Shown in pieces: positions 1 to 64,000 of a DNA stretch of 64,000 nt. The notes under the pieces are model-generated. The model had not been told where the DNA came from and did not search any database. It was given only the letters and a program-made list of their open reading frames with translations. The position numbers and the translations under genes were made by a program. The first letter of the stretch is position 1. Each line of letters starts with the position of its first letter. The DNA is from Nitratifractor salsuginis DSM 16511 (GTDB taxonomy: Bacteria; Campylobacterota; Campylobacteria; Campylobacterales; Sulfurovaceae): positions 1,922,001-1,986,000 of the forward strand of contig NC_014935.1 in assembly GCF_000186245.1 (NCBI RefSeq). Reading direction: 5' to 3'.

Positions 1-410
1 CCGTTTTCCGCCAGGATCCGCACCAGCTCGATCCGCACATCCGCCCGAAAAGCGCTACGGGAGAGCATCTCGAAAGCATGGGTATTGAGGGCATCCCCCG
101 CTAGGATCGCCAACGCTTCATCGAAACGCGTATGCAGGGTCGGTTCTCCCCGGCGCAGATCGGCATCATCCATCGCCGGCAGGTCATCGTGAATCAGGGA
201 ATAGGTATGAAAGATCTCCAAGGCCAATGCCGGCGTCATCGCCGACTCGACAAGAAGGGGCGCATAGGCTTCCACGATCCCCAGAAGCAGACGGGGGCGG
301 AACCGCTTGCCCCCGGCCAGGACCATCGCCCTCAGCGCTTCGTTGTAATCGGGATGAAAGGTATCGACAACGGGGAGGTTTTGTGTCAGGAAGTTTTCGA
401 AATCCTGCAT
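1..410 (-). CDS. ispA: Polyprenyl (farnesyl/geranyl) diphosphate synthase, 3' part cut by window edge
   Basis: Short-chain trans-prenyltransferase that condenses isopentenyl diphosphate with allylic diphosphates to supply quinone and undecaprenyl precursors. About 136 N-terminal residues are visible. The first Asp-rich motif is intact (DDLPAMDD, residues about 75-82), as is the upstream GGKRFRP substrate-binding segment (about 33-39). The ATG at 408-410 is preceded by AAGGAAACC, a good ribosome binding site, and a TATAAT lies 27 bases further upstream. The C-terminal half with the second Asp-rich motif lies outside the window, so chain length (C10/C15/C20) cannot be judged. The reading frame is clear; the product-length assignment is inference. 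Confidence 0.9.
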   Translation of the reverse strand, partial: MQDFENFLTQNLPVVDTFHPDYNEALRAMVLAGGKRFRPRLLLGIVEAYAPLLVESAMTPALALEIFHTYSLIHDDLPAMDDADLRRGEPTLHTRFDEALAILAGDALNTHAFEMLSRSAFRADVRIELVRILAEN

Positions 411-436
411 GGTTTCCTTTCCGGAAAAGTGGAGCA

Positions 437-442
437 ATTATA
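437..442 (-). promoter_or_regulatory. Probable -10 box for ispA
   Basis: Perfect TATAAT on the minus strand, 27 bases upstream of the ispA start codon. No convincing -35 is visible, which is common for sigma-70 promoters in this phylum. The rest of 411-592 holds no gene that I can recognise. Confidence 0.45.
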
Positions 443-592
443 GCAAAATAGGCTAAAATGGTCTCGTGAAGCGGGACGAGAAAAGCAGATCCTGAGACTA
501 TCGCCGAATCAAGAGGAACAGGTCGCGCCTGAAGTCTCTTTCCGACTCATTTCCATCGTGGAGACCCTCCCCGTGGGAGATCAGGAAACGAG

Positions 593-1141
593 CTAAGATC
601 GAACACCCTTTCTCTTTTGCAGCTGCTCAACCCCTTCATGAATCTCCGTCAAAATCTCGTCCATACTTTTCCCCTCCACGTTGACAATCAGGTCAGCTAC
701 TTTCCTGTAAGCCTTTTCCCGTTTTTCGTAGAGCTTTTTGGCTTTTTTCGGTTCGGAGAATAGGGGGCGCTTCGCCAGCTTCTTTTTGGCGTTTTTGGCA
801 CTGCTGAGCCGATGGTAGATCCAATCGTAGGAAGCATCCAGCAGCACGACCGTCCCCAGTTTTTTGAGGTTGTCCACCTGGTAGAAACCTCCGCCGCAGC
901 TGATCAGGGTCCCATCGACACAACATTCGATCCAGTCGGCGGTCTCCTGCTCCAGCCGCCGGAAATAGGCTTCCCCCTTCTTTTTGAAGATCCGGGGAAT
1001 ACTCCGGTTCTCCTTCGATTCGATCAGATCATCGGTATCGATATTGTAGATGCCGTATTTTTTGGCATAGGCCCGGGCGGTGGTTCCCTTTCCTACCCCC
1101 ATAAAACCGATCAGGATAATATTCTTTTTCACCGTTTCCAT
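593..1141 (-). CDS. aroK: Shikimate kinase
   Basis: Cytosolic kinase that phosphorylates shikimate with ATP in the chorismate pathway. Counting from the chosen start, the Walker A motif GFMGVGKGTT lies near residues 12-21, the shikimate-binding DTDDLI near 35-40, the GGG motif near 83-85, and the lid region contains KRPLF. The frame can be extended to an ATG at 1166-1168, but a TATAAT at 1180-1185 would leave almost no leader for that start. I therefore chose the ATG at 1139-1141, giving 182 residues. Neither start has a strong ribosome binding site. The gene diverges from the SDR gene at 1209. Confidence 0.88.
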   Translation of the reverse strand: METVKKNIILIGFMGVGKGTTARAYAKKYGIYNIDTDDLIESKENRSIPRIFKKKGEAYFRRLEQETADWIECCVDGTLISCGGGFYQVDNLKKLGTVVLLDASYDWIYHRLSSAKNAKKKLAKRPLFSEPKKAKKLYEKREKAYRKVADLIVNVEGKSMDEILTEIHEGVEQLQKRKGVRS

Positions 1142-1179
1142 CCGTTTTGACAAGTAGTGTTCGATCATGTATCATAGGC

Positions 1180-1185
1180 ATTATA
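1180..1185 (-). promoter_or_regulatory. Probable -10 box for aroK
   Basis: TATAAT on the minus strand in the 67-base divergent spacer between aroK and the SDR gene. Its position argues for the internal aroK start at 1141. Confidence 0.45.
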
Positions 1186-1208
1186 CATTATCCTCCTGGA
1201 GGTGAAGA

Positions 1209-1907
1209 ATGCGCAAGGTTTTGATCACAGGGGTGAGCACGGGGCTGGGCGCCGCCCTGGCCGAGGCCCTCCTTCGGCGCGGTGATGCCGTCTACGCCAT
1301 CGGACAGCATGAAAACCGGGCATTCGCCAACCGGCCCGGCTACTATTTTCTGCCTGCCGACCTCAGTGATGTGGAGATGATCCCCGAAAACATCAAGGCT
1401 TTTATCGACAGGCACAACTTCGATCTGGCTATTCTCAACGCCGGAATCCTGGGAGACATCCGCGAAATGGATCAGTTCACGCTTCCGGAGATCCGAGAGG
1501 TGATGGACCTCAACGTCTGGGCCAACAAGCAGATCATCGATACCCTGGACCGCCATGCACGTCCCAAACAGGTTGTCGCCGTCAGCTCCGGGGCCGCGGT
1601 CAACGGTTCCAAGGGTTGGGGCCCCTACTCCATCTCCAAAGCAGCACTCAATATGATGATCAAAGTCTATGCCGCCGAAAAGCCCTGGACCCATTACAGC
1701 GCCATCGCCCCCGGAGTCGTCCTGACCCCGATGCTGGAAAAGATCCTTCACCGTGAAGACGAGAAAGAGTTTCCTTCGATCCGCCGGATAAAAGACGGCC
1801 CCATTCTGCGCCCTGAAACCGCTGCAGAGCGTTTCCTCACAGCCTGTGAAGCTGCACTGCGTCATCCCAGCGGCACGTTCCTCGATGTGCGGAAGATGGA
1901 TCTCTGA
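1209..1907 (+). CDS. SDR-family NAD(P)-dependent oxidoreductase
   Basis: Classical short-chain dehydrogenase/reductase of 232 residues. The dinucleotide-binding motif is TGVSTGLG (residues 7-14), NAG lies at 76-78, the catalytic Ser is in VSSGAAV near 125, and the catalytic pair is in YSISK near 140-144. The substrate is not identifiable from sequence; the closest class is the YciK/CsgA-like generic SDRs. The ATG follows a very strong ribosome binding site (GGAGGTGAAGA). The stop codon directly abuts the stop of the convergent membrane-protein gene. Confidence 0.85.
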   Translation: MRKVLITGVSTGLGAALAEALLRRGDAVYAIGQHENRAFANRPGYYFLPADLSDVEMIPENIKAFIDRHNFDLAILNAGILGDIREMDQFTLPEIREVMDLNVWANKQIIDTLDRHARPKQVVAVSSGAAVNGSKGWGPYSISKAALNMMIKVYAAEKPWTHYSAIAPGVVLTPMLEKILHREDEKEFPSIRRIKDGPILRPETAAERFLTACEAALRHPSGTFLDVRKMDL

Positions 1908-2222
1908 TCAAGAGGCGGCCTGCCGGCTCAGATAGAGATAGAGCAGGATCACCGCAAGCGCCGCACTCCCCAGCAGCCATCCATAGGCCGCCACCCAGCG
2001 CTCCTTTTTCGCTTCGGAGCGTGCCCGGATAAAAGCGTAGAGAAAGCTCAGCAGGAGAAAAGCCAGGGGGATCAAAATCGCCGGCCCCTGGCCCGTGTTC
2101 CGGGCCAAATTCCTCAAAACCGATGCCGCCGGTTCGAAAAAGGCCGCCAGGAGCCCCGTCAGCGTCAGGCTCACTCCATAAAAGACCACCCAGGCCGCTA
2201 CCTTCGATTTTTTTGGTTCCAA
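1908..2222 (-). CDS. Small predicted membrane protein, unknown function
   Basis: About 104 residues with three likely hydrophobic membrane segments (AWVVFYGVSLTLTGLLAAFF; ILIPLAFLLLSFLYAF; GWLLGSAALAVILLYLYL) separated by a basic loop (RARSEAKKER). I recognise no family. The open frame continues upstream to 2294, but the extra N-terminus (MTSPPPGFCRF...) looks non-coding. A TTG at 2220-2222 lies 7 bases after AAGGGGAG, so I took it as the start. It is convergent with the SDR gene and the stop codons touch. Confidence 0.6.
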   Translation of the reverse strand: MEPKKSKVAAWVVFYGVSLTLTGLLAAFFEPAASVLRNLARNTGQGPAILIPLAFLLLSFLYAFIRARSEAKKERWVAAYGWLLGSAALAVILLYLYLSRQAAS

Positions 2223-2420
2223 AGCCAAACTCCCCTTATGACGCGATACCCCACCTACCCCAAACCGACAGAACCCGGGAGGGGGAGAGGTCATCGTGTA
2301 TAACGTGAAAATTCCATTCCCTTATATTCCTTATAAGCCATCTGCTATTATATAGGTGTGTTTGAATTTTTCGCTGTTTGATTGAGGGTTGCTTGGCATA
2401 AAGATTGAGAATGGACCCAG

Positions 2421-3812
2421 ATGATGAAAAGACTTATTAAGCATTTGATTTTCGGTGACCGGAAAGTGGAGGTCCGAGAGAGATTAAAAAGATTGTGCAA
2501 AAAAGATCTCTGCTCTATAAACATGAATATAAAAATCGACTCCATCTCGATTATATTTTTTCTTGGAAGATGGCTTCCTCTTTCCATCGCGATCGGTATA
2601 ACTATGGGGATCATCGCATCGTTCATGGATCTGCTTCTGGTCGGGATCAACAGTTATTTAAAAACCGATACGATTTATCTTTTCATCTATCCCATCCTCG
2701 TCGCGGCAGTCACGGGGGCGGTGATCAAAAACAATCCGGAAGTAGCCGGACCCGGTATCGGATTTTCCATTCTGCATCTCCGAACGAAAAAGTATATAAG
2801 GTTCAGAACGATCATCGGGAAACTTCTGGTTTCGATTTTGACACTTTCGGGCGGTTTCATAGCCGGTCGGGAGGGGCCATCCTTCTTTCTCGGAATAGCG
2901 ATTGGAGAGTGGGTAGGAAAAGCCTACGGTTTTGGGAAAAAATTCAAAAACATGCTTGGGCTTATCGGGGGAGGCGCTTTTACCGGCGCACTCCTCAAAG
3001 CGCCTCTGGGCAGCTCGATCTTTGCAATGGAAATTGAGAATATGTACGATTTCGACTACAGGCCTTTCGTGCCGATGATCGTCTCTTCCATCGTGAGTTA
3101 TCTTACCTTTTCCTTTTTTCGCGGCAACCATGCTTTCATAAGGCTTTCCCATAAAGCGGTCTGGACACTCGACAGCATCCCCTATATCATCGCGATGGGT
3201 TTTGTCGTCTCTTTGATTATCTACGCCTACACTCTGTTTTTTCACTTTTTTGTCAAAGTCTCGAGAATGATACCGATTGGCAGAAGACCGGTTGTCGGCA
3301 CCGTCATGGCGATTCCTTTTATGGTGCTGCTCTATCTTATCAGTAAAAACCCCGATATACTCTCCGCGCCTGTGCATATGAATATACTCTCAAATCTCGC
3401 CCAGATAAAGTTTTCCATTCTGATCGACATGGCAATTATTTTCTTTACGATCATTATCACCAGCTTTACCCTCGGTTTCGGTATTCCCGGAGGACTGATC
3501 CTGCCTGTCTTGATTATAGGCGCCGCTACGGGAAATATTTTTGGGCACATTTTCCCTGATCAGATCGTTATGTTTTCTCTTGCGGGTATGGGGGCGGGAC
3601 TCTCGGCCGGAGCCAAAACACCGCTCGCAGCCATAGTAATGATTACCGAAATGAGCCATGATGATGTGGTCATCCCCATGACGGCTGCTGTCATCACCAG
3701 TTATATCGTGAGTTTCGGCTACAGCCTATACCTTGGCCAGGAGAATATTTTCCGCAGTAATCTCAAGGATTTCACTCCTACGACCAGAAATTATCCGCCC
3801 AAAGAGGCATAA
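2421..3812 (+). CDS. ClC-family chloride channel/transporter, first of a tandem pair
   Basis: Polytopic ClC protein of 463 residues. Key family positions are visible: AGPGIGFS (about 109-116, corresponding to GSGIP), GREGPS (149-154) with the gating glutamate at 151, and GFGIPGG near 350, which with LAGMGAG forms the second repeat. At the position of the proton-relay glutamate of E. coli ClC (FIIEEM) the sequence reads FAMEIEN, apparently Ile instead of the second Glu, so coupled H+ antiport is doubtful. There is no C-terminal CBS domain. The stop codon shares one base with the ATG of the next ClC gene (taATG), so the two are translationally coupled. The ribosome binding site is weak. The N-terminal 35 residues are basic and of uncertain extent. 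Confidence 0.85.
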   Translation: MMKRLIKHLIFGDRKVEVRERLKRLCKKDLCSINMNIKIDSISIIFFLGRWLPLSIAIGITMGIIASFMDLLLVGINSYLKTDTIYLFIYPILVAAVTGAVIKNNPEVAGPGIGFSILHLRTKKYIRFRTIIGKLLVSILTLSGGFIAGREGPSFFLGIAIGEWVGKAYGFGKKFKNMLGLIGGGAFTGALLKAPLGSSIFAMEIENMYDFDYRPFVPMIVSSIVSYLTFSFFRGNHAFIRLSHKAVWTLDSIPYIIAMGFVVSLIIYAYTLFFHFFVKVSRMIPIGRRPVVGTVMAIPFMVLLYLISKNPDILSAPVHMNILSNLAQIKFSILIDMAIIFFTIIITSFTLGFGIPGGLILPVLIIGAATGNIFGHIFPDQIVMFSLAGMGAGLSAGAKTPLAAIVMITEMSHDDVVIPMTAAVITSYIVSFGYSLYLGQENIFRSNLKDFTPTTRNYPPKEA

Positions 3813-5497
3813 TGTTCATTCCGGAATTGCTGCATTTTTTCATATTGCCGATCATCATCGGCCTGATAGGCGGTTTTTCCGCATATCTGTTTCGAATTTT
3901 TATACAGTTCTTCTCTTATCAGTACGATAAAATCGACGCCATAGGATCGATAGATTTCTATCTGCTGAGCATGCCTCTTCTCTTTTATCTCTCCCACATC
4001 ACCATCAACAACTTTTTGCGCGATCGCGCCAATGTGACCATAGATGAAATTGCCAAAAAGATTTCACTCCTTAGCGGGCGATTCTCATTCATCAAAGGTT
4101 TTCTGGTCCTGCTTTTTACCTCCTTGAGCATCGGGTTCGGTGTCCCCATAGGCCGGGAGGGACCTATCGCCAAACTGGGAGGGCTTTTGAGCGAAGTTTT
4201 TCTGCTGACGGTAAAAACTCAGCGTATCAATATGCCGATTTATCTCAGTGCAGGAGTCTCCTCCGCGATCGCGGCAACCTTCAATGCGCCTATTGCCGGT
4301 GTGATATTCGGCATTGAAATCATCATCGGCCGTATCAACTCATATATTATTATTCCGCTGGTCGTTGCCTGTGCAACCTCGACCATGGTCGCCAGGGAAT
4401 TTATCGGTGACTATACCGCCTTTTATGTTCCTCCCCTGCACTACAGCGACGCCTATTTCAAATACATGCCTCTTGCGGGAATATTTTTCGCCCTCATCGC
4501 TCTTGTTCTGACCTTTTCACTCAAACGGATGAGAAAACTCCGCTACAAATATCGCTACAAGTGGAAATATATCATCGTCTTCATCGGTTTCTTTGTGGGG
4601 GTGCTGATTGTATTGGAGCCCCAAATAAAGGGGGTCGGATATGAGTATATCAATCAAATCTTTTCTGCCGGATACAAATCCGATACGGCATTCGAAATTA
4701 TGGCGTCAAAACTTCTTGCCATCATTTTAAGCATCGGTAGCGGAATATTCGGGGGGATGATGTCACCGTCAATTTTCATCGGTGCCTTTGGAGGATACTG
4801 GCTGGGTGGGGAGATCAGCCACTTCCAGACAGCGATAGATCCCAGGGTTTTTGCCCTCGTGGGAAGCGCCGCGATGCTTTCGGGCGTATCGAGGGCCCCA
4901 TTGAGAAGCGCGGTCATCATTACTGAATTGACACATTCATATCAGATGCTTCTGCCCATTTTGATTACATCATCCATCGCTGCCTATATCGTAGCCAAGT
5001 CGGAATCCGGATCCTACTTCAAGAGAGGTTTGCTTCAAAGAGGTATCGACATTGAAGATCCGGGTGTTTTGAATTTTTTCAACACGTGCAAACTTGAAAA
5101 CTACCTCGATAAAATTGAGCCCATCAAACCGAATGATGTCCTGAACAAAATCCTGCGTCGTTTCAGAAAGGCCCACAGTAACTATTTGCCGGTAGTCGAC
5201 GAGGAGAACAAACTCATCGGCATTCTCTCACTTCGCGATGTCAGAAAGAGCAGACTTATCAGAACGAAAAAGAGAAAGGCTCTTAAAGTAAGCAACCTGA
5301 TGAGTAAGCGCCCGTTTGCAATCAGTGACCAATCGGTCAAAGAGGACCTCTACAAAGCTATTTCCATTTTAAATGCCGATCACGTTCCATATGTCAAGCC
5401 CGACGGTACGTACGTCGGAATGATCAATATCAACAAACTACTCAAAAGTATGACCCTTCATCAGCAGGGATACAGGATAAAAGGCTTTTTCCGATAG
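3812..5497 (+). CDS. ClC-family chloride channel/transporter with C-terminal CBS pair
   Basis: Second ClC protein, 561 residues. GREGP at 114-118 carries the gating glutamate (Glu116), FNAPIAGVIFGIEI lies near 157-170, and GIFGGMMSPSIFIGAFGG forms the second anion-binding repeat. Again Ile follows the single Glu at the internal proton-glutamate site. From about residue 430 to the end the protein is soluble and looks like two CBS modules (NYLPVVDEENKLIGILSL; HVPYVKPDGTYVGMINI), which usually bind adenine nucleotides and gate transport. Only this partner has CBS domains, so a regulated heterodimer with the upstream ClC is possible (inference). Confidence 0.87.
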   Translation: MFIPELLHFFILPIIIGLIGGFSAYLFRIFIQFFSYQYDKIDAIGSIDFYLLSMPLLFYLSHITINNFLRDRANVTIDEIAKKISLLSGRFSFIKGFLVLLFTSLSIGFGVPIGREGPIAKLGGLLSEVFLLTVKTQRINMPIYLSAGVSSAIAATFNAPIAGVIFGIEIIIGRINSYIIIPLVVACATSTMVAREFIGDYTAFYVPPLHYSDAYFKYMPLAGIFFALIALVLTFSLKRMRKLRYKYRYKWKYIIVFIGFFVGVLIVLEPQIKGVGYEYINQIFSAGYKSDTAFEIMASKLLAIILSIGSGIFGGMMSPSIFIGAFGGYWLGGEISHFQTAIDPRVFALVGSAAMLSGVSRAPLRSAVIITELTHSYQMLLPILITSSIAAYIVAKSESGSYFKRGLLQRGIDIEDPGVLNFFNTCKLENYLDKIEPIKPNDVLNKILRRFRKAHSNYLPVVDEENKLIGILSLRDVRKSRLIRTKKRKALKVSNLMSKRPFAISDQSVKEDLYKAISILNADHVPYVKPDGTYVGMININKLLKSMTLHQQGYRIKGFFR

Positions 5498-5570
5498 TTC
5501 ACCGATCTCTCCGTCATCTTTTCAACGCGAAGCATCTTCAAACTTTTTCTTCCTGTCGAATTATCCTGTT

Positions 5571-6080
5571 ATGGCACAATACCCTATGCGCCTTTTTATC
5601 GCTTCACCCGTTCTTATTTACAATTATACGCAGTTGCGTCAGGATTTCTCCGCTGTCTTGAAGGGCAGATGGGTCGAAGAGAATGCCCTGCATCTGACGT
5701 GGATCTTTCTCGGCGATCAACCTGCGGCCGAACCCTGGCGGAAAAAATTGCGTCATCTCACAGCATTGGAAGCACCGATTCCACTCCAGGGGCTCGGCAG
5801 CTTCGGCAGGCCACCCAGGGTCTTTCACCTAAAAGCCCATGATCCCCTCCTCTACAAAAAAGCCCGGGAAATGAAAAACAATGGACTGGAACCTTATCGT
5901 TTCACTCCCCATGTAACCCTCTGTCGGATTGAAAAGATCGTTAATTGGCGGGAATACAAAAAGTTGTTGGAAAAATACAGAGAAGAAATTCTTGGAGAGA
6001 TTCTCCCCGAGATCGCACTTTATGAAAGTACGCTCTGCAAAGGAGGTTCGATCTATCGAAAGATCGAGAGTATCGTTTAA
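5571..6080 (+). CDS. thpR: RNA 2',3'-cyclic phosphodiesterase (2H family, LigT/ThpR)
   Basis: Two-histidine phosphoesterase of 169 residues that opens 2',3'-cyclic phosphates on RNA ends. Both HxTx motifs are present, HLTW (about 41-44) and HVTL (about 114-117), at the normal spacing. MRLFIASP is the usual family N-terminus, so the ATG at 5586, five codons inside, is the likelier start. Neither start has a clear ribosome binding site. The gene is convergent with fusA, 14 bases away. Confidence 0.85.
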   Translation: MAQYPMRLFIASPVLIYNYTQLRQDFSAVLKGRWVEENALHLTWIFLGDQPAAEPWRKKLRHLTALEAPIPLQGLGSFGRPPRVFHLKAHDPLLYKKAREMKNNGLEPYRFTPHVTLCRIEKIVNWREYKKLLEKYREEILGEILPEIALYESTLCKGGSIYRKIESIV

Positions 6081-6094
6081 GCGGTCCGGCCCGA

Positions 6095-8176
6095 TCAGCC
6101 GTTGCGCTTCTCGATGATCTCTTTGGCCACGTTCGCGGGAACTTCGTCGTAGTGATCGAATTCCATCGCGTAGGTAGCCCGGCCCTGGGTCATGGAGCGC
6201 AGGTCGGTGGAGTAACCGAACATCTCCGCCAGGGGAACGAAGGCGTCGACGATTTTATTACCGGCACGATCACCCATACCGTTGATTTGACCGCGGCGCT
6301 TGTTGATATCGCCGATGACGTCACCCATATACTCTTCGGGGACTTCGACTTCGACCTTCATGATCGGCTCGAGGATAACGGGGTTGGCCTTTTTGGCCCC
6401 TTCGCGGAAGCCCATAGAACCGGCCAGTTTGAAGGCCATCTCCGAAGAGTCGACTTCGTGGTAACTTCCGTCGTAGAGGGTCACCTTGACATCCTCGACG
6501 GGATAGCCCGCCTGAATACCGCGCTGCATCGCTTCCTGAATACCTTTATCGACGGCGGGGATATATTCTCTGGGAATGACTCCCCCCTTGATCTCGTCGA
6601 CAAACTCGTATCCGGCACCCTGCTCCTGAGGCTCGATCTTCAGGAAAACATGTCCATACTGACCGCGTCCACCGGACTGCTTGGCGTATTTGTACTCCTG
6701 GTTGACGGGAGCCTTGATGGTTTCGCGGTAAGCGACCTGGGGAGCACCGACTTCCGCTTCGACCTTGAATTCACGCATCATCCGGTCGACCAGGATCTCC
6801 AGGTGAAGCTCACCCATACCGGAAATGATGGTTTGGCCGGACTCTTCGTCAGTTGTTACACGGAAAGAGGGATCTTCCTGTGCCAATTTCTGAAGGGCGA
6901 TTCCCATCTTCTCCTGGTCGGCCTTGGTCTTGGGCTCGACGGCGACAGAGATAACCGGATCGGGGAACTCCATCTTTTCGAGAATGACTTTGTCTTTCTC
7001 ATCGGCCAGAGTATCGCCGGTCAGAGTATATTTCAGACCCACGACGGCACCGATTTCACCGGCGTAGAGTTCACTGATCTCTTCGCGCTTGTTGGAGTGC
7101 ATTTTCAGCAGACGACCTACGCGCTCTTTCTTGTCTTTACTGGTATTGTAGACATAGGAACCGGACTTCAGGACCCCCCGATAGCTGCGGATAAAGGTCA
7201 GCTGACCCACGAAGGGGTCGGTCATGATCTTGAACGCCAGTGCGGCGAACGGACCGTTGTCAGTCGACTCGACATAGACTTCCGTACCGTCTTCGTACTC
7301 ACCGCGGATGGGAGGAACTTCGGTAGGAGAAGGCAGGTAATCGACGACCGCGTCGAGCAGTGTCTGGACCCCTTTGTTTTTAAAGGCGGTTCCACAGGTC
7401 ATGGGAACGATGCTCAGATCGATACATCCCTTTTTCAGACCCGCTTTGATCTCCTCTTTGGTGAGCTCTTCGCCCTCCATATATTTGTCGAGGAGTTCGT
7501 CGCTGGTTTCGGCGACCGCTTCAATCATCTTTTCACGGTACTCTTCAGCCAGTTCGACAAGATCTTCGGGAATATCGACGACCTCGTACTTCTGCCCCAT
7601 CAGAGACTGATCGTCGTCCCAGATGACCGCTTTCATCTCGACCAGGTCTACAACCCCTTTGAAATCCTCTTCGGCACCGATGGGGATCTGAATGGGAACT
7701 GGATTGGCGTTGAGGCGATCTTTGATCTGACGCTCGACTTCGAAGAAGTCCGCACCGGTCCGGTCCATCTTGTTGACGAATACCATACGGGGAACATGGT
7801 ATTTGTTGGCCTGACGCCAAACGGTTTCGGATTGGGGCTGGACACCGCCGACCGAACAGAAGACAGCGACCGCACCGTCAAGGACACGCATAGAACGCTC
7901 GACTTCGATGGTGAAGTCAACGTGGCCCGGAGTGTCGATAATGTTGATCTGATGACCTTTCCATTCACAGGTGGTCGCCGCGGAGGTAATGGTGATCCCG
8001 CGCTCCTGCTCCTGTTCCATCCAGTCCATGGTGGCGGCACCGTCATGGACTTCACCGATCTTGTGGCTGACCCCGGTATAGAAGAGGATCCGCTCGGTCG
8101 TGGTGGTCTTTCCGGCGTCGATGTGGGCTGCGATTCCGATGTTTCGTACTTTTTCCAGGGGATGTGATCTGGGCAT
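6095..8176 (-). CDS. fusA: Translation elongation factor G
   Basis: Ribosomal translocase GTPase of 693 residues, full length. GTPase motifs: G1 [10 protein letters not shown] (about 16-25), G3 DTPGH, G4 NKMD. Domains II-V follow, with the C-terminal signature GMGDRAG. The ATG follows AAGGAAAAAAC. It is the last gene of the rpsL-rpsG-fusA group, 15 bases after rpsG. EF-Tu is not adjacent here; tuf lies 13 kb upstream, as is usual in this phylum. Confidence 0.98.
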
Positions 8177-8191
8177 GTTTTTTCCTTCTTC

Positions 8192-8674
<483 letters not shown>

Positions 8675-8767
8675 TCAATCGACAATTGATTTACTCAAAC
8701 TTCACCCGCGAAGGTTGATCGGTGAAGCCTGATTTTGGCGGACAGAGCCGCGTGCAAAAAATTCGGC

Positions 8768-9139
<372 letters not shown>

Positions 9140-9201
9140 AGTTGCATCCTTTCATGCTTGTTTTATATAGAGTTTCTCTAAGAGAATTGAATCCGGGCTG
9201 A

Positions 9202-9246
9202 GACAGCTCGAGAAGCGGCTCGCTGCGAGCCTCTTCTTGAGCTGTC
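9202..9246 (-). terminator. Long imperfect hairpin between rpoC and rpsL
   Basis: An inverted repeat with arms of about 21 bases (plus-strand GACAGCTCGAGAAGCGGCTCG and its near-complement) closed by a 3-base loop, lying 92 bases after the rpoC stop. No T-run follows immediately on the minus strand, so it may be a partial terminator or an RNA-processing site rather than a strong intrinsic terminator. A TATATAAAAC at 9160-9169 could be the -10 region of an rpsL promoter. Confidence 0.5.
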
Positions 9247-9337
9247 GACGGAAAAATAGGCAGTAATTATAGTCAAGAAGACTTAAAAATCATTGAATCC
9301 CGTACCGGCCGGGAATTCCGTTCCAGGCGTAGCGGAG

Positions 9338-18027
<8,690 letters not shown>

Positions 18028-18119
18028 TTAATGTATGGTTTCTGTGGTTGGTACTGTACGCAGATACACAAAGTAACTATTGAAAATAGTTTCTCTCTGC
18101 ATCCGTATCAGGGAGGAAC

Positions 18120-18134
18120 CGGGGCCAAGCCCCG
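18120..18134 (-). terminator. Probable attenuator hairpin between rplL and rpoB
   Basis: Perfect 6-bp GC stem with a 3-base loop (minus strand CGGGGC TTG GCCCCG), 10 bases after the rplL stop. No T-run follows it, so I read it as a partial attenuator, as is known between rplL and rpoB in E. coli, rather than a full terminator. Confidence 0.45.
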
Positions 18135-18144
18135 AAAAGGTTTC

Positions 18145-18519
18145 TTACTTGAGTTCGACGGTAGCGCCGGCTTCTTCGAATTGTTTTTTGAGCTCTTCGG
18201 CTTCCTCTTTGGAGACACCCTCTTTGATAACAGTAGGAGTCTCTTCAACAGCGGCTTTAGCTTCTTTGAGGCCAAGACCGGTGACAGCACGGACTACTTT
18301 AATGACGTTGATCTTCTTCGCACCGGGGCTGGTCAGAACGACATCAAATTCAGTCTGCTCTTCTTCAGCCTCACCACCGGCAGCACCGGGAGCGGCAGCG
18401 ACGACAGTCGCCTGGGCGGAAACGCCGAATTTCTCTTCAAACTCTTTGACCAGTTCGCTGAGCTCGAGAACGCTCAGATTGGAAATGAATTCAAGTACAT
18501 CTTCTTTTGTACATGCCAT
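18145..18519 (-). CDS. rplL: 50S ribosomal protein L7/L12
   Basis: Stalk protein of 124 residues that recruits translational GTPases. It has the N-terminal dimerisation helix, a short Ala/Gly-rich hinge ([16 protein letters not shown], about 39-54) and the C-terminal domain with [21 protein letters not shown]. It lies 69 bases downstream of rplJ. Confidence 0.97.
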
Positions 18520-18588
18520 GTTCTATCCTTTTGCTTATATATTATCACTTACAAAAGAGTCATCGCACCAGGCGTGACTCACCCTCGC

Positions 18589-19074
18589 TTATGCCTCTTC
18601 TTCTTTTTTCTGTCGAAGAGCATCCAATCCAATCGTAAAGTTGCGGATCGGAGCCATCCAGACATTTAGAAGCATACCGATCAGTTCGTCACGGCTGGGC
18701 AGTTTAGCCATAGCCATGATGGTAGCCAGGTCGACAGATTTGCCTTCCAGGGCACCGGCTTTGATTACAAAGCGGTTCTTGAACTCGGTTGCGGCTTTGT
18801 CGGCTGTTTTGCAGGTCGAAATCTGATCTTCGCCCCAAACCATCAGGTTGGTATCGCGAAGCTGCAGATCGTCGATGCCCGCATTTTTCAGTGCCAGGCT
18901 TGCCAGCGTGTTCTTGACGACTTTGACGTGCGCATCGTTCTGCGCCGCCAAATGGCGAACATGCTCGAGCTCCTGGCAGGTCAAACCTTTGTAGTCACAG
19001 ACTACAATAGCGTTTGACTCGCTGAAAGCTGCAGTCAGCTCAGCGACAAGCTGCTCTTTTTCTGCTCTGGTCAT
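18589..19074 (-). CDS. rplJ: 50S ribosomal protein L10
   Basis: Stalk-base protein that anchors L7/L12 dimers and autoregulates its operon by binding its leader RNA. The ATG at 19072-19074 (MTRAEKEQLV) follows AAAGGAGAAACG, the best ribosome binding site in the region, giving 161 residues. A longer open frame to 19128 is leader sequence and should not be counted as protein. Confidence 0.95.
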   Translation of the reverse strand: MTRAEKEQLVAELTAAFSESNAIVVCDYKGLTCQELEHVRHLAAQNDAHVKVVKNTLASLALKNAGIDDLQLRDTNLMVWGEDQISTCKTADKAATEFKNRFVIKAGALEGKSVDLATIMAMAKLPSRDELIGMLLNVWMAPIRNFTIGLDALRQKKEEEA

Positions 19075-19084
19075 CGTTTCTCCT

Positions 19085-19175
19085 TTCAGACTTCCAACAG
19101 GGCTTCCCCTGACAGGGCGATCTCCCAAAGATGGAAGATCGTATTTAAGCTTGCGCCCCTATTGTCTTCAGTCAA
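19085..19175 (-). promoter_or_regulatory. Probable ribosomal L10 leader RNA
   Basis: The 121-base rplA-rplJ spacer contains, on the minus strand, CTGAAGACAATAGGGGCGC followed by GCTTAAAT. This resembles the conserved core of L10 leaders, to which the L10-L7/L12 complex binds to repress rplJL. Identification is by recall of the motif and position; no covariance-model search was possible. Confidence 0.5.
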
Positions 19176-19195
19176 GATGAAGGCCCGATCAGGCC

Positions 19196-19900
19196 TTATT
19201 TGATCTCCATCAGCTCGTTGGTATCGAGCTTGACAGAAGGACTCATTGTCAGGCTGAGGGCTGCATTCTGAATGTAGCGCCCCTTGGCACTGGCAGGCTT
19301 GGCGCGGTTGATCTTTTCAACAAACGCCGTGAGGTTTTCGATCAACTCTTTTTCACCGAAACTTGCCTTGCCGATACCGGCATGCATATTTCCTTTTTTG
19401 TCGACCCGAAAGTTGACCTGACCACCCTTGGCGTTTTTGACAGCCTGGGCGACATCCATGGTTACGGTTCCCGTCTTGGGGTTTGGCATCAGACCTTTGG
19501 GCCCAAGGATCCGTGCGACTTTACCAAGGACACCCATCATATCGGGAGTGGCGATAACGATATCGAAATCGATATTTCCGTTTTGGATCTGCTCGATCAA
19601 TTCGTCGCTACCGACCAAATCGGCACCGGCTGCTTTGGCCTCGTCGACCTTGTCACCTTTGGCAAAAACGGCGACACGGACATTTTTTCCCGTTCCGTGG
19701 GGAAGGACGACAGAACCGCGAATCATCTGATCCGCATGGCGTGGATCGACATTCAGGTTCATCGCGATCTCAACGGTTTCGTCGAATTTGGCAGATTTCA
19801 AGTCTTTGACCGTCTTGACAGCCTCTTCGACACCGTAAGCTTTGTTCTTATCGATTTTTTCGAGAAGAGCTTGTTTTCTTTTACTCATTTTCTTGGACAT
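19196..19900 (-). CDS. rplA: 50S ribosomal protein L1
   Basis: L1-stalk protein of 234 residues with the signature [31 protein letters not shown] (about 121-151). The ATG follows GCGGAGAATGAA. It is 56 bases downstream of rplK in the usual rplK-rplA-rplJ-rplL order. Confidence 0.97.
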
Positions 19901-19956
19901 TTCATTCTCCGCTTAAATAGGCTCCCACTTTCTTTTGGATCCAAGTGGTCAAAGGA

Positions 19957-20382
19957 TCAGTCGACGATTTCGACACCCATACTTCGGCAGGAACCGGCGA
20001 TGATTTTCGCCGCTTGTTCCCGATCGTCGGTATTGAGGTCTTCAATCTTCAGATCGACGATTTTGAGCAGCTGTTCCTTGGTGATGGTAGCTACTTTGTT
20101 CAGAAGGGGGTTATCACTTCCCTTCTTGATACCGGCTTCCTTCATAATCAGGTCGCTAGCAGGCGGCTGCTTGGTTTCGAAGGTAAAGCTGCGGTCGGTA
20201 TACACGGTGATTTCGACGGGGATTTTGAACCCCATCTTGTCTTTGGTTTTTTCGTTGAACGCTTTGCAGAACTCCATGATGTTTACACCGCGCTGACCGA
20301 GAGCGGGACCGACCGGAGGTGAGGGGTTGGCCTGTCCGGCAGGAATCATCAATTTGAATTTTTCAGCAATCTTCTTTGCCAT
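19957..20382 (-). CDS. rplK: 50S ribosomal protein L11
   Basis: GTPase-associated-centre protein of 141 residues. The N-terminus [34 protein letters not shown] and C-terminal [10 protein letters not shown] are characteristic. It is 15 bases downstream of nusG. Confidence 0.97.
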
Positions 20383-20397
20383 CGTCTGTTCCTTACT

Positions 20398-20928
20398 TTA
20401 GATTATTTTTTCCACTTGGGTATAGTCGATCTCGACAGGAGTGTTCCGCCCGAAGATCGATACATTGAGCTTCAACTTTCCGTGATCAAGATCGTACTCC
20501 TCAACCATTCCGGTAAAGTTCGCAAATGGTCCATCAATAATACGTACCATCTCACCCGGTTCGAAATCGACTTTCGGACGGGGAGGTTTTTTGTTCTCCA
20601 TCTTCTCCAGAATCAGCTTTATGTCCGATTCATTCAGGGGAGTCGGCGTCTTTTGCTCACCGATGAAGCGGGAGACTCGGGGAAGACTCTGGATTTTGTG
20701 CCAGAGATCGGTATCCAGATCGATATGTGCGAAGACATATCCGGAATAGAGCGAACGTTCCGTGATCTTTTTCTGGCCGTTTTTGACCTCGATCACCTCT
20801 TCGGTCGGGACAACGACCTTGTCGATGCGGTCCTGAAGACCGTAATCCTCGACCATCTGTTCGATCGCGCGTTTGACGGAGCGTTCACTTCCCGCATAGG
20901 TTTGGATTGCGTACCATTGATGAGCCAT
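20398..20928 (-). CDS. nusG: Transcription termination/antitermination factor NusG
   Basis: RNA polymerase-associated factor of 176 residues. NGN domain (MAHQWYAIQTYAGSE; YSGYVFAHIDLD) followed by a C-terminal KOW domain (PGEMVRIIDGPFANFTGMVEE). It is 15 bases after secE. Confidence 0.97.
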   Translation of the reverse strand: MAHQWYAIQTYAGSERSVKRAIEQMVEDYGLQDRIDKVVVPTEEVIEVKNGQKKITERSLYSGYVFAHIDLDTDLWHKIQSLPRVSRFIGEQKTPTPLNESDIKLILEKMENKKPPRPKVDFEPGEMVRIIDGPFANFTGMVEEYDLDHGKLKLNVSIFGRNTPVEIDYTQVEKII

Positions 20929-20943
20929 CGTTGAAAGCCTTGC

Positions 20944-21123
20944 TTATAGGGTTGAAGAGACAATGGCCGACATCAGCATGTCGACCAGTGCCAGGAAAAT
21001 AGATATTACGGTCACTACAAGCACGACAGCTACGAAAGCTTGACGGACTTGTACCTTGGTAGGGAAGATGACCTTATCAAGTTCTACTTTTGCGTCTTTG
21101 ATAAACTTTATCAGTTTGTTCAT
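20944..21123 (-). CDS. secE: Preprotein translocase subunit SecE
   Basis: Single-span inner-membrane subunit of SecYEG, 59 residues, with one transmembrane helix (FVAVVLVVTVISIFLALVDML) after the amphipathic segment KAELDKVIFPTK-like (VELDKVIFPTKVQVRQA). The ATG at 21121-21123 follows AAGAAGGTAGAT. The longer open frame reaching 21198 runs into tRNA-Trp and is not real. Confidence 0.94.
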   Translation of the reverse strand: MNKLIKFIKDAKVELDKVIFPTKVQVRQAFVAVVLVVTVISIFLALVDMLMSAIVSSTL

Positions 21124-21137
21124 ATCTACCTTCTTGA

Positions 21138-21213
21138 TGGCAGGCCAAGAGGGACTCGAACCCCCGACACCTGGTTTTGGAGACCAGTGCTCTACCAACT
21201 GAGCTATTGGCCT
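21138..21213 (-). tRNA. tRNA-Trp (CCA)
   Basis: Complete cloverleaf of 76 bases. Acceptor arms AGGCCAA/TTGGCCT, D arm AGCTCAGTTGGTAGAGC, anticodon loop CTCCAAA giving CCA, T arm GGGGGTTCGAGTCCC, and an encoded 3' CCA. It lies between rpmG and secE as in other Campylobacterota. Confidence 0.96.
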
Positions 21214-21237
21214 ATCTGATAAGAAGAGCGAAGCCTC

Positions 21238-21390
21238 TTAGAGCTTCATCTCTTTATGGACCGTATGGGTCTTACACCACTTGCAATACTTGCGCAGGGC
21301 GAGTTTCTCTGTGGTGTTTTTCTTGTTTTTGGTTGTGTGGTAATTGCGACGTGTGCACTTTTCACAACCGAGATGAACAGTTTCTCTCAT
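21238..21390 (-). CDS. rpmG: 50S ribosomal protein L33
   Basis: 50-residue ribosomal protein that is easily missed because it is short. It begins [20 protein letters not shown] and has a second pair KYCKWC near 36-41. The four cysteines make it the zinc-binding (C+) form of L33. It lies between tuf and tRNA-Trp. Confidence 0.95.
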
Positions 21391-21432
21391 CGTTACTCCA
21401 ATCTTTACCGGTTAAACCGGCTTTGGGTGTAA

Positions 21433-22641
21433 TTACTCGATAATCTTGGTAACAACACCGGCACCAACGGTCCGACCACCCTCACGGATAGCGAAGCGGG
21501 TTCCTTCTTCGAGAGCGATCGGAGCGATCAGCTCAACATTCAGCTTAACGTTGTCACCGGGCATAACCATCTCGGTACCCTCGGGGAGGATAACGGAACC
21601 GGTTACGTCGGTTGTCCGGACGTAGAACTGAGGACGATAGTTGTTGAAGAAAGGAGTATGGCGACCACCTTCCTCTTTGGTCAGGACGTAAACCTCAGCC
21701 TCGAACTTGGTGTGAGGAGTGATGGAACCGGGCTGGCAGAGAACCATACCGCGCTGAACATCCTCTTTGGCAGTACCACGGAGGAGGACACCACAGTTGT
21801 CACCTGCTTCACCGCAATCCATCTCTTTACGGAACATCTCGACACCGGTAACGGTCGTCTTCTGAGTATCTTTCAGACCAACGATCTCTACTTCGTCACC
21901 GACGCAGACTTTACCACGCTCGATCTTACCGGTAACAACGGTACCACGCCCCTGGATGGAGAAGATGTCCTCGATGGGCATCAGGAAGGGCTTGTCGGTC
22001 TCACGCTCGGGATCGGGAATGTAGTTGTCTACCTCTTCCATCAGCTTGAGGATCTTTTCAGACCACTCACCCAGTTGACCTTTTTTGGCCTCTTCGAGTG
22101 CCTGGTAGGCGGAACCGGCTACGATGGGAGTGTCGTCACCGGGGAACTCGTACTCGTTGAGGAGTTCGCGAACTTCCATCTCGACCAGTTCGAGCATCTC
22201 TTCTTTGTCCTCTTCATCAAGCTGATCTTCTTTGTTCAGGAAGACAACGATGTAAGGAACACCAACCTGGCGGGAGAGGAGGATGTGCTCACGAGTCTGA
22301 GCCATCGGGCCGTCGGTCGCGGCGATAACCAGGATCGCACCGTCCATCTGAGCCGCACCGGTAATCATGTTTTTGACGTAGTCGGCGTGGCCGGGGCAGT
22401 CGACGTGAGCGTAGTGACGCTTGTCAGTCTCATATTCAACGTGAGAAGTTGCGATGGTAATACCGCGCTCGCGCTCTTCGGGAGCGTTGTCGATCTGATC
22501 GTAGTCCATCATCTCCGAGTTGTTCTTGTTGGCAAGCACTGCAGTGATGGCAGCGGTCAGCGTAGTCTTTCCGTGGTCAACGTGACCGATGGTACCAATG
22601 TTGACGTGAGGTTTGGTACGCTCAAATTTTTCTTTAGCCAT
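21433..22641 (-). CDS. tuf: Translation elongation factor Tu
   Basis: Aminoacyl-tRNA carrier GTPase, 402 residues. G1 [10 protein letters not shown] (about 19-28), G3 [26 protein letters not shown]4 given as NKED rather than the common NKxD variants, and conserved domain II/III sequences such as [13 protein letters not shown]. The ATG follows AGGAGAACACA. Its own promoter appears to lie in the 135-base spacer after tRNA-Thr. Confidence 0.98.
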
Positions 22642-22669
22642 TGTGTTCTCCTAGCTTTGTAATTTGCGG

Positions 22670-22684
22670 CTGATATTATATCAG
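22670..22684 (-). promoter_or_regulatory. tuf -10 box embedded in a perfect palindrome
   Basis: CTGATATTATATCAG is a 6+3+6 perfect palindrome. Read on the minus strand it contains TATAAT (22675-22680), 34 bases upstream of the tuf start codon. A promoter function is likely; operator function of the palindrome is speculation. Confidence 0.45.
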
Positions 22685-22776
22685 AATCTGCTTAGACCCC
22701 ATGCCCAACACTATGGACAAGACTCCAACCCCGAGGTTGTACTCCTGTCCATATTCAGCCGATTAGTATGGTAGTC

Positions 22777-22851
22777 TGGAGCCCAGAAGCGGATTTGAAC
22801 CGCCGACCTCTTCCTTACCAAGGAAGTGCTCTGCCCCTGAGCTATCTGGGC
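22777..22851 (-). tRNA. tRNA-Thr (GGT)
   Basis: 75-base cloverleaf. Acceptor GCCCAGA/TCTGGGC, anticodon stem CTTCC/GGAAG with loop TTGGTAA giving GGT, T arm GCGGTTCAAATCCGC, encoded CCA. It is the last of four clustered tRNAs upstream of tuf. Confidence 0.95.
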
Positions 22852-22952
22852 GTTGAAAAGATATGGTGAATTGTTATCAGTGTGTAAGCTTCAACTGTGA
22901 AGATACATTTTCAAAGAAAAATGCAGAACAGTTATTCAGCTCCCAGTATCTT

Positions 22953-23029
22953 TGGAGCGGGAGACGGGACTCGAACCCGCGACCCTCAGCTTGGAAGGCT
23001 GACGCTCTAGCCAACTGAGCTACTCCCGC
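22953..23029 (-). tRNA. tRNA-Gly (TCC)
   Basis: 77-base cloverleaf. Acceptor GCGGGAG/CTCCCGC, anticodon loop CTTCCAA giving TCC, T arm GCGGGTTCGAGTCCCGT, encoded CCA. Confidence 0.95.
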
Positions 23030-23036
23030 GTCATTA

Positions 23037-23122
<86 letters not shown>

Positions 23123-23170
23123 ATCGATAAAATAATACCGGTCAAACACTGACACGATTCTTTTTTGCAA

Positions 23171-23247
23171 TGGAGCTGGTGATGGGACTCGAACCCGCGA
23201 CCTGCTGATTACAAATCAGCTGCTCTAGCCAACTGAGCTACACCAGC
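23171..23247 (-). tRNA. tRNA-Thr (TGT)
   Basis: 77-base cloverleaf. Acceptor GCTGGTG/CACCAGC, anticodon loop TTTGTAA giving TGT, T arm GCGGGTTCGAGTCCCAT, encoded CCA. It is the first gene of the tRNA cluster, just after a TATAAT. Confidence 0.95.
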
Positions 23248-23275
23248 ACCGTGTTCCATCGCAAAATGGACCCGA

Positions 23276-23281
23276 ATTATA
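23276..23281 (-). promoter_or_regulatory. Probable -10 box of the tRNA-tuf transcription unit
   Basis: TATAAT on the minus strand, 28 bases before the 5' end of tRNA-Thr(TGT). The surrounding ATTATAAT is self-complementary; the gene order makes the minus-strand reading the relevant one. Confidence 0.5.
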
Positions 23282-23347
23282 ATCGAGAGTTCCTTAAACA
23301 ATCATTAAACAAGCGAGATTTTGACAATTTTCTTTCAGGCAATGGGG

Positions 23348-23353
23348 TATAAT
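23348..23353 (+). promoter_or_regulatory. Probable -10 box for yaaA
   Basis: TATAAT, 32 bases before the chosen yaaA start. A TTGACA lies at 23321-23326, but the 21-base gap is longer than the usual 16-18, so it may not be the matching -35. Confidence 0.45.
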
Positions 23354-23385
23354 TCATCCATTACATAAGATTGGAGAAATTTTCT

Positions 23386-24138
23386 ATGCTCAAAATACTC
23401 CTGGCTCCAAGCGAAGGAAAGCGGCAGGGCGGTTCCGGAACCTTTGATCCCTGCGCACTCCTCTTTGAAGAACTTTGCCCGCTTCGCAAGAGGCTTCTCT
23501 CGGTTTACCGGGATATACTGCAAAGCGGTGATCCTCATAGATTGCAAACCCTCTTCGGTCTTAAAAAGGAGGAGGAGATCAAATACTACGCCGCATTGGA
23601 TCCCCTGAAAAGTCCCGTACTCAAAGCGGTCGAGCGTTACTCGGGAGTGGCCTATCAATATCTGGACTACCCTTCCCTCCCCGCCGAAGCGAAAGAGTAT
23701 GTCGACAGACAGCTCATTATCTTCTCCAATCTTTTCGGTCCGGTCCGGGCCAGCGATCCCCTTCCGGAATACCGCCTGAAACAGGGAAACCCCTTGGGTG
23801 AACTTCGCACAGAACAGGAATACAAAGCGGCAGCCACACCGCTGCTGGACCGATCACTCGATTCGGTAGATATTCTGGATCTTCGCGCCGGCTACTACGA
23901 CAAATTCTACAAACCCTCCCATCCTCATACAACGATGAAATTTCTCAAAAACGGCAAAGTGGTCAGCCATTGGGCCAAAGCCTATCGGGGATGGGTCTTG
24001 CGTCATTTGGCGCTTAACAGGGTCGAAAGTCTCGAGGAGCTTTTAGCCCTCCCGATCCCGGGATTGGAGCTTTTGGAGATCCGGGAAAAGAAAATCCGCA
24101 GAGAAATCCTCTATGCAATCGATGAGGATGCGCTTTGA
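23386..24138 (+). CDS. yaaA: YaaA-family peroxide-stress protein (DUF328)
   Basis: Protein of 250 residues of the UPF0246/YaaA family. In E. coli YaaA limits intracellular free iron and DNA damage during H2O2 stress. Typical features are the N-terminal LLAPSEGKRQGGSG (about 5-18), the central RYSGVAYQYLDYPSLP and the late DLRAGYYDKF. The ATG at 23386 follows TTGGAGAAA; a TTG at 23371 is in frame but lies on that ribosome binding site. Confidence 0.88.
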   Translation: MLKILLAPSEGKRQGGSGTFDPCALLFEELCPLRKRLLSVYRDILQSGDPHRLQTLFGLKKEEEIKYYAALDPLKSPVLKAVERYSGVAYQYLDYPSLPAEAKEYVDRQLIIFSNLFGPVRASDPLPEYRLKQGNPLGELRTEQEYKAAATPLLDRSLDSVDILDLRAGYYDKFYKPSHPHTTMKFLKNGKVVSHWAKAYRGWVLRHLALNRVESLEELLALPIPGLELLEIREKKIRREILYAIDEDAL

Positions 24139-24183
24139 GCGGTCTAAATATCTAGGCAATCTTTAGCTAGGAAAAGGAGAAGT

Positions 24184-24504
24184 ATGTTCGAAATAGGTGC
24201 AAAAATAGATGCGGGATGGTCCAGCGACAACAAGCAGAAAAAGAAATCGAAGAGCTCGGAAGACGCTTTGCCTCCCGAAAAGCATACACTGAAAATCCGC
24301 CTGGAAAAGAGGCGGGGGAAATGGGTCACCCTGTGCAGCCCTTTCCGGCTTCCCCGCGAAGAGAAATCTCGACTCCTCTCCTCTTTGAAAAAAGAGCTCG
24401 GCTGCGGCGGGACTTTCAAAGAGGAAACACTCGAGCTTCAGGGGAAACGATCCGAAGAGCTCCGGCAAGCCCTGAAACAGAGAGGCTTTTCCAAAACAAA
24501 CTGA
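24184..24504 (+). CDS. SUI1/YciH-like translation-factor-related protein
   Basis: 106-residue protein of the eIF1/SUI1 fold family found in some bacteria. The recognisable core is HTLKIRLEKRRGKWVTL (about 34-50) with ELGCGGTFKEETLELQGKR (about 72-90), matching the family pattern KxLGxGGxxKxxxIxLQGD. The ATG follows AAAAGGAGAAGT. The bacterial role is poorly defined. It lies 45 bases after yaaA and its stop almost touches that of the convergent DUF309 gene. Confidence 0.83.
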   Translation: MFEIGAKIDAGWSSDNKQKKKSKSSEDALPPEKHTLKIRLEKRRGKWVTLCSPFRLPREEKSRLLSSLKKELGCGGTFKEETLELQGKRSEELRQALKQRGFSKTN

Positions 24505-24505
24505 C

Positions 24506-24826
24506 TCAGATCTCCCAGGACCGTCTCAGAGATTCGACCAGTTCATAGGCCGCATCCAAGCGTTTCTCCCGTCGAATTCTTTTGAGGTACCCCTCCATCG
24601 CCATCGCAGCGACACGGCGGGACTTGGGGCGCTTGCGTCGCAGATGCTCGAAGGCGATCGCTGCGTTGATCAGTCCCTTGACCGGCGAAGCCAGGGGGTC
24701 ATTGCGCCGGCGGAGGGGATGCCACGCCTCCTCCAGCACTTCGTGCGCTTCGAAAAATTCCCCCCGGCTCAGACAATGGCAAAATGCTCTCAAAGCCCCA
24801 TCGAGATCTTCATTCTCCCTCGGCAT
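24506..24826 (-). CDS. DUF309 family protein
   Basis: 106 residues, all helical, with the family hallmark FFEAHEVLEEAWH (about 23-35) and KGLINAAIAFEHLRR (about 50-64). Function is unknown for the family. It overlaps the upstream small gene by 17 bases, making it the last gene of a tight three-gene operon (25258 to 24506). Confidence 0.85.
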   Translation of the reverse strand: MPRENEDLDGALRAFCHCLSRGEFFEAHEVLEEAWHPLRRRNDPLASPVKGLINAAIAFEHLRRKRPKSRRVAAMAMEGYLKRIRREKRLDAAYELVESLRRSWEI

Positions 24827-25076
24827 TGTCCAGAACCTTTCGGGGATAGAAACGCTTGATCCTGTATCCGTCTCGGCTCATCTCGTCTTCCGGATCGAAA
24901 TCGTACTCTTCAAAAAAATCATTGAGAATGGCTGCCAAATATTTGAGCCGATCCTCTACCGGAAGCTCGGGGAAGGTCTCACTCAAAAAACTATAGAGAT
25001 CCCGATCCTGCAATTGTGCCCGGGTATGAAGTTTCAAAATATTTCCCCGACTCAGATCCAGTGCTTTCTCAGACAT
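24810..25076 (-). CDS. Hypothetical protein, middle gene of a three-gene operon
   Basis: 88 residues, acidic and basic rich (FFEEYDFDPEDEMSRDGYRIKRFYPRK), no signal peptide, membrane segment or cysteine motif. I do not recognise it. The ATG shares one base with the stop codon of the gene upstream (TGATG), and its end overlaps the DUF309 gene by 17 bases, so it is almost certainly translated. Confidence 0.7.
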   Translation of the reverse strand: MSEKALDLSRGNILKLHTRAQLQDRDLYSFLSETFPELPVEDRLKYLAAILNDFFEEYDFDPEDEMSRDGYRIKRFYPRKVLDNAEGE

Positions 25077-25258
25077 CAGAGATACCCCCTTTTCACTATC
25101 CCTGCAGCCATCGCCAGGGAGTAGCCGTCATTGTTATATCCTACTTCGTGACATTTTTCACTTCTGTCCACGCAGAAAAAATCCCGATCTTCCACAATCT
25201 CCTCCCATTGTGTGATTTTGCATTCCCGGATATGTTCAGCCACGCTATCACATATCAT
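25076..25258 (-). CDS. Small hypothetical protein, first gene of a three-gene operon
   Basis: About 60 residues (MICDSVAEHIRECKITQW...). The frame opens at a GTG at 25264, but the ATG at 25256-25258 sits 5 bases after GAGGAG and is preferred. The stop codon overlaps the next ATG. Not recognised. Confidence 0.6.
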   Translation of the reverse strand: MICDSVAEHIRECKITQWEEIVEDRDFFCVDRSEKCHEVGYNNDGYSLAMAAGIVKRGYL

Positions 25259-25316
25259 TTTCACTCCTCGCTACTTCATATCTAGGGCAGTCTGGCAAGA
25301 AGTCATTGATCTTCCT

Positions 25317-25973
25317 TTAAAGTCTTTCAATGTTTCCGACCACCCGCCCCACGATCTCTACCTGATCGGGAGACAATACTTCCGGAGTATAGAGAGGATT
25401 ATCCGAAATCAGTTCCACCATCCCGTCCGCGCGGCGGCGTATTCTTTTGATGAAAAGACCGTTTCCCGTCGCCGCCACGAAAATCCCGTCCTTACTCGGG
25501 TCCGTCTGCTCTCGATCGATAAAGACGATCGAACCGTCAGGCAGTGTAGGCTCCATCGATTCACCTTCCACATGAATCGCTTCGATTCCTTTGGAAGGAT
25601 AAGCTCCGACCAGATTCTCCATCAGCGTGCGGTCCACATCGATATACTCATAATTCTCATTGAAGACATCCGCCCCTCCCCCGGCACTGGCTCGGATATC
25701 GGCGAAATAGCGGACTCGGAAAAATTTCCCTGTCTCTTCCACCAGCATCTCCGCCGGCTGATCAAAAAATAGCCAGTTGATGCTGATCTTTCGCCGGGCA
25801 CAGAACTCCATGATCTCCTTGTAGGGAATGGAGCCCCTTTTTTTCATCGTGGCGAATGTCGCTTGCCCGATCCCCAGTTCCGCCGCGACATCTTTGTCGT
25901 AAACCTTTCCGCCGATCTTTTTCGTCGAAATGATATCCTTTATTCTCTCGATCACTTCATTGAAATCCACCAT
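25317..25973 (-). CDS. S24 (LexA/CI-like) self-cleaving transcriptional repressor
   Basis: 218 residues. The N-terminal HTH is about residues 20-65 (VYDKDVAAELGIGQATFATMKKRGSIP). A linker follows with a likely Ala97-Gly98 autocleavage bond (RASAGGGAD), then an S24 peptidase domain. Its nucleophile is Ser139 (EGESMEPTL) and its general base Lys176 (LFIKRI), 37 residues apart as in LexA. This is the layout of phage CI-type repressors and LexA-like regulators rather than LexA itself. The ATG follows AAGGAGCAGTT. A perfect palindrome overlaps its own promoter, so autoregulation is likely (inference). Confidence 0.88.
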   Translation of the reverse strand: MVDFNEVIERIKDIISTKKIGGKVYDKDVAAELGIGQATFATMKKRGSIPYKEIMEFCARRKISINWLFFDQPAEMLVEETGKFFRVRYFADIRASAGGGADVFNENYEYIDVDRTLMENLVGAYPSKGIEAIHVEGESMEPTLPDGSIVFIDREQTDPSKDGIFVAATGNGLFIKRIRRRADGMVELISDNPLYTPEVLSPDQVEIVGRVVGNIERL

Positions 25974-26002
25974 AACTGCTCCTTAGTGCATTAATATTCT
26001 TA

Positions 26003-26037
26003 ATTATAGTATCAATTTCTTTAAAATATGTCATATT
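26003..26037 (-). promoter_or_regulatory. Promoter and palindromic operator candidate of the S24 repressor
   Basis: Minus-strand TATAAT at 26003-26008, 30 bases before the repressor ATG. The perfect palindrome AATATG-T-CATATT at 26025-26037 lies about where the -35 should be. This arrangement suits self-repression. The divergent spacer to the small ORF at 26107 is very AT-rich throughout. Confidence 0.5.
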
Positions 26038-26106
26038 GAAATATTGTGAGTGTGTATTTTAAATTTATGAAACAATTCTAAAATAAAAGATTTGGAAAGG
26101 GATGAA

Positions 26107-26241
26107 ATGAAAATCAGGAAAGATAGAAAAATCCTTCTTCAAGCCCTGAAGTCGGGCTTGTCGACAGCTGCAGAGCTTGCCGCCTATATTCGCAGACTTG
26201 AAAGTGCCTCGACAAGGCTTAGCCTCAGCTCTCAGGCGTAA
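26107..26241 (+). CDS. Small 44-residue ORF divergent from the S24 repressor
   Basis: Reads MKIRKDRKILLQALKSGLST and ends LSLSSQA. The N-terminus is strongly basic and LLQALKSGLSTAAELAAYI resembles a winged-helix or HTH first half. It starts 7 bases after GGAAAGGG, with TAAAAT at 26079-26084 as possible -10. It overlaps the convergent DUF2853 gene by 10 bases. Position opposite a CI-like repressor suggests a Cro-like or regulated partner, but the function is unknown and expression is unproven. Confidence 0.45.
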   Translation: MKIRKDRKILLQALKSGLSTAAELAAYIRRLESASTRLSLSSQA

Positions 26242-26573
26242 ACGGACTCTTTTTTTAACTTCTTAGCCAGGAGAGCATAGAAGAGTGCACGATATTTGTT
26301 GCGGTTTGAGCTGCCCATCTCTTGACACACCTCTTTGATCACCGCATCAAGTTTGTCATCACTCTCCGTAAGCCCCAGTTTCTTTTTCAAAAAGTTCTTC
26401 CGTACTCGTTCCAACTCCGAAGCATCGGAGCAGGAAACGGTCTCGGCATCTCTATTGTAGATCGATGGCCCCAAGCCGTTGGTTACCTTCTCGATCAACT
26501 CCTCGTCTAGATTGAGGTTGAGTTCTTTGGCCGCTTTTTTGTAAAGGGCCAGCTTCTCATCTTTTTTGCTCAT
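26232..26573 (-). CDS. DUF2853 family protein
   Basis: 113 residues matching DUF2853 along its length: GLGPSIYNRDAETVSCSD (about 33-50), VRKNFLKKKLGL and GSSNRNKYRALFYALLAKK. A structural protein of unknown function, probably cytosolic and helical. The ATG follows GGAAGGAAC, with TATAAT at 26608-26613. Confidence 0.85.
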   Translation of the reverse strand: MSKKDEKLALYKKAAKELNLNLDEELIEKVTNGLGPSIYNRDAETVSCSDASELERVRKNFLKKKLGLTESDDKLDAVIKEVCQEMGSSNRNKYRALFYALLAKKLKKESVYA

Positions 26574-26607
26574 GTTCCTTCCTCCTTATTATTGTTCTGT
26601 GGATACG

Positions 26608-26613
26608 ATTATA
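26608..26613 (-). promoter_or_regulatory. Probable -10 box for the DUF2853 gene
   Basis: TATAAT on the minus strand, 35 bases before the ATG, in the spacer after queF. Confidence 0.4.
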
Positions 26614-26650
26614 TTATGCCACAAAATATAAAGAGAAAGTTGCAAAGTAA

Positions 26651-27028
26651 TTACATCGTATCACTATCAATCGTGATCACCGTATGGACATTCCCCCGGG
26701 GATTGAAATCCGCAACCAACTTCATATGTTTTGGCTTTAGTTTTCCATAGAGCGTGTCAAAAATCTCATTGGCCGCATTTTCGTGGGAAATGTAACGGTC
26801 CATAAAACTGTTGATATAGAGTTTCAGCGCTTTGAGCTCGATGACCTTTTTATCCGGAACATAGCTCAGATGGAGCGTCGCAAAATCGGGATAGCCCGAG
26901 CGGGGGCATCTGCACATAAACTCAGGAAGCTCAATATCGATTGTATACTCTTTTTCATGCTCATTGGACCAAAAATTCTCTGCCCTATTGATATCGAAAT
27001 CTTTGATCTCTTTCTCGCCGTATTTCAT
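26651..27028 (-). CDS. queF: NADPH-dependent 7-cyano-7-deazaguanine reductase
   Basis: Reduces preQ0 to preQ1 in queuosine synthesis. 125 residues, the short unimodular type. The nucleophile is Cys41 in FMCRCPRSGYPDFA, and the substrate-binding ELKALKLYINSFMDRYISHEN (about 65-85) is intact. The ATG follows AAGGAGTCTTAGA and lies one base after the stop of the GGDEF-EAL gene, so queF is probably the last gene of the gyrB transcript. Confidence 0.95.
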   Translation of the reverse strand: MKYGEKEIKDFDINRAENFWSNEHEKEYTIDIELPEFMCRCPRSGYPDFATLHLSYVPDKKVIELKALKLYINSFMDRYISHENAANEIFDTLYGKLKPKHMKLVADFNPRGNVHTVITIDSDTM

Positions 27029-27029
27029 T

Positions 27030-28478
27030 CTAAGACTCCTTATTGTCTCTCAGGGGATTGTAGCGCTCAATGAGCTCCTCCTCTTTGAGGACTCTTCCGG
27101 TGGCAAATCCCTGGATATAGTCGACCCCCAACTCTTCAAGCTGATGGATTTTCTCTTTTTTGTCCACCCATTTGGCCACGGTCGTGATCCCCATCTCCTG
27201 AGCCATATTGATGAAAGACTTCAGTATGGAGAGGTTTTTTCCCGCTTCCACATCGAAGGTATATTCCCGATCGAATCGGATCATATCGAAGGGGAAATGC
27301 CTGAGATATTCCATCGAGGCATTGCTGGAACCGAAATTGTCCAGGCAGAGCCGAACGCCGCTGCGCTTGATTCGCTTCAAACGCTCCAGATACTCCTCCA
27401 GCCGATGGTGCCGCTGCCGCTCATAGAGTTCGACGATCAGGCGGCGGGGCGTGATACGCGAGTTTTCGATCCGTTGGAAAAACTCTTCCATGAAATGCTC
27501 TTTGCGCAGGGAAAAAGGAGAGAGATTGAAACTCAGAGAGAGTTCCTCGTCCAAGAGCAAAGCATCTTCCAAAACGCGCTCCAAGATCAAAAGATCGTAA
27601 ACATCCCCGAGATCCCGGCGGTTGATGATAGGAAGAAAATCGCGTGGGGCGATCGGATTTCCCGAAGCATCCCGCATTTTTACCGCCACTTCATAGATAT
27701 CCTTCTTCCCGGTCTTCAGGTTTTGGAGGGGACGGAAATGAAATTCCAAATCTTTTCGCTCCAAAGCATCGACTACCGCCTGTTCCTCTTCGGAGAGACT
27801 ACGCGCATCAGAGATTTTAGCCGTTTGAAGTGCACGATCAAAACTCTCCCTTTGAGCCAGGAGATCTCTCAACTGCTCTACCGCTTTGTCCGGATCGTCG
27901 ATATTGTTTCGTATCACAGCAAAAGCGCAATCTATTTCTATTCCGTCGATCTCGGTGTGAGTCCTACAGAATCGCTCTAATTCTTTCCGCACCGTTTCAG
28001 GTTCATCGTTGAGCGCCAGAAGAAATTCTCCTCCGTTTTTCCTGCCGATATATCCATCCTTTATATTCTGCTCAACGATTGCATCATCGAGCACCTCGAC
28101 AAATCGCTTCAGAATATTGTCGGTACGCCTGACACCAAAATTTTCATTAATAACATTCAGGTTTTTAATCTGTATCGCGGCAAGTGTTTTAGGACGATAT
28201 CGGTAGATTCTTTCCAAAAAAGCGTCATAGTGATAACTTTCGGTGGTCCGGTCCAAGAGTGTCTCTTTTCTACTCAATTCGAGAGCGAAGAAGACAAAAT
28301 AGACGACAACGAAAACCATACCGCTAAAAACAAGGATCGATTCCGTTCCGATTTTAAAGGGCTCTTCTCTGAAGAAAAAGACATAGGTCAGAAGCAAAAC
28401 GAAAATTAAAACCGGAACGGTAATCCTCAGAGCGAGCTTGAAGTGACGGGCGCGTTCTTCACGGACGGAACGCAACAT
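27030..28478 (-). CDS. Membrane protein with degenerate GGDEF and EAL domains
   Basis: 482 residues: two N-terminal membrane helices (about 18-36 and 48-68), a GGDEF-fold domain (about 85-215) and an EAL-fold domain (about 230-475). Both active sites look dead. The GGDEF signature reads NGGEF (RKNGGEFLLAL). In the EAL domain EAL is EVA, the DDFG loop is LDNFGSS, the catalytic Lys region is IRFDR, and the VAEGVE glutamate is replaced (VAKWVD). It is therefore more likely a c-di-GMP or GTP sensor or scaffold than an enzyme. The ATG overlaps the gyrB stop (TGATG), so translation is coupled to gyrB. Confidence 0.85.
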   Translation of the reverse strand: MLRSVREERARHFKLALRITVPVLIFVLLLTYVFFFREEPFKIGTESILVFSGMVFVVVYFVFFALELSRKETLLDRTTESYHYDAFLERIYRYRPKTLAAIQIKNLNVINENFGVRRTDNILKRFVEVLDDAIVEQNIKDGYIGRKNGGEFLLALNDEPETVRKELERFCRTHTEIDGIEIDCAFAVIRNNIDDPDKAVEQLRDLLAQRESFDRALQTAKISDARSLSEEEQAVVDALERKDLEFHFRPLQNLKTGKKDIYEVAVKMRDASGNPIAPRDFLPIINRRDLGDVYDLLILERVLEDALLLDEELSLSFNLSPFSLRKEHFMEEFFQRIENSRITPRRLIVELYERQRHHRLEEYLERLKRIKRSGVRLCLDNFGSSNASMEYLRHFPFDMIRFDREYTFDVEAGKNLSILKSFINMAQEMGITTVAKWVDKKEKIHQLEELGVDYIQGFATGRVLKEEELIERYNPLRDNKES

Positions 28479-30793
28479 CAGACATCCAGGTGTTTGACAT
28501 CTTTGGCATGCGTTTCGATGTAGTTTCTACGCGGTTCCACTTCGTCACCCATAAAGAGCATAAAGGTTTTATCCGCCTCCTCGAAATCTTCGATGGTGAT
28601 CTGCAGGAGGCGGCGGTTCTCTGGATCCATTGTGGTTTCCCAAAGCTGCTCCGGGTTCATTTCCCCCAGACCCTTGTAACGCTGGATATAGGCGCCTTTT
28701 CGTGCAGAGGCCAGGATTTTATCCAGCAGCTCCAACAGGTCCTTGTCGCGGAACTCGTCGGTGAGCCGCTCCCGGATCTTGTCGTAGATGTAGAGGGCTT
28801 CGTTATAGTGGGGGTTGGTGAAGAGTTGGTCATCGACGATCAGTTCCTCCAATCCCTCGTTGGTCTGGACATAGTAATGGATCTTCTCCTCGGTGACATT
28901 GCGGTTGAGGATATTGTAACCGAGACTCAGAATATACTCTTCGAGTGCCGCCGCCAACTTTTGGTTCTCTTCTCCCACCATATCGGGATGTTCGATCATA
29001 TAGCGGATCACTTCGGCCAGGGCAAACCGTTTGTCCAACTCTTTGAGGGTCATCTGATAATAGGCGACCAGTTTGAAGAGTTCGATCAGATCCTGCTTGC
29101 CCATACTCTCCGACTCCAGCACATCGATCCCGTTCTCGATCAGGAAATCGTTAAGCGCCTTGTCGTCCTTGAGGTAGGTTTCATTCTTCCCCTTTTTATA
29201 GCGGTAGAGGGGGGGCTGGGCCAGATAGAGATAGCCTTTTTCGATCACCGGACGCAGAAAGCGGAAGAAGAAGGTCATCAGCAGGGTCTGAATGTGACTC
29301 CCGTCGACGTCGGCGTCGGTCATGATGATGATTTTGTGGTAGCGAAGCTTCTCTTCGTTGAACTCATCACCGATCCCGCAGCCCAGGGCCGTGATCATAT
29401 TTTTGATCTCGTCGGATTTGAGGATCTTTTCCAGACGTGCCTTTTCGACGTTGAGAATCTTTCCCTTCAGCGGCAGGATCGCCTGGAAGACCCGGTCACG
29501 CCCCTGCTTGGCGGAACCGCCGGCGGAGTCACCCTCCACCAGATAGAGTTCGCTGATACCGGGGTCCTTGCTCTGGCAATCGGCCAGTTTGCCCGGGAGA
29601 GTACCGACGCTCATGGAGTCCTTGCGCTTGACCAAATCTTTGGCCCGCTTGGCCGCTTCGCGCCCTTTGGCCGCCAGAAGGACGTGGTTCATGATCGCTT
29701 TGGCTTCAATGGGGTTCTCTTCGAGGTATTTGCTTATCCGCTCATAAGTGAATTTCTGTACCAGGGGACGGACATAGCTGCTCCCCAGCTTTCCTTTGGT
29801 CTGCCCTTCGAACTGGGGCTCGGGAACCCGAACGGAGACGACGGCCACCAAGCCCTCTTTGGTATCATCACCGCTGATTTTGGTGTTACGTTCTTTGGCG
29901 TTGGCGTTTTTGGAGATGTAGTTGGAGATGGCCCGGGTCAATCCGGCACGAAATCCCGCTTCGTGGGTCCCGCCGTCAGCGGTTTTGATGTTGTTGACGA
30001 AACTAATAACTTTATCGCTGTCGGCATTTTGGTACATAAAGGCCAGATCCATCTCGATATCGTCCGCCTTCCCCTCGAAGAGCTGGGGGGAGGAGAGGAG
30101 TTCTTTGGTATGCATATCCTCGACGAATTGGCGGATACCCCCCTCGAAGTGGTAACTCTCTTTGAGGCCGTTGCGCTCATCTTTGAAATCAATGGTGATA
30201 CGGGAGTTGAGATAGGCTAGCTCTTTGAAGCGCTTGGTGAGAATCTCGTCTTTGAACTCCACCGTTTCTGTGAAAATGGTGTGATCGGGCCAGAATTCAA
30301 TCTTGGTTCCTGTCTTGCGAGTCTTACCGGTCACTTCCAAGGGTGTGACGGGGATCCCCTTCTCAAACCACTGCTCATAAACCTGTCCTTCCCTAAAAAC
30401 AGTCAAATGGAGTTTTTCGGAAAGCGCATTGACGACAGAGACCCCGACGCCGTGCAGACCCCCGGAGACTTTGTAGGTATCCTTGTCGAATTTTCCACCG
30501 GCGTGAAGCACCGTCAGAACCACCGTCGCCGCAGGAATCTTCTCGGTAGGGTGCTCTGCGACGGGAATCCCCCGCCCGTTATCTTCGATGATCGCCGAAC
30601 CCTCGCCGGTGAGGGTCACTTTGATCTTGTCACAATAGCCCGCCATCGCTTCGTCGATGGAGTTGTCCACCACTTCGTAAATCAGATGGTGCAGCCCTTT
30701 GACCGAAGTGTCCCCGATATACATTCCCGGGCGCTTGCGGACCGCTTCGAGCCCTTTGAGTACTTTGATATTTCCGGCACCGTATTCAGCCAT
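28478..30793 (-). CDS. gyrB: DNA gyrase subunit B
   Basis: ATPase subunit of gyrase, 771 residues. The GHKL ATP site is visible (EVVDNSIDEAMAGYCD; DNGRGIPV; GGLHGVGVSVVNALS), as is the Toprim EGDSAGGSAKQGRDR and DADVDGSHIQTL. The C-terminal KGLGEMNPEQLWETTMDP is typical. No gyrA or recF nearby. It heads an apparent operon gyrB - GGDEF/EAL - queF. Confidence 0.97.
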   Translation of the reverse strand: MAEYGAGNIKVLKGLEAVRKRPGMYIGDTSVKGLHHLIYEVVDNSIDEAMAGYCDKIKVTLTGEGSAIIEDNGRGIPVAEHPTEKIPAATVVLTVLHAGGKFDKDTYKVSGGLHGVGVSVVNALSEKLHLTVFREGQVYEQWFEKGIPVTPLEVTGKTRKTGTKIEFWPDHTIFTETVEFKDEILTKRFKELAYLNSRITIDFKDERNGLKESYHFEGGIRQFVEDMHTKELLSSPQLFEGKADDIEMDLAFMYQNADSDKVISFVNNIKTADGGTHEAGFRAGLTRAISNYISKNANAKERNTKISGDDTKEGLVAVVSVRVPEPQFEGQTKGKLGSSYVRPLVQKFTYERISKYLEENPIEAKAIMNHVLLAAKGREAAKRAKDLVKRKDSMSVGTLPGKLADCQSKDPGISELYLVEGDSAGGSAKQGRDRVFQAILPLKGKILNVEKARLEKILKSDEIKNMITALGCGIGDEFNEEKLRYHKIIIMTDADVDGSHIQTLLMTFFFRFLRPVIEKGYLYLAQPPLYRYKKGKNETYLKDDKALNDFLIENGIDVLESESMGKQDLIELFKLVAYYQMTLKELDKRFALAEVIRYMIEHPDMVGEENQKLAAALEEYILSLGYNILNRNVTEEKIHYYVQTNEGLEELIVDDQLFTNPHYNEALYIYDKIRERLTDEFRDKDLLELLDKILASARKGAYIQRYKGLGEMNPEQLWETTMDPENRRLLQITIEDFEEADKTFMLFMGDEVEPRRNYIETHAKDVKHLDV

Positions 30794-30810
30794 AAATCAC
30801 GCTCCATATC

Positions 30811-30835
30811 CCGGGAATGTCCCGGAAAAATTATA
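30811..30835 (-). promoter_or_regulatory. gyrB promoter with leader hairpin
   Basis: TATAAT at 30830-30835 (minus), 37 bases before the gyrB ATG. The 6-bp perfect hairpin CCGGGA...TCCCGG spans 30811-30825, at or just after the expected start of transcription. A second TATAAT lies at 30846-30851. Confidence 0.4.
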
Positions 30836-30904
30836 AAATCATTAGATTATATCGAAAAAAGGTTGCTGAAGGGCTAAAAAGAGGGCAAAGTGAAAAGTGG
30901 GCGT

Positions 30905-32110
30905 CTAAAGAATTTTGAGAACCTCCACCGTTTCCCCGGCATCTTTGTCTCCCTCATCTTCGGAAGTATAGAGCAGACCCACCGGCCCCAGCATATTGGT
31001 CAGGATGGCGCTGGTCCCGCTCTTTTTCCCCTGGAAATCCACGAAATACTCCCCGGATTCCAGGCGCAGATTGCAGGCGGTAAACTCTGCCTTTTTGGAG
31101 CGCTTTTTAAAGGGCTCTCGCAATGTGGCCCTCACCCGTTCGATGGGGTTTTGGGTATTTTGGAGCTTCATAATCAGCGGAACGACATAAAGCAGCGCCG
31201 TGACCGTCGAAGAGTAGGCAAAACCCGGCAGCGCCACGATGAACTGATCTCCCCGGCGGGCCACCATAATATGCTGCCCGGGCTTGATCCTCACCCCTTT
31301 GAAAAGGACTTCGGCATCCAGGGCATAGACCACATCTTTGACGAAATCGAAATCCCCCACGCTCACCCCGCCGGTACTCACGACGATATCGGCCTGGACC
31401 AGGGCATTGTCCACCGCTGCGGCGATCCGTTTCCGATCATCCCCCACACATCCCATATGGATTGCCTCGGCCCCGTAGCGCTCGACGATAGCACCGATGG
31501 TGTAATTGTTTGAGCTGCGGATCTGCCCGGTGTGACTTTGGGGCTCCCCCAGCTCCAAGAGCTCCGATCCGGTGGCCAGGATCGCCACCCTCGGCTTGGC
31601 ATAAACGGTCACGTGGCAGCGGTTGAGACTGGAGAGCACTCCGATCTGGGGATAGTCGATGGGGGTTCCCGCGGCGATCAGCCGCTCACCTTCGACATAG
31701 TTCTCCCCCACCGGCCGGACCGAAAAACCATAGGGCACCGGCTCGTCGATGATGATCTCATCCCCCTCGACAGTGACATTCTCGATCGGGATCAGAGTAT
31801 CGCTCCCCGGGGGCATCAGGGAGCCGGTAAAAGTTTTGATCGCTTCCCCAGGCCGAAGCTCCTCCAGCTCAGAGTTTCCGGCGGGGTTGATCCCAGAGAT
31901 CTTCAATCGACCCAGCGCCAAATCCTCGTGACGCACCGCATAACCGTCCATCCCCGAAGTGGGGGCTTCGGGAGAATTCTCCTCGGCGACGATATCCTCC
32001 GCGAGAATATATCCCCGGGCCGAAAGCAGAGGCCGACGCTCCATTTTATAGGTTCCGATTTGCTGTTCGTTTAAAATTTTCATCGATTCATCAAAATGCA
32101 TAAAAGACAT
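30905..32110 (-). CDS. moeA: Molybdopterin molybdenumtransferase
   Basis: Inserts molybdate into adenylated molybdopterin; about 401 residues. Signatures are SPEAPTSGMDGYAVR (about 46-60), the MoeA/MogA-like ATGSELLELG, and SNNYTIGA with TGGVSVGDFDFVKDV. The frame opens at a TTG at 32128, but the ATG at 32108-32110 follows AAAAGGAACTTTTCA and is preferred. A heptamer repeat tract ends 14 bases upstream of this start codon. Confidence 0.95.
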   Translation of the reverse strand: MSFMHFDESMKILNEQQIGTYKMERRPLLSARGYILAEDIVAEENSPEAPTSGMDGYAVRHEDLALGRLKISGINPAGNSELEELRPGEAIKTFTGSLMPPGSDTLIPIENVTVEGDEIIIDEPVPYGFSVRPVGENYVEGERLIAAGTPIDYPQIGVLSSLNRCHVTVYAKPRVAILATGSELLELGEPQSHTGQIRSSNNYTIGAIVERYGAEAIHMGCVGDDRKRIAAAVDNALVQADIVVSTGGVSVGDFDFVKDVVYALDAEVLFKGVRIKPGQHIMVARRGDQFIVALPGFAYSSTVTALLYVVPLIMKLQNTQNPIERVRATLREPFKKRSKKAEFTACNLRLESGEYFVDFQGKKSGTSAILTNMLGPVGLLYTSEDEGDKDAGETVEVLKIL

Positions 32111-32123
32111 TGAAAAGTTCCTT

Positions 32124-32158
32124 TTCAAAGTTAATAGTTAACAGTTAATAGTGAAAAG
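32124..32158. repeat. Heptanucleotide tandem repeat, moeA-moaE spacer
   Basis: Five consecutive 7-base units of consensus TTAAYAG-like form (TTAATAG twice, TTAACAG, TTCAAAG, TGAAAAG), immediately upstream of the moeA ribosome binding site. Confidence 0.7.
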
Positions 32159-32220
32159 TTATGGTGCGGACTATGCCCGCGTTTAAAATAAAGGCTTTGC
32201 GCTGCAACGCAAACCGAAAT

Positions 32221-32248
32221 CATTCACCTTTCACCATTCATCATTCAC
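32221..32248. repeat. Heptanucleotide tandem repeat at the moaE 3' end
   Basis: Four 7-base units of consensus CATTCAY (one CTTTCAC). The moaE stop codon (32245-32247) lies inside the last unit. Confidence 0.7.
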
Positions 32249-32694
32249 CGCTTTTGGCCTCCGGCCAAAAGCCCCGCTCCCTCCATCGGCGTGCTGCGAT
32301 CTTCGGCATAGATCCGCTTCCCGCCGACAACATCATACTTCCAAATGGGAGCGTTGGCTTTGAAATCCTCCACGAACTCGTCGATCAGTTCCAATGCCAC
32401 CCGGCGTCTGGGGGAAAAGACCGCCGCCACATAAGAAGAAGTATGCACCGGGACATCACCGATGGAGTGGGCCATTTTGATCTTCGCCCCCCGCTGTGCA
32501 GCCCGCTCCTGCCAAGCATCGAACCAGTTGCGCAGCACCGGCTCGTAAATGTCGAAACTCAGAGCTTCGATCCCATCCTCCGCCCGGATCGTCCCCACAA
32601 AGGGGACATAGGCCCCATAGTTGGATTCAGACTCCTCATCCAGCCAGCGCCCGAAGATCTCTTTCACATCTAGCGGACCATTGTAAAGCTCCAT
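32245..32694 (-). CDS. moaE: Molybdopterin synthase catalytic subunit
   Basis: Large subunit of MPT synthase, about 149 residues, which with thiocarboxylated MoaD adds the dithiolene sulphurs. Family features are GAYVPFVGTIR (about 27-37), MAHSIGDVPVHTSSYVAAV and the late APIWKYDVVGGKRIY containing the catalytic lysines. The frame opens at a GTG inside a heptamer repeat (32736), but the ATG at 32692-32694 gives the family N-terminus MELYNGPL. Its GGAGGG lies unusually close to the ATG, so the start is not certain. Confidence 0.92.
   Translation of the reverse strand: MELYNGPLDVKEIFGRWLDEESESNYGAYVPFVGTIRAEDGIEALSFDIYEPVLRNWFDAWQERAAQRGAKIKMAHSIGDVPVHTSSYVAAVFSPRRRVALELIDEFVEDFKANAPIWKYDVVGGKRIYAEDRSTPMEGAGLLAGGQKR
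32251..32271 (-). terminator. Hairpin covering the last moaE codons
   Basis: A 9-bp perfect stem (CTTTTGGCC / GGCCAAAAG) with a 3-base loop sits within the last codons of moaE, ending 3 bases before the stop codon. It lacks a T-run. It could be a terminator or mRNA 3'-end stabiliser, or an incidental palindrome within coding sequence. Confidence 0.35.
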
Positions 32695-32722
32695 CCCTCC
32701 AGAACCATTCTCTTTCTCAAAC

Positions 32723-32750
32723 TCCTCACTCCTCACTCCTCACTCCTCAC
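32723..32750. repeat. Heptanucleotide tandem repeat, moaD-moaE spacer
   Basis: Four perfect copies of TCCTCAC (minus strand GTGAGGA). Each unit carries a GAGGA core that could mimic a ribosome binding site ahead of moaE. Confidence 0.8.
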
Positions 32751-32762
32751 TCGTGAATTCGC

Positions 32763-32984
32763 TCATCCGCCGCACACCGGCGGCAAGATCGAAACCCTGT
32801 CCCCGTCTTTTAGAGGATGGTTGGGATCTTTGACCATCACATCGTTAACGGCCACGGCACACTTCTCCAGCCAGGGGCGGATCGTCTCCTCTTCAAAGAG
32901 CACCTTGGAGAGCTCCGCTAGGGAAGAGACTTCCAGCTCCATCGGCTCTCGTGCGATCGGCCCCAGAAACTCCACTTTGACCAT
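32763..32984 (-). CDS. moaD: Molybdopterin synthase sulfur-carrier subunit
   Basis: Ubiquitin-fold sulfur carrier of 73 residues. It ends PPVCGG; the terminal Gly-Gly is adenylated and thiocarboxylated to deliver sulphur to MoaE. The ATG at 32982-32984 follows GGGGGGTTAGT. It is co-directional with moaE, 68 bases upstream, and has a TATAAT 29 bases before its start. Confidence 0.92.
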   Translation of the reverse strand: MVKVEFLGPIAREPMELEVSSLAELSKVLFEEETIRPWLEKCAVAVNDVMVKDPNHPLKDGDRVSILPPVCGG

Positions 32985-33013
32985 ACTAACCCCCCTCACT
33001 CGGAATCGGAACG

Positions 33014-33019
33014 ATTATA
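33014..33019 (-). promoter_or_regulatory. Probable -10 box for moaD-moaE
   Basis: TATAAT on the minus strand, 29 bases before the moaD ATG. Confidence 0.45.
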
Positions 33020-33038
33020 CCAAAAGGGAAGCTTGGGA

Positions 33039-33044
33039 TATAAT
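33039..33044 (+). promoter_or_regulatory. Possible -10 box for mqnA
   Basis: TATAAT on the plus strand, back-to-back with the moaD promoter and 181 bases before mqnA. If used, the mqnA leader RNA would contain both heptamer tracts at 33054-33095 and 33131-33200. Confidence 0.4.
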
Positions 33045-33053
33045 GGCACGAGT

Positions 33054-33095
33054 GAATGAGGAATGAGGAATGAGGAATGAGGAATGAGGAATTAG
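33054..33095. repeat. Heptanucleotide tandem repeat (GAATGAG) upstream of mqnA
   Basis: Five perfect copies of GAATGAG and one GAATTAG in uninterrupted 7-base register. Confidence 0.85.
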
Positions 33096-33130
33096 AGAAC
33101 ACTTTGCGTAAGAAGGTATTTACATCAAAA

Positions 33131-33200
33131 AAAATCCAAAATCCAAAATCCAAAATCTTTCATCCTTCATCTTCCATCCTCCATCTTCTATCTTCCATCC
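33131..33200. repeat. Ten-unit degenerate heptamer tract upstream of mqnA
   Basis: Ten consecutive 7-base units, all ending ATCY. The first four are AAAATCC/AAAATCT and the next six drift through TTCATCC, TCCATCT and TCTATCT, while the register never breaks. It ends 25 bases before the mqnA start codon. Confidence 0.85.
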
Positions 33201-33225
33201 GGCATAAGACTCTCAAAGGAGCCTT

Positions 33226-33891
33226 ATGCTGAAATTCGGCTCCATCTCCTATCTCAACCTCCTTCCCTTTCAAGTCTATATGAAGCGGCGCACCCCTTCG
33301 ACCCAATTTGCCCAAATGCTTCGCTGGCAGCGGGCGGTTCCCAGTGTCATCAACCGCCGCTTCAGACGCCACGAGATCGATGCAGCCTTTATCTCCAGCA
33401 TCGCCAGCGCCAAAGCGCCCTGCACCGATCTAGGCATCGTCGCCGACGGGGCGGTACGCAGTGTGCTGTTGATCCCCGGGAGCCGGCAGGATGACCGGGA
33501 ATCCGCCAGCTCTAATGCCCTGGCACAGGTTCTGGGATTGGAAGGAAGAGTCCTCATCGGAGATAAGGCGTTGGTCCATTATCTCGAGGGAGGTGAGGGA
33601 ATCGATCTGGCAGAGGTTTGGAAAGAACGCACCGGACTCCCCTTTGTCTTTGCCCGCCTCTGCTACACCCGCAACGGCAAAAAAATCCGCCGGCTGGCCC
33701 GAGACTTCGCCCGCCGGGAACGGCACCGCATTCCGGGCTATCTACTCAAACGCGCGGCGGCCAAGCGAGATATCTCTCCCAGAGAGCTGCAGTGGTATCT
33801 GGAACATATCGACTACCGCCTCGGATGGAAAGAGAAAAAGAGCCTTCAGCGCTTCTTGAAAGCGGCTAGACGATTGAGAATGGAAAATTGA
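33226..33891 (+). CDS. mqnA: Chorismate dehydratase (futalosine menaquinone pathway)
   Basis: Dehydrates chorismate to 3-enolpyruvylbenzoate, first step of the futalosine route to menaquinone used by Campylobacterota. 221 residues. Family marks: FGSISYLNLLPFQVY (about 4-18), DAAFISSIAS (about 52-61), SRQDDRESASSNALAQVL (about 86-103) and GDKALVHYLEG. The ATG follows CAAAGGAGCCTT. The last residues RMEN and the stop are encoded by a heptamer repeat. Confidence 0.93.
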   Translation: MLKFGSISYLNLLPFQVYMKRRTPSTQFAQMLRWQRAVPSVINRRFRRHEIDAAFISSIASAKAPCTDLGIVADGAVRSVLLIPGSRQDDRESASSNALAQVLGLEGRVLIGDKALVHYLEGGEGIDLAEVWKERTGLPFVFARLCYTRNGKKIRRLARDFARRERHRIPGYLLKRAAAKRDISPRELQWYLEHIDYRLGWKEKKSLQRFLKAARRLRMEN

Positions 33892-33906
33892 GAATGGCGA
33901 ATTTAG
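33872..33906. repeat. Heptanucleotide tandem repeat at the mqnA 3' end
   Basis: Five 7-base units (GATTGAG, AATTGAG, AATGGAA, AATGGCG, AATTTAG). The mqnA stop codon (33889-33891) is inside the third. Confidence 0.65.
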
Positions 33907-33920
33907 GATTCTTTTTTTCT

Positions 33921-33945
33921 GGTTCCCACGTTAACGTAGGAATCC
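33921..33945. repeat. REP-like imperfect palindrome
   Basis: GGTTCCCACG and its imperfect complement CGTAGGAATCC flank TTAA. It shares TTCCCACG with the palindrome at 33979, so both are probably copies of one element. Confidence 0.4.
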
Positions 33946-33978
33946 ACACGATAGCTATTACAAGCATATGCATATGCA

Positions 33979-33999
33979 TTCCCACGCGCAGCGTGGGAA
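33979..33999. repeat. REP-like palindrome in the mqnA-gltX spacer
   Basis: TTCCCACG, 5-base loop, CGTGGGAA: a perfect 8-bp stem between convergent mqnA and gltX. Upstream is the self-complementary GCATATGCATATGC. It may act as a bidirectional terminator or be a dispersed REP element. Confidence 0.5.
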
Positions 34000-34044
34000 C
34001 GAGGAGAGGAGAAAAAGGAATATAGAGGTTGCGGAGGCCTCACC

Positions 34045-35442
34045 CTACTCTTTGGGCTCCAGCGTTTCAATCGCCTTTTCGATCCGCGCGATCGTCTCCT
34101 CCTTGCCCAAAATCGCCATCACCTCATCCATCCCGGGACCGCTCATCTTCCCCAGCAAAGCCACCCGCAGAGGCTGGCCGATCTTTCCGAAACCGATCTC
34201 CCGCTCCTTGACAAACTCTTCCATCAGCCTATGGTAATCGCTGGGTAGATGAAGTCCCTCAGCCTCCCGAAGCTTGGCGGCAAAGGCACGCAGAATCTCG
34301 AAGGCTTCCCCTTTGAATGCCTTTTTGACCGCTTTGGGATCGTATTCGGCGGGGGCTTCGAGGATCATTTGGATATTCTGCGCCAGCTCCACAAGGGTTT
34401 TGCTCCGCTCTTTGGTAGCATCGAGCAGAAATTCCATCCGGTCGTGATCGCCGATCGAAACCCCGAAATCCTCCAGGAGTTTCGCCAGCTTCTGATTGGG
34501 GGTGTTTTTGATGTAGTGAGCGTTGAGCCAGAGGAGCTTGTCCAGATTATAGCTCGAAGCGCTCTTGTTGATCTCGTGGGGATCGAACCACTCCAGCATC
34601 TCTTCGCGGCTGAAGATCTCCTGATCCCCGTGGCTCCAGCCCAGGCGCACCAGGAAATTGAGTAGCGCTTCGGGCAGGAAGCCCTGACGTTTGTACTCCA
34701 TCACATCCATCGCACCGTCCCGTTTGGAGAGCTTGCGGCCCTGCTCGTTGTGGATCATCGGCACGTGGTAGAAGCGCGGCGGGGTCAAACCCAACGCTTC
34801 GTAAACCACCAGCTGTTTGGGAGTGTTATAGAGATGGTCGTCTCCCCGGATTACGTCGGTCAATCCCATCAGGGCATCATCGATCGCGACGACGAAGTTA
34901 TAAGTCGGCGTCCCGTCACTGCGAGCGATGATGAAGTCATCCACTTCACTGGCGGCGATCCGGATCTCCCCTTTGACCCCGTCGGTAAAGACGATCTCCC
35001 CTTCCGTGGGGGCTTTGATCCGAATCACCGGGGCCACCCCCTCCGGAGGCGTCCCGGTGAAATCCCGGTAGCGGCCATCGTAGCGGGGACGTTCGCCCCG
35101 CGCCATCTGCCCCGCGCGCAGAGCGTCGAGCTCCTCTTTGCTCATATAGCACTTGTAGGCTTTACCCTCTTCCAGGAGCTGATCGATGTATTTTTTGTAA
35201 AGGTCGAAACGCTGGGATTGATAGACCACATCTCCGTCATAATCGAGACCTACCCAGTCGAAGGCTTCCAGAATGGCGGAAAGCGCCTCCTCCTTGTTCC
35301 GGCTCAGGTCGGTATCTTCGATCCGCAGAAGGAACTTTCCGCCGTTACGGCGGGCCCAGAGCCAGGAGAAGAGGGCCGTGCGCAGGCCCCCGATATGCAA
35401 ATACCCCGTGGGAGAGGGGGCGAAACGGGTAACAACCATCAT
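34045..35442 (-). CDS. gltX: Glutamyl-tRNA synthetase
   Basis: Class I aminoacyl-tRNA synthetase of 465 residues. The HIGH motif appears as PTGYLHIGG (about 11-19) and the KMSKS loop as KLSKRDG (about 236-242). Campylobacterota often carry two paralogues with different tRNA preferences; which one this is cannot be decided here. Two ATG codons in tandem form the start. Confidence 0.96.
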   Translation of the reverse strand: MMVVTRFAPSPTGYLHIGGLRTALFSWLWARRNGGKFLLRIEDTDLSRNKEEALSAILEAFDWVGLDYDGDVVYQSQRFDLYKKYIDQLLEEGKAYKCYMSKEELDALRAGQMARGERPRYDGRYRDFTGTPPEGVAPVIRIKAPTEGEIVFTDGVKGEIRIAASEVDDFIIARSDGTPTYNFVVAIDDALMGLTDVIRGDDHLYNTPKQLVVYEALGLTPPRFYHVPMIHNEQGRKLSKRDGAMDVMEYKRQGFLPEALLNFLVRLGWSHGDQEIFSREEMLEWFDPHEINKSASSYNLDKLLWLNAHYIKNTPNQKLAKLLEDFGVSIGDHDRMEFLLDATKERSKTLVELAQNIQMILEAPAEYDPKAVKKAFKGEAFEILRAFAAKLREAEGLHLPSDYHRLMEEFVKEREIGFGKIGQPLRVALLGKMSGPGMDEVMAILGKEETIARIEKAIETLEPKE

Positions 35443-35479
35443 TGTGCCTTTGTCAAGAAATCTTTGAGGGAATTTTACC

Positions 35480-35652
35480 CCAAAAGGGTTAAGGGCACCT
35501 CTGAAGCCCCTGGATGTGCATCACATCACCGGCTTTTGTCTAAGCAAGGCGCACTTTTAAAGTCCTGACCATAGCCAAGTCGAAAAAGTGCAACGACGCA
35601 TAGGCGAAAGCTGGTGAATGCCAAAAGGGTGGGCTTTAGATGCACCTTTGGG
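35480..35652. repeat. Imperfect inverted-repeat element containing a 10-bp direct repeat (MITE-like)
   Basis: Between gltX and pglF, the segment beginning CACCGGCTTTTGTCTAAGC (35526) is an imperfect inverted copy of the segment ending GGCGAAAGCTGGTG (35616), about 33 bases per arm. A weaker outer pairing extends to about 35493 and 35652. The perfect 10-mer CCAAAAGGGT occurs at 35480-35489 and 35621-35630, bracketing the inner arms like a target-site duplication. The last four pglF codons and its stop lie in the right outer arm. There is no internal ORF. Confidence 0.5.
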
Positions 35653-37429
35653 AAGGAGTGTATTCGGGAACAATCTCTTTGAGTAAGACCCGCTTATCTT
35701 TCGCCTCCAATAGGTGCCGGATATCTGCGCGGAGCTTTTCGATGGGATAGTTGCTCCGTCCCGCCACATAGATCGACTCGTAACGGGTCTTGCACTCGGC
35801 ATCATTAATCAAAAGCTCTTCGTAGAGTTTTTCTCCCGGGCGCAATCCGGTGTAGACGATATCCACCTCCCCCTCTTTACCGTAGAGGCGGATCATTTTC
35901 CGGGCCAGATCGACGATCTTGACCGGCTCCCCCATATCGAGGATAAAGAGTTCTCCCCCCTGGGCCATCGCCGCCGCCTGCAAAACCAGTTGACACGCTT
36001 CGGGGATCAGCATAAAATAGCGGGTCATCTCCGGATGGGTCACCGTCACCGGACCGCCCGCTTCGATCTGGGCTTTGAATTTGGGGACCACACTTCCGCT
36101 GGAACCCAGGACGTTCCCGAAACGTACCGAAACGATCTCTGTCCTGTCATTGGGAACATTCTGGGCATAAAGCTCGATGATCCGCTTGGTGGCCCCCATC
36201 ACATTCGTCGGGCGCACCGCTTTGTCGCTGGAGATATTCACCACTTTCTCCACCCCGTAGCGGATGCTCAGATCGATGACATTCATCGCTCCCAGAATAT
36301 TGTTCTCTATCGCTGTATCGGGATTGAGCTCACAGAGGGGCACATGTTTGAAGGCAGCGGCGTGGATGACAACGTCGGGGTGCTCCGCTTTGAAAACCTC
36401 CTCCAGCCGTTCCCTGTCCAGCACAGAAACCAGGCGGGGAACGATCCGATCCTTTTCCAACTCTTCGCTGATGCGGTAGAGATTGTATTCCGAATTCTCC
36501 ACCAGAATCAGACGCTTCGCCCCATAAGCGAGACACTGACGGCAAATTTCACTTCCGATACTCCCCCCGGCGCCGGTGATGAGAATCCTTTTTCCCTGAA
36601 GAAATGCCCCGATGGCCTCCCGGTCCAGATCCTTGGGCCGACGGGCAAGCAGCTCTTCGATGGGAATCTCTTCCAAACGCTCCTTCCCCTCACCCAGAAG
36701 ACGAATTTTCTTGATCTCCCGGACCCCCAGATTTTCAAGACGTTCGATCAGACGGTTGAGCTCTTTCGCTTCCAGTTCCTCCGCGACGATCACCGTATGG
36801 ATCCGGTAACGTCCGATCAGTTCTTCAAGCCGGTCCGGAGCGTATATCCTCAGATTTTCAATGCGGCTTCCCTCCAGACCGGGGTCCTTCCAGGCGACAA
36901 TCGCCTCCGGCTTGTAAGCAGATTCGGCCTGGGTGACCGCCTTGATCACAGCGGGACCACCTCCACCCGTCCCCACAATCAGGGTCGGTTTGTACCCGCC
37001 ACGTATCCCCGATTCCATCAGCACCCTTTTGGCCATACGCAGACCGCTCAGGAGCAGGAAAGAGAGGAAAAAGTCGATGATAAAAACACTTCTAGGAAAG
37101 GGCAGGAAGTCGCTACGGAAAAAATAGAGAACAATACCGAAGAGTCCATAAGCCACGATGTGGGCTTCCAGCACACGCCGCACATCTCCTAAACCGAAAA
37201 AACGCCAGACAATTCGATACTGCCCCCGCCAAGCCATTGCCGCGATCTTCAGAGCCGTTAGCACGGTATAAATGAGCCAAAAGTGGTCCAAATATTTGGG
37301 AGGAATATGAAAATTGAAACGGAGAAGATAGGCGCTGTAGAGTGTAAATAATGAGAGTAGGATATCCGCCAATAGAAAAAAGATGAAGCGTTTTCCGGCA
37401 GTAGGATGCAGCCACTTTTCCAGGTTCAT
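35636..37429 (-). CDS. pglF: UDP-sugar 4,6-dehydratase, PglF/CapD type
   Basis: Membrane-bound dehydratase of about 597 residues that converts UDP-GlcNAc to the 4-keto-6-deoxy sugar for bacillosamine-type glycans. It has four to five N-terminal membrane helices, a CoA-binding-like domain (PTLIVGTGGGG) and an SDR domain (ITGAGGSIGSEICRQ, about 296-310; SSDKAVRPTNVMGATKR). The ATG at 37427-37429 overlaps the pglE stop by 4 bases. The open frame reaching 37678 reads through pglE and is not real. It is the final gene of the glycosylation operon. Confidence 0.92.
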   Translation of the reverse strand: MNLEKWLHPTAGKRFIFFLLADILLSLFTLYSAYLLRFNFHIPPKYLDHFWLIYTVLTALKIAAMAWRGQYRIVWRFFGLGDVRRVLEAHIVAYGLFGIVLYFFRSDFLPFPRSVFIIDFFLSFLLLSGLRMAKRVLMESGIRGGYKPTLIVGTGGGGPAVIKAVTQAESAYKPEAIVAWKDPGLEGSRIENLRIYAPDRLEELIGRYRIHTVIVAEELEAKELNRLIERLENLGVREIKKIRLLGEGKERLEEIPIEELLARRPKDLDREAIGAFLQGKRILITGAGGSIGSEICRQCLAYGAKRLILVENSEYNLYRISEELEKDRIVPRLVSVLDRERLEEVFKAEHPDVVIHAAAFKHVPLCELNPDTAIENNILGAMNVIDLSIRYGVEKVVNISSDKAVRPTNVMGATKRIIELYAQNVPNDRTEIVSVRFGNVLGSSGSVVPKFKAQIEAGGPVTVTHPEMTRYFMLIPEACQLVLQAAAMAQGGELFILDMGEPVKIVDLARKMIRLYGKEGEVDIVYTGLRPGEKLYEELLINDAECKTRYESIYVAGRSNYPIEKLRADIRHLLEAKDKRVLLKEIVPEYTPSQRCI

Positions 37430-38523
37430 ACCAACTCCCGCCGCAAGACCGACGCCACCCGTTCCACATCTTCTCGGCCCATCGCGGTTCCGCTGGGCAG
37501 ACAGAGTCCTCGTGCGAAAAGTTCCTCGCTCACTGCTCCCCCGTAACATTTTGCCCCGGCGAAGAGGGGCTGGCGGTGCATCGGTTTCCAGAGAAGACGC
37601 GCCTCGATATTCGCCTCTTCCAAGGCTTGAATGATCCGCATCGGATCCCCCTGGGCCAAGGTCAGGGTTGTCAGCCATCGGTTGCCCCGGCTACCGGGGA
37701 TCTCAGGCATCCATTCGATCCCCTCCAAATCACTGAGTGCCTCCCGGTACCACTCGAAGATCTGCCGCTTCTCCTCGATCCGCTCCGGCAAAATTTCCAT
37801 TTGCCCCACACCGATAGCCGCCAGGACATTGCTCATACGGTAGTTGTATCCCAATTCTTCGTGCTCATACCAGGGAAAAGGCTCCCTCGCCTGAGTGGCA
37901 AGTTTTCTCGCATGGGCGATCGCCTCTTCTTCATCGGAGACCAGCATCCCTCCACCACTGGTGGTGATGATCTTGTTGCCGTTGAAAGAATAGATTCCGA
38001 AGCGGCCGAAGGTCCCACTCTGGCGTCCATTCAGTGTAGCCCCCAGGCTTTCGGCCGCATCTTCGATCAGAGTGACTCCGTGGGCTTCACAAAGCTCGGC
38101 GATTTGATCTACCTTGGCACATTGGCCATAGAGATGGGTCAGAATGAAAGCCTTGGGTTTCTCCCGCAGGATCGCCTCTTCCACCAGCTTGGGATCGGCA
38201 TTCCAATGCTTGTCGGAATCGACAAAGACCGGCTCGGCCCCCTGATAGAGGATCGGAGCTACCGATCCGACAAACGTAAAAGTCGAGGCGAGCACCCGGT
38301 CCCCCTCTCCCACTCCGGTGAGGCGCAGGGCCAAATGAATCGCCGCCGTCCCCGATGAGAGCGCCGCTGCAGCCTTTACCCCGGAAAAAGAAGCAACCGC
38401 CTCCTCGAAGCGATCCACGAAGGCCCCCAGCGGCGCGATGTAGTTGCTTTCGAAAGCCTCTTGGATATAACGAAGTTCATTCCCACCCATATGAGGAGGA
38501 GAGAGGTAAAGACGTTTAGACAT
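37426..38523 (-). CDS. pglE: PLP-dependent sugar aminotransferase, PglE-like
   Basis: DegT/DnrJ/EryC1/StrS family, about 365 residues. It aminates the PglF product at C4. The PLP lysine is in SFNGNKIITTSGGGM (about 181-195), and the N-terminal YLSPPHMGGNELRYIQEAF is typical. The ATG at 38521-38523 follows AAAGGGTGG and overlaps pglC by 8 bases. There is no pglD acetyltransferase gene between pglC and pglE, in contrast to Campylobacter jejuni. Confidence 0.9.
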   Translation of the reverse strand: MSKRLYLSPPHMGGNELRYIQEAFESNYIAPLGAFVDRFEEAVASFSGVKAAAALSSGTAAIHLALRLTGVGEGDRVLASTFTFVGSVAPILYQGAEPVFVDSDKHWNADPKLVEEAILREKPKAFILTHLYGQCAKVDQIAELCEAHGVTLIEDAAESLGATLNGRQSGTFGRFGIYSFNGNKIITTSGGGMLVSDEEEAIAHARKLATQAREPFPWYEHEELGYNYRMSNVLAAIGVGQMEILPERIEEKRQIFEWYREALSDLEGIEWMPEIPGSRGNRWLTTLTLAQGDPMRIIQALEEANIEARLLWKPMHRQPLFAGAKCYGGAVSEELFARGLCLPSGTAMGREDVERVASVLRRELV

Positions 38524-39124
38524 GGCCACCCTTTATTGTCTGCCATAGAATGGACAAATCTTTCCTGATCGACCACTCTTCGAGATATTGACGGTTGATC
38601 CGGACCTTTTCAGGCCAGATCACTTCGCGATTGTGACGCTCCGGATCTTCTACTCTGGCCAGAAGCTCCTCCTCGTTTCGAAACCTCAGCGATGCCGGGC
38701 CGGTGATCCCGGGAGGTACGGAGAGGATGATTCGATCCTCTCCCTCCAATCGATCGGCAAAACCCGGCACATCGGGACGAGGGCCCACCAGGCTCATCTC
38801 CCCTTTTAAGACATTGAAGATTTGCGGCAACTCGTCGATCTTGAGACGGCGAAAGATTTTTCCACTCCGGGTAATCCGGGGATCGATCCCGGTTGTCACC
38901 GTCGAATCGAATCCTTCGATTTGCTTCATCGTTCTAATCTTGATAAGACGAAAAGGGCGTCCCCCTTCTCCAATCCTCTCCTGAAGGAAAAACCCGTTTT
39001 CTCCCGTTTCAAGAGCAGCGATGACCCACGCCACAGCAATCACGGGAAGCAGCGCAGGAAGGAGCAGGAGTGAGAACGACAAATCAAAGAGCCTTTTAAT
39101 TCGCCTTTTATGCCGTGTAAACAT
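38516..39124 (-). CDS. pglC: Initiating phosphoglycosyltransferase, PglC-like
   Basis: Monotopic bacterial sugar transferase of about 202 residues. It moves sugar-1-phosphate from a UDP-sugar to undecaprenyl phosphate. Seen are an N-terminal re-entrant hydrophobic segment (about 12-35), LIKIRTM, the catalytic RRLKIDELPQIFNVLKGEMSLVGPRP (Asp-Glu dyad in DELPQ) and PPGITGPASL. The start is either the ATG at 39124 or the GTG at 39130. It overlaps pglE and lies against pglB. Confidence 0.93.
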   Translation of the reverse strand: MFTRHKRRIKRLFDLSFSLLLLPALLPVIAVAWVIAALETGENGFFLQERIGEGGRPFRLIKIRTMKQIEGFDSTVTTGIDPRITRSGKIFRRLKIDELPQIFNVLKGEMSLVGPRPDVPGFADRLEGEDRIILSVPPGITGPASLRFRNEEELLARVEDPERHNREVIWPEKVRINRQYLEEWSIRKDLSILWQTIKGGHV

Positions 39125-39126
39125 CC

Positions 39127-41244
39127 TCACCTCTTGAGACGATAGATCCGGGTATAGGGAGAAAGAACAACCGGCTCGAACAAACGATCATCATAATTGC
39201 CCAACATAAACATTTGCACATAGAGCGACCTAAAGGTTTGATTGTCCATCAAAATGATCCGGCGGTAGCTCTTCAGATAAACGGCACTGTATTTCCCCTC
39301 CGGACGATAGTTAAAGGTCTCTGTCTTGATCTTCATGTCCTTCTGCAGGGCCGCTACTGCCAAACGTTTTAACGGAATCTTTTTCTCTCGCCCCTCAAGA
39401 AGATATCCCGATTTCAGATCAAGGAGAAGGCCATTGGAGAGTCGGATCATATCTCCCTCCCCTCCAATAGGGGTCGTCGTCATAAACAAAGGTTTCCTCA
39501 GAGCTTTTCCTGTCTTCAGATCCAGGTCGCCGAAGAGCATAACCGTCGGGAAGATCCCCATCATCCGATAGGGAAGATAGAGATAGATTTCCCGACTCTT
39601 TTTTGGAAGGGGATACGAATCGGCAGCCAAACGGTCGAGTAGCAGGCTCGGATCATTCTTGGAAAAAATCCTAGGGGCCACTTTTCGATGTTCGGGGTCC
39701 GTGACATAACTCTCAACTGCCAAGCGTGCCAAATTCGCCGCCAAAGTCGGAGAATCGGTCTGAAGGATTTTCGAAACGATAAAATTGTCTTCGTCGTGTT
39801 TCCCGCCATCGATGAGCGTACAGGTATCGGAGTAGAACCAGATCGGATAGCCATAATCCCACCAAGAAATCGTATAGTCCCGGGAAGAGGCATTCCGATC
39901 CAGTTTCACCAAATCTTTCACCTCGTCCCGGTTAAACACTGTAGGGACTTTATATCCGATGATATGTGTAATATTGGGGTAAAGCATCGCGAGTGTGGCA
40001 ATAACAGGCAGTCCGAGTGCCAGGCGACGATCTTTGAGCTGCTCTCCAATCCACACAAAGAGATAAACCGCCGCCAATGCCGCCACAGGAACCGCATAAA
40101 CGGTAAAACGCAAACCACCCCACCAGGCAAAGAAGCCGATTCCCATCAATGGCAACGATAAAACGAAAGGCCGATATTTCCAAAGCAGCAGCAAATAACC
40201 GATCAGCGCGAGGAAAAAGGCAGGAATCGATCCGCTGATACGATCGGCAAAAATTTCAAAGGGGATCCTCCCGGCCTCCCGAACCGTCTGATTGACCGCA
40301 AAGAAGTGTAGTTTCCCTTCGGTATTGGTTCCGGTAACCACATAGGTTTGGACCTTGTGCCAGATCAGAGGGAAGACATCCCCCAGGACCAGAAAGAGCA
40401 CAAAAAGTCCCCCAGCACTCCAAATGAGTTTTTGAAGTGGAATGTTCGCCCGGCACAGAAAAATATAGAGCCCTCCGATCAGGAGCAGATGAACCCCATA
40501 CTCCCAGGGAACCGGAAGTTTGAACGGGGTCAGAGCAACGAAGACAAGGATCAGAGATTCATAGGTCACCCGCTCTTTTCGATGCTGCCAAATGAGATAG
40601 GCGGCATAAATCAAGCCCATCGCGAAAACGATCGCCCTCCCCTGATCATAGAGAAAAGGATAAAGAGCAATAGCGATCGCAGCGTAAAGGGCAGTCTGAA
40701 GCCGAAAGTCGACAACACTCTTCATCAAAAAATAGAGAATGAACATCGGCGCCATAGCGCTGAACATATCTGTATCGTAATAACCGAACATCGTGCGGTT
40801 GTAGTAACTCCAGGTGATCGAAGCCAGCAAAGCCGCCAAAAATCCCCAAAGAGTCCGGCCGAACAAGCTTCCGATGAGGACCACAGGGATGACAACCAAT
40901 GAAGAAATGAAACCGGAAAGGTAGAGAATAACCGTCTCTAGACTTAAATGGGTCCATTTGACGATCCACGTACTGATCGCCACAAGGCCGTAATCCCAGA
41001 ACCGGGGAATTCTCGGGTTATTTATATGCATTCCATAGAGTGCTTGCTGCACTCCCGAAGCAAAGAAATAACCGTCGTTGGTATTGATCATCAATTGACC
41101 ATTCCAGAAAAACTCGGGATGCCGGATGGCCCACTGTATCCATATAAAACGTACGACCACACTAAAGAAGTAGGCTATCGCTATCAATAAAAGCAATTTC
41201 CCATTATGGATTCTTCCTTGGTGACTTTCATTCCAAAATTTCAT
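39127..41244 (-). CDS. pglB: Oligosaccharyltransferase PglB (STT3 family)
   Basis: Transfers lipid-linked glycan to Asn in D/E-x-N-x-S/T sequons in the periplasm. 705 residues, close to the 713 of C. jejuni. It has about 11-13 membrane helices, then a periplasmic domain. The first catalytic loop has NTNDGYFFASG (about 54-64), then GYYDTDMFS (about 154-162), and the hallmark WWDYGYP lies near 459-465. The ATG overlaps the stop of the GT2 gene by 4 bases. Confidence 0.95.
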   Translation of the reverse strand: MKFWNESHQGRIHNGKLLLLIAIAYFFSVVVRFIWIQWAIRHPEFFWNGQLMINTNDGYFFASGVQQALYGMHINNPRIPRFWDYGLVAISTWIVKWTHLSLETVILYLSGFISSLVVIPVVLIGSLFGRTLWGFLAALLASITWSYYNRTMFGYYDTDMFSAMAPMFILYFLMKSVVDFRLQTALYAAIAIALYPFLYDQGRAIVFAMGLIYAAYLIWQHRKERVTYESLILVFVALTPFKLPVPWEYGVHLLLIGGLYIFLCRANIPLQKLIWSAGGLFVLFLVLGDVFPLIWHKVQTYVVTGTNTEGKLHFFAVNQTVREAGRIPFEIFADRISGSIPAFFLALIGYLLLLWKYRPFVLSLPLMGIGFFAWWGGLRFTVYAVPVAALAAVYLFVWIGEQLKDRRLALGLPVIATLAMLYPNITHIIGYKVPTVFNRDEVKDLVKLDRNASSRDYTISWWDYGYPIWFYSDTCTLIDGGKHDEDNFIVSKILQTDSPTLAANLARLAVESYVTDPEHRKVAPRIFSKNDPSLLLDRLAADSYPLPKKSREIYLYLPYRMMGIFPTVMLFGDLDLKTGKALRKPLFMTTTPIGGEGDMIRLSNGLLLDLKSGYLLEGREKKIPLKRLAVAALQKDMKIKTETFNYRPEGKYSAVYLKSYRRIILMDNQTFRSLYVQMFMLGNYDDRLFEPVVLSPYTRIYRLKR

Positions 41245-42050
41245 CGTAGCCTCTTGTATAAATATCGTTTGACACTTCCTGGAGAGATATTGACCAGAAA
41301 AAGAGCCAAGGCATAAAGATAAGCATCAAAATTATAGCCTAGCGTCCGTATTACTTCGATTCGGTCACGAAAATCACGCCAAGCCTTCTTGATGCCTCCC
41401 CTGCGGTCAAAAAAAGAGGGGCTGACCCGAACCCGAACAAGCACCTCGGGGATATTGGCGAAACGACATCCATCCTCAAAACCCTTCATCCACATTAAGG
41501 TATCTTCATTCCGCAGTGATTTCGTGGGGTAGAACCCCGCTTTTTCGAAAAATGTGCGACGGTAGAAAGCGGTGACATGCGCCAATGGCACCCTCTTTTT
41601 GAAAAAACAATACATTTCATCGTGAGTCAGAGGATAGGTTACCTTTTTTATGTACTCACCATCATCAGAAAACTCCTCAATATATCCCCCCACTACGTCG
41701 ATATCAGGATGAGCCTCCATAAAATTAAACTGTTTTTCTATACGGTAAGGCATAGATATATCATCTGCGTCCATTCTGGCAATATACTTATATTTATCTA
41801 CAGCCAACTTAAGTAAACTGTTGAGGCTATAAGCCAAACCAAGATTTTTTTTATTTTCTCCAATAAATTTAATATTTCCTTTTTTAAATTCAGAATAAAG
41901 GAAATTTTTTATATTTTCATTAATTTGACCATCAATCCATATATGGATATCGGCTTTAATGGTCTGCTCATATAGGCTTCCTAATGATTCTCTTAGAAGA
42001 GGCAAGCTGTCCCCTTTATAAACGCTCATTATAACAACTATACTTTTCAT
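41241..42050 (-). CDS. Family 2 glycosyltransferase
   Basis: GT-A fold glycosyltransferase of 269 residues. N-terminal VVIMSVYKGD (about 4-13), the metal-binding DxD in RMDADDISMPYRI (about 92-104), and LRNEDTLMWMKGF as acceptor region. Probably adds a sugar to the lipid-linked oligosaccharide (inference from location). The 5' half of the gene is clearly more AT-rich than pglB, marking the edge of an AT-rich island. It overlaps both neighbours by 4 bases. Confidence 0.88.
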   Translation of the reverse strand: MKSIVVIMSVYKGDSLPLLRESLGSLYEQTIKADIHIWIDGQINENIKNFLYSEFKKGNIKFIGENKKNLGLAYSLNSLLKLAVDKYKYIARMDADDISMPYRIEKQFNFMEAHPDIDVVGGYIEEFSDDGEYIKKVTYPLTHDEMYCFFKKRVPLAHVTAFYRRTFFEKAGFYPTKSLRNEDTLMWMKGFEDGCRFANIPEVLVRVRVSPSFFDRRGGIKKAWRDFRDRIEVIRTLGYNFDAYLYALALFLVNISPGSVKRYLYKRLR

Positions 42051-43084
42051 AATTCAAAACTTGCTTTCTCTGGGAATTTATCTTCTAAAAAATTTGTCAA
42101 TTTCTTTAAAATATCATCAGACTCTTCATCTCTATAGTTGTCATAAATAGAAACAAAATTAAAATTAGCATCTTTTAATTCTTCCAAGATGGACTCAAGA
42201 GCTGTATAAGAAGTGATATTGGCATAGTAAAAATCATTATATTTATATGGATAAAATTTTCCGGTTGCTAAATGATAATATCTATAAAGATATTGAGTTA
42301 AATCATTGTCGCTCCTAAATCTATTCTTGGAACACTCAAGCATGGGTTTTTTGAATCTTTCATAGACCTCTTTGAGAACTGAGAGAGTGTATGGCTGTGC
42401 ATTATGCCAGTGGGATATAAAAAAATATCTCCTATATAAGTTAAGTAATAGAAAATTACTTATTTTATCCTTCATGGAATAAGTAGGATTAAAAAATACA
42501 TTCCTCTTGTCTTTTATTTTACTTGGGGTGGTTATAGAATTTATTAGTTTAATATTATTATTAAGGGATTTTACCCAGCTTGAGTCATCTCTTAAAAATT
42601 GATATATCCTATTTCTCGGAATCCAGCCGTGCACCAGAAAATCAACAGGTTTATCATCCACAAAAAATCTATCTTTAGTAAGTCTATTAAATATAAGAAA
42701 ATCATCATTTAAATAAATAAACTTTTCACTGACATTTTTTAGGTTTGCCAAATTCATTTCTATTGAAGAAGAATTGAAAGTAGGTAAATGGGTTTTATCA
42801 AAATACAATTCTTCATGTATTATAAGATTTATTTTCGGATGATCGAAATTCAACCATTCCGGCTTCTGCCCATTTGTTATCAAATGTATTTTATTATACC
42901 AAGGGCAATATTTTTCTATACTTCTCAAGGCATATTTAAGTGTCTTTGTGTCCCTGTATCTAATGATACCTTTATCATTATCATACATATTGCACAAATC
43001 AGGAGAATAATAGTCTTTTGATTTTTGCCAATCCTTATCATTTGCATCAACCCAAGGCAATACAAAATCTATTTCGTCAGACAT
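42047..43084 (-). CDS. Stealth-family sugar-1-phosphate transferase (copy 1)
   Basis: 345 residues with the Stealth conserved regions: CR1 IDFVLPWVDANDKDW (about 5-19), CR2 with KFIYLNDDFLIFNR (about 121-134) preceded by FNSSSIEMNL, CR3 FISHWHNAQPYTL and CR4 FRSDNDLTQYLYRYY. Stealth proteins are hexose-1-phosphoryl transferases that make phosphodiester-linked polysaccharides such as capsules, and include the GlcNAc-1-phosphotransferase of eukaryotes. Very AT-rich. The ATG follows AGAGGATGAATA. A 50-base spacer with a TATAAT separates it from the GT4 gene. Confidence 0.87.
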   Translation of the reverse strand: MSDEIDFVLPWVDANDKDWQKSKDYYSPDLCNMYDNDKGIIRYRDTKTLKYALRSIEKYCPWYNKIHLITNGQKPEWLNFDHPKINLIIHEELYFDKTHLPTFNSSSIEMNLANLKNVSEKFIYLNDDFLIFNRLTKDRFFVDDKPVDFLVHGWIPRNRIYQFLRDDSSWVKSLNNNIKLINSITTPSKIKDKRNVFFNPTYSMKDKISNFLLLNLYRRYFFISHWHNAQPYTLSVLKEVYERFKKPMLECSKNRFRSDNDLTQYLYRYYHLATGKFYPYKYNDFYYANITSYTALESILEELKDANFNFVSIYDNYRDEESDDILKKLTNFLEDKFPEKASFEL

Positions 43085-43134
43085 TATTCATCCTCTGTTT
43101 TCAACAATTATACATTAGATTTGTTGTCTATTTA

Positions 43135-44178
43135 TCATTTCATCAGCTCCTCATATATTCGCAGATAATTCTCGACCATTTTTTGAGGTGTATATTCCGC
43201 CAAATAACGGGAATGTGCTTTTTGAGCATATCCTGCCCCCACCTGTTCATATCCATCGATAGCCCGCACAAGACTTTCAATATTTTCCAATTCAAAAAAA
43301 CGCACCTCATCTTCGGTAAAGATCTCCCGAAAGAGGGGAATATCCGAACATATAAGCGGCTTTCCCTTGCAAGCGATCTCCTGAAGTGCCAAAGGAAAGC
43401 CCTCAGAGCGGGAAGCAACGATAAAAAAATCTATCTCGGCAATGAACGAAGCGATATCGCTGACATATCCGTGAAACAGAACTCTCTTTTTTACTCCAAG
43501 TGTTTCGGCAAGTGCTTCAAGACTCCTGGTCTCTTCCGTTCTGGCCCCAGCTACGTGAAGCTCATAGCGAGGGAGCTTTGTCAATGCCCGGATAATCTGA
43601 TCGACTCCTTTTCTCCGGTTAAGCCCCCCTGCAGAAGCGATAACTCCGATACGCACCCTCTTCTCAGTGTATATCTTTTTTTTATCACTAATAGGGGAAG
43701 GACACTCAACTCCATTATAGATGCAATAATAATCTCGCTTTTGCCAGAGCTTACGATAATAGGATTCAGCATGGTGAGAAAGAACAACGATTCGATCATA
43801 CCCGTTTGTAGCCCATTCCCAAAGCCAAAGGAGCAACCCTCCCTTCACTTTCCCATAAGAAAATAACAGATCTTCTTTTGCATAATTATGTAAAGTGGTA
43901 ACGGTTTTTGTGCTGCTAAAATTTTTTCGGTGTATTGCGACGAAAAGATCTGCCTTGATCGTGTGTGAATGGACAATATCGAAATTCGAAAAATCTAGAG
44001 GCGAGAAAAAAGAGAGTTTTTTTGTCGGTACAGAAAAATCAAGCTTCTCCCTGTCCGTGCGCTCTTCCAGATAGAAAACAACTACTTCATGTTCCGAAGC
44101 CAGACCATGAGCGAGTTGATGGACCACCTTGATGGGCCCGCTTCGAATCAGAGAGGGAACGACAAAAGCAATTCTCAT
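43135..44178 (-). CDS. Family 4 glycosyltransferase
   Basis: GT-B fold transferase of 347 residues. N-terminal SGPIKVVHQLAHGL (about 13-26), NGVECPSP linker, VASAGGLNRRKGVDQIIRAL-like nucleotide-sugar site, and the C-terminal ASRSEGFPLALQEIACKGKPLICSD (E-x7-E motif). Probably extends the lipid-linked glycan. Overlaps the second Stealth gene by 4 bases. Confidence 0.9.
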   Translation of the reverse strand: MRIAFVVPSLIRSGPIKVVHQLAHGLASEHEVVVFYLEERTDREKLDFSVPTKKLSFFSPLDFSNFDIVHSHTIKADLFVAIHRKNFSSTKTVTTLHNYAKEDLLFSYGKVKGGLLLWLWEWATNGYDRIVVLSHHAESYYRKLWQKRDYYCIYNGVECPSPISDKKKIYTEKRVRIGVIASAGGLNRRKGVDQIIRALTKLPRYELHVAGARTEETRSLEALAETLGVKKRVLFHGYVSDIASFIAEIDFFIVASRSEGFPLALQEIACKGKPLICSDIPLFREIFTEDEVRFFELENIESLVRAIDGYEQVGAGYAQKAHSRYLAEYTPQKMVENYLRIYEELMK

Positions 44179-45179
44179 TGATCCACCTCAAATGATGATG
44201 GCTCAGGCAAAAGCTTGTCAAAAATCTCAATGACCCTTTTTTTGGCCCACTCGAATGATTCTTCCTCCCCAATAGCTTCGCTGTCGTTAAGACATACCAT
44301 TCGGTATCTTCCCGAGAGCAATGCCTCTTCCAGCTCTCCTCGTTCAATCCCTTCGGGTGTTAAGGTTAGATACTTCGTATCTTTCATAGAAACAGGAATA
44401 AAATTTCCTTTTGCAAGCTGCCAATAACGAAAAAGGTATTGATTGACATCTTCACAATCTCGAAAACGGGATCGCATAGTTTTCTCCAGTCTGTCCCTCT
44501 CCAAATCCCACACTTCTTTAAAAGTTGACTTAAGAAAGGGCTGAGGCATATGAGGATCTACAAATCCTGTAAATCTGGGCCAGGGGAGTAATGCCGCATT
44601 CCGGATCATCTCTTTCCCATACAAGAGAGAAAACCACTTGGGCAAGTTCTCTTTTATCGCCTGATGTTTGCTGAAATGTCTATTAAGTATCTCCACGGCA
44701 TTTAATACAAAATGCCCTACACCTATTGAGGATGAGAGTGCATTACTGACTGCCACATCACGTGGCAACCCCCATTTGAAGAATCTCTCCTCTTTTACAG
44801 CCTTTATAATGAATGTATCATCATTGAAGTAAACAAATTGTTCAGATAAATCTCTGATTTTATGCATAGATATTTCCAAAGGGTTGGCATTAAATACCGG
44901 GAGATATTCTTTGTCAATATAGTCCTGATGATTGACAATGTTGATTTTGGGGTGTTCTCTATTTAACCAAGTAGGCAGATGACCGTAACTGACAAAGTGT
45001 ATCTTTCTTACCCAAGGTGTGAACTTTTCAAATGCCCTGAAGATGTATTTAAGATTTTGCCAATCTCTGAAACGAATATTACGGTTATCTCCATTTTCCC
45101 CTGAAAATCTTTCTCTATCTTTTTGCCACTCAGGATCGTTACCATCCACCCACAAGAGAACAAAATCTATGTTACTCAA
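44175..45179 (-). CDS. Stealth-family sugar-1-phosphate transferase (copy 2)
   Basis: About 334 residues. CR1 IDFVLLWVDGNDPEWQKDR, CR2 QFVYFNDDTFIIKAV preceded by FNANPLEISMHKI, CR3 GFVDPHMPQPFLKSTF and CR4 FRDCEDVNQYLFRYWQLA. It is a canonical member and clearly diverged from copy 1, so not a recent duplicate. I chose the TTG at 45177-45179, just after GGAGCGAG, because it overlaps the stop of the upstream gene (TTGAGTAA) and places CR1 at the N-terminus. The longer frame to 45218 is unlikely. Confidence 0.87.
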   Translation of the reverse strand: MSNIDFVLLWVDGNDPEWQKDRERFSGENGDNRNIRFRDWQNLKYIFRAFEKFTPWVRKIHFVSYGHLPTWLNREHPKINIVNHQDYIDKEYLPVFNANPLEISMHKIRDLSEQFVYFNDDTFIIKAVKEERFFKWGLPRDVAVSNALSSSIGVGHFVLNAVEILNRHFSKHQAIKENLPKWFSLLYGKEMIRNAALLPWPRFTGFVDPHMPQPFLKSTFKEVWDLERDRLEKTMRSRFRDCEDVNQYLFRYWQLAKGNFIPVSMKDTKYLTLTPEGIERGELEEALLSGRYRMVCLNDSEAIGEEESFEWAKKRVIEIFDKLLPEPSSFEVDQ

Positions 45180-47118
45180 GACTCGCTCCGTAAAGAGCAT
45201 CTTCGAACAAAGATTCATATTTTTTGTAAAAATGCTTTATATCGAAATGTTTTTTGGCATACTCATAGGCATAGATTGACATACTCTTCAGTTTATCTCT
45301 ATCTCGATCCAAGGATCCAATAATGGACACCGCATCTTCAATGATCATCTTCTCGTCATCTCCTTTGATCAGAAAACCATTATACGCATTTTTTACATGC
45401 TTCGAGATCCCACCAACATCTGTTGAAATGACGACGACTCCATGTGCCATCGCCTCCATAATAGCCATTGGGAACCCTTCTCTACTTGATGTCATCAGTA
45501 GAATATCCGCATCAGAATAATATGGATCAAGATCGTAGACTTTTCCAATAGCATCTATATTTTTACTGTCCATATGATTAGGAGAAACTCCTACGAATTT
45601 AAATGAGATATCCTTTAATTTTTTTGCAACATCCCGAATAAGATGCAACCGTTTTACAGGGGCATCTCTTCCAACATATAGAACCTTCAAAGACTTTTTA
45701 TCTTGATGCGAATCCACTAAATTACGAATAGATACACCATTTTCTATCAAAATATTCTTATTTTTCATCTTAGGGTCGATTCCAAGCTTTTCCATTAAAT
45801 AGGAATAATTTTCTTTTGTACCCTCATCAATAAATATATGTGTATCGATCAAGTCACTTTTGTAGATAGAATAATATTCAAGATTACCATCCATTGCATG
45901 AAACAATTCTATTACTTTTAATTTGTCATAAATTCTTGTATTTAAAACATCGTAAAAAAGGCCACTACGGGAGCCAAATAATATTTTTAAATTCGAGTTT
46001 TCAATCATTATTTGCATATATCCCGCAACGAGCCATCTCCCCAAAATATAATTCGACAACCAGGACAAATCTATCAATTGTGTCAATCGTCTATATTCAT
46101 TACAAAAATGTCTATCCCTGCTTTTACTCGTCAACAGGGTAATGCTTTTATGTTTCTGAGCCACCTTTAATATTTCCGAATGTACCTTTTCTGCACCCCC
46201 CATATCGCACGTATTAAAAACAAACAATATATCCGTATCGATGTGCATTGGATATAGGTACCAACCATATCTCCCCATCATCATCAATATATTTTTCAAA
46301 GGCTCTTTTAATATTTCTTTCGACATATTACCTATATCCACGATCAAATATTTAGCGACCCTCCAGTCGAAAGCATTGATGGAGATTTTTTTTATCTTGT
46401 ATAGTAAGTGCCAAAATTTGGCTAATATGTTCTTTTTGTAACTTGATATTTGATCCCTACTTTGAGATTTGGTAATTGAATCTTGATGCACACGATAATA
46501 GAGGAGTTCTTCATCAATTTTCACATATTTAATACCATCAGAAATCATTCGCAACCACAAATTATAATCTTCAGCATGTTTTGCATATCGATTATATCGA
46601 TAACGCTTCAGCAATGAAGCCTCTGTCATCAAGGTTGGATGCGCTAAGCAATTTCTGACAGGTAGCATCTCAATAAGTTCATTCAATTTTCTACAATTTT
46701 TATCATCTTGCCAAATTCCTATAAATCTATTATGCTCATCTATAAGTCTAATCGTTGAAAATAATACTTTTGTATTATCTTCTTTTAAAACATGGATCTG
46801 TCTTTCCAATCTTTCCGGTAGAGAAATATCATCTGCATCCATCCGCGCTATATATTTCCCCCTCGCCAGATCAGTACCTAAATTCAAGGAGTAAACAATC
46901 CCCATGTTCTTTTTATTTCTCACGTATCTAATTCTAGGGTCATTGTAACTGGTAACAATCTTGGCTGAACCATCCGTTGAACCATCATCCACAATAATAA
47001 ACTCAAAATCGGAAAATGTCTGATTCAATATACTTTCAATAGCCTGCTTAAGATATTTTTCTCCATTATAAACTGGCATCAGCACAGTCACCAAAGGGGA
47101 AAGGGTTCTACGGTTCAT
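45172..47118 (-). CDS. Two-domain glycosyltransferase, GT2 fused to GT4
   Basis: 648 residues. Residues 1-245 are a GT-A domain (VTVLMPVYNGEKYLKQAI; VDDGSTDGS; RMDADDISLPERLERQ). Residues about 295-640 are a GT-B domain (CDMGGAEKVHSEIL; LYVGRDAPVKRLHLI; TSSREGFPMAIMEAMAHGVVVIS). One protein could add two successive sugars. AT-rich. It overlaps pglK by 11 bases and the Stealth gene by 8. Confidence 0.88.
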   Translation of the reverse strand: MNRRTLSPLVTVLMPVYNGEKYLKQAIESILNQTFSDFEFIIVDDGSTDGSAKIVTSYNDPRIRYVRNKKNMGIVYSLNLGTDLARGKYIARMDADDISLPERLERQIHVLKEDNTKVLFSTIRLIDEHNRFIGIWQDDKNCRKLNELIEMLPVRNCLAHPTLMTEASLLKRYRYNRYAKHAEDYNLWLRMISDGIKYVKIDEELLYYRVHQDSITKSQSRDQISSYKKNILAKFWHLLYKIKKISINAFDWRVAKYLIVDIGNMSKEILKEPLKNILMMMGRYGWYLYPMHIDTDILFVFNTCDMGGAEKVHSEILKVAQKHKSITLLTSKSRDRHFCNEYRRLTQLIDLSWLSNYILGRWLVAGYMQIMIENSNLKILFGSRSGLFYDVLNTRIYDKLKVIELFHAMDGNLEYYSIYKSDLIDTHIFIDEGTKENYSYLMEKLGIDPKMKNKNILIENGVSIRNLVDSHQDKKSLKVLYVGRDAPVKRLHLIRDVAKKLKDISFKFVGVSPNHMDSKNIDAIGKVYDLDPYYSDADILLMTSSREGFPMAIMEAMAHGVVVISTDVGGISKHVKNAYNGFLIKGDDEKMIIEDAVSIIGSLDRDRDKLKSMSIYAYEYAKKHFDIKHFYKKYESLFEDALYGASLE

Positions 47119-48823
47119 CTCTATAGATTTTCCCGTTTTTCAAATGATAAATGGTATCACAAGCCTCGAGCGTACTCAAACGATGGGCAACAATAACTAG
47201 TGTTTTCCCTCCTTTTAAACTATAGATCTCCCTCATAATCTCTTGCTCGGTCTCCATATCCAATGCACTGGTGGCTTCATCAAGCACAAGGACCTCAGGA
47301 TCATGATAGAGCGCTCTTGCAATAGCGATTCTCTGTCTCTGTCCACCGCTCAATTTAATACCATCTTCTCCTATCGGTGTTTCTATCCCCTCATGCTCCT
47401 TCTCAAAAAAATCCAACAAACTAGCCTGTTTGAGTACCTCTTTTACTTTTTTTTCATCATAAGCATCATCCAAAGCCACGTTCTCCGCCACCGTACCATC
47501 CATCAATTCTATTTTTTGAGGAATATATCCAACCTTTCTACGCCAGCTTCGGATATTATTCTCGTCTAATTTTATATCATCGATATAAATCGATCCCTTC
47601 ATAGGACGATACAAGCCGATAAGAATATCAACCAATGTCGATTTTCCACTCCCGCTTTCTCCTATAATGCCAACCTTCTCACCTTTTCGAATATTAAAAC
47701 TGATACCGTTGAGCACAATTTTACCAGGCCGATACCAAAAATATATATCTTTTAATTGTATGCCTTTTTTAAATATTATTGGTTTATCTCCATAATTTTC
47801 ACTTTTGTAAAGCATCTCATCATAAATCTGTTCAATCGCACGATAATTGTAAAGAATATGATTGTAGGAACCAAAAATTCTATGAAAAGATGGCAATAAT
47901 CTATATAAAGCAAGAACGAAAACCGAAACAATAGGAAGATATTTTGTAATATCTGATTTTGTTATATAAATATAATATAAAATAATGAATATTAAAATAA
48001 TGAATCCCATCGATTCAAGATAAAGCCGAGGTAACTCTCTAAGTGAATCATAAAGAATATGTGATTTTGACAGACGATCAATTGCTTGTTGAAATCTATT
48101 TAGATATTTTTCTCCTGAATTACTCAGTTTTATAATTTTAAAATTCCCCAATACACCATGAATGATTTTAAAAAAATCCCTTTCATATTTTTCCCTCGCC
48201 TTCCCCGCCTCCTTAATCTTCAATGATACCAATTTAAAAAGAATAATAAAATTGATCAATAAAAAAAGTGTAATCAAAAGAGTAATCTTCCAGTCAAGCC
48301 ATAAAAGAACTCCATAAATAATAATGATGATGATAATCTCACTCATCATAAATAGGAGTGATGAGAGGACTTGTGTCATATTTTGACCTTCGCTTACAAG
48401 TACTTTTGTCAACTCCGCTTTGCTGCTTGCAATATAATCCCGGTAGCTTCTATCTAAATATTTCTGAAAAAGTTTTATAGCAATTGAATAATATCTTCCT
48501 TTTGAAAATCGCGCGAGTAAATGAAAATATAAATAGTTTATTACACTGCGAAAGATATAGAATCCTGACAATACTAAGCCAAATACTATGACAAAATTCA
48601 CAGGGTTTGAAAAACCAAATGTTTTGTAAAAAAAGTAAAAATACCATTTTTCATGAATCAAATCAAAATCCGTTGCGACGGATATAAATGGCATAATGGC
48701 AGCAACACCAAGAATTTCCACAATAGAAACAACAATGGAAAATAAGAAAAGAATTGCAAAAAACCTCTTATCACTTTCTCCCATTAAACTATATATTTTT
48801 TTAATTAAGTTGTTTTTCTTCAT
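47108..48823 (-). CDS. pglK: Lipid-linked oligosaccharide flippase, PglK-like ABC transporter
   Basis: Half-size ABC transporter of about 571 residues that flips the completed lipid-linked glycan to the periplasm. Six membrane helices (about 20-310), Walker A GESGSGKST (about 382-390), signature KLSGGQRQRIAIARAL and Walker B VLVLDEATSALD. The ATG at 48821-48823 (MKKNNLIKKIYSLM) matches PglK N-termini better than the TTG at 48862. Very AT-rich membrane domain. It is the first gene of the glycosylation operon; 48824-49154 upstream holds no gene that I can see. Confidence 0.9.
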   Translation of the reverse strand: MKKNNLIKKIYSLMGESDKRFFAILFLFSIVVSIVEILGVAAIMPFISVATDFDLIHEKWYFYFFYKTFGFSNPVNFVIVFGLVLSGFYIFRSVINYLYFHLLARFSKGRYYSIAIKLFQKYLDRSYRDYIASSKAELTKVLVSEGQNMTQVLSSLLFMMSEIIIIIIIYGVLLWLDWKITLLITLFLLINFIILFKLVSLKIKEAGKAREKYERDFFKIIHGVLGNFKIIKLSNSGEKYLNRFQQAIDRLSKSHILYDSLRELPRLYLESMGFIILIFIILYYIYITKSDITKYLPIVSVFVLALYRLLPSFHRIFGSYNHILYNYRAIEQIYDEMLYKSENYGDKPIIFKKGIQLKDIYFWYRPGKIVLNGISFNIRKGEKVGIIGESGSGKSTLVDILIGLYRPMKGSIYIDDIKLDENNIRSWRRKVGYIPQKIELMDGTVAENVALDDAYDEKKVKEVLKQASLLDFFEKEHEGIETPIGEDGIKLSGGQRQRIAIARALYHDPEVLVLDEATSALDMETEQEIMREIYSLKGGKTLVIVAHRLSTLEACDTIYHLKNGKIYRDEP

Positions 48824-48861
48824 ATCAAATATTATTTCATCGTAGTTATTTATAAATTCCA

Positions 48862-48907
48862 ATTGATTGTATTTTTATATTTATGTCATACTATCTTTAC
48901 AATCAAT
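48862..48907. repeat. 10-bp inverted repeat upstream of pglK
   Basis: ATTGATTGTA (48862-48871) and TACAATCAAT (48898-48907) form perfect arms separated by 26 bases, 39 bases before the pglK start. A minus-strand TACAAT at 48985-48990 could be the operon's -10 box. An operator or leader hairpin is possible. Confidence 0.35.
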
Positions 48908-49154
48908 CAATCTTTCTATTGAATCAGATTCATATTTTACCGACTTCAAAAATACCTATTCCTCTCTATTTGATTTGTAGATATATTGTATCATTATCTA
49001 TGGAATAAAGTTATGGGCATTTTTTAAGAAATGTAGAGACTGAAATAAAACAAGTCGAAATGTTGAGAGAGTATATTACAATTTATAAAAGAAAGGCCAA
49101 TCTCCCATCTCTTCGTGAGAGGGGATCAGGCAAAGGGAAGATCATGCTTCCAAA

Positions 49155-49411
49155 CTATTTTCTGGCCGGGCATTTTCCAACGATGATTTCATCTTTATTC
49201 TTTGCCACTATGGCTTTTCCAATCCCTTTCACCGCCGTCAAATCCTCAGCCTTTTTAAAACATTGGTTTTTCCGATACTCGACGATCGCTTTAGCTTTAG
49301 CTGCACCGATTCCTTTGAGCGTTGTCAATTTTCGACAGTAGCATTGTTGATATCCACGGAAGCAGAAAGCAGACCCACGACACAGAGAGTAGCCAATAGA
49401 ATTTTTTTTAT
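49155..49411 (-). pseudogene. Broken ComEA-like helix-hairpin-helix competence protein
   Basis: The minus strand encodes a signal peptide (KKILLATLCVVGLLSAS) followed by VDINNATVE, then, after a one-base frame change, LTTLKGIGAAKAKAIVEYRK and a second HhH LTAVKGIGKAIVAKN before a TAG. This is the full layout of the short ComEA-like DNA-uptake proteins of Campylobacter. Two lesions are visible: the expected ATG reads ATA (49409-49411) after a good AAAGGAATAATT, and an A is missing from the run near 49326-49331, giving an in-frame TGA. Decayed gene, or a sequencing error in a homopolymer combined with a rare start codon. Confidence 0.75.
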
Positions 49412-49515
49412 AATTATTCCTTTTGATTATTGATCATCAATTGTAAGCTAATGACGACAAATCTATATAATATTTTAAACACAATTGAAGCAGCTAGTCC
49501 CTTTCTGTTTCAATA

Positions 49516-50571
49516 TTACACATTGTAAAACTGACGATACCACTCTACAAAACGATTGATTCCTTCTTTGATGGGAGTCTCAGGTTTATAACCCAGGTCC
49601 TCGATCAGGTCACTGACATCGGCATAGGTGGCCGGTACGTCACCGGGTTGGATCGGCAGAAGATTCTTTTTCGCTTCCTTCCCGATCGCCTCTTCGATAG
49701 CCGTAATGAAATCCATCAGTTTGACGGGGTTGTTATTGCCGATGTTGTAGATTTTGTAGGGAGCTCTGGAGCTGCCGGGATCGGGGGCTTTGCCGCTCCA
49801 CTCAGGATTGCCTTTGGGGGGATGGTCGATCACCCGGACCAGTCCTTCGACGATATCGTCGACATAGGTGAAATCCCGCTGCATCTCTCCGTAGTTGTAG
49901 ACATCGATGGGACGATCTTCCAGGATCGCTTTGGTGAAGAGAAAGAGGGCCATATCGGGGCGTCCCCAGGGGCCGTAGACGGTGAAGAAGCGCAGGCCGG
50001 TGGTAGGAAGACCGTAGAGGTGGCTGTAGGTGTGGGCCATCAGTTCGTTGGACTTTTTGCTGGCGGCATAGAGGCTGATGGGATGATCCACGTTGTCGTG
50101 GGTACTGAAGGGCATCGTCTCATTCAGCCCGTAGACACTGGAACTGCTGGCATAGGCCAAGTGGCCCACTCCATTATGCCGGCAGGCTTCCAGGATGTTG
50201 ACGAAACCGACGATATTGCTGTCGACATAGGCATGGGGATTGGTCAGGCTGTAGCGCACCCCCGCCTGGGCGGCCAGATTGCACACCGCATCGAAACGCT
50301 CCTTTTCAAAAAGTTCCTCGATGGCGGCACGGTCTTCGAGATTGAGCTTGATGAAACGGTAGTTTTCGTAGCGGCTGCTTTGAACGGGTTTGGCATACTC
50401 GATCGCCTCATCCCCTTCGATCCCGGTCTCCCGCAGGCGGCCGTACTTGACTTTCGGATCGTAGTAGTCGTTGATATTGTCCAGGCCCACCACTTCATCG
50501 CCCCGTTCCAGGAGCCGCTTGGCGAGGTGAAAACCGATAAAACCGGCGGTGCCGGTGACGAGAATTTTCAC
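49516..50571 (-). CDS. NAD-dependent UDP-sugar epimerase, probably UDP-glucuronate 4-epimerase
   Basis: SDR-fold epimerase of 351 residues. It has [14 protein letters not shown] (about 7-20), the LspL/GalE-like [15 protein letters not shown] (about 33-47), SSSSVYG, and the YAASKK catalytic pair near 166-171. NINDYYD and the length are typical of UDP-GlcA to UDP-GalA epimerases. It starts with GTG, 5 bases after the accC stop region. It may feed sugar nucleotides to the nearby glycosylation locus (inference). Confidence 0.9.
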
Positions 50572-50575
50572 GCTC

Positions 50576-51916
50576 TCAGCCTTTGTAATTTTCCAGATAC
50601 TTGGTATCGAAGTTGTTGGAGATGAAATCAGGGTTGCGCATCATTTTGCGGTGGAATTCGATCACGGTGCGCACACCCCCCACTTCGAACTCGTCCAGGG
50701 CACGGCGCATCTTGGCGATGGCCCGATCGCGGTTTTCGCCCCAGACGATCACTTTGCCGATCATGGAGTCGTAGTAGGTGGGGATGATGTAGTTGCAATA
50801 AGCGTGGGTATCGAGGCGGACATCCTTGCCTCCGGGGGCGATCCATTTCTGGATCTTGCCGGGACTGGGGAGGAAGCTCACGGGGTCCTCGGCGGTGATG
50901 CGGCACTCGATGGCATGGCCCTTGAGGGTGATCGCCTCCTGGGGAGGGAGCGCCTCTCCTTCGGCGACCCGGATCATCCATTCGATGATATCGAGGCCGC
51001 TGACCATTTCGCTGACGCAGTGCTCTACCTGAAGACGGGTATTCATCTCCATGAAGTAGAAATTCTTGTGCTTGTCCACGAGAAACTCGAAGGTCCCGGC
51101 CCCCTCGTAGCCGATATGTTTCGTCGCCCGAACCGCCGCTTCGTGGAGCTCTTTGCGCCGGGCGTCGTCGAGCACCAGGGCGGGTGACTCTTCGATGAGT
51201 TTCTGATGGCGCCGCTGCATGGAGCAGTCCCGCTCCCCGATATGGATGGCGTTGCCGTGGCTGTCACCCATTACCTGCACCTCCACGTGGCGGGGGGCTT
51301 CGATGAACTTCTCCATATAGAGCGTCCCGTCACTGAAGGCGTTGACCGCTTCGGCTTCGCAGGCGAGGAAGGCGTTTTCGATGTAGCTCTCATCCTCGAC
51401 CACGCGCATTCCCCGGCCTCCGCCGCCGGCGGCGGCTTTGAGGATTACCGGGTAGCCGATCTCCTTGGCCAGTTTTTTGGCCTCTTCGGCATTTGCAACC
51501 GCCCCGTCACTGCCGGGGATGGTGGGGACTCCCGCTTCGGCCATCACCTGCTTGGCTTTGGATTTGTCGGCCATCATCTGCATCACTTCGACACTGGGAC
51601 CGATGAATTTGAGGCCGTGATGCTCACAGATCTCCACGAAGTTCTGATTCTCGCTCAAAAAGCCGTAACCGGGAAAGACCGCATCACACTCCGCCAGCTC
51701 CGCCGCGGAGATGATGGCAGGGATATTTAGATAGCTCTCCTGGGACTTGGGGCCGCCGATACAGATAGCGGCATCGGCCAGCTTGAGGTAGTGGGCGTCC
51801 TTGTCGGCGGTGGAGTAGACCGCTACCGCCTCTTTGCCCATCTCTTTGATGGTGCGGATGGCCCGCAGGGCGATCTCGCCCCGGTTGGCGATGAGGATAC
51901 GTTTGATCTCGGCCAT
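50576..51916 (-). CDS. accC: Acetyl-CoA carboxylase, biotin carboxylase subunit
   Basis: 446 residues. ATP-grasp enzyme that carboxylates biotin on AccB. Signatures: [18 protein letters not shown] (about 5-22), [13 protein letters not shown] (about 160-172), [10 protein letters not shown] (about 288-297). The ATG directly follows the accB stop codon. In Campylobacter the same accB-accC pair is divergent from dcd. Confidence 0.97.
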
Positions 51917-52387
51917 TTAGAGTCTCTCCACCCGGAAGAGGGGCTTGTCATACTCTACCGGTTCCCCGTCTTCGACCAGGACTTCCAGGATCTTACAATC
52001 GAACTCCGCCTCCAATTCGTTCATGATCTTCATTGCCTCGAGGATGCAAAGGGTCTGGCCTTTGCGGACCGTGTCTCCTACTTTCACAAACGGAGGAGAA
52101 TCCGGAGAGGGGGAAGCATAGAAAGTCCCGACCATGGGTGAAGTGATCAGCTCTCCCTTCTTGGCCTCGGGAGCGGGAGCCGCTTCAGCAGCATTACTAC
52201 CCGAAGAGGCGGGAATCGCCGCGGGAGCCGGTGTAGCCTGAACCTGCGCCGAGGGAGCCGCTTCCACGACGACAGTCTCTCCGCCCTTTTCCATCTCGAT
52301 CTCGAAATCTTTCTGCTTGATCTGAATCCGATCGAGTTTGCTTTTGCCAAAGAGGCGCATCAACTCTTTGATTTCATCAAATTTCAT
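51917..52387 (-). CDS. accB: Acetyl-CoA carboxylase biotin carboxyl carrier protein
   Basis: 156 residues: N-terminal helical segment, Ala/Pro-rich linker (about 43-78), and the biotinyl domain with EAMKIMNE (about 117-124). The biotinylated lysine is Lys120. First gene of accB-accC, with a promoter in the spacer shared with dcd. Confidence 0.97.
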
Positions 52388-52429
52388 TCTTTCTCCTCTG
52401 TTTTCAAGGGTGGGAAACAGCCCTTGAGA

Positions 52430-52446
52430 TATAATGGCATATTATA
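52430..52446. promoter_or_regulatory. Symmetrical divergent -10 boxes for dcd and accB
   Basis: Plus-strand TATAAT at 52430-52435 and minus-strand TATAAT at 52441-52446 form an inverted repeat (GATATAAT / ATTATATC) only 5 bases apart. Polymerase could not occupy both at once, so the two promoters probably exclude each other. In the accB leader, CAAGGG and CCCTTG can form a hairpin at 52405-52426. Confidence 0.45.
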
Positions 52447-52537
52447 TCCATACTTGCATAAACAATGCGTTTTCGCGGAATAATTGTAAAAAATCGGCAG
52501 ATTATCGTCGAAAAACCGTAAAAATCGAAGGAGAGAG

Positions 52538-53107
52538 ATGGGACTCAAAGCCGACAGATGGATCCGGGAAATGTCACTCAAACATAAGATGATCGAACCC
52601 TTTTGCGAAGGGTTGGTCGGGGAAGGGGTCGTCAGCTACGGATTGAGCAGCTACGGCTACGATATCCGGGTCAGCGACGAATTCAAAATTTTCACCAACA
52701 TCAACGCCGAAGTGGTCGACCCCAAGGATTTCAGCGAAAACAACGTGGTCGATTTCAAAGGCGACATTTGCATTGTCCCTCCCAACTCTTTCGCCCTGGC
52801 GCGGACGGTGGAGTATTTCCGCATGCCCCCTGACGTGCTGGCGATCTGCCTGGGCAAGAGCACCTACGCCCGCTGCGGGATCATCGTCAATGTCACCCCT
52901 TTCGAGCCTGGTTTCGAAGGGCACATCACCATCGAGATCTCCAATACCACTCCCCTTCCGGCCAAGATCTACGCCAACGAGGGGATCGCCCAGGTACTCT
53001 TCCTCCAGGGGGATGAACCCTGTGAAACCACCTATGCCGACCGCCGGGGCAAATACCAGCAACAGACCGGCATCACCCTTCCCCGCATCCTCAAAGCCTC
53101 CGAATAA
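52538..53107 (+). CDS. dcd: dCTP deaminase
   Basis: 189-residue trimeric enzyme converting dCTP to dUTP. It has [20 protein letters not shown] (about 32-51), the catalytic [31 protein letters not shown] (about 105-135) and the C-terminal [13 protein letters not shown]. The ATG follows AAGGAGAGAG. Confidence 0.97.
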
Positions 53108-53127
53108 CCCGACCCGATAACACCCAA

Positions 53128-53958
53128 TCAGATCCGGTTGATCGGATGATACGTTTCCACCGTGCGGCGCAGATGCTGCCGCTCGATATGGGTATAGATC
53201 TGGGTCGTGATCAGAGAACTGTGCCCCAAGAGCTCCTGCACCACCCTCAGATCCGCCCCGCCGAGGATGAGCGCCGTGGCGAAGGAGTGGCGCAATACGT
53301 GGGGGGAGACCCCCAGATATTTTCGGACGATCTTGTAGGCGCTCACCCGGCTCAGGGGCTCCCCCCGATAGTTGAGCCAAAGATAGGGAGAGGCGATATC
53401 ACTCTCTTTCAGGTGCTCTTCCAGAGCCTTGAGCGCCGCGGGAGCCAGCGGTACCATCCGTTCCCTGGCTCCTTTGGCGTAGCGGATCTTCAACCATCCA
53501 TCGACCAGATCCCCCCGCTGTACCGCCAGGGCTTCGCTGATCCGGCAGCCGCTGGCGTAGAGGAAGAGGATCAGCGCATAGTCCCTCCGCCCGATCGGGG
53601 TGCTGCGGTCGATGTACCTCAGCCCCGCCTCGATCTCTTCGTGGCTTAGATATTTCGGCAAAGTTTTGGGGACCCTGGCCATAGGGATCTTGACCCTTGA
53701 AGTGCCCAGCTTTTCACGATGGCAAAAGTTGACGAAGGCGTTGATGGAAGCGAGTTTGCGGTTGAGGGTACGTTTGTTGTCAAATCGGGAGAGAAAAGCG
53801 AGGATCGATTCGGTTTCCAGCTTCAGGAGGTCTCCCTGTTCCTCGGCCAGCTGCCGCAGGTCCGTCAGATAGGAGTCGATACTCTTTGGACTGAGCCCTT
53901 TGACGATCTGGAGGTACTCGGCGAAGGCTTCGAGGATCTCCGCTGCCGAACGATCCAT
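53128..53958 (-). CDS. xerH: Tyrosine site-specific recombinase, XerH-like
   Basis: About 276 residues. An N-terminal core-binding domain (about 1-100) is followed by a catalytic domain with Arg in ASGCRISEAL, Lys in YAKGARERMVPL, H-x2-R in SPHVLRHSFATAL, His in LLGHSSLITTQ and the nucleophile Tyr in QIYTHIE. Campylobacterota usually use a single XerH at a dif site for chromosome dimer resolution; I infer that role. No dif site was recognised here. The ATG at 53956-53958 lies one base after the stop of the lipoprotein gene; the longer frame to 54051 is not credible. Confidence 0.88.
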   Translation of the reverse strand: MDRSAAEILEAFAEYLQIVKGLSPKSIDSYLTDLRQLAEEQGDLLKLETESILAFLSRFDNKRTLNRKLASINAFVNFCHREKLGTSRVKIPMARVPKTLPKYLSHEEIEAGLRYIDRSTPIGRRDYALILFLYASGCRISEALAVQRGDLVDGWLKIRYAKGARERMVPLAPAALKALEEHLKESDIASPYLWLNYRGEPLSRVSAYKIVRKYLGVSPHVLRHSFATALILGGADLRVVQELLGHSSLITTQIYTHIERQHLRRTVETYHPINRI

Positions 53959-53959
53959 C

Positions 53960-54988
53960 TCAGTAGCCGAGTTTGGAGAGGTCGATGACCTCATCATCCT
54001 TGTAGAGCTTGTGGCCGGCGACGAAAGCGTAATCATCCACGCTGCCCACATCGTAGATTCGGCTCTTCTTCAGGGAGGGGTCCATCACGATCAATGCGCC
54101 GCTGCGGTCCAGAGCGTAGACTTTGCCGCCGACCACAGCGATAGTGGCGAATTGGGCGTAGGGGAATTTACTCTGGGCCAGGACCTTCAGCGTCGGGGAA
54201 AGCTTGATGACCCGGCCGTCGACCGTTAGCAAATAGATTGTGTGGCCCGAGACGGTGACATCGGCCACTGGAGCTTCATATTTGTGGTTCGATCCCGGAG
54301 CGGCACTGATGAGTTTGCCGGGGGTCGCGGCGATGATCCGATTCCCCAGCTTGGTCAGGAAGATGACATTGTTGAGATTGGAAGAGCTGCCGATGGCGAT
54401 TCCCCCGGCCTGACGGGGGTTGGCGGGATTGAGGATCAGGAGCTTGCCGTCGAGGGTGGGGACCACGAGCATATTCCCGAGGCTGATGGGATTGGCGATG
54501 CGGGTATCCACCGCAAAGGCCCGGCCCACCTTGGCGGAGATGAGGCTCTTTTTGGCGGAGAGGCTGTAGACGCCGAAGCGGTTGTCCTGGCTCACATAGA
54601 AGATCCGGTTCCCCCGGATCGCCGCCGAGACCAGAGGATAGTTGAGTTTGCCGCTGTGGATCACCTTGCCACTGCGGGCGTCGATCACTTTGAAGGCTCC
54701 AGTATCGTCGGCGGCCAGGACCTTGTTGCCCGAACGGGTGACGAAGCGGAAGCCCTTGGGCAGCCGGATGGAGCTCAGCCCGCTGCGTGTCAGGAAGCTT
54801 CCGTCCTCAAACGTCACCCCGTCACGGCGTACATCTACCGCCTCTTTGTCGAAAGGGGTGATGGCGGAGGAGGCGCTGAGGGTCTGCTCCGGTTCGAAGC
54901 TCTTGCGGCTGTTGAAAAAGGAACTGCCGCAACCGCCAAGAAGAAGCGCTCCGGCAAGCGCCCCGCTGAGAATGAGTGATGATTTCAT
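53960..54988 (-). CDS. BamB-like beta-propeller lipoprotein
   Basis: 342 residues with a lipoprotein signal peptide (MKSSLILSGALAGALLLGGC, lipobox LLGGC, Cys20). The rest consists of beta-propeller-like repeats (DTGAFKVIDARSGKVIHSGKL; LDGKLLILNPANPRQAGG; VDGRVIKLSPTLKVLAQ). It sits directly downstream of a YfgM-like gene, as bamB follows yfgM in E. coli, which supports an outer-membrane assembly role. The ATG at 54986-54988 follows AAGAAGAGG with a short spacer. Confidence 0.75.
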   Translation of the reverse strand: MKSSLILSGALAGALLLGGCGSSFFNSRKSFEPEQTLSASSAITPFDKEAVDVRRDGVTFEDGSFLTRSGLSSIRLPKGFRFVTRSGNKVLAADDTGAFKVIDARSGKVIHSGKLNYPLVSAAIRGNRIFYVSQDNRFGVYSLSAKKSLISAKVGRAFAVDTRIANPISLGNMLVVPTLDGKLLILNPANPRQAGGIAIGSSSNLNNVIFLTKLGNRIIAATPGKLISAAPGSNHKYEAPVADVTVSGHTIYLLTVDGRVIKLSPTLKVLAQSKFPYAQFATIAVVGGKVYALDRSGALIVMDPSLKKSRIYDVGSVDDYAFVAGHKLYKDDEVIDLSKLGY

Positions 54989-55007
54989 AGAGGAACCTCT
55001 TCTTGGA

Positions 55008-55580
55008 TTATTGAAGTGTCGCGTGACGCAGCAACCGCGCAATCCCCGCCACCGGAGAGTTCTCGCCGATGAGGGCCAGCTTGGAACGGGCCTCGGCTTT
55101 TTTGCCGGCTTTGAGGGCTTCGTAGGCTTGCTCCACCAGGCTCAAATCGTGATAGTAGCGGGAGTTCCCGGGCTTTTTGGAGAGTACCGCTACGTGGTAG
55201 GTGCTCAAATCCTTGAGTCTGGGATCCTCGGAACCCTCGAGGGATTTCAGCGGCTCGACCTTTCCCTGATCTACCGCCGTCGAATAGCGATAGAGGGCGT
55301 AGAGTTTGGGGTTGGCACTCTCCAGCTCCTTCAGAGCCGCCTGATCAGCGGGGTTTTTCTCCAGCCGCAGCAGCGCTTCGTTGGCTTTGGCTTCGAGATG
55401 CTCCTGATAGGCCCCGTAGATCGCTTTGCCTCCGAATCCCAGGACCGCAACAAGGATTACCGCCCAGATGGCCACTTTGTTCTTTTTATAAAAGCGTTCC
55501 AGTTTGAAGGCGCTCTCCAGCAGTTTTTCGTCGCTGCTGAGCTCCTCTTTGACATAGTTCAATTCCTCTTTGAGGCTCAC
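55008..55580 (-). CDS. YfgM-like membrane-anchored TPR protein
   Basis: 190 residues. A cytoplasmic N-terminus, one membrane helix (KVAIWAVILVAVLGFGGKAIYG, about 34-55), then a helical periplasmic TPR-like domain. In E. coli YfgM is an ancillary partner of SecYEG and PpiD. It starts with GTG after AAGGAGTACCG. Adjacent to the BamB-like gene. Confidence 0.72.
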   Translation of the reverse strand: MSLKEELNYVKEELSSDEKLLESAFKLERFYKKNKVAIWAVILVAVLGFGGKAIYGAYQEHLEAKANEALLRLEKNPADQAALKELESANPKLYALYRYSTAVDQGKVEPLKSLEGSEDPRLKDLSTYHVAVLSKKPGNSRYYHDLSLVEQAYEALKAGKKAEARSKLALIGENSPVAGIARLLRHATLQ

Positions 55581-55628
55581 CGGTACTCCTTGGTTAAAAA
55601 TATCTTTTGATAATTATAGCGGGTGCGC

Positions 55629-57827
55629 TTAAAGTTCCGCAATCGTCGCCCCCATATTGCCGGGCATACGGTAGAAGTTCTTCACCCTCGGATGGCGCTT
55701 GAGATAGTCGCTCACTACTTTGGCCAACACTCCGGTGCCCGTGCCGTGGATGATCTCCACTTCGCCCAGACCGTGCAGCAGGGCATTGGAGAGGAAGGCG
55801 TCCAGCGCCTCCTCGGCTTCGTCGGCCCGCATCCCCAGGAGCTTGATGTGCAGCGGGGCCCGATCGCTCTTTTCGACCTTGACCTGACTGACGGGCTTGG
55901 GCTTTTTGACCTTGGGGGTCGCGGCGGCAGGGCGAAGCTTTGAGAGGGGCACCCGCATCTTGAGGCCGTCGACGGAGATCATCGCCTCCTTCTCCTTCAG
56001 CGAAAGGATCTCGGCGGTGTGGGAGCGGTATTTGACCCGGTCACCGACTTTGAGCTGAAGTGGCTCGGCCTTGGATTCCCGCATCCTGGCCCGGTTTTTG
56101 TGGCGGTGGGCTTCGTTGAGCAGGCGCCTCGCTTCGGGGTTCTCCGCCTTTTTGAGAGCGGCCAGGGCCCGTTTGGTCGCCGCGTTGTAGCGGTTTTCCA
56201 GGGTTGAGAGCGCCTTGCGCTGCTCTTCGCGCATCTTCTCTTCCAGTGCCTTGAGCTGCTCCTCTTTGCGCCGCAGCGCCTCGGTGCTGCGCTCCACTTC
56301 GTCGATCTTGCGCCGCATCTCGGCTTCCAGGCGTGTAGACTGCTCAATCAGCTCATTGAGCCGCTCCTTGTCCTCCCCGTAGAGCTCCCGCGCCTTGGCC
56401 ACCACACTGGCGGGGATCCCGTAGCGCTCCGCCGTCTCGAAGGCGTAGCTCTTGCCAATGCTCCCCTCCAGGTAGGTGAAGGTGGGCTGCCGACGCTCTT
56501 CGTCGTAGAGTGCCGCCACCAGCTCCACATCCTCCTCCCCTGCCATCAGGGAAGCCAGACGTTTGTGGTGGGTCGTCACCACAAAGGTGATCTCCCGCTC
56601 CTTTAGGGTCTCAAGCAGCACCCGAAAGAGGCTCGCCGCCTCGTCGGCATCGGTCCCCAGCTCGATCTCATCCACCCCCACCAGCGCCTCCCGCTCCCGG
56701 AAAAGGCGGGAGAACTCCAGCATCCGACCGGCGAAGGTAGAGATGTCGTTCTTGACCGACTGGGGATCGTCGATGATCGCTTCGATGTTCCTGTAGTGCC
56801 CGATCCGGGTCTCCGCCGCGTTGCAGCGGAAGGGGAGGAGGTATTTGCTCATCCAGGCTGCCGAGAGGATCGATTTGAGCAGCATCGTCTTTCCCCCGGC
56901 GTTGACCCCGGTGACCAGCACGATGGGTTTGACGGCGCGGATGGAGACCGGGACGGGGTTTTCCAGAGCCGGGTGGGCAAACTCCCGCAGTACGATCCCG
57001 GGCTCTTTGCTCGGCAGGACAAACTCGTAATCCCGGCTCCGGGCGAAGCGCACCCGCGCCTGGTAATGGTCGAAGCGGTCGAACTGGCGGTCCAGATAAC
57101 GCAGAAAACGCTCCCAACCCCGAAGACGCTCCGAAAATTCCCGCGCATAGCGCCAGTGGATCGCTTCTCGGCGGCTCAGCAGCTCCAACTCCCGCTCCTT
57201 GAGGTGACGCACCCGCTCAGGAATTACGTAAAAAAAGCCCCCCGAACTACGCCCCACCACCGTCGCTTTGAGCACCGAAGAAAAGCCGCCCCGCACCAGC
57301 AAGGTCTCCTCCCCGTTTTGCAGGTGGATCTGCTGATCGACCAGATAATCCCTCAGCCGCTCCGAACGGGCCAGGGAGTAGAGGGTCTCCCGGATCGCTT
57401 CGCGGTTGCGGCGCAGCGCTTCGCCGATGTCGGCCAGCTCCGGCTCCTTTTCGGGATTGAGCTCCCCTTCGTCGGTGAAAAAAGTGCCGATCTCCACTAC
57501 CGCCTCGGGGATCTCGATCTCGGCGATCCAACTCCCCGCCGGTTCCGGCAAGCCCAGAGCCCGCAGGCGGTTGAAGTAGCGCACCATCCGGATAAAGTCG
57601 AAGATCTCATCCAGCCCCAATACCGCCTGCTTGCTCAAACGCATCAGGCGATCCTCCATCGAAGGCATCTGAGGTGGCTCGGGAATTTCGACCGAAGAGA
57701 GGGCTTTGATGAAACGGTGGTGCAAATGCACATCCCCCTCCATCGCCACCGGCTTGGGACGGGCAAGAAAGCTCTGGAAGCTCTGGAGATAATCGCCCAG
57801 ATCGAGCTTTTCGGGAAGGGAACGCAT
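55629..57827 (-). CDS. mutS2: MutS2 family ATPase with Smr nuclease domain
   Basis: About 732 residues. MutS core and lever domains, Walker A VTGVNAGGKTMLL (about 306-318), Walker B GVDEIELGTDADEAASLF, coiled coil (about 500-600), and the C-terminal Smr domain (LHIKLLGMRADEAEEAL; HGTGTG). In other bacteria MutS2 suppresses recombination or rescues collided ribosomes. The ATG at 57825-57827 follows AAAGGAGGTCACTG; the frame to 57902 lies in repeats. Order mutS2 - (gene) - murC resembles that in Helicobacter pylori as I recall it. Confidence 0.94.
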   Translation of the reverse strand: MRSLPEKLDLGDYLQSFQSFLARPKPVAMEGDVHLHHRFIKALSSVEIPEPPQMPSMEDRLMRLSKQAVLGLDEIFDFIRMVRYFNRLRALGLPEPAGSWIAEIEIPEAVVEIGTFFTDEGELNPEKEPELADIGEALRRNREAIRETLYSLARSERLRDYLVDQQIHLQNGEETLLVRGGFSSVLKATVVGRSSGGFFYVIPERVRHLKERELELLSRREAIHWRYAREFSERLRGWERFLRYLDRQFDRFDHYQARVRFARSRDYEFVLPSKEPGIVLREFAHPALENPVPVSIRAVKPIVLVTGVNAGGKTMLLKSILSAAWMSKYLLPFRCNAAETRIGHYRNIEAIIDDPQSVKNDISTFAGRMLEFSRLFREREALVGVDEIELGTDADEAASLFRVLLETLKEREITFVVTTHHKRLASLMAGEEDVELVAALYDEERRQPTFTYLEGSIGKSYAFETAERYGIPASVVAKARELYGEDKERLNELIEQSTRLEAEMRRKIDEVERSTEALRRKEEQLKALEEKMREEQRKALSTLENRYNAATKRALAALKKAENPEARRLLNEAHRHKNRARMRESKAEPLQLKVGDRVKYRSHTAEILSLKEKEAMISVDGLKMRVPLSKLRPAAATPKVKKPKPVSQVKVEKSDRAPLHIKLLGMRADEAEEALDAFLSNALLHGLGEVEIIHGTGTGVLAKVVSDYLKRHPRVKNFYRMPGNMGATIAEL

Positions 57828-57848
57828 CAGTGACCTCCTTTGGAGGTC

Positions 57849-57876
57849 AAATGAGGAATGAGGAATGAGGAATGAG
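57849..57876. repeat. Heptanucleotide tandem repeat (GAATGAG) upstream of mutS2
   Basis: Three perfect GAATGAG units plus one AAATGAG. Same unit as the tract at 33054, 25 kb away. Confidence 0.8.
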
Positions 57877-57888
57877 GAACTATTGTAT

Positions 57889-57905
57889 GCGTTGCATTGC
57901 AACGC
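57889..57905. repeat. Short perfect palindrome GCGTTGC-ATT-GCAACGC
   Basis: 7+3+7 perfect palindrome embedded between heptamer tracts. A sister copy with the same arms is at 61474. Confidence 0.6.
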
Positions 57906-57914
57906 TTTCTACTT

Positions 57915-57949
57915 GACGTAGCACGTAACACGTAGGACATAACACAAAA
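57915..57949. repeat. Heptanucleotide tandem repeat (SACGTAR)
   Basis: Five 7-base units (GACGTAG, CACGTAA, CACGTAG, GACATAA, CACAAAA), mutS2-murC spacer. Confidence 0.7.
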
Positions 57950-57969
57950 AGAGCGCCACAGGCATTCCA

Positions 57970-57997
57970 TAATGCCCAATACCCAATGCCCATTGCC
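57970..57997. repeat. Heptanucleotide tandem repeat (CAATGCC)
   Basis: Four 7-base units (TAATGCC, CAATACC, CAATGCC, CATTGCC), mutS2-murC spacer. Confidence 0.7.
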
Positions 57998-58022
57998 TCT
58001 AATCGGACCACGCACCCCTCGG

Positions 58023-58050
58023 TTCCTGATTCCTAATTCTTCATTCCTCA
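58023..58050. repeat. Heptanucleotide tandem repeat (TTCCTNA) at the murC 3' end
   Basis: Four 7-base units (TTCCTGA, TTCCTAA, TTCTTCA, TTCCTCA), ending 6 bases from the murC stop codon. Confidence 0.7.
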
Positions 58051-58056
58051 TTCGTG

Positions 58057-59379
58057 TCAACGTTCTCCCCGGATCTGATAAGTGATATCCCCCGCTCCGA
58101 AGGCGGCGATGAGCCCCTCGCGGAATTCCCTCAGTACCTGGCCTTTTTCATCCAGGACTTTGACGATTCCGTCCTCCCGGGTGACACGGTGGGCCATAGT
58201 GGGCTCGTAGCGGCTGAAGGCTCCTTTGAGGTCGATAGGGATTTCGATCTCCCCGGCGGACCAGATGGGGAGGATCACCAGTTCGTCCACTCCCTCGAAA
58301 CACTCTACGAACCCCTTGAGATTGTCCAGAGTCCGGGTATATTTGTGGGGCTGCCAGATTACCTTGAACTTCGAAAGCCCCCGCATTTTGGCGAAGGTCC
58401 TGAGCGACTCCAGGGTCGCGGCGATCTCGGTGGGGTGGTGGCCGTAATCGTCGATCACGACGCAGTGCTCATCGTTCTGGATGATGTCGAAGCGCTTCTT
58501 GATCCCCCGGTAGTTTTTGAGCCGCTCCCGCAGCGTCTCGGGATCTTCCCCCAGCTCCATCGCCGCCAGGATCGCCAGCGCAGCATCCACCGCGATATGG
58601 GTCCCGAAGCCGAAGACTTCGAAACGGCCCAGGTCCCTGAGCTCGAAGCGGGTATGGGGCTCTCCGTCTACGAGCACAAACTCGATATTGTTTAGATCAC
58701 GGGAGGGGTAGAGGTAGCTGGAAGGAAGCTCCTCTTTGAGTGAATAGAGGAAGGGGTCTTCGCCATTGAGCACCCGGATATGGGCTAATTCAAGGAATTT
58801 TCGGTAGGCGTTGTAAAAGCGCTCCTCGTCGTATTCGTAATACTCCATATGCTCGGGCTCGACATTGGTGACGATGGCCAGCTTGGGGTTGGAGTTGAGA
58901 AAGCTCTCGTCGCTCTCGTCGGCTTCGAAGACCACCTTGTCGTTGGGGGCGCTGCGGACGTTGGAGCCGAACTCTTTGCTGATGGCGCCGATGAGGGCGT
59001 TGGTCTCGGGAAGCAGGGAGGCAAGCATCGCGGAGGTGGTGCTTTTGCCGTGGGCGCCCCCGACGGCATAGACCTCTTTGTCCTCGAGGATGAACTTGAG
59101 TGCCTCTTTGCGGCTGAGCAGCTCAATCCCCAGCTCTTTGGCCCGCTGATACTCCACATTGCTGGGACGCACCGCCGCCGAATAGATCACCCGGTCCGCC
59201 CCCTCCACCGCGTCGGGATGGTGGGGAATGGTGATCTTGGCTCCGTAGTTGAGTGCCAGATCGTCGGTGATTTCACTCTGACGCATATCGCTGCCGCTGA
59301 TGCGATGCCCCCGCCCCGCCAAAAACTTGGCCAGCGCCGAAAGCCCGATCCCCCCAATGCCGATGAAATGGATTCTCAT
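58057..59379 (-). CDS. murC: UDP-N-acetylmuramate-L-alanine ligase
   Basis: Mur ligase adding L-Ala to UDP-MurNAc in peptidoglycan synthesis; 440 residues. N-terminal GIGGIGLSALA (about 7-17), ATP loop GGAHGKSTT (107-115), DESDESF (about 154-160), and DDYGHHPTEI (about 313-322). The ATG follows GGAGGCCTT. Heptamer tracts lie on both sides of the gene. Confidence 0.96.
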   Translation of the reverse strand: MRIHFIGIGGIGLSALAKFLAGRGHRISGSDMRQSEITDDLALNYGAKITIPHHPDAVEGADRVIYSAAVRPSNVEYQRAKELGIELLSRKEALKFILEDKEVYAVGGAHGKSTTSAMLASLLPETNALIGAISKEFGSNVRSAPNDKVVFEADESDESFLNSNPKLAIVTNVEPEHMEYYEYDEERFYNAYRKFLELAHIRVLNGEDPFLYSLKEELPSSYLYPSRDLNNIEFVLVDGEPHTRFELRDLGRFEVFGFGTHIAVDAALAILAAMELGEDPETLRERLKNYRGIKKRFDIIQNDEHCVVIDDYGHHPTEIAATLESLRTFAKMRGLSKFKVIWQPHKYTRTLDNLKGFVECFEGVDELVILPIWSAGEIEIPIDLKGAFSRYEPTMAHRVTREDGIVKVLDEKGQVLREFREGLIAAFGAGDITYQIRGER

Positions 59380-59413
59380 AAGGCCTCCGGACGGCAGATA
59401 GAAAAATTGTCAG

Positions 59414-59513
59414 GCATTGGGCATTGGGCATTGGGCATTGGTAATTTCACATTCTCAATTCTCAATTCTCCATTCTCCATTCGGTTACTCGGTTACTCAT
59501 TACTCGGTTGCTC
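59414..59513. repeat. Long compound heptamer tract, murC upstream spacer
   Basis: Four perfect GCATTGG units (59414-59441), a 9-base break, then nine units in register (59451-59513) that drift from ATTCTCA through ATTCTCC to TTACTCG. The stop codon of the neighbouring gene (59493-59495) lies inside a unit. Confidence 0.8.
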
Positions 59514-60119
59514 ATTCTTAGACGCATCTTCCATCTTGGCCAGCAGCGCCTCCCCCTCTTTGACCTCCTTGGCAAACATTTGCAGCAGGATATCCCTGGG
59601 CTGGGCGAAGCTGGTGATGAAGAAGGCGGTGGCATCGTTGGGGTTGATCGATTTGACATCGGCGAGGTTCTCGATGAAACTGTCAAAGTCGTGGCCCGCG
59701 GCGACGGCCGCGGAGTGGATCATCATCGCTTCGCGCAGCTCCTCTTCGGTGATGAGATAATAGAGCACCAGGAAGATCTCCCGTGCCCCTTTGAGGTCAT
59801 TTTCGCTGTAGCGCTGGATGCCGTGCTCGTAGATGGCCCGGGCGGTCGCCCACTGCTCCGGGTCGCTCATATCGAACTTCTCCCCCGCTTCCAGCATCGC
59901 CGCCAGGCGGTCGAAGGCTTCGTTGACGATGAAAGTGAAGATCTCGTTGATCTCATCCTGATCCGCCTCCATCAGGAGCTTGGCATCCAAAAGTTGATAA
60001 GCCTTGGCGATAGAACGCTGCTCCTTCATCTCCTTTTCCAGCAGTTTGAGGTTCTCCTGGAACTGGGGATCTTTTTTCAGCGCCTCCAAGTCGATCTGCT
60101 CTTCGTTCATTTCACTCAT
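59493..60119 (-). CDS. Conserved hypothetical protein, predicted helical and cytosolic
   Basis: 208 residues, acidic, no signal peptide or membrane segment, probably all helical (EEELREAMMIHSAAVAAGHDFDSFIENL). I do not recognise a named family. It lies between murC and the DapC-like aminotransferase. The C-terminal residues NEQPSNE and the stop are encoded by a heptamer repeat. The ATG follows AAAGGG at 5 bases. Confidence 0.75.
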   Translation of the reverse strand: MSEMNEEQIDLEALKKDPQFQENLKLLEKEMKEQRSIAKAYQLLDAKLLMEADQDEINEIFTFIVNEAFDRLAAMLEAGEKFDMSDPEQWATARAIYEHGIQRYSENDLKGAREIFLVLYYLITEEELREAMMIHSAAVAAGHDFDSFIENLADVKSINPNDATAFFITSFAQPRDILLQMFAKEVKEGEALLAKMEDASKNEQPSNE

Positions 60120-60138
60120 CTCATCCCTTTATATAAAT

Positions 60139-60166
60139 AAGTCACTGGTCATTAGTCATTGGTCAT
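60139..60166. repeat. Heptanucleotide tandem repeat (TGGTCAT)
   Basis: Four 7-base units (AAGTCAC, TGGTCAT, TAGTCAT, TGGTCAT), just upstream of the hypothetical gene. Confidence 0.7.
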
Positions 60167-60192
60167 TGGGGGTCATAAAAGACACTATCCAA

Positions 60193-60234
60193 AATCCTCA
60201 ACTCTCCATTCTCAATTCTCCATTCTCCATTCCC
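60193..60234. repeat. Heptanucleotide tandem repeat (CATTCTC) at an aminotransferase 3' end
   Basis: Six 7-base units (AATCCTC, AACTCTC, CATTCTC, AATTCTC, CATTCTC, CATTCCC). The aminotransferase stop codon (60212-60214) is inside the tract. Confidence 0.75.
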
Positions 60235-61351
60235 GAATGAAGGCGGCCACTCTCTCCAGTGCTTCCCGCATCGGCTCCTCTTCATAGACCAGTGCCAGGC
60301 GCACATAGCCTCTGCCGACCCCGTTGCGTCCCAGGAAAGAACCGGGCAGTACTTTGAGATTATAGCGTCGATAGAGCTCCCGGGTAAAGGCCAGCTCATC
60401 CCCCACCTCCATCCAGATATAGAAGGTCGCTTCGGGGGCCTCGACCCCCAGAATCTTTTCGGCCAATTCGAAATTGCGCCGATATTTGGCCCGGAAACCC
60501 TCTACGTGCTGCTGATCGGCCCAGGCGCGGGCGGCGGCTCTTTGCAGCGGCAGAGGAGAAGCGCAGCCGACATAGGTGCGGTAGCGCAGATACTCCCGCA
60601 GCACCTCCCGGTCCCCGGCGATGAAACCGCTACGAAGCCCCGGGGCGCTGGAGCGCTTGGAGACAGAGTTGACCACGGCAACATTGCGGAATTCACTGTT
60701 TCCTTCGGCGAGGCTTGCCTCGAGCATCGACGGGAGCGGTCCCTTGAGCCAGAGGTCGATATAGCACTCGTCGTTGAGGAGGAAAAAGTCGTGTTCCAGC
60801 GCCAAACGGACCCAGCGGCGCATCGCCTCGAAGGGCATCACCGAAGCGGTGGGGTTGTTGGGGGTGTTGAGGATCACCAGGTCACACCCGGAGAGCGCTT
60901 CCTCATCGATCGGGGGCTGAAAGCCGTTCTCCGGTGTCAGGTCGAGGTGAAGGATCCGTGCACCCGAAGCGATGGCCGCCCCCTCGTAGATCTGATAGAA
61001 GGGATTGGGAAAGGCCATCGTCGAATCGGCAAGATCGTGGAGATAGAACTGGGGGAAATTAAAGAGCAGTTCCCGTGTCCCGAAGGTGGGAATGAGCTGA
61101 TCGTCGGCGATCTCGAGGCCGAAACGCTGCTTCAGATAGCTGCGCATCGCCTCTTTGAGATAGCTCTCCCCCGCCGTTTTGGGGTATTTGTTCAAAAGCG
61201 CCGCCGCATCGCAAAGCTCCTGGCGGATAAAGGCGGGCGTCTCGAACTGGGGCTCCCCGATGGTAAGGCTCATCGGCGCCAAATCGGGATTGGGGGTTAC
61301 ATCTTTTAGCAGTTGGGTCAGTTTTTCAAAAGGGTAGGTTTCAAATTTCAC
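60212..61351 (-). CDS. dapC: Class I/II aminotransferase, probably succinyldiaminopimelate aminotransferase
   Basis: 379 residues, fold type I PLP enzyme. FGTRELLFNFPQFYL, NTPNNPTASVMPFEAM (about 162-177), NDECYIDLW and the PLP lysine in VNSVSKRSSAPGLRSGF (about 231-247). The Helicobacter pylori gene near murC in the same order is annotated as this activity, as I recall, so dapC is a context-based assignment. It starts with GTG after GGGAGAGAAA. The final RMEN and stop come from a heptamer repeat. Confidence 0.8.
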   Translation of the reverse strand: MKFETYPFEKLTQLLKDVTPNPDLAPMSLTIGEPQFETPAFIRQELCDAAALLNKYPKTAGESYLKEAMRSYLKQRFGLEIADDQLIPTFGTRELLFNFPQFYLHDLADSTMAFPNPFYQIYEGAAIASGARILHLDLTPENGFQPPIDEEALSGCDLVILNTPNNPTASVMPFEAMRRWVRLALEHDFFLLNDECYIDLWLKGPLPSMLEASLAEGNSEFRNVAVVNSVSKRSSAPGLRSGFIAGDREVLREYLRYRTYVGCASPLPLQRAAARAWADQQHVEGFRAKYRRNFELAEKILGVEAPEATFYIWMEVGDELAFTRELYRRYNLKVLPGSFLGRNGVGRGYVRLALVYEEEPMREALERVAAFIREWRMEN

Positions 61352-61371
61352 TTTCTCTCCCTGACGGGAGT

Positions 61372-61454
61372 GGAATTAGGAATTAGGAATTAGGAATTAG
61401 GAATTTTTAATGAATTCCCAATCGCTAACTGCCAACTACTAATTGCCAACTCCT
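61372..61454. repeat. Two abutting heptamer tracts upstream of the aminotransferase
   Basis: Four perfect GGAATTA units (plus GGAATTT) at 61372-61406, then six AAYTNCC-like units (AATTCCC, AATCGCT, AACTGCC, AACTACT, AATTGCC, AACTCCT) at 61413-61454. Confidence 0.8.
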
Positions 61455-61473
61455 CATAATTTTTTAAAAAGAA

Positions 61474-61490
61474 GCGTTGCCAAGCAACGC
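61474..61490. repeat. Short perfect palindrome GCGTTGC-CAA-GCAACGC
   Basis: Same 7-base arms as the element at 57889 but a different loop, again between heptamer tracts. Confidence 0.6.
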
Positions 61491-61497
61491 ATACCAA

Positions 61498-61532
61498 AAT
61501 TCCTCATTCCTCATTTCTCATTCCTCATTTAT
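61498..61532. repeat. Heptanucleotide tandem repeat (CATTCCT) at the dacB 3' end
   Basis: Five 7-base units (AATTCCT, CATTCCT, CATTTCT, CATTCCT, CATTTAT). The dacB stop codon (61525-61527) spans two units. Confidence 0.75.
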
Positions 61533-62925
61533 TCTTGACGATCCACTCCAAAATCTGGTCCTGAAGCAGCTTGCCTTTCCAGCGCTCGGGGCCGTTGTAG
61601 AGGATCACGACATTATAGAGTGTGCCGGAACGACCCTTGACGTAGCCCGCGATGTTCTTGGCATCTTTGAGGGTTCCGGTCTTGAGCCAGGCGTGGCGCC
61701 GCACGGGAGAGTGGCGATAACGGCGAGCGACGGTCCCGTCCACCCCCGCGATGGCCAAAGCCCCCAGCCAAGTCCAGCCATAGCTGCGGTAAGCGTCCTG
61801 CAGCAAACGATGAAGGGCACGTGCGGTCGTGCGGGTCTTGCGGCTAAGTCCGCAGCCGTTGTCCAGGATCGTCTCCTCCCCCAAAATCCCCCGCGCACCC
61901 AGGATCGCCTTGACGGCCCGGCGCCCTTTCTCCAATGTAGCGGGTGCGCCGTAGCGCTTGGCCCCCAGGAGCAAAAAGATGTGCCGCGCGTAGAGGTTGT
62001 TGGATTTTTTGTTGGTCTTGGCCAGGATCTCTATGAGCGGGCGGGAAGTGTGGGTGAGCAGTTCCCTGGCTCCCTCAGACACCCTGCCCAGCCGCATAGG
62101 GCCCGCCAGGGTGATCCCCGCCGCCTGAAGCACCTGCCGCAGAGCCCCGTTAAACGCCTGATAGGGATGGCTCAACACCAGCGAAACGTAACGGGGGGCA
62201 CAACGCTTCGAAAGGGCGCCGCTCAGACTGACCGTCGCCACGCCGTTCTCTTCGTGTACCCGGACATTGGGCCAACTGTAACGTCCCCGGCACGCCTGGT
62301 CCGTCACTTTGAGATTGTTGAGGATCCTGTAGCCGGGATCAGGAACCTTTTTCTGGGCTTCGGGGCGTCCGCTGTGCGGATCTACGATGATCCGGCAAAG
62401 ATGATCGTCGAACATCAGAGCGTCGGGCATGGCGTTGTATTCGCTGTAGGGGTGTTCGTCGAAACTCGAATGGATCCGATCGCCCACAGCAAAAAAGCTC
62501 CGGTCGATCAGCAACCCTCCCTCGATACGGCGCACTCCTATCTTTTTGAGACGCTTGACGATGGAGGGGATATCTTTGCAGGAGAGAGTAGGGTCTCCAT
62601 ACGCTTTGACGATCAGGTCCCCGCTGATCACACCGTGCGCAAAATTCCCGCTGTAATAGAAGCGGGTGGGCCAACGCCATCGGGGACCGAACTCCCGCAG
62701 AGCGGAATAGGTAGTCGTCAGCTTGATGACCGAAGCGGGTTTACGACGGGTATCGACATTGTGCTTGGCCAGGGCAGCGCCCTTTTTCACCGGAGTGATA
62801 TAGATGCTGACCTGGGAGGGTGCAATGTGATCTTTGTCCAGCAGAGTATGGATCTCGGGGGGCAGATAGGCCGCGAGGGGAAGGGCCGAAATCAGCAGCC
62901 AGAGCAGGCCGAGTATACGCATCAT
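61525..62925 (-). CDS. dacB: D-alanyl-D-alanine carboxypeptidase/endopeptidase, PBP4 type
   Basis: Periplasmic peptidase S13 family enzyme of 466 residues. Signal peptide (MRILGLLWLLISALPLAAY), SxxK motif ASVIKL with Ser65 and Lys68, SxN motif KSNNLYARH (about 307-315) and KTGT motif WLKTGTLKDAKN (about 411-422). The ATG overlaps the stop of the upstream aminotransferase gene by 3 bases (ATGA). Confidence 0.94.
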   Translation of the reverse strand: MMRILGLLWLLISALPLAAYLPPEIHTLLDKDHIAPSQVSIYITPVKKGAALAKHNVDTRRKPASVIKLTTTYSALREFGPRWRWPTRFYYSGNFAHGVISGDLIVKAYGDPTLSCKDIPSIVKRLKKIGVRRIEGGLLIDRSFFAVGDRIHSSFDEHPYSEYNAMPDALMFDDHLCRIIVDPHSGRPEAQKKVPDPGYRILNNLKVTDQACRGRYSWPNVRVHEENGVATVSLSGALSKRCAPRYVSLVLSHPYQAFNGALRQVLQAAGITLAGPMRLGRVSEGARELLTHTSRPLIEILAKTNKKSNNLYARHIFLLLGAKRYGAPATLEKGRRAVKAILGARGILGEETILDNGCGLSRKTRTTARALHRLLQDAYRSYGWTWLGALAIAGVDGTVARRYRHSPVRRHAWLKTGTLKDAKNIAGYVKGRSGTLYNVVILYNGPERWKGKLLQDQILEWIVKNK

Positions 62926-64000
62926 GCGAAGCGCTCCCTGTAGGCCCTCTCCAGCCGCGTCATCGCCTCTTCCAGGTTTTCACCGGACGTGGCGACATTG
63001 AGCCGCATAAATCCGCTCCCCTCTTTGCCGAAGGAGATACCCGGATTGAGGGCGAGCTGCGCTTCTTGGAGAAAAAAGGATTGCAGAGCCTCATCCTCCA
63101 GCCCCAATTCCCGGCAATCGAGCCAGATCAGATAGGTGGCCTCTACAGGCAGGGGACGGATCTTCGGCGTATGCTGCGCCAGAAAATCCCGCACATAAGC
63201 GATATTCTCCCGATAGATCTCCAGCATCGCTTCCAGCCAGGCCTCCCCCTCCCGATAGGCCGCCTCCAGGGCGACGATCCCGAAGACATTGCCGTTGTCG
63301 AGTCCGGCACGCTCGTGGGCCGCTATATAACGCCGACGCAGCGAATCGTTGGGAATCAGGGCATAGGAGGTGTTGAGGCCGGCGATGTTGAAGGTCTTGG
63401 AGGGAGCGTGAAGCACCAGACTGCGCTCCCGCATCCCCGGTAGGGAGGCTAAGGGACGATGGGGCCGCGTGTAGACGATGTCGCTGTGGATCTCATCGGA
63501 AACTACGATCAGATCGTACTTCTCGGCAATCTCGGCGATCCGCTCCAGCTCTTCGTCGCTCCAGGCCCGCCCGGAAGGGTTGTGGGGGGAGCAAAGCAGC
63601 AGAAGTTTCGCTTCGGAAGCTTTCGCTTCCAGATCGTCGAAATCGATCCGGCACCCTTCAGGAGTCACCTGCAGAGGGTTCTCCAGCAATTTGCGCCGGT
63701 GATGGCGGACCGCTTTGAGAAAAGGAGGATAGATCGGCGTCTGGACGATCACCCCCTCCCCCACTTCGGTGTAGGCTTCGATCGCCAGATTGAGCGAAAG
63801 GACCACTCCGTGCTCGGGGACGATCCACTCCCGCTCGATCTCCCAACCAAAACGGCGGCGGTACCAATCCTCGATCGATTCGTAGAAACCCTCCGTGTAT
63901 TCGCTGTAGCCGTATATGGGGTGCTCCGCCCGTTTGCGGATCGCCTCCTGCACCGCCTTGGGTGCCGAGAAATCCCCGTCGGCCACCCAAAGAGGCAATG
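62922..64000 (-). CDS. MalY/PatB-type PLP-dependent C-S lyase/aminotransferase, 5' end cut by window edge
   Basis: About 358 residues visible. MPLWVADGDF (usually residues 30-40 of the family, so the true start lies beyond the window), CSPHNPSGRAWSDEEL, SDEIHSDIVY and the PLP lysine in HAPSKTFNIAGL. The family includes cystathionine beta-lyases. It is translationally coupled to dacB through an overlapping stop/start. Confidence 0.88.
   Translation of the reverse strand, partial: LPLWVADGDFSAPKAVQEAIRKRAEHPIYGYSEYTEGFYESIEDWYRRRFGWEIEREWIVPEHGVVLSLNLAIEAYTEVGEGVIVQTPIYPPFLKAVRHHRRKLLENPLQVTPEGCRIDFDDLEAKASEAKLLLLCSPHNPSGRAWSDEELERIAEIAEKYDLIVVSDEIHSDIVYTRPHRPLASLPGMRERSLVLHAPSKTFNIAGLNTSYALIPNDSLRRRYIAAHERAGLDNGNVFGIVALEAAYREGEAWLEAMLEIYRENIAYVRDFLAQHTPKIRPLPVEATYLIWLDCRELGLEDEALQSFFLQEAQLALNPGISFGKEGSGFMRLNVATSGENLEEAMTRLERAYRERFA

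Follow-up and report, generated by a model that had tools for sequence, protein, structure and literature searches.

How did a run of ten in-register heptamers arise in the spacer upstream of an mqnA-like gene of Nitratifractor salsuginis DSM 16511? Many bacteria are known to carry heptameric repeats in their spacers, and how these originate is a puzzle. The window analysed here is a 64,000-nucleotide stretch of contig NC_014935.1 (positions 1,922,001 to 1,986,000), and positions are those of the window unless the genome is named. G000 denotes the N. salsuginis genome, and the other G numbers denote sister genomes.

The heptamer tract and the mqnA spacer

The units at 33131-33200 are, in order, AAAATCC (three times), AAAATCT, TTCATCC, TTCATCT, TCCATCC, TCCATCT, TCTATCT and TCCATCC. 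The preliminary description had reported ten heptamers in register, all ending in ATCY, and both the unit list and the lag-7 count bear this out. The tract has 51 of 63 lag-7 matches, where the best of 20,000 composition-matched spacers from a first-order Markov model reached 38. The five-unit ATCY pattern, (ATCYNNN)n, gave six overlapping matches in the window and none in dinucleotide shuffles. Neighbouring units resembled each other more than after shuffling of their order, which did as well in 829 of 100,000 trials. TRF splits the tract into AAAATCY (33131-33157) and TYCATCY (33155-33199), and two adjoining array blocks are its best description; this accounts for much of the likeness between adjacent units. 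The graded change that had been described for the whole tract is therefore a fair description of the second block only.

The succession of AAAATCY and TYCATCY recurs with its order kept at 1280793 and 1888295 of the genome, more loosely at 1217979 and 364572, and ambiguously at 234215 (all by eye); a scripted count of block order was too loose and gave a mixed outcome, so that the block order is a by-eye reading. Because the pair recurs elsewhere, stepwise unit copying with mutation, as first proposed, is too local an account for one tract, although whole-unit turnover is real between the close sisters G007 and G008. A chain-like order is a general trait of heterogeneous arrays: relative to the shuffled mean, 39 fell below and 21 above in N. 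salsuginis, 14 and 3 in the sisters, and 65 and 39 in other phyla.

The tract is the right-hand member of a pair of arrays. The features of this spacer and of other spacers in the window are as follows:

32129..32159, + strand: left array in the spacer between a MoeA-type and a MoaE-type gene; gene-side fold-back of 8 bp
32223..32247, + strand: right array (C-rich) of the same spacer; gene-side fold-back of 10 bp
32721..32752, unstranded: array ACTCCTC, in the next spacer
32766..32984, - strand: ThiS/MoaD-type gene, divergent, on the other side of the mqnA spacer (Pfam match for 32769-32984)
33039..33044, + strand: TATAAT, probable -10 element for mqnA; by eye, it precedes the arrays in G000 and G001 and lies a short way before the start codon in G005
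33054..33092, + strand: left array, G-rich, about 5.6 units of GAATGAG, 38 nt left of the tract
33093..33130, unstranded: centre of the spacer patch, without a clear hairpin
33131..33200, + strand: right array, i.e. the tract, C-rich on +; its G-rich strand is - and points inward
33202..33208, + strand: GCATAAG, mirror arm of the fold-back at the mqnA start
33215..33221, + strand: ribosome site AAAGGAG, in the fold-back loop
33223..33229, + strand: gene-side arm CTTATGC, including the mqnA start codon
33226..33891, + strand: mqnA-like gene (PF02621)
57850..57879, + strand: AATGAGG array; gene-side fold-back of 8 bp (offset 0), and a hairpin on the inner side
61372..61529, unstranded: G-rich then C-rich pair (GGAATTA, ATTCCTC), with a TTTGGTATGC hairpin module on the right array

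The tract had been placed in the mqnA leader RNA. TATAAT lies upstream of both arrays in G000 and in the same place in G001, and about 35 nt before the start codon in G005 (by eye); both arrays therefore probably lie within the mqnA leader, although a consensus promoter scan gave no match. The two leader arrays can pair with each other (z -1.8; 8 of 200 shuffles as good).

In the sisters, the layout of the mqnA spacer is kept with other units in G001, whereas G005 and G009 have no arrays. A MAFFT alignment of four mqnA spacers was poor. A start fold-back (arms GCATAAG/CTTATGC in G000) is also present in the array-bearing sisters G001, G006 and G008 with other arm sequences, and absent from the start codon in G005 and G009. 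With units that differ in G001 and a start hairpin that varies, the sisters yielded no conserved leader sequence or structure at mqnA. In the array-less G005 spacer (L049), the TATAAT region precedes an inverted copy of itself (GATATAAT, 7 nt, ATTATATC). At the other end of the gene in N. salsuginis (33876-34000), mqnA enters a run of degenerate heptamers (ATTGAGAATGG...) that supplies its stop codon, TGA; a GTTCCCACG-type palindrome follows these heptamers past the stop.

Period-7 arrays and their handedness

Period-7 arrays are over-represented in spacers, and the tract is not a one-off. We counted 61 period-7 tracts in 464 kb, 38 of them outside open reading frames, and at most seven for any other period from 3 to 30. 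A survey of 864 kb, comprising the window and 40 evenly spaced 20-kb stretches, gave 100 arrays at a stricter and 129 at a looser cut, in 30 unit classes. Among arrays with strand bias, the mode was four full units (about 31 nt) in N. salsuginis (64/99), in the sisters (21/36) and in other phyla (97/192), the last set consisting of records picked by three exact AAAATCC units among the matches listed, so that short arrays are under-represented there. Units without GG make up 32 of the 99 N. salsuginis arrays and also peak at four, and we therefore rejected the G-quadruplex as a general reason for four units. Two AATGAGG-type arrays in G000 are unusually long (99208-99360 and 1878341-1878433), with overlapping matches to the left array of the mqnA spacer. 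A unit grammar RNNNRWT, found in 21 of 30 units with 15.1 expected, was dropped as weak.

Neighbouring arrays at most 250 bp apart and of opposite strand bias followed one order without exception in N. salsuginis: G-rich then C-rich in 28 pairs and the reverse in none, with different units in all 28. The further neighbour pairs comprised eight G-G, five C-C and two with a neutral member. Avoidance of the same unit within pairs (0/28, 1.97 expected, P 0.09) is not claimed. The same handedness was found in the sisters (11:0) and in other phyla (40:3, the exceptions being L108, L114 and L124). It is independent of gene directions. By gene layout, with gene calls taken from crude open reading frames, 16 of the 28 pairs lie between codirectional, seven between divergent and five between convergent genes, the convergent spacers alone giving P 0.06. 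Single arrays showed no clear orientation rule relative to the nearer gene (signs agreed in 21 of 37).

Array flanks and turnover

At its gene-proximal end, an array may adjoin a perfect fold-back in which the gene edge itself forms one arm (stem of at least 7 bp, starting within 5 nt of the array). This was found in 19 of 124 N. salsuginis arrays, compared with one on the inner side, one at an offset of 20-25 and 0.65 expected from shuffled flanks. The sisters gave 11 of 47, with four on the inner side, one at an offset of 20-25 and 0.30 expected. Other phyla showed no excess (2/203), and one of these two cases, L154, is a Campylobacteraceae record with a 16-bp stem at offset 0. The arms reach up to 18 bp (L028, L032) and extend into the gene's own codons (coding extent by eye). 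Among gene starts, stems of at least 7 bp occurred in 8 of 30 with an upstream array versus 22 of 502 without (P 1e-4); the start and stop labels of edges are automatic and some look wrong, and the edge at 57850 looks like a start by its sequence. These mirror copies of gene edges hint at how the arrays are made.

The inner side carries a different feature. Within 60 nt past the 3' end of the G strand, a hairpin was present in 30 of 124 N. salsuginis arrays, and 24 of these hairpins begin 6-9 nt from the array; the opposite side gave 19. The common form of the inner module is an AATGAGG array, TTTGGTAT and GCGTTGC-loop-GCAACGC, often with a T-run; its pattern matched 19 places in G000 and was present in 8 of 13 genomes of the genus, and the reversed control pattern gave no matches. 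Ten of the centres of the 28 N. salsuginis pairs contain a hairpin, and some contain two. In other phyla, hairpins showed no preference of side (six inner and six outer of 204).

Turnover was assessed between the close sisters G007 and G008, where 10 of 23 arrays were comparable and the rest were not spanned. Six of the ten were identical, two had one substitution and one had changed length, being exactly three units (21 nt) shorter in G007. In one array all four units had changed alike at equal length, and about 92 nt with a hairpin had been lost or gained. In the orthologous spacers of G006, G008 and G011, arrays stay at the edges and units can swap. The array that differs by three units is one of two in-frame heptamer arrays within a UDP-sugar dehydrogenase reading frame (L067, 2355-3740, G008). 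A palindromic repeat family of about 140 bp (L066, 10027-10168, G008), with tens of copies in G007, G011 and G006, has no heptamers of its own (by eye).

Of 199 genomes from the order, five contained three ATTCCTC units in tandem. Among the matches listed for three AAAATCC units, which may leave out records of the N. salsuginis genome itself, were Cyanobacteria, Acidobacteria, Chloroflexi, Planctomycetota, Verrucomicrobia, Bacteroidetes and others, and one record titled as Bathycorpusculum, an archaeal lineage. The preliminary description had regarded an identical tract in distant relatives as evidence of constraint; AAAATCC arrays do occur in many phyla, but the tracts are not orthologous.

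Origin of the arrays and known systems

The anatomy of the arrays, their handedness, the fold-backs, the fixed-distance hairpin and the unit turnover were directly observed. Handedness and mirror copies make the origin of such repeats testable, since any model must yield G strands with facing 3' ends, arrays of around four units and, for this genus, fold-backs specific to each gene. Our preferred reading, held tentatively, is that the tract may be the arm next to mqnA in a spacer patch produced by DNA end repair. A spacer would be broken or partly lost, and at both gene edges the outward 3' strand would fold back and copy a few bases of the edge into a mirror arm. The 3' end would then switch template to a G-rich heptamer array elsewhere in the genome, copying about four units and often that array's hairpin too, after which the two ends would be joined, sometimes with filler. 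The outcome would be a G-rich array on the left and a C-rich one on the right, unrelated in unit and each close against its gene; whole-unit changes would come afterwards, through slippage and through conversion among copies. Breakage, fold-back priming, template switching and joining are the steps that we infer.

A mechanism acting on outward 3' ends would give the handedness, its independence of gene direction, the unrelated units of each pair, the position against the genes and the gene-specific mirror arms, and template switching to other arrays would give a copied array-hairpin module. If the end-repair reading is true, the spacers are a record of repair events at gene edges. Against it, only 15% of the N. 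salsuginis arrays have a fold-back, and it gives no reason for period 7 or for four units. No dedicated enzyme was found for it. The genome has no match to PF00078 (RVT_1), and a product of a telomerase-like reverse transcriptase was rejected on this ground. Fold-backs show no excess in other phyla, where the handedness holds, and the two features may therefore have different causes; gene-start fold-backs could alternatively be selected RNA hairpins. It is rather unlikely that one process operates across many phyla, namely 3'-end capping at gene edges by a fold-back and a G-rich array of fixed length (about four units), followed by joining into a scar like a telomere fusion without telomerase.

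The alternatives account for other parts of the evidence. Slippage could build arrays in spacers, oriented by selection against G-rich sense before genes, where GAGG or AGGA with ATG would act as false ribosome sites. The exact three-unit difference between sisters and the likeness of neighbouring units agree with slippage, and the commonest unit indeed contains GAGG and ATG; yet period 7 alone is enriched, unit number peaks at four without a spread, the rule holds in the five convergent spacers as well (their P value being 0.06), and the gene-edge fold-backs and fixed-distance hairpin are left unaccounted for. We consider this origin unlikely. An effect at the RNA level, with edge hairpins and arrays protecting or insulating cistron RNA or tuning translation, appears quite improbable. 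The mqnA ribosome site does sit in the loop of the start hairpin, which recurs with differing arms in four genomes, and the pairing of the two leader arrays would suit such a role. Other start hairpins, however, pair the ribosome site itself (e.g. arms TTTCCTCCT/AGGAGGAAA and TGACCTCC/GGAGGTCA), an inconsistency for which we rejected start-hairpin function as the cause; fold-backs also occur at edges inside gene ends, and the array-less G005 and G009 lack the hairpin at the start codon.

Two opposed heptamer-hairpin modules might also transpose as one mobile element through a Y1 (RAYT-like) transposase. REP, REPIN and BIME elements have constant ends and a cognate RAYT transposase flanked by the repeat. 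Dispersed array-hairpin modules in fixed register, opposed pairs and Y1 transposases are all present in N. salsuginis, but the paired arrays carry different units (28/28), their outer ends are gene-specific mirror copies instead of constant sequences, and phyla that lack the hairpin follow the handedness rule all the same. For the two RAYT-like genes that we viewed, the flanks carry no arrays, and neither constant ends nor a repeat-flanked transposase was found; the Y1 transposase was rejected as carrier, and a mobile element of this kind is doubtful. One RAYT-like gene (L062, 980-1447, G000) lies between GTAGGGTGCGC-type repeats. Seven Y1 transposase copies in G000 (L054-L060), of equal score and length, have alike flanks, and no heptamers were found in the flanking stretches viewed for the seven IS200-type copies.

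The end-repair reading concerns repeats of a kind already in print, at least for heptamers and convergent pairs in Xanthomonas. In the titles and abstracts searched, which exclude most subscription journals, neither gene-edge fold-backs nor a handedness rule across units was found, and the covered part of PMC4060949 contains no heptamer terms. According to the covered part of Rehm et al. (2015; PMC4692102), GGGNATC heptamers occur in spacers of Xanthomonas and Nostoc, mostly as four units, and convergent pairs of one heptamer unit were counted in 70 and 75 cases in Xanthomonas. The N. salsuginis arrays share the spacer location, the usual four units and the convergent pairs. In contrast to that system, which has one unit type and is read as a G-quadruplex, N. 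salsuginis has about 30 units, several without GG, and gene-edge fold-backs and a fixed-distance hairpin, neither seen described for GGGNATC repeats in that part. The TAACTGA direct repeats of Beggiatoaceae, Cyanobacteria and Bacteroidetes (MacGregor 2015; PMC4679880, in its covered part) are likewise tandem spacer heptamers, patchy across phyla and with 7-nt indels between relatives, but they have one unit, stand mostly forward just before start codons, and related heptamers are rare. Geobacter metallireducens has heptanucleotide elements of four and five units, which, as given in the covered part of PMC2700814, resemble the present arrays in having four tandem units at dozens of dispersed places; they differ in being conserved, GC-rich, also located inside genes and read as a regulatory site. 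REP, REPIN and BIME elements, as far as the sources consulted in part describe them, are alike in being small tagged palindromes in spacers, often opposed and present in many copies.
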